In this document: positions 1-16,166 of the stretch, in pieces
How positions within the stretch are numbered: the stretch's first letter is position 1
Layout of the letters: every line of letters begins with the position of its first letter
NCBI GenBank assembly: GCA_900769845.1
Contig: CAAGIF010000096.1
Location: 1 to 16,166, forward strand
DNA: 16,166 nt
Direction: 5' to 3'
Origin: an uncultured Oscillospiraceae bacterium
GTDB lineage: Bacteria; Bacillota_A; Clostridia; Oscillospirales; Oscillospiraceae
Position numbers and translations under genes: made by a program
Notes under the pieces: generated by a model
What the model was told of the DNA's origin: nothing
What the model saw: the letters and a program-made list of their open reading frames with translations, nothing else
The model's database searches: none

Positions 1-3
1 GTC

Positions 4-38
4 ACGGCGCTGGAGCTTCCGGCGCCGTATTTCTTTTT
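4..38 (+). terminator. Rho-independent terminator of an upstream plus-strand gene outside the window
   Basis: An 11-bp stem (4-14 with 18-28, one G.T pair) with a three-base loop is followed by a T-rich tail (atttcttttt). The T tract lies only on the plus-strand side, so it should end a plus-strand transcript entering from the left. It converges with the PTS operon terminator. Confidence 0.75.
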
Positions 39-42
39 AGAA

Positions 43-72
43 CAAAAAACAACCCCGGCGAACCGGGGTTGT
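43..72 (-). terminator. Rho-independent terminator of the PTS operon
   Basis: Read on the minus strand, a perfect 10-bp stem (72-63 with 58-49) closed by a UUCG loop is followed at once by a run of T. It lies about 40 bases after the stop of the EIICB gene and is the natural end of the crr-ptsI-ptsH-EIICB transcript. Confidence 0.9.
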
Positions 73-113
73 CTTGTTATCTGCCATGTGGGCCATAGCA
101 ACTGGAAACCGGA

Positions 114-1586
114 TTACTCAGCCAGCTTCTTGAACTCGTCGTAAACGAACTGAACCTTGGGGCCGATGACGACCTGAACAGAGGTCTTACCGGGACGGAT
201 GACGCCAGCAGCGCCGGAAGATCTGATCTTCTTCTCGTCAACCTGGTAACGGTCCTTGACTTCCAGTCTCAGACGGGTAATGCAGTGGTCGATGGAGGTG
301 ACATTCTCCTTGCCGCCGACGCCTTCCAGAATGATGGCAGCCATAGCGGTAAAGTCATCGTTAGCCAGCTCGATCTTCAGCTCGCCGTCCTGATCGTCTT
401 CACGACCGGGGGTCTTCAGATCCCACTTGGTGATAGCAAAGCGGAACACCAGATAGAACACGACGAATGCAGCTACGCCCAGGGGCAGGATCAGCCAAGT
501 CTTGGCTGCTGCGGGCAGACTTGCGGAGAAGATCAGGTCAGTCAGGCCAGCGGAGAAGCAGAAGCCAGCGCGGAAGCCCAGAGCGACAGTGATGATGGTG
601 AAGATGCCGTACAGAGCAGCATAAACAACATACAGGGGGAATGCCAGGAACATGAATGCGAACTCGAAGGGCTCGGTAACGCCGCAGAGAACTGCACAGA
701 CAGCAGCAGCGCCGATGACACCGATGGTGGCCTTGCGCTTGTTGTCCTTAGCAGACTGGATCATAGCCAGAGTTGCGCCGGGGATACCGAACATCATGCA
801 GGGGAAGAAGCCTGCCATGTACATACCAACGGACCAGCCCATGTCAGCCTCGGTCTTAGCGCCCCAGTAAGCGGACAGGTCGCCCAGGCCGATGGTGTCG
901 AACCAGAACACGTTGTTCAGAGCATGGTGCAGACCGGTGGGGATCAGCAGACGGTTCAGGAATGCATAGATACCAGCACCGACAGCGCCCAGACCGGCGA
1001 TAGCCTTACCGACAGCAACCAGTGCGCCGAAGACTACGGGCCATACGAACAGCAGAACTGCGGAAACAACGATGGAGACAACTGCAGTGACGATAGCGAC
1101 GGAGCGCTTGCCGCTGAAGAATGCCAGAACGTCGGGCAGCTTGGTGTCCTTGAACTTGTTGTAGCAGATTGCGCCGATCAGGCCAGCCAGGATGCCGGTG
1201 AAGGGGTTAGCAATCTTAGCGAATGCAACGGCATTGGTCTCGGAAGCGATCATGCCGGGAGCGATGGTGCCAACAGTGCCGGGGTTCAGCAGAGTGGTGA
1301 TCATCAGCCAGGAAACCAGACCTGCCAGGCCGGCAGTGCCGTTGTTTTCCTTAGCCAGGCCGACAGCAACGCCGATGGCGAACAGGATAGCCATGTTGTC
1401 GATCAGAGCAGCGCCTGCCTTGATCAGGAAGAAGCCCAGGACGTATGCGAAGCCCTCGGTAGCGCCGGCAGCGCCCATAACAGCGGGAGCCAGAGCATAG
1501 CCCAGGCCCATCAGGATGCCGCAGATAGGCAGGGATGCGACAGGCAGCATCAGAGCGCTGCCCAGCTTCTGAAGATGTTTCATCAT
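114..1586 (-). CDS. nagE: PTS N-acetylglucosamine/glucose-type permease, EIICB
   Basis: Membrane permease of the phosphotransferase system that takes up a hexose and phosphorylates it on entry. The 490-residue protein has an EIIC domain over roughly residues 1-390, with many membrane segments and the family motif PTGLHHALNNVFWF. A short linker containing LKTPGRED leads to an EIIB domain (about 405-490) with the phosphorylated cysteine at about Cys435 in DHCITRLRL. The linker and the residues around it resemble E. coli NagE more than PtsG, so GlcNAc is the favoured substrate; glucose remains possible. No EIIA domain is fused; the separate EIIA gene at the head of the operon would supply it. 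Start: first of two adjacent ATGs, 11 bases after AAGGAGG. It is last in the operon, separated from ptsH by 154 bases that hold two hairpins. Family certain, substrate inferred. Confidence 0.9.
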   Translation of the reverse strand: MMKHLQKLGSALMLPVASLPICGILMGLGYALAPAVMGAAGATEGFAYVLGFFLIKAGAALIDNMAILFAIGVAVGLAKENNGTAGLAGLVSWLMITTLLNPGTVGTIAPGMIASETNAVAFAKIANPFTGILAGLIGAICYNKFKDTKLPDVLAFFSGKRSVAIVTAVVSIVVSAVLLFVWPVVFGALVAVGKAIAGLGAVGAGIYAFLNRLLIPTGLHHALNNVFWFDTIGLGDLSAYWGAKTEADMGWSVGMYMAGFFPCMMFGIPGATLAMIQSAKDNKRKATIGVIGAAAVCAVLCGVTEPFEFAFMFLAFPLYVVYAALYGIFTIITVALGFRAGFCFSAGLTDLIFSASLPAAAKTWLILPLGVAAFVVFYLVFRFAITKWDLKTPGREDDQDGELKIELANDDFTAMAAIILEGVGGKENVTSIDHCITRLRLEVKDRYQVDEKKIRSSGAAGVIRPGKTSVQVVIGPKVQFVYDEFKKLAE

Positions 1587-1676
1587 AGAAGTGTTATCCT
1601 CCTTAAATTCTCTTTTGCCTCTTATTTAACAAGCCGCCGGCCCACGACGGCCATTGGGGCCACAATCAATGATCTT

Positions 1677-1727
1677 TGCGTTCCGAAAACTCGGAACGCA
1701 GACAGCCCCGCGGGGCTGTCTTGCGTT
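1677..1727 (-). other. Two abutting hairpins between ptsH and the EIICB gene
   Basis: On the minus-strand RNA the first hairpin is a 20-base perfect palindrome (1720-1701). Directly abutting it is a second hairpin with a 10-bp perfect stem and a GTTT loop (1700-1677). The bases before the first hairpin (AACGCA, 1727-1722) are also complementary to the 5' part of the second (TGCGTT, 1700-1695). Hairpin 1 can therefore extend to about 16 bp with one bulge, which would unfold hairpin 2. Neither is followed by a T run, so these are not ordinary terminators. An RNA processing, stability or pausing role, setting EIICB levels apart from HPr/EI, is plausible but inferred. Confidence 0.6.
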
Positions 1728-1740
1728 TATGTAGGAAAAA

Positions 1741-1998
1741 TTACAGATTTTCCACCATGAAGGCCTGGATTTCGGCAGCAGCCTTCTCCTCGTCAGCGCC
1801 TTCGACGGTGACGGTGATCTCCATGCCCTGCTTGGCAGCCAGACGCATCAGACCCATCAGCCGCTTGGCATCAGCCTTGCCGGTGGGAGCGGTGACCGTG
1901 ATGGTGCTGGCGTAGCCGGCGACAGCCTTAACCAGCATTCCGGCGGGACGGGCATGCATGCCCATAGGATCCTTGATTACATGCTTAAATTCTTTCAT
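1741..1998 (-). CDS. ptsH: HPr phosphocarrier protein, Ser46 replaced by Arg
   Basis: Small cytoplasmic phosphocarrier that takes phosphate from enzyme I and passes it to EIIA. The 85-residue length and the active-site motif GMHARPAG are typical, with His15 and Arg17 in canonical positions. The second conserved region reads AKRLMGLM. Aligned with Bacillus HPr (KSIMGVM), residue 46 is Arg (codon CGG) where Firmicute HPr normally has the serine phosphorylated by HPr kinase/phosphorylase. Catalytic phosphotransfer should be intact, but the CcpA-linked regulatory phosphorylation should not be possible. The start lies 5 bases after the ptsI stop, with GTGAGG at the end of ptsI as the ribosome binding site, so the genes are probably translationally coupled. 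Confidence 0.95.
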   Translation of the reverse strand: MKEFKHVIKDPMGMHARPAGMLVKAVAGYASTITVTAPTGKADAKRLMGLMRLAAKQGMEITVTVEGADEEKAAAEIQAFMVENL

Positions 1999-2003
1999 TG
2001 TTA

Positions 2004-3617
2004 TTAAACCTCACTTTCACATACGAGCTTGCGGGTTTCCAGCACGCGGCCGGGAGCCATGCTCAGCTCGGTATATCCCATTTCCAGGAACTTTTCGGTC
2101 ATCTTGGGATCTGCTCCCAATTCACCGCAAATACCCGCCCAGATGCCTGCTTCATTGGCGGACTTGGCAATGTGTCCCAGCAGCGCCATCAGTGCAGGAT
2201 GGTAGGGGTCATAGAACTCACCCAGCTTGGCATTCTGACGGTCCACAGCCAGGGTGTACTGGGTCAGATCGTTGGTGCCAACGGAGAAAAAGGCGGCTTC
2301 CTTTGCCAGCTCATGAGCCAGCACGGCGGCAGCGGGGGTTTCCACCATCACGCCGATGGGAACTTCCTTGGTGGGAATACCTTCGGCTTCCAGCTCCGCC
2401 CGGATCTTGGCGCATAGTGCCTTGGCTGCCTTCAGTTCCCAGACGGATGCCACCATGGGGAACATAACGCTCAGGTTGCCGTAGGCAGATGCCCGGTAGA
2501 TAGCCCGGAGCTGGGGACGGAAGATCTCTTCCCGGGTCAGGCAGATCCGCAGACCCCGCAGACCCAGAGCGGGATTCTCTTCCTGCTCCAGACCCATATA
2601 GGAAACCTGCTTGTCCGCGCCGATGTCCAGGGTCCGGATGACCACGGGACGCTCACCCATGATCTGACCGACCTTCTTGTAGGCTTCAAACAGCTCATCC
2701 TCGGTGGGCAGGCTGTCCCGGCCCAGGTACAGGAATTCACTTCTCATCAGACCAACGCCCTCAGCATCCGCAGCCACAGCAGCTTCGGCATCCTCGGGGC
2801 AGCCGATATTGGCGCACAGCAGAACCTTCTTGCCGGACTTGGTGATGCTTTCCTTACCGCGGTACTGCTCCAGCGCAGCCCGGGCGTCAGCAGCCTCCGC
2901 CTGCTTTTTCAGCAGCATTTCCATGGTCTGCTCGTCGGGATCGGCATACCAGTTACCGGTAAAGCCGTCCACCGCCAGAACCTTGCAGTTCTCGGCGTCT
3001 TCCAGGGTGATATTGGACTGGACCAGGCTGGGGATATTCAGCGTACGGGCCAGAATCGCAGTATGGCTGGAGGAAGAGCCCTGTCGGGTTACGAAGGCCA
3101 GGATCCGCTCTCTGGGGAGCTGGATGGTTTCACTGGGAGCCAGATCCTCTGCCACCAGCAGGAAGGAGCCCTCGGGAAGTTGGAATCCGGTGTTGCCGCA
3201 GAGAATGTCATACAGCCGGTGGGACATATCCCGGATATCCGCGCTGCGGGCATTCATGTACTCATCTTCCATAGCTGCGAAGACCTGGGCGAATTCCTCG
3301 CCGGTATCCAGAGCTGCCAGGGCAGCAGCTGCGCCGCCCTCAATCGCCATGGCAACGCCATCCAGATAGTCCAGATCCTCCAGCATGAGCATCTGCACTT
3401 CGATGATGGCAGCCTGCTCCTCGCCCAGTTCTATCTTTGCCTTTTCAAATAAAGCGGACAGCTGATTGCGGGCAGTTTCTACTGCCGCATTGAATTTCGC
3501 CTGCTCCAGCGCAGGATCGCCGGAGGAAACAGGCAGAACCCGCTCGGCTTTACGGTAAACCACCGCAGGGCCGATGGAAACGCCGGGAAATACCGGCAAA
3601 CCAAAACCTTGTTTCAT
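2004..3617 (-). CDS. ptsI: PTS enzyme I (phosphoenolpyruvate-protein phosphotransferase)
   Basis: Cytoplasmic enzyme that takes phosphate from phosphoenolpyruvate and hands it to HPr, the first step of all PTS uptake. The 537-residue protein has the N-terminal HPr-binding region, the phosphohistidine site in SSSSHTAILAR (His185), and a C-terminal PEP-binding barrel. The barrel shows SVGTNDLTQYTLAVDR and the catalytic cysteine in GICGELGAD (Cys497). It is somewhat shorter than the roughly 570 residues of E. coli or Bacillus enzyme I but no motif is missing. I start it at MKQGFGLPVF, which begins the family-typical N terminus (PGVSIGPA); the frame stays open 90 bases further upstream but overlaps the EIIA gene. 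The gap from the EIIA stop is 13 bases. Confidence 0.95.
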   Translation of the reverse strand: MKQGFGLPVFPGVSIGPAVVYRKAERVLPVSSGDPALEQAKFNAAVETARNQLSALFEKAKIELGEEQAAIIEVQMLMLEDLDYLDGVAMAIEGGAAAALAALDTGEEFAQVFAAMEDEYMNARSADIRDMSHRLYDILCGNTGFQLPEGSFLLVAEDLAPSETIQLPRERILAFVTRQGSSSSHTAILARTLNIPSLVQSNITLEDAENCKVLAVDGFTGNWYADPDEQTMEMLLKKQAEAADARAALEQYRGKESITKSGKKVLLCANIGCPEDAEAAVAADAEGVGLMRSEFLYLGRDSLPTEDELFEAYKKVGQIMGERPVVIRTLDIGADKQVSYMGLEQEENPALGLRGLRICLTREEIFRPQLRAIYRASAYGNLSVMFPMVASVWELKAAKALCAKIRAELEAEGIPTKEVPIGVMVETPAAAVLAHELAKEAAFFSVGTNDLTQYTLAVDRQNAKLGEFYDPYHPALMALLGHIAKSANEAGIWAGICGELGADPKMTEKFLEMGYTELSMAPGRVLETRKLVCESEV

Positions 3618-3630
3618 GTCGCTACCTGCC

Positions 3631-4131
3631 TTACTTTGCCAATTCGATGACCACATCGGCAGTGGTGACATCCTTGCCCACATGGGTGTTGAAGGTGGGA
3701 TAAGCATCGGTATTGCAGATCAGCACGGGAGTGATGGTGTTCAGGCCGGCAGCCTTAACGCCCTCCAGATCCACCTCGATCAGCAGATCGCCCTGCTTGA
3801 CCTTCTGGCCGTTCTGCGCGTGAACGGTAAAGCACTTGCCTTCCAGACCGACGGTCTCCAGGCCGATATGGATCAGGATCTCAGCGCCGAAATCCGCAAC
3901 CAGACTCACTGCGTGACCGGTAGAGAACATCATATCAACAGTTGCATCACAGGGAGCATATACCTTTCCGTCGGTGGGAATAATGGCAACGCCGTTGCCC
4001 AGCATTCCCTCTGCAAAGGTAGGGTCCGGAACTTCGGTTACAGGCACTGCCTGACCGGCTACCGGAGCAAAGAGTTTATCGGTAGGTTTTTTCTCCGGAG
4101 TCTTGGAGAACAGCTTGCTGAAAAATCCCAT
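3631..4131 (-). CDS. crr: PTS glucose-family EIIA (Crr-like)
   Basis: Soluble EIIA of the glucose family, which passes phosphate from HPr to the EIIB domain of the permease. The 166-residue protein has the expected sequence LFAPVAGQ near residue 20, His73 in STGHAVSL and the phosphorylated His88 in ILIHIGLETVGL. The two histidines match the active-site pair of EIIA-Glc. The N terminus (MGFFSKLFSK) resembles the amphipathic membrane-touching tail of Crr-type proteins. Start at 4131 is supported by AGAGG nine bases upstream; an in-frame ATG at 4176 lacks a comparable site. It is first in a four-gene PTS operon and the partner for the EIIA-less EIICB at the operon's end. It may also serve other glucose-family permeases. 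Confidence 0.92.
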   Translation of the reverse strand: MGFFSKLFSKTPEKKPTDKLFAPVAGQAVPVTEVPDPTFAEGMLGNGVAIIPTDGKVYAPCDATVDMMFSTGHAVSLVADFGAEILIHIGLETVGLEGKCFTVHAQNGQKVKQGDLLIEVDLEGVKAAGLNTITPVLICNTDAYPTFNTHVGKDVTTADVVIELAK

Positions 4132-4247
4132 AGTAATTTTCCTCTTTCCTAGTATTGGTTGCTGCCGCCTGGGCAACGGGTATCTAAATTACAGTTTGGC
4201 GAAATCCTCTGATAACACTGGCAGATTTCACATTTTCATACCTCTTT

Positions 4248-4276
4248 AGTATACCTTTCCTGCCATGCAATGTCAA
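4248..4276 (-). promoter_or_regulatory. Proximal sigma-A promoter of the PTS operon
   Basis: On the minus strand a perfect -35 TTGACA (4276-4271) is separated by exactly 17 bases from the -10 TATACT (4253-4248). Transcription should start near 4241, giving a 110-base leader before the EIIA start. Confidence 0.85.
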
Positions 4277-4326
4277 GAAATATTGTCATTCTTCCGGGGC
4301 AGCAGAGGTATAAAATCCCTACTTAC

Positions 4327-4355
4327 ATAGTAACCGCAAAGTGCCCTTGTGTCAA
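4327..4355 (-). promoter_or_regulatory. Distal sigma-A-like promoter of the PTS operon
   Basis: A second perfect TTGACA (4355-4350) lies 17 bases from TACTAT (4332-4327) on the minus strand, 79 bases upstream of the proximal promoter. Both -35 boxes sit in the same ten bases, TTTCTTGACA. The weaker -10 and the neighbouring inverted repeat at 4356-4371 suggest a regulated start. Confidence 0.55.
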
Positions 4356-4489
4356 GAAAGGATTTCCTTTCCGATGTACAATTTTCCCCTTCCTTTTCCG
4401 TCAATTTTGCCGAGAGAAACCGGAAACACTCTCCGTGATGTTGTATAAATATCCCAATAATTGCGCTGTTATTTTGGCAAAATCGCGAA

Positions 4490-4518
4490 TGGTCACGATC
4501 CGCCCGAGCAAGTACAAT
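4490..4518 (+). promoter_or_regulatory. Probable promoter of the beta-glucosidase/PPTase operon
   Basis: A -10 like TACAAT (4513-4518) is preceded, with 17-base spacing, by the partial -35 TGGTCA (4 of 6 matches). It lies about 60 bases upstream of the beta-glucosidase start. Confidence 0.5.
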
Positions 4519-4579
4519 AGAATCGTACACTCTGTTCTTTGCATTGCAGATTGATTCCAGTACCGGAGGGATTTTCCAT

Positions 4580-7006
4580 ATGAATAAGCTAAAACGCGCC
4601 TGCACCACCGTCGCAAGAAAAGCATTTGATCTTGTGATGGGAAACGGTCTGATGCAGGAAGAAAATACCGCTGAAGGCGACCGGTATATTACCCCCGGCA
4701 TGGGCGCACTGATCCGCGCCATGGGCGCAGAGGGCGCCGTGCTGCTGAAAAACGAAGAAAACACGCTGCCCCTGTCTTCCGACACTCCCGTTTCCGTTTT
4801 CGGGCGGTGTCAGAACGATTGGTTTTATGTAGGCTACGGCAGTGGCGGCGATGTCCATCCCCCCTACCGGGTCAATCTGATGGAAGGACTGGCAAATGCC
4901 GGTATTCCGGTGGTGGAAGAACTGGCCCAGCGCTATGCCCAATGGTGCGCCCACCCTGACAATGCCGCAGACCACGGTTGGTGGGGACACTGGCCCTACT
5001 TCCACGAAGAGATGGAACTGGAAGAAAAATGGGTGCAGCAGGCCGCCCGGGAATCGGACACCGCTCTGATCGTCATCGGCAGAGCCGCCGGTGAGGACCG
5101 GGAAAACCGGTTGGAGCCGGGCAGTTACTATCTGACCCAAAAGGAAAAGGATATGCTCCGTCTTGTGAGCAAATACTATAAAAAGACGGTTTTGATCCTG
5201 AATACCGGCAATATTATGGATATGTCCTTTATTGCCCAGTACCGGATCGCCGCTGCATTGATCGTGTGGCAGCCCGGGCAGGAAAGCGGCAATGCCGTGG
5301 CGGACATTCTCTGCGGCAGGGCAAATCCCAGCGGCAAGCTTTCGGATACCATTGCCAAAGCCTACGAAGACTATCCCAGCAGCGCAAATTTCGGCAACCG
5401 GGCCTTCAATAACTACCAAGAAGACATCTTTGTAGGTTACCGGTATTTCGATACATTCTGTCCGGAGAAGATCCTCTATCCCTTCGGTTATGGCCTTTCC
5501 TATACCACATTCCGCATGGATCCCATTTCCTCCCACAGGGAAGCGGACGCAACAGTTTTGAACATCCGGATCACCAATACCGGCAGTGTGGCCGGCAAGG
5601 AAGTGGCGCAGATCTACTGCGCTGGTCCCGAGGGACTTCTCTCCCGCCCGAAAAAGGTTCTGGTAGCCTTTGAAAAGACTAAGACTCTGCTGCCCGGTGA
5701 GTACCAGGATCTGACCCTCTCTGTCCGGGATTATGACTGTGCAAGCTTCGATGATTCCGGATGTACCGGTCATTCCAACGCCTTTGTGATGGAGAAGGGA
5801 ATCTACCGGCTGATCGCAGGCAATTCCAGCGCCGCAGATACTGTCGCCGCTGAATTTGAGATTCCTGAAACCCGGAATCTTTGCCAATGCCGGAATATCT
5901 GCCCGCCCAGAGAGCGCTTTTCCGTTCTCCACAACCGGGGAGAAACCACAATTCACGCCGGGTCTTTGAATCTGAAGCAGCGGATACTGGAGGAGCTTCC
6001 AAAGGAGATCCCCTGTACCGGAGATCAAGGCATTCTTCTTGCTGATGTGGTTTCCGGAAAGCGCACATTGAACGATTTTATTGCCCAGCTTACTGACCGG
6101 GAATTGGGAGACCTGACCCGGGGAGAAGGCGGTATGGGCAGCAAGCTGGGGATCACCGGAAACGCCGGCGCTTTTGGCGGAATCACGCCCCAGCTTCGCA
6201 GCCGGGGCATCCCTGCCCTGATCACCGCAGACGGCCCCGCGGGCCTTCGGATCCGCAGATTCACTTCCCTGCTTCCCTGCGGCACCGCCATTGCCTGCTC
6301 CTGGAACCGGGATCTGACGGAAGCTCTTTTCCAGAAGGTAGGCGAAGAAGCTGCCCACTTCGGTGTGGATGTGATCCTCTCCCCCGGCATGAATATCCAC
6401 CGCAATCCCCTCTGCGGCCGTAATTTTGAATATTATTCCGAAGATCCCCTGCTCTGCGGAAAGACCGCCGCTGCGGCAGTGCGGGGAATTCAGAAGGGCG
6501 GCACTTCCGCCTGTCCCAAGCACTTTGCCTGTAACAATCAGGAGGTAAACCGCAATCACAACGACAGCCGCCTTTCTCATCGGGCATTGCGGGAAATCTA
6601 TCTCAAATGCTTTGAAATTTGCATAAAAGAGGGCAATCCCCAAAATTTGATGACCAGTTACAATAAGATCAACGGAATCTGGGCGCATTACCACTATGAC
6701 CTGGTCACCACCGTACTGCGCCAGGAATGGGGCTACCGGGGTAATGTGATGACCGACTGGTGGATGCGGATGGCAAAAAGCCCCGAATTCCCCAAACTGC
6801 GTAACAATGCCTACCGGGTCCGTGCTCAGGTGGATGTGCTGATGCCCGGCAGCCTGACTCCGGGTCTGCGCGCCTATGTGTTCGATCGGGATCAGCTTTC
6901 CACCCTGGGGCAGGAAGGCGGTCTGACCCGGGCAGAACTCCAGCGCAGCGCCATGAATGTGCTACGCTTTGCCATGCTTCGCCTAGAGGCTCAAAAGAAA
7001 GATTAA
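4580..7006 (+). CDS. GH3 beta-glucosidase with permuted (C-domain first) architecture
   Basis: Glycoside hydrolase family 3 enzyme, probably a cytoplasmic beta-glucosidase acting on imported oligosaccharides; no signal peptide is visible. In the 808 residues the domain order is inverted. First comes the alpha/beta sandwich normally at the C terminus (about 45-310: GAVLLKNEENTLPL, GEDREN with a likely acid/base Glu, LYPFGYGLSYT). Then a fibronectin-III-like domain (about 325-430, GKEVAQIY) and a linker. Last comes the catalytic barrel (about 500-790: DGPAGLR, GRNFEYYSEDP, CPKHFACNNQEVNRN), with the nucleophile Asp726 in VMTDWW. The same inverted order is known from beta-glucosidases of Ruminococcus albus and Butyrivibrio fibrisolvens. 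Start 4580 has GGAGGG nine bases upstream; an in-frame ATG at 4544 has no such site. A PPTase gene follows after 16 bases. Exact sugar specificity cannot be read from sequence. Confidence 0.9.
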   Translation: MNKLKRACTTVARKAFDLVMGNGLMQEENTAEGDRYITPGMGALIRAMGAEGAVLLKNEENTLPLSSDTPVSVFGRCQNDWFYVGYGSGGDVHPPYRVNLMEGLANAGIPVVEELAQRYAQWCAHPDNAADHGWWGHWPYFHEEMELEEKWVQQAARESDTALIVIGRAAGEDRENRLEPGSYYLTQKEKDMLRLVSKYYKKTVLILNTGNIMDMSFIAQYRIAAALIVWQPGQESGNAVADILCGRANPSGKLSDTIAKAYEDYPSSANFGNRAFNNYQEDIFVGYRYFDTFCPEKILYPFGYGLSYTTFRMDPISSHREADATVLNIRITNTGSVAGKEVAQIYCAGPEGLLSRPKKVLVAFEKTKTLLPGEYQDLTLSVRDYDCASFDDSGCTGHSNAFVMEKGIYRLIAGNSSAADTVAAEFEIPETRNLCQCRNICPPRERFSVLHNRGETTIHAGSLNLKQRILEELPKEIPCTGDQGILLADVVSGKRTLNDFIAQLTDRELGDLTRGEGGMGSKLGITGNAGAFGGITPQLRSRGIPALITADGPAGLRIRRFTSLLPCGTAIACSWNRDLTEALFQKVGEEAAHFGVDVILSPGMNIHRNPLCGRNFEYYSEDPLLCGKTAAAAVRGIQKGGTSACPKHFACNNQEVNRNHNDSRLSHRALREIYLKCFEICIKEGNPQNLMTSYNKINGIWAHYHYDLVTTVLRQEWGYRGNVMTDWWMRMAKSPEFPKLRNNAYRVRAQVDVLMPGSLTPGLRAYVFDRDQLSTLGQEGGLTRAELQRSAMNVLRFAMLRLEAQKKD

Positions 7007-7022
7007 CTCCCCGGAGGATTCC

Positions 7023-7658
7023 ATGATTCAGATTCTGTGTGTCCGGCTGTCCCAGCTGACAGAAGACCTGTATAAAACGCTTTACCGGCAGGCATCCCCT
7101 ACCCGAAAGATACGGGCAGACCACTGCCGAACCTTCTCTAACGCCGCCCGGTGTATTATCGCCGATGCCTTGGTCCGGTTCAGTTTGCAGAAATTCTGCG
7201 GCTGTACTGCCCCCTTTCAGGAGGTCTGCTCCCCCGCGGGAAAACCCGCTATTCCCCAGTTCCCGGACTTTCACTACAATTTGTCCCACAGCGGAGATTG
7301 GGTGGTCATCGCTTGGGGAAACTCCCCGGTGGGCATTGATGTCCAGCAGAGCGCGAACCGGAAGCTGGATGACCTTGCCCGGCGGTATTTTGCCCCGGAA
7401 GAGCAGCAATATTTGTTCAGCAAAGAATCGGAGGCGGAGCGGATAGAGGCATTTTTTCAGATATTCACAGCGAAAGAAAGCTATGTCAAATATCTGGGCA
7501 CGGGTATTACGAAAGATTTTTCCCGGTTTCAGACCCTAAATCCCGAGATGTTAGGCGTTTCCCTGCAGCACATTCCCATGGACTCTGCCCATCTGTGTCT
7601 TTGCAGCCGGGATCCCGACTATCGGCTCCGTTTTCTCTCCCCGGAGGAGTTGGTGTAA
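7023..7658 (+). CDS. Sfp-type 4'-phosphopantetheinyl transferase
   Basis: Transfers the phosphopantetheine arm of coenzyme A to a serine of an acyl or peptidyl carrier protein. The 211-residue protein shows the family motifs: NLSHSGDWVVIAW (86-98), GIDVQ (104-108) with the metal-binding Asp106, and FTAKESYVKYLGTG (148-161). The FxxKES form fits the F/KES branch rather than the WxxKE branch. Position 108 is Gln where Sfp has a second acidic metal ligand (GIDIE), so metal binding may differ. Ribosome binding site GGAGG lies five bases before the ATG, and the gene is 16 bases after the beta-glucosidase stop, so they should be co-transcribed. No carrier protein or NRPS/PKS gene is in the window, so the target is unknown; a fatty-acid ACP or an unlinked pathway is possible. 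Confidence 0.88.
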   Translation: MIQILCVRLSQLTEDLYKTLYRQASPTRKIRADHCRTFSNAARCIIADALVRFSLQKFCGCTAPFQEVCSPAGKPAIPQFPDFHYNLSHSGDWVVIAWGNSPVGIDVQQSANRKLDDLARRYFAPEEQQYLFSKESEAERIEAFFQIFTAKESYVKYLGTGITKDFSRFQTLNPEMLGVSLQHIPMDSAHLCLCSRDPDYRLRFLSPEELV

Positions 7659-7673
7659 AACCAAATAACAAAA

Positions 7674-7711
7674 CAGTGCAAGGGCTTTCATTCGTCCTTG
7701 CACTGCTTTTT
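7674..7711. terminator. Bidirectional terminator between the PPTase and modC genes
   Basis: A perfect 10-bp stem (7674-7683 with 7696-7705) with a 12-base loop is followed on the plus strand by CTTTTT. On the minus strand it is followed by the T-rich gttttgttattt. It serves both converging operons, and its T tract overlaps the modC stop codon. Confidence 0.88.
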
Positions 7712-8756
7712 ATATATCAAATAGTTCCTTTTCAGTAACACACTCCGTCTTGATGCGGTTTAAAAGATAATCCATAGCATCCATCACATGGGGGCGGATA
7801 TCTCCGCCGATCAGCGCCAGCATCATATCCTCTCCCACCTGTAGAAGTCCCGAATTGATCCACACCCGAACATGCCGGATTCCGGGAAGCTGCTCTGTGG
7901 CCGCCACGATCTCCGCCAGTTTGCCTGCATCGTAGGAAAGCTCCATTCCGGAAACCGGAGGTGTTTGCGCTCCCTGGCGTACCGCCGCTCTGGAGCTCCG
8001 CCGAACCGTACCGCAATGGGTCAGGTACATCCCGGATTCTATTCCTGCCTCACTGGTTTTTGCCTCCCGCAGCCATGTGTCAAGGGAGGGGATTTCCATG
8101 CTGGTTGTTCCGTATTTTTCAATATGGCCCGCTTTCATTCTGACAACGGTGTTCGCCATGCGTGCAGCCTCTCCGCAATCATGGGTGACCAGGATCACCG
8201 TCTTTTCAAATCTGCGGATTACCTGTCTGAGATTATCTTCCATTCTTTCCCGAAGCTGACTGTCCAAAGCGGAAAACGGCTCGTCCAGCAGTAAAATTCC
8301 CGGTTCGGACACAAGCAGTCTTGCCAACGCCAGCCTTTGTTGCTGTCCGCCGGAGAGCTGATCCGGAAACTGCGTTCGAACCTGTTCCAGTTCAAAGTCC
8401 GCCAGGGCGCGCTCTACCATTGTCCGTCGTTTTTTCTTATTGCGCTCCCCTGCCGTACCGGCCTCTATGTTCTGTTCCACCGTCATGTCAGGAAACAGCG
8501 CATAGTTTTGAAACAGCAGACCGGCTTTTCGTTGTTGAGGAGGCAAATTGATATGCTTCTCAGAATCAAACAATGTCACACCGTTACATATAATTCTGCC
8601 TCTGTCCGGTTTTTCAATGCCTGCAATACATTTTAGGGTCAGCGTCTTGCCGCAACCGGAGGGGCCAAGTAAGCCGAGGGTTTCTTCTTCGCCGGAGAAC
8701 GCCACCTTTAGGTGAAAATCCCCCAATTTTTTCTCAATATCCACCAAAATCGACAT
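7710..8756 (-). CDS. modC: ModC-type molybdate/tungstate ABC ATPase with a MoaE-like C-terminal domain
   Basis: ATP-hydrolysing subunit of a molybdate/tungstate importer. Residues 1-225 form the ABC domain: Walker A GPSGCGKT (31-38), signature LSGGQ (134-138), Walker B ILLLDEP (154-160), switch His192. A canonical ModC then carries an oxyanion-binding TOBE/Mop domain, which I do not see. Instead residues about 240-346 resemble MoaE, the large subunit of molybdopterin synthase. They show CGTVR (Arg252), ELSYDAGKLAEI, VWINSGLLQVGED, Arg321, and Lys336 and Lys343 seven residues apart. These match Arg39, Arg104, Lys119 and Lys126 of E. coli MoaE as I recall them. The usual His before the second Arg is Ile. 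The MoaE call rests on by-eye alignment. Start 8756 has AGGAGG about ten bases upstream, inside the end of modB; the genes overlap by 23 bases. Confidence 0.85.
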   Translation of the reverse strand: MSILVDIEKKLGDFHLKVAFSGEEETLGLLGPSGCGKTLTLKCIAGIEKPDRGRIICNGVTLFDSEKHINLPPQQRKAGLLFQNYALFPDMTVEQNIEAGTAGERNKKKRRTMVERALADFELEQVRTQFPDQLSGGQQQRLALARLLVSEPGILLLDEPFSALDSQLRERMEDNLRQVIRRFEKTVILVTHDCGEAARMANTVVRMKAGHIEKYGTTSMEIPSLDTWLREAKTSEAGIESGMYLTHCGTVRRSSRAAVRQGAQTPPVSGMELSYDAGKLAEIVAATEQLPGIRHVRVWINSGLLQVGEDMMLALIGGDIRPHVMDAMDYLLNRIKTECVTEKELFDI

Positions 8757-9432
8757 TCCGATCCCCCCTCCTTTTTTCATTTCTCCGGTTTTGCAGCAGA
8801 TTTAGCGTCAGTAAAACTCCCATGGAAATTATCAGATTCAGCAGCACCCAGCGGAAAGCTGCGCTGTCATCCCCTATCCGCCACAATTGATACACCGTGG
8901 TGGAAATCGTCGCCGTTCTTCCCGGGGTATACCCACAGAGCATACTTGTAGCGCCGTATTCTCCCAATCCGCGGGCAAAGGTCAGCACTACACCGGCCAG
9001 AATACTCTGTCGGCAGTATGGGATTCGAATTTTCCAAAAAATATAGGTATTGCTTCTTCCAAGGCTCTGGGCGCACTGTGCAAGGGTTTCGTCAAAGGAT
9101 TCAAAAGCTCCCCTGGCTGCGCGGTACATCAGGGGAAATGTCACAATGGTCGTAGCGATGATTCCGGACCACCAGGTCATGGTCAGTCGCAAGTCAAATA
9201 CTTGCAGAAAAGCAGCACCGATCAAGCGTCTGGGTCCCAGCAGTCGCAGAAGTAAATACCCCACCACCGTGGGCGGCAATACCAAGGGCAGGGTTAAGAC
9301 AACATCCAAAATGCCCTTCACCATGCCGGGAGCTTTTGACAGGTAGTATGCCGCAAAAATCCCCAAAAAGAATACGATCACAGTGCTGATCCCCGAAATC
9401 CGCAGGGAATTTAGCAGAGGAAACCAATCCAT
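8734..9432 (-). CDS. modB: ModB-type molybdate/tungstate ABC permease
   Basis: Membrane channel subunit of the molybdate/tungstate importer. The 232-residue protein has about five hydrophobic segments and the ModB pattern LPLVLPPTVVGYLLL (48-62). The cytoplasmic EAA loop (about 105-138: AARGAFESFDETLAQCAQSLG) docks on the ATPase. LTFARGLGEYGATSML (150-165) is highly typical of ModB and CysT-type permeases. The start lies 18 bases after the modA stop, with only a weak ribosome binding site, so coupling to modA translation is likely. The last eight codons overlap the modC start. Together with ModA and ModC this makes a complete importer. Molybdate versus tungstate cannot be told apart by eye. 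Confidence 0.92.
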   Translation of the reverse strand: MDWFPLLNSLRISGISTVIVFFLGIFAAYYLSKAPGMVKGILDVVLTLPLVLPPTVVGYLLLRLLGPRRLIGAAFLQVFDLRLTMTWWSGIIATTIVTFPLMYRAARGAFESFDETLAQCAQSLGRSNTYIFWKIRIPYCRQSILAGVVLTFARGLGEYGATSMLCGYTPGRTATISTTVYQLWRIGDDSAAFRWVLLNLIISMGVLLTLNLLQNRRNEKRRGDRNVDFGGY

Positions 9433-9450
9433 CCTATTTCTACCCCATTT

Positions 9451-10269
9451 TCATTCTCCGATGGGAGTAAACCCAACCTCCCGGAAGACGGCATCTGCCG
9501 TATTCGTTGTCAGATACGCGAGGAAGCATACTGCCGCCTCCCGCTCTGGGGAGGTCTTCAGCACCGCCGCAGGATAAATCACCTGCCCGCACATCTCCGG
9601 TGTTGCCGTATCCACCACCACAAGTCCGGCAGAGTAAGCATCTGTTTTATAAACAATGCCGCAATCCACCATTGCCTCTTGCACCTGGACTGTAACCTCT
9701 TTGACATTGGCGCTGTAGGTGATTACGCCGCCGGCAGCAAGTTCCGACTCTGCAAGGCCGTAATAAGCCAAGATCTTTGACCCATACTGACCGGCCGGGA
9801 CATCGGCATTCCCCATTGCGAGGATCCCTTCGCCGTTGCCCATCCGGACTGCCAGTTCCTCAAAAGATCGCACCCGTCCCGGATTCCCCTCCGGCACAAC
9901 AAGTACAATTTGATTCTCCAGAAGGTTGATTCGGGTTCCCGGCAGGAGAAAGTCCAACCCCTGCGTATTTAATTCAGGATCTGCTGTAATATCCAGTTGA
10001 TCCATTTGTTTCTGTCCGGCAGATAGAAAGATGTCACAATGGGCTCCCTCCTGGATTTGCGTCTTAAGCGTTCCGGAAGAGTCAAAGTTCAGAGTGATCC
10101 GAATATCCTTGTGGTCTGCCATATACTGCTCCGCCAGTTCTGTCAGCGTTTCCTGAAGAGACGCTGCAGCGAAGACGGTTATTTCTGTTTTCTTCTGCGC
10201 CGGGCCGCATCCGGCTATCAACACCGTGACCCATACGCTGACCAGCCACAATACAAATACTTTTCGCAT
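9451..10269 (-). CDS. modA: ModA-type molybdate/tungstate-binding lipoprotein
   Basis: Extracellular binding protein that captures molybdate or tungstate and delivers it to ModB. The 272-residue precursor has a lipoprotein signal (residues 1-20) with lipobox IAGC, so Cys21 would be lipidated. The mature part begins with ITVFAAASLQETLTEL, the ModA hallmark that includes oxyanion-contacting serine, then FDSSGTLKTQIQEGAHCDIFLSA. Near residue 160 it has DVPAGQYGSKILAYYGL, also a family signature. Ribosome binding site GGGAGGG lies six bases before the ATG. It is first in modABC and divergent from a Crp/Fnr-type regulator, with an inverted repeat in the shared upstream region. No Moco riboswitch-like structure was recognised in its short leader. 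Confidence 0.93.
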   Translation of the reverse strand: MRKVFVLWLVSVWVTVLIAGCGPAQKKTEITVFAAASLQETLTELAEQYMADHKDIRITLNFDSSGTLKTQIQEGAHCDIFLSAGQKQMDQLDITADPELNTQGLDFLLPGTRINLLENQIVLVVPEGNPGRVRSFEELAVRMGNGEGILAMGNADVPAGQYGSKILAYYGLAESELAAGGVITYSANVKEVTVQVQEAMVDCGIVYKTDAYSAGLVVVDTATPEMCGQVIYPAAVLKTSPEREAAVCFLAYLTTNTADAVFREVGFTPIGE

Positions 10270-10312
10270 CCGATTCCCTCCCAGGAAGGTTCTGTCCGTG
10301 TCTTTCCCGGTT

Positions 10313-10318
10313 ATTATA
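10313..10318 (-). promoter_or_regulatory. -10 box of the modABC promoter
   Basis: On the minus strand there is a perfect TATAAT (10318-10313) but no good -35 at 16-18 bases upstream (the sequence there is close to ATACAA). This is the pattern of an activator-dependent promoter. The start point would be near 10306, about 37 bases before the modA ATG. The inverted repeat at 10340-10357 would then be centred close to -42. Confidence 0.6.
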
Positions 10319-10339
10319 AACCAAATTTGACCTAATTGT

Positions 10340-10357
10340 ATGTTGTCTCAACAACAT
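10340..10357. promoter_or_regulatory. Perfect inverted repeat, candidate operator of the Crp/Fnr-family regulator
   Basis: ATGTTGT-CTCA-ACAACAT is a perfect 7-bp inverted repeat with a four-base centre, the spacing used by FNR-type sites. It lies in the 133-base divergent region between modA and the regulator. Relative to the modA -10 it is centred near -42, the class II activator position. For the regulator it overlaps a possible -35 (TTGTCT 10343-10348, 17 bases from TATATT 10366-10371), which would permit autorepression. The binding protein is inferred from position. Confidence 0.6.
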
Positions 10358-10402
10358 TTATATGATATATTTAAATCACCGTTACCGAAAGGAAAACTCA
10401 CT

Positions 10403-11077
10403 ATGGACTCCTGGATCCACGCATTGAAACAAACCGTCATTTTCTCCGGCTTTCCCGAAGAAGTGCTTCGTACGCAAGTATTGCCCTCAGGGCGAATACA
10501 ATCTTTTCAAAAGGACCAGTTTCTGATTCAGCCCAGGCAGAAGGTGGATCAGTTTGGAATCCTCCTATCCGGCAGGGTGCATATTATGCACATTTCCCCT
10601 CAAGGAAATTACAGTCTGACCTGCGTTTTGTTGCCTGGGGAGGTTTTGGGCGCTGATCTCATTTGTACCCGCAATCAGATCGCCCCCTTCCATGCCATCG
10701 CCGCCGCTGCGACCCAGGTCATGTATCTTCCGGCATCCATACTCACCGCTCCGGGACAACTCCCGGAGGATTGCCGCCTGGATGGCATCCGACAGCTTCT
10801 GACATTGATCTCTCAGGAAAACATGAAGAAAGAATACCGCATCGCCATTCTCTCCCAAAAGGGTCTTCGGGAGCGGATCCTTACCTATCTGATGATGCAG
10901 TCGAACCGGCGGCAAGCCAACGAATTTACCATTCCCTTCTCCCGGGAAGAGCTTGCCAGCTTTCTGTGCGTCAACCGCAGCGCCCTTTCCCACGAACTGA
11001 GTCTGATGCAGCACGAAGGGATCCTTTCTTTTCGCAAAAATCATTTTTGCATTCACATCCCACCTTCCGGGCTTTGA
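10403..11077 (+). CDS. Crp/Fnr-family transcriptional regulator, probable regulator of modABC
   Basis: DNA-binding regulator of 224 residues with an N-terminal cyclic-nucleotide-binding-like beta barrel (about 15-120: LLSGRVHIMHISPQG, LPGEVLGAD), a dimer helix, and a C-terminal winged helix (about 150-220; helix-turn-helix PFSREELASFLCVNRSALSHEL). The RS(A/T) residues that bind cAMP in CRP are absent, and the cysteines are not clustered as in the Fe-S form of FNR, so the signal is unknown. In the recognition helix, Glu and the second Arg of CRP correspond to Ser193 and His197, so its site should differ from CRP and FNR boxes. Start 10403 has AAAGGA about nine bases upstream; an in-frame ATG at 10340 lies inside the inverted repeat and has no ribosome binding site. 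It is divergent from modABC. Confidence 0.88.
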   Translation: MDSWIHALKQTVIFSGFPEEVLRTQVLPSGRIQSFQKDQFLIQPRQKVDQFGILLSGRVHIMHISPQGNYSLTCVLLPGEVLGADLICTRNQIAPFHAIAAAATQVMYLPASILTAPGQLPEDCRLDGIRQLLTLISQENMKKEYRIAILSQKGLRERILTYLMMQSNRRQANEFTIPFSREELASFLCVNRSALSHELSLMQHEGILSFRKNHFCIHIPPSGL

Positions 11078-11182
11078 TTGTCAAACTCTCTCCAAATTAT
11101 TTGGCAAATTCTGCGTTTTTTACCGAAAAGAAACATGTGTAATGTCCTTTCTGTGGGTAAAACTAGCCTTGCGGAAAGAAAA

Positions 11183-11219
11183 TGCTTTCTTGGGAAAGTG
11201 TTTTCTTCCGGAGAAAGCA
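11183..11219 (+). other. Leader hairpin upstream of the spore protein gene
   Basis: Arms TGCTTTCT (11183-11190) and AGAAAGCA (11212-11219) enclose a second partial stem (GGAA/TTCC). The structure ends a few bases before the ribosome binding site of the SASP gene and may stabilise its mRNA or tune translation. A sigma-G-like promoter may lie just upstream (TGTGTA 11136-11141, 17 bases, AAAACTA 11159-11165), but the match is weak. Confidence 0.4.
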
Positions 11220-11240
11220 AAGTAAAAGGAGAGAATCGAT

Positions 11241-11435
11241 ATGAAGAACAATAACCAGATCAATATCCCCCAGGCTCGCGAAGCTATGGACCGTTTCAAG
11301 ATGCAGGCCGCTTCCGAAGTCGGCGTGAATCTGACCAACGGCTACAACGGTCATCTGACCTCCCGTGAGGCCGGCTCCGTCGGCGGCCAGATGGTCAAGA
11401 AGATGATTGAGGCTTACGAGCAGGGCATGCAGTAA
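11241..11435 (+). CDS. Alpha/beta-type small acid-soluble spore protein (SASP)
   Basis: DNA-coating protein of dormant spores that protects DNA and is degraded at germination. The 64-residue protein has both family signatures. One is the germination-protease site region AASEVGVNL (expected cleavage after Glu26). The other is the DNA-binding stretch EAGSVGGQMVKKMIEAYEQ near the C terminus. Length is typical (about 60-75 residues). Ribosome binding site AAAGGAGAG precedes the ATG by about seven bases. It stands alone, with its own leader and a strong terminator 10 bases after the stop, as expected for a gene switched on only in the forespore. It is the best evidence that the organism forms spores. 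Confidence 0.95.
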   Translation: MKNNNQINIPQAREAMDRFKMQAASEVGVNLTNGYNGHLTSREAGSVGGQMVKKMIEAYEQGMQ

Positions 11436-11445
11436 TTGCAAAAAG

Positions 11446-11474
11446 AAGCTCCCCGTCACCGGGGAGCTTTTCTA
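11446..11474. terminator. Bidirectional terminator between the SASP gene and the minus-strand operon
   Basis: A perfect 10-bp GC-rich stem (11446-11455 with 11460-11469) with loop TCAC is followed on the plus strand by TTCTATTTGG. On the minus strand it is followed by CTTTTTGC. It ends the SASP transcript and the oxidoreductase/C26/membrane-protein operon. Confidence 0.9.
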
Positions 11475-11485
11475 TTTGGTTCGGG

Positions 11486-12145
11486 TCACTCTCCGGCAAG
11501 AAGGTATTTTGCAAACTCTACCGCCGTCTGAGGATTCGCGCTTTGGTGGCAAATGGCGAAATAACAACCATCGGGATAACAGCCGGTCTGCTGCGCCCAG
11601 AGGCTTCCCTCAAGGAAAATGGCGCAGGGATAGGATGCCACCGACCCGTTGTTTGTAGAGTAGAGAAGCTGACCTTCGTACTGCATCAGCAGTTCCTCCG
11701 GCAAAACCGCCGAAAGATCCGCCAACGCGCCTTCCCGGGCAGCCTGCTCGTAATCTGCGCCGGTGCCCAGCAGGATATCACAGCCACCGTTCAGTCGGGT
11801 GGCCATGGTGATATAGCTCTCATACTGGCCCAGATCCCCGCCGCCGTCCGCTTTGATGCCGACAATTTCAACATCCCCCGGGAACCGTTCGTAGCCGCCC
11901 CGGGAAAGGAAATCATCAAACCAGTTTTCTTCCTCCAGCAGTTCCCGCTGGGGATTCATCGCAACCACCTGGAGATAGGGTTCCCGATATGTGACATACT
12001 GAACCAGCATGGATATCAAAAATATCAGCAGGCATCCGGCGACCAGTATGGGGTACCGGAAATAATCCCAGGCATACCGAAGTTTTTTCTTCCCCGAAAG
12101 GCTTTTAAATGTCGCGAACATATCCCGCACCCGGATTCCAGGCAT
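11486..12145 (-). CDS. Membrane-anchored protein of unknown function, extracellular domain
   Basis: I do not recognise a named family. The 219-residue protein has a basic cytoplasmic N terminus (about 30 residues with RVR and GKKKLR), one membrane segment (about 31-52: YPILVAGCLLIFLISMLVQY), then about 165 residues outside the cell. The outer part is acidic and contains GGCDILLGTGADYEQAAREG and a C-terminal NPQTAVEFAKYLLAGE. These are loosely like the body and end of ABC solute-binding proteins, but no transporter is encoded nearby and the domain is short for one. Start 12145 has AGGAGG seven bases upstream; the in-frame ATG at 12196 overlaps the upstream gene without a site. It is last in the operon, 22 bases after the C26 hydrolase gene and just before a terminator. 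Confidence 0.8.
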   Translation of the reverse strand: MPGIRVRDMFATFKSLSGKKKLRYAWDYFRYPILVAGCLLIFLISMLVQYVTYREPYLQVVAMNPQRELLEEENWFDDFLSRGGYERFPGDVEIVGIKADGGGDLGQYESYITMATRLNGGCDILLGTGADYEQAAREGALADLSAVLPEELLMQYEGQLLYSTNNGSVASYPCAIFLEGSLWAQQTGCYPDGCYFAICHQSANPQTAVEFAKYLLAGE

Positions 12146-12167
12146 TGTTATTCCTCCTACATACAAC

Positions 12168-12872
12168 TTACTGTTTGTTGCTATTTTTGCAGGCATTCAG
12201 AAATGCCCTGAAGATTCTTCTTTGCTTCCGGCTGAATGGGAACATATGCTCCGGGTGCCACTGAACACCCAGGCAAAACAGATGATCCGCCTTTTCCACG
12301 GCTTCCACAAATCCGTCCTCGCTGACGGCGGAAACCCTCAGCCCCTCGCCGGGAATATCCACCGCCTGATGATGCAAGCTGTTCACCCGCAGTTGCTCGC
12401 AGCCGAAAATATCGGAGATTATCGTTCCCCGGGTCAGGGAAACTCTGTGATTTCCCAGGTTTTTCTTAGAAAACACATCATGCAGGCATTTCTGGGTTTC
12501 CTTAATGTCCTGATAAAGAGTTCCGCCGAAAAACACATTCATCAACTGCTCTCCGCGGCAAATTCCCAGAATCGGCTTGCCCGTGGGATAAAAGGCCGCC
12601 ATCATGCGGAATTCCCCTTCGTCCCGGTTTCCGTCAATTTTTCCGCATTTGGGAGAAACCGGCTGGCCGTACCGGGCGGGATCTATATCCGCACCGCCGG
12701 GCAGCAGCAGACCATCGCAGGCAAGCAGCGCCTCCATTTCCTCGTCCAATCGCTCCATATGGATCCATTGGATCTTCGCTCCGGAGCAAACGAGGCTCAT
12801 AATGTATTTGCTGGTCATATAGCGCCGGAACAGATCCCGGCTGAGCCGGGGCATGGCGATGACTGGTCTCAT
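12168..12872 (-). CDS. Class I glutamine-amidotransferase-like gamma-glutamyl hydrolase (peptidase C26, PuuD-like)
   Basis: Predicted cytoplasmic hydrolase of gamma-glutamyl amide bonds, related to PuuD (gamma-glutamyl-GABA hydrolase). The 234-residue protein shows LLLPGGADIDPARYG (55-69), the nucleophile elbow GICRGEQLMN with Cys105, and GVQWHPE with His206 and Glu208, completing the Cys-His-Glu triad. LHHQAVD (166-172) is also typical of C26 enzymes. Start 12872 is supported by GGAGG eight bases upstream; it lies 19 bases after the oxidoreductase stop, so the genes are co-transcribed. Polyamine genes are not in the window, so the PuuD substrate should not be assumed. A gamma-D-glutamyl cell-wall fragment or another gamma-glutamyl compound is equally possible. 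Confidence 0.9.
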   Translation of the reverse strand: MRPVIAMPRLSRDLFRRYMTSKYIMSLVCSGAKIQWIHMERLDEEMEALLACDGLLLPGGADIDPARYGQPVSPKCGKIDGNRDEGEFRMMAAFYPTGKPILGICRGEQLMNVFFGGTLYQDIKETQKCLHDVFSKKNLGNHRVSLTRGTIISDIFGCEQLRVNSLHHQAVDIPGEGLRVSAVSEDGFVEAVEKADHLFCLGVQWHPEHMFPFSRKQRRIFRAFLNACKNSNKQ

Positions 12873-12891
12873 CTGAAATTCCTCCGAATTC

Positions 12892-13866
12892 TTATTCGCC
12901 GGCAAAGCGGATACCCGCCTGGTTTCTGGCTTCCTCCACAATACGGCAGGCAGCCAGGCTGATTCTCATGGCAGCTTCCGCCCGGGCGTAATCCCGCCGC
13001 TCTATGGCATCCTTAAAATATACGAATTCCGGGTACAGTCTGTATTCCCGCGGGAAGGAGGCCTTCTGCGCTGCGCCGTCGCAGCCCACAAATGTAAATT
13101 CTTCCATCTGACTCACAGGGCAGTCGATCTGCAGATAGCCCAGTTCTCCCTGGATAGTATTTACCGCGGCCGCCCGGCAATCCTTCGCGCCAATGGCAAC
13201 CACCTCAAAGCCCGGATATCGCATAGTCAGGACGCCACTGGTATCAATGCCCCGATCCATGTTGGCGTGATAGCAGACAGATTCCGGCTCACCGAAGAGT
13301 GCCAGCGCTGCATGGATGTTGTAAACATTCAGGTCCATCAGGGCGCCGCCCGCCTGAGCGGGATCAAACACCGGCTGGATAATACCCTTCTTAAAATCAT
13401 CATACCGGGAAGAATACTGGCTAAAATTCAGCAACACGATTTTCGGAACGCCGATTTGGGGCAGCGCATTCTTCAACGACAAAAAAGGCGGATAATAATG
13501 AATATTCATCGCCTCAAAGAGCAGGCACTCCCGCTCCCGGGCCATGTCTGCCAATTCCTGAAGCTGAGCCAGGGTGGGGACAGCGGGTTTTTCCAGAATC
13601 ACATGTTTTCCCGCCAGCAGCGCCTGCTTGGTGTAGTCATAGTGCAAACTGTTGGGCAGGGCAATGTAGAGGGTGTCCACATCCGACCGGAGCAATCGGT
13701 CATATTCGAGAAAAATCTCCCCCAGGCCGTAGCGGTTCTTCAATTCCTCCGCCCGTTCCCGGGAACGCTTTGTTGCCAGAATATCGATTCTTTCACAGCC
13801 CAGGCGGCAGATGGCCGGCAAGGCCTCCTGCACGATTTTTCCGGTCCCCAGTATTCCCAGCTTCAT
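12892..13866 (-). CDS. Gfo/Idh/MocA-family NAD(P)-dependent oxidoreductase
   Basis: Predicted dehydrogenase acting on a sugar, cyclitol or related compound. The 324-residue protein has an N-terminal Rossmann domain opening with LGILGTGKIVQEAL and the family motif ILEKPAV (Glu92-Lys93-Pro94) after LYIALPNSLHYDY. The C-terminal substrate domain contains GGALMDLNVYNIHAAL (about 180-200) in the place of the usual DxGxHxxD region. Length is normal (about 320-350). Start 13866 has AGAGGAG seven bases upstream; the upstream in-frame ATG at 13899 has no such site. It is first of a three-gene operon with a C26 hydrolase and a membrane-anchored protein. A terminator separates it from the gntR gene, so it needs its own promoter; a TATGAT near 13890 is a weak candidate. 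Substrate unknown. Confidence 0.9.
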   Translation of the reverse strand: MKLGILGTGKIVQEALPAICRLGCERIDILATKRSRERAEELKNRYGLGEIFLEYDRLLRSDVDTLYIALPNSLHYDYTKQALLAGKHVILEKPAVPTLAQLQELADMARERECLLFEAMNIHYYPPFLSLKNALPQIGVPKIVLLNFSQYSSRYDDFKKGIIQPVFDPAQAGGALMDLNVYNIHAALALFGEPESVCYHANMDRGIDTSGVLTMRYPGFEVVAIGAKDCRAAAVNTIQGELGYLQIDCPVSQMEEFTFVGCDGAAQKASFPREYRLYPEFVYFKDAIERRDYARAEAAMRISLAACRIVEEARNQAGIRFAGE

Positions 13867-13938
13867 GGCGCGGCTCCTCTCTTTGTTTTTCCCTATCATA
13901 TCACAGAATCCGGCAAATTGATAGTGCCATTTCCCCGC

Positions 13939-13972
13939 AAAAAGCAGGACCCCGAAATGGGATCCTGCTTTT
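13939..13972 (-). terminator. Terminator of the nagZ-gntR unit
   Basis: On the minus strand the stem AAAAGCAGGATCCC/GGGGTCCTGCTTTT (13972-13959 with 13953-13940) encloses loop ATTTC and is followed by TGCGGGG after a short T run. The one non-Watson-Crick pair is a U.G wobble on the minus strand but an A.C mismatch on the plus strand, so the element is tuned for minus-strand transcripts. Confidence 0.75.
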
Positions 13973-13978
13973 AAACTC

Positions 13979-14695
13979 TTACCGTTTCAAAACCACATGG
14001 GGCTTGAATTTTGACGAGGGAGAAACACTCTTGGAAAGCTCCACCACCGCGCCGTCTTCATAGGCAATCCGTTCGATCAGCATGCCCAGGGTATGGGGCG
14101 CCGTGCCGAACAGAGATGCTTCCATGGAGCGCAGCAGAACCGGCTCGAAGGTCTCCTCCGCCTCCGTGATGTTCAGCCCGTACTGGGTATTGAGCATCTG
14201 GTACAGGGAATGTCCCTCCACCTCCTGCAATGTGATTCCCGGGAATCGGGTACAGGGCAGGTAGTTGGTTTCCAGCAGCATGGGTTCTCCGTCTGCCAGA
14301 CGAAGGCGCATGATCCGGTAAACCGGTGTTCCTTCAGCCACGCAGAGCGCTGTGGCAACTGCGCCGCCGGCCTTAACCTCCAGAAAATCCAGAATCCGGG
14401 TCTCTGGCGTCCGTCCCAATTTACGCATATCCTCATCGAAGCTGTAAATGGAATTGAGTTCCTGGCGGATTTGGGGCTGGATGGCCACAGTTCCCTTGCC
14501 TCTGACACTCTTGGTATATCCCTTCTGGTTTAGCACCTGCAGCGCCTGCCGAACGGTGGTGCGGCTTAAATGGTACTGCTCACACAGTTCCCGCTCCGAG
14601 GGCAGCAGACTGCCGTCGGCATAGGTCCCCTCACGGATCTGACCCATCAGCATTTCCGCAAGCTGGAGATATAGATGTTCCGTTTTCTTTCTCAT
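13979..14695 (-). CDS. GntR/HutC-family regulator with UTRA ligand domain
   Basis: Transcription factor of 238 residues. An N-terminal winged helix (about 5-72) has the GntR helix-turn-helix LPSERELCEQYHLSRTTVRQAL and the wing SVRGKGTVA. A UTRA ligand-binding domain (about 90-235) contains RIMRLRLADGEPMLLETNYLP and GHSLYQMLNTQYGLNI. UTRA regulators often sense phosphorylated sugars; the closest functional analogues by context are NagR/YvoA and DasR, which respond to amino-sugar phosphates. The gene lies 44 bases after a NagZ-like gene and is followed by a terminator, which suggests regulation of GlcNAc release and use. No clear NagR/DasR-type operator was seen in the window. Start 14695 has GGAG seven bases upstream. 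The ligand is inferred. Confidence 0.9.
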   Translation of the reverse strand: MRKKTEHLYLQLAEMLMGQIREGTYADGSLLPSERELCEQYHLSRTTVRQALQVLNQKGYTKSVRGKGTVAIQPQIRQELNSIYSFDEDMRKLGRTPETRILDFLEVKAGGAVATALCVAEGTPVYRIMRLRLADGEPMLLETNYLPCTRFPGITLQEVEGHSLYQMLNTQYGLNITEAEETFEPVLLRSMEASLFGTAPHTLGMLIERIAYEDGAVVELSKSVSPSSKFKPHVVLKR

Positions 14696-14739
14696 ACTGC
14701 CACTCCATTTCCGGAAGCGGAAAACTCTGTTGATGATTC

Positions 14740-16166
14740 TTAGATTTTAACAGGCAGCTTACCCGGGAATACACATTCCTGCAGCGCATCCACGGTGGTT
14801 TCTGCAGACAAGGAGGTGTACTCATAGGCTGCAATCAGCGCATCTGCATTCTGGATCAGCGGGGCATCGTAGGGCGCGCCCAACATGACCACGATCAGGG
14901 GCCGCTCCAGCTTTTCCATTTCCTTGATCACAGCCTGCTGACCCTTGCGGAAGCGGGCATTGTAAAGGCCCAGGACTGCCACATCATAATCCGGATCGTG
15001 GATGGCCTTCATAGTGGCCTCATCCAGTTCATCCAGGGGAATCACGATGCCCTTGCCGCCCAGACGCTCTGCTGCGATGTCGCTAAAGTAGGTGGGAGCC
15101 TTTTCCTTGTCCTCTGCGCCGGTCAGCGCCACAGAAGGAGGCGCGAAGAAAGCAGGCCGCTTGGCATTCTTCAGCGCAGCGATACCGCCCTTATCGTACA
15201 CCAGGGTCATGGAGTCCCGGGACATCTTCCGGTTCTGCGCCATCATCTCAGGATCGTACATCAGCCGCATGGCCTCCTCCTCATGGATGGGAGGGGGCGT
15301 CATCAGGTTAAACTTCTTCTTAACTGCCACGATCCGGTTATAAGACAGATCGATCCGCTCCTCGGTAATCCGGCCGGATTCCACAGCCTCGTAGATTGCC
15401 TTGGCAGCCTCTGCCACAGCCTCATAGGTGTGGGAGAAGCACAGCATATCGCAGCCGGCCTCGATTGCCATAACTGCGCCGGGGCCGATGCCATAGGCGA
15501 CCTTGATGGCATCCATTTCCATGCAGTCAGTAACTGCGATGCCCTCAAAATGCATATCATCTCGGAGAATTTCCGTCATGATCTTATGGGACAGGGTAGC
15601 AGGGTGATCCGGATCCACCTGGTCAAATACCACATGGCAGGTCATCAACGCCTCAGCGCCGTCTTCAAAGGCTTTGCGGAATGGCAGCCACTCCACCCGC
15701 TCCAGCACCTCCCGGGAACAGGGATTGTGGGGAACGCCCAGGTGGGAGTCGGTGCTTACATTGCCGTGGCCGGGAAAGTGCTTCAAAGTAGCGGGCATGC
15801 CGCCGTCCCGCAGCCCCCGCAGCATGTCCAAACCAAGACGGGTGACCACTTCCGTATCGTCACTGAAGGAACGGGAACCGATAATGGGGTTCATAGGATC
15901 CAGGTTCACATCCAAAACCGGGCCAAACGTAGTATTGACGCCCAGCGCGGATACCACAGTGCCTAAAGTCTTACCAGCCAAATAGGCGTCACAGGATGCG
16001 CTGGCAGCCATCGCCATGGTACCGGGAACCAGAGCTGCGCCCCGGTTTACGCGGGAGACCACGCCGCCTTCCTGATCGGTACAAATCAGAGGCGCCATAC
16101 CGGTTTTTGCGTAGACAAGATCCGTCAGATCCCGGCAAAGCTGGTTGGTCTGGCGGGAGTTTACAA
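14740..16166 (-). CDS. nagZ: NagZ-like GH3 beta-N-acetylhexosaminidase, 5' end outside the window
   Basis: Hydrolase that removes terminal N-acetylglucosamine from muropeptides or other glycans. The frame is open to the window edge (the first 22 visible residues, up to KTG, precede the first in-window ATG at 16098), so the N terminus is missing; about 474 residues are visible. The GH3 barrel shows ICTDQEGGVVSRV, the NagZ-specific loop KHFPGHGNVSTDSH (His-Asp acid/base pair, about 15750-15780) and nucleophile Asp in AVTDCMEMDA (codon 15526-15528). A second alpha/beta domain follows (about 14740-15230), as in Bacillus NagZ, so this is the two-domain Gram-positive type with normal domain order. 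The upstream part, including any signal peptide, cannot be seen. A GntR regulator gene follows after 44 bases. Confidence 0.92.
   Translation of the reverse strand, partial: VNSRQTNQLCRDLTDLVYAKTGMAPLICTDQEGGVVSRVNRGAALVPGTMAMAASASCDAYLAGKTLGTVVSALGVNTTFGPVLDVNLDPMNPIIGSRSFSDDTEVVTRLGLDMLRGLRDGGMPATLKHFPGHGNVSTDSHLGVPHNPCSREVLERVEWLPFRKAFEDGAEALMTCHVVFDQVDPDHPATLSHKIMTEILRDDMHFEGIAVTDCMEMDAIKVAYGIGPGAVMAIEAGCDMLCFSHTYEAVAEAAKAIYEAVESGRITEERIDLSYNRIVAVKKKFNLMTPPPIHEEEAMRLMYDPEMMAQNRKMSRDSMTLVYDKGGIAALKNAKRPAFFAPPSVALTGAEDKEKAPTYFSDIAAERLGGKGIVIPLDELDEATMKAIHDPDYDVAVLGLYNARFRKGQQAVIKEMEKLERPLIVVMLGAPYDAPLIQNADALIAAYEYTSLSAETTVDALQECVFPGKLPVKI

Follow-up and report, generated by a model that had tools for sequence, protein, structure and literature searches.

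We analysed a 16,166-nucleotide stretch of DNA (the window), in which a molybdate transport operon ordered modA-modB-modC ends in a gene whose product joins a ModC-type ATPase to a MoaE-like domain. The features of the locus are as follows.

7674..7705, no strand assigned: terminator-like hairpin of 12 pairs (consensus match only)
7710..8756, minus strand: modC-moaE fusion gene, 348 aa plus stop (open frame; Pfam ABC_tran and MoaE)
7713..8090, minus strand: clostridial-type MoaE-like domain, residues 223-348, with Arg252, Arg321, Lys336 and Cys339 (Pfam PF02391, AlphaFold2, PDB fold matches, conservation)
8106..8756, minus strand: ABC ATPase domain, residues 1-217 (Pfam ABC_tran; NCBIfam modC_ABC, 188.3 bits, below the cut-off of 285.05)
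8734..9432, minus strand: modB, molybdate ABC permease (NCBIfam TIGR02141, 198.9 bits, cut-off 182.6)
9451..10269, minus strand: modA, molybdate-binding protein (NCBIfam TIGR01256, 108.8 bits, cut-off 62.5)
10340..11077, plus strand: Crp/Fnr-type regulator, divergent, beside modA (Pfam cNMP_binding and HTH_Crp_2)

The fusion gene, third and final in the operon, is read from 8756 to 7710 and encodes 348 residues. It overlaps modB by 23 nt, and a Shine-Dalgarno-like AAGGAGG at 8767-8773 stands 10 nt ahead of its ATG at 8756; an alternative start at 8780 would yield a 356-aa version. The hairpin separates it from a convergent phosphopantetheinyl transferase gene, and the region holds 6 terminator-like sites against 3.2 expected from shuffling. 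Comparison of the window with Rfam gave no match. The window also contains, at 11241-11435, a gene for an alpha/beta small acid-soluble spore protein, from which the source organism is probably a spore former.

The ModC-MoaE domain fusion in the window is real. The cluster of its product, P0001, is based on five member sequences and one contig, which might point to an assembly or gene-calling artefact uniting two genes. We regard this as highly improbable, as the reading frame is single and uninterrupted, with GC contents of 0.50 and 0.55 in its two halves, and 10 other ABC-MoaE fusion clusters exist besides that of the window.

In the ATPase half, the ABC motifs are complete (Walker A at residues 31-38, LSGGQ signature at 134-138, Walker B at 154-159, D-loop at 162-165 and the switch histidine His192), and both these motifs and a modAB operon, on which membership of ModC was judged, are present. 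The score of 188.3 bits against TIGR02142, the whole-protein modC equivalog, lies under the cut-off, but the unfused ModCs P0314 and P0312 likewise stay below it, at 213.6 and 216.0 bits, so that the low score reflects the clade too and not only the absence of the tail. Pfam TOBE matched neither the fusion at E<=0.001 nor the identical P0001 at E<=1, which removes a TOBE/Mop identity for residues 240-346.

The initial annotation had read residues of about 240-346 as MoaE-like in place of a TOBE/Mop domain, and the profile and structure comparisons agreed with it. PF02391 (MoaE) scored the tail at 38.0 bits (cut-off 23.4); in a scan of 8 other fusions, P0249 came just under that cut-off at 22.6 bits. 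The AlphaFold2 model of the domain had a pLDDT of 93.6, and a PDB fold search with it returned 33 matches at E<=0.001, to molybdopterin (MPT)-synthase large subunits; on this modelling, the tail is predicted to carry the MoaE fold. For the full-length fusion, the model (pLDDT 78.4, pTM 0.51) is too uncertain to place the domains relative to each other. A family profile (A2) run against PDB sequences gave no match at E<=0.1.

Conservation was assessed on 389 sequences, made up of the best 80 of 525 loci and 309 listed proteins, with entries P0310-P0331 (22) left out. His247, Arg252, Trp299, Asp319, Arg321 and Pro322 are invariant in 389/389, Lys336 is kept in 388 and Cys339 in 387. Arg252, Arg321 and Lys336 align with Arg39, Arg104 and Lys119 of Escherichia coli MoaE; the first of the two catalytic lysines proposed for the tail is thus kept across the family, and the Lys-x-x-Cys motif formed by Lys336 and Cys339 is retained in all 11 ABC fusions. 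The second proposed lysine, Lys343, has the correct spacing in the window, yet MAFFT places a gap opposite K126, and position 343 is variable across the 389 sequences (T in 162, E in 63, K in 60, Q in 42, then others). We therefore discarded Lys343 as a family-wide mark of catalysis; a lysine at the K126-type position does occur in 9 of the 11 ABC fusions (60/389 overall), ten of which are close relatives of one another. At this position the window has K, and P0121, the standalone relative closest to it, has R. The initial annotation was also right that the histidine of the MoaE His-Arg pair is replaced, the window having Ile320-Arg321, but this is no local loss, as Ile stands there in 383/389. 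Since the His103-Arg104 pair is absent, we did not class the tail with the canonical MPT synthase subunits. According to the available portion of PMC4443979, Haloferax MoaE depends crucially on its K119 equivalent and can dispense with its K126 equivalent, and a K126A variant of a bacterial MoaE is nearly 60 times slower. Taken over the alignment, the conserved active-site residues favour a function of the MoaE-like domain.

We searched for further fusions with residues 120-356 as the query; 7998 candidates were scored and the best 120 of 7004 listed. At the top of the listed matches stood 11 ABC-MoaE proteins (P0001 of the window, P0023 and P0241-P0249), so the ABC_tran plus MoaE architecture put forward in the initial annotation recurs in at least 11 protein clusters. 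The unfused ModCs among the listed matches end in another domain, starting near LTGC[KE]N. Those of the P0310 and P0314 clusters and the one in locus L125 share with the fusion the ABC motifs and the modA-modB-modC order, and the fusion differs from them in that the MoaE-like domain stands in for the C-terminal residues, about 120 in number. The other domain is missing from 11/11 fusions, with P0247 and P0248 retaining boundary traces (LLTGCKK and ILTAGKK) ahead of the MoaE-like part. In the available part of a survey of gut TOBE proteins, the sole major architecture linked to transport is ModC/TupC carrying TOBE at the C-terminus (PMC11980592). In the unfused P0310, P0312 and P0314, Pfam TOBE gave no match at E<=0.1, and we dropped the TOBE label for the replaced part, which is described here only as a different C-terminal domain; one NCBIfam ATPase profile aligns to residues 19-339 of P0312, nearly its full length. 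No ModC-MoaE fusion appeared in 397 genomes from the family to which G010 belongs when P0245 was the query and 5 candidates were scored per genome: five ModCs matched at E<=1e-90, with 65-74% identity to P0245, and all had the other C-terminal domain. An ABC fusion was likewise absent from 80 loci of the MoaE-like family.

Two trees bear on the origin of the fusions. That of the MoaE-like domain held 72 domains over 127 columns (the 11 fusions, 7 chosen domains and 55 others drawn at random, minus one row), and its bootstrap had not settled. It pairs the window domain (100/100) with P0121, a standalone protein of 143 aa that comes from a 1012-base contig and is 89% identical to it, and starred branches force the two changes that the fusion label needs. 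The tree of ABC domains held 35 sequences, namely the 11 fusions, 20 of the 22 listed unfused ModCs and 4 of the 5 P0245-related ModCs. The window's ABC domain and unfused ModCs share one 100/100 group, the other ten fusions and the four unfused P0245-related ModCs form a separate 100/100 group, and of the four label changes needed, two are forced. The simplest reading of these trees is that the fusion arose independently at least twice, two origins giving the best fit; a single gain followed by losses would be a less simple alternative.

Domain searches at E<=0.001 returned 534 proteins in one case and 292 in the other. Among the best 120 listed of each, the domain occurs as a standalone protein of about 130 aa, behind a MogA-type domain in proteins of about 298 aa, behind MobB, and in the ABC fusions. 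Like MoaE (PF02391; E. coli 1fm0, human 4ap8, Staphylococcus aureus 2qie), the family has the MoaE fold with equivalents of Arg39, Arg104 and Lys119, and at part of its loci it keeps company with moaA, moaC, mogA and moeA genes. It differs in the Ile in place of His103, the unconserved K126 position, the conserved Cys three residues past the lysine, a low identity to E. coli MoaE (22-31% for ten members, 15-25% in structure alignments), genomes that have no ThiS/MoaD match (7/28, see below) and, here, the fusion to ModC.

Gene neighbourhoods were surveyed by tblastn with one query per gene in the sequence flanking 80 family loci, which contig ends often shorten. Matches were found to ModC-related ABC ATPases at 42 loci (the query also matches Tup-type ATPases), MogA at 38, MoaC at 37, MoaA at 32, TupB at 21, TupA at 20, MoeA at 16, ModA at 12, ModB at 11, formate-dehydrogenase-like proteins at 12, FdhD at 11, AFOR at 10, FmdE at 8 and MobB at 7. 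Six loci (L005, L026, L030, L057, L067 and L076) show a near-complete cofactor operon in one direction, comprising modABC, moeA, moaA, mobB, moaC and a mogA-moaE-like gene. The family gene spans at least 296 aa at 16/80 loci and includes there an in-frame match to MogA, the enzyme that acts next. A ModC-like ABC match within 400 nt of the family gene was found at 0/80 loci. At eight loci (L016, L019, L025, L032, L034, L062, L064 and L075) an FmdE-type match begins 22-26 nt past the MoaE-like match. The family also occurs in Acetobacterium dehalogenans (L077), which we take to be an acetogen; acetogens are reported to be without MoaE in the available part of PMC5039349.

A scan of small open frames for Gly-Gly ends gave 82 in 46/80 loci, mostly unrelated or pieces of MoaA. 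Among them was one family, about 80-90 aa long, with its stop codon 13-42 nt ahead of the MoaE-like match; three examples directly upstream of the MoaE-like gene are as follows.

L019, 9734-9982: small Gly-Gly protein
L059, 488-736: small Gly-Gly protein
L075, 9731-9982: small Gly-Gly protein

A profile search that did not require the Gly-Gly end found the family at 13/80 loci, several near-identical, and the end was present in 13/13; the same profile search found no member in the window. DUF1952 matched 4/11 members weakly (best E 0.0003), and the sole PDB match at E<=10 was the C-terminal part of 1v8c, a 'MoaD related protein' (E 0.013). Models of ribosomal L37ae gave weak matches to two members as well, the best with an E of 0.00084 and 19.3 bits where the cut-off is 87. 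At the genome level, clear matches occurred in 4/28 carriers of the MoaE-like family and in 0/52 MoaE-less genomes. A weak match in the MoaE-less G314 (L134; E 0.014), with FLSAGG at its end, resembles a distant member, another in G006 (E 0.048) contains stops, and in G003 the small protein and the family gene lie on different contigs. A general or exclusive partnership is unsupported by these counts, given the distant member in G314; in a minority of carriers the small protein is a possible candidate for a sulfur carrier or MoaE partner.

In the 17 genomes reached from family loci, PF02391 matched once each, always at the family locus; MoaC was found in 17/17 and a ThiS/MoaD-family match in 10/17. 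We also sampled 391 genomes of the class of G014, presumably Clostridia; 85 had a MoaC match, and 80 of these were surveyed. PF02391 matched in 11/80, with 12 matches of 30.1-37.8 bits that all coincide with family-profile matches of 198-225 bits. The other 69/80 MoaC-positive genomes had no MoaE match, with genome completeness unstated and single absences weak. No other kind of MoaE was seen in the 28 family-carrying genomes (0/28) and no canonical MoaE across the 97 genomes (17 plus 80); the same search matched 11/14 control genomes, including E. coli and Bacillus subtilis. An order-wide sample gave PF02391 matches in 4/147 genomes (27.7-37.1 bits), G001 of the 17 being one. ThiS-family matches occurred in 68/80 MoaC-positive genomes, in five solely in frames of 640-735 aa (G395, G421, G430, G478 and G495). 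With ThiS and MoaD not told apart, 21/28 carriers had a match and 7/28 none, against 12/69 MoaE-less genomes with none (Fisher p 0.41, some counted matches being weak), and the idea that the family compensates for a missing MoaD was rejected. Molybdenum-hydroxylase domains (PF02738, E<=1e-10) were present in 23/28 carriers and 34/52 MoaE-less genomes.

Some other route to molybdopterin must serve those of the 69 MoaE-less genomes that make it, and the family does not have to be the synthase. MOSC proteins are a candidate for the alternative step there. With one MOSC query they were found at 0/80 family loci and at 14/20 moaC loci of MoaE-less genomes, the latter being centred on moaC, which only 37 of the 80 family loci show; at the genome level they were found in 16/28 carriers and 47/52 MoaE-less genomes (Fisher p 0.0011, ignoring kinship). 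A MoaC-MOSC fusion was seen at L122 (9366-10265) and a MOSC-MogA fusion at L129 (163-1092). MOSC proteins were proposed as a stand-in for MPT synthase in a Dehalobacter genome paper, which, in its available part, reports MoaD and MoaE as lacking (PMC4751268). Two Geobacter species have one or the other MPT synthase subunit only, as stated in part of PMC2700814; the accessible text of a paper on selenium-dependent hydroxylases has no mention of MoaD, MoaE or MOSC (PMC2276186).

MoaE is a homodimer. ModC also acts as a dimer, in ModB2C2 (PMC11980592, available part), so two tails could pair under the transporter. We give even chances to the tail being an active, diverged MoaE, the MPT synthase large subunit or an enzyme of the same step, tethered to the importer. 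Sulfur would be transferred onto cyclic pyranopterin phosphate at Lys336, and the ModC dimer would let two MoaE-like tails pair beneath the transporter and form the metal-binding dithiolene at the point of molybdate entry, tying synthesis to import through co-localisation and fixed stoichiometry. In its favour are the fold, the retention of Arg252, Arg321 and Lys336 (389, 389 and 388 of 389) and of Lys-x-x-Cys in all fusions, the absence of any other MoaE from 28/28 carriers, the MogA, MoaC and MoaA neighbours, the MogA fusion at 16/80 loci, at least two label changes forced in both trees, and the Haloferax enzyme, which needs the K119 equivalent and not the K126 equivalent (PMC4443979, in part). 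Against it stand the seven carriers that have no ThiS/MoaD match, the Ile in place of the HR histidine and the unconserved K126 position, alongside the slow bacterial K126A variant. Catalysis by the family is, on sequence evidence, plausible, and no firmer because 69/80 MoaC-positive relatives have no MoaE match. A more specific version, in which the family would be an unrecognised MPT synthase with a non-classical sulfur source (the upstream DUF1952-like Gly-Gly protein or its own conserved Cys), built into the importer in the ModC fusions and so coupling metal entry to dithiolene synthesis, we consider quite doubtful.

Two other explanations give the tail a lesser part. It may act as a sensor without catalysis, in which the binding of molybdopterin, a pterin precursor or a sulfur carrier would gate the transport of molybdate, as its place at the site of the other C-terminal domain of the unfused ModCs seen, the HR histidine and second lysine not kept family-wide, and the 69 genomes that manage without any MoaE match would suggest. 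This is unlikely, as most of the listed members stand alone or are joined to MogA or MobB and share the conserved residues, yet lack a transporter on which to act, and the fusions all retain Lys336 and Cys339. The fusion may instead only have joined neighbouring modC and moaE-like genes for joint expression, with the halves acting independently. Family genes share loci with Mo/W transporter genes (the ModC-related, Tup, ModA and ModB counts above), the family fuses to several cofactor proteins, and P0121, the nearest relative, is a separate protein; yet the old C-terminal domain is gone in every fusion, across two separate ABC lineages, and 0/80 loci have a ModC-like ABC match within 400 nt of the family gene, which makes this rather unlikely. 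By its fusion to ModC, the domain may in addition connect metal import physically with cofactor synthesis. The family itself is a concrete, testable candidate for the missing MPT synthase in a subset of Clostridia, and the 69 MoaE-less genomes sharpen the question of molybdopterin synthesis and do not close it.

In titles and abstracts found for open-licence PMC papers, no ModC-MoaE fusion was described, and the available text of a comparative-genomics paper on molybdenum use has no discussion of one (PMC6147048). Other fusions of MoaE-fold domains are known. Mycobacterial MoaX (9jbd) differs in that its partner is MoaD, and its cleavage is reported to be necessary for its activity (PMC4326299). 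In Haloferax volcanii, MoaE is likewise fused to another molybdenum-cofactor protein, MobB, but the partner is the ubiquitin-like SAMP1 and no transporter is involved, as given in part of PMC4443979; P0043 and P0085 of the present family are similar. MobB (Pfam PF03205) and the MoaE-like domain are joined in one protein in P0043, P0085, P0250 and P0260.
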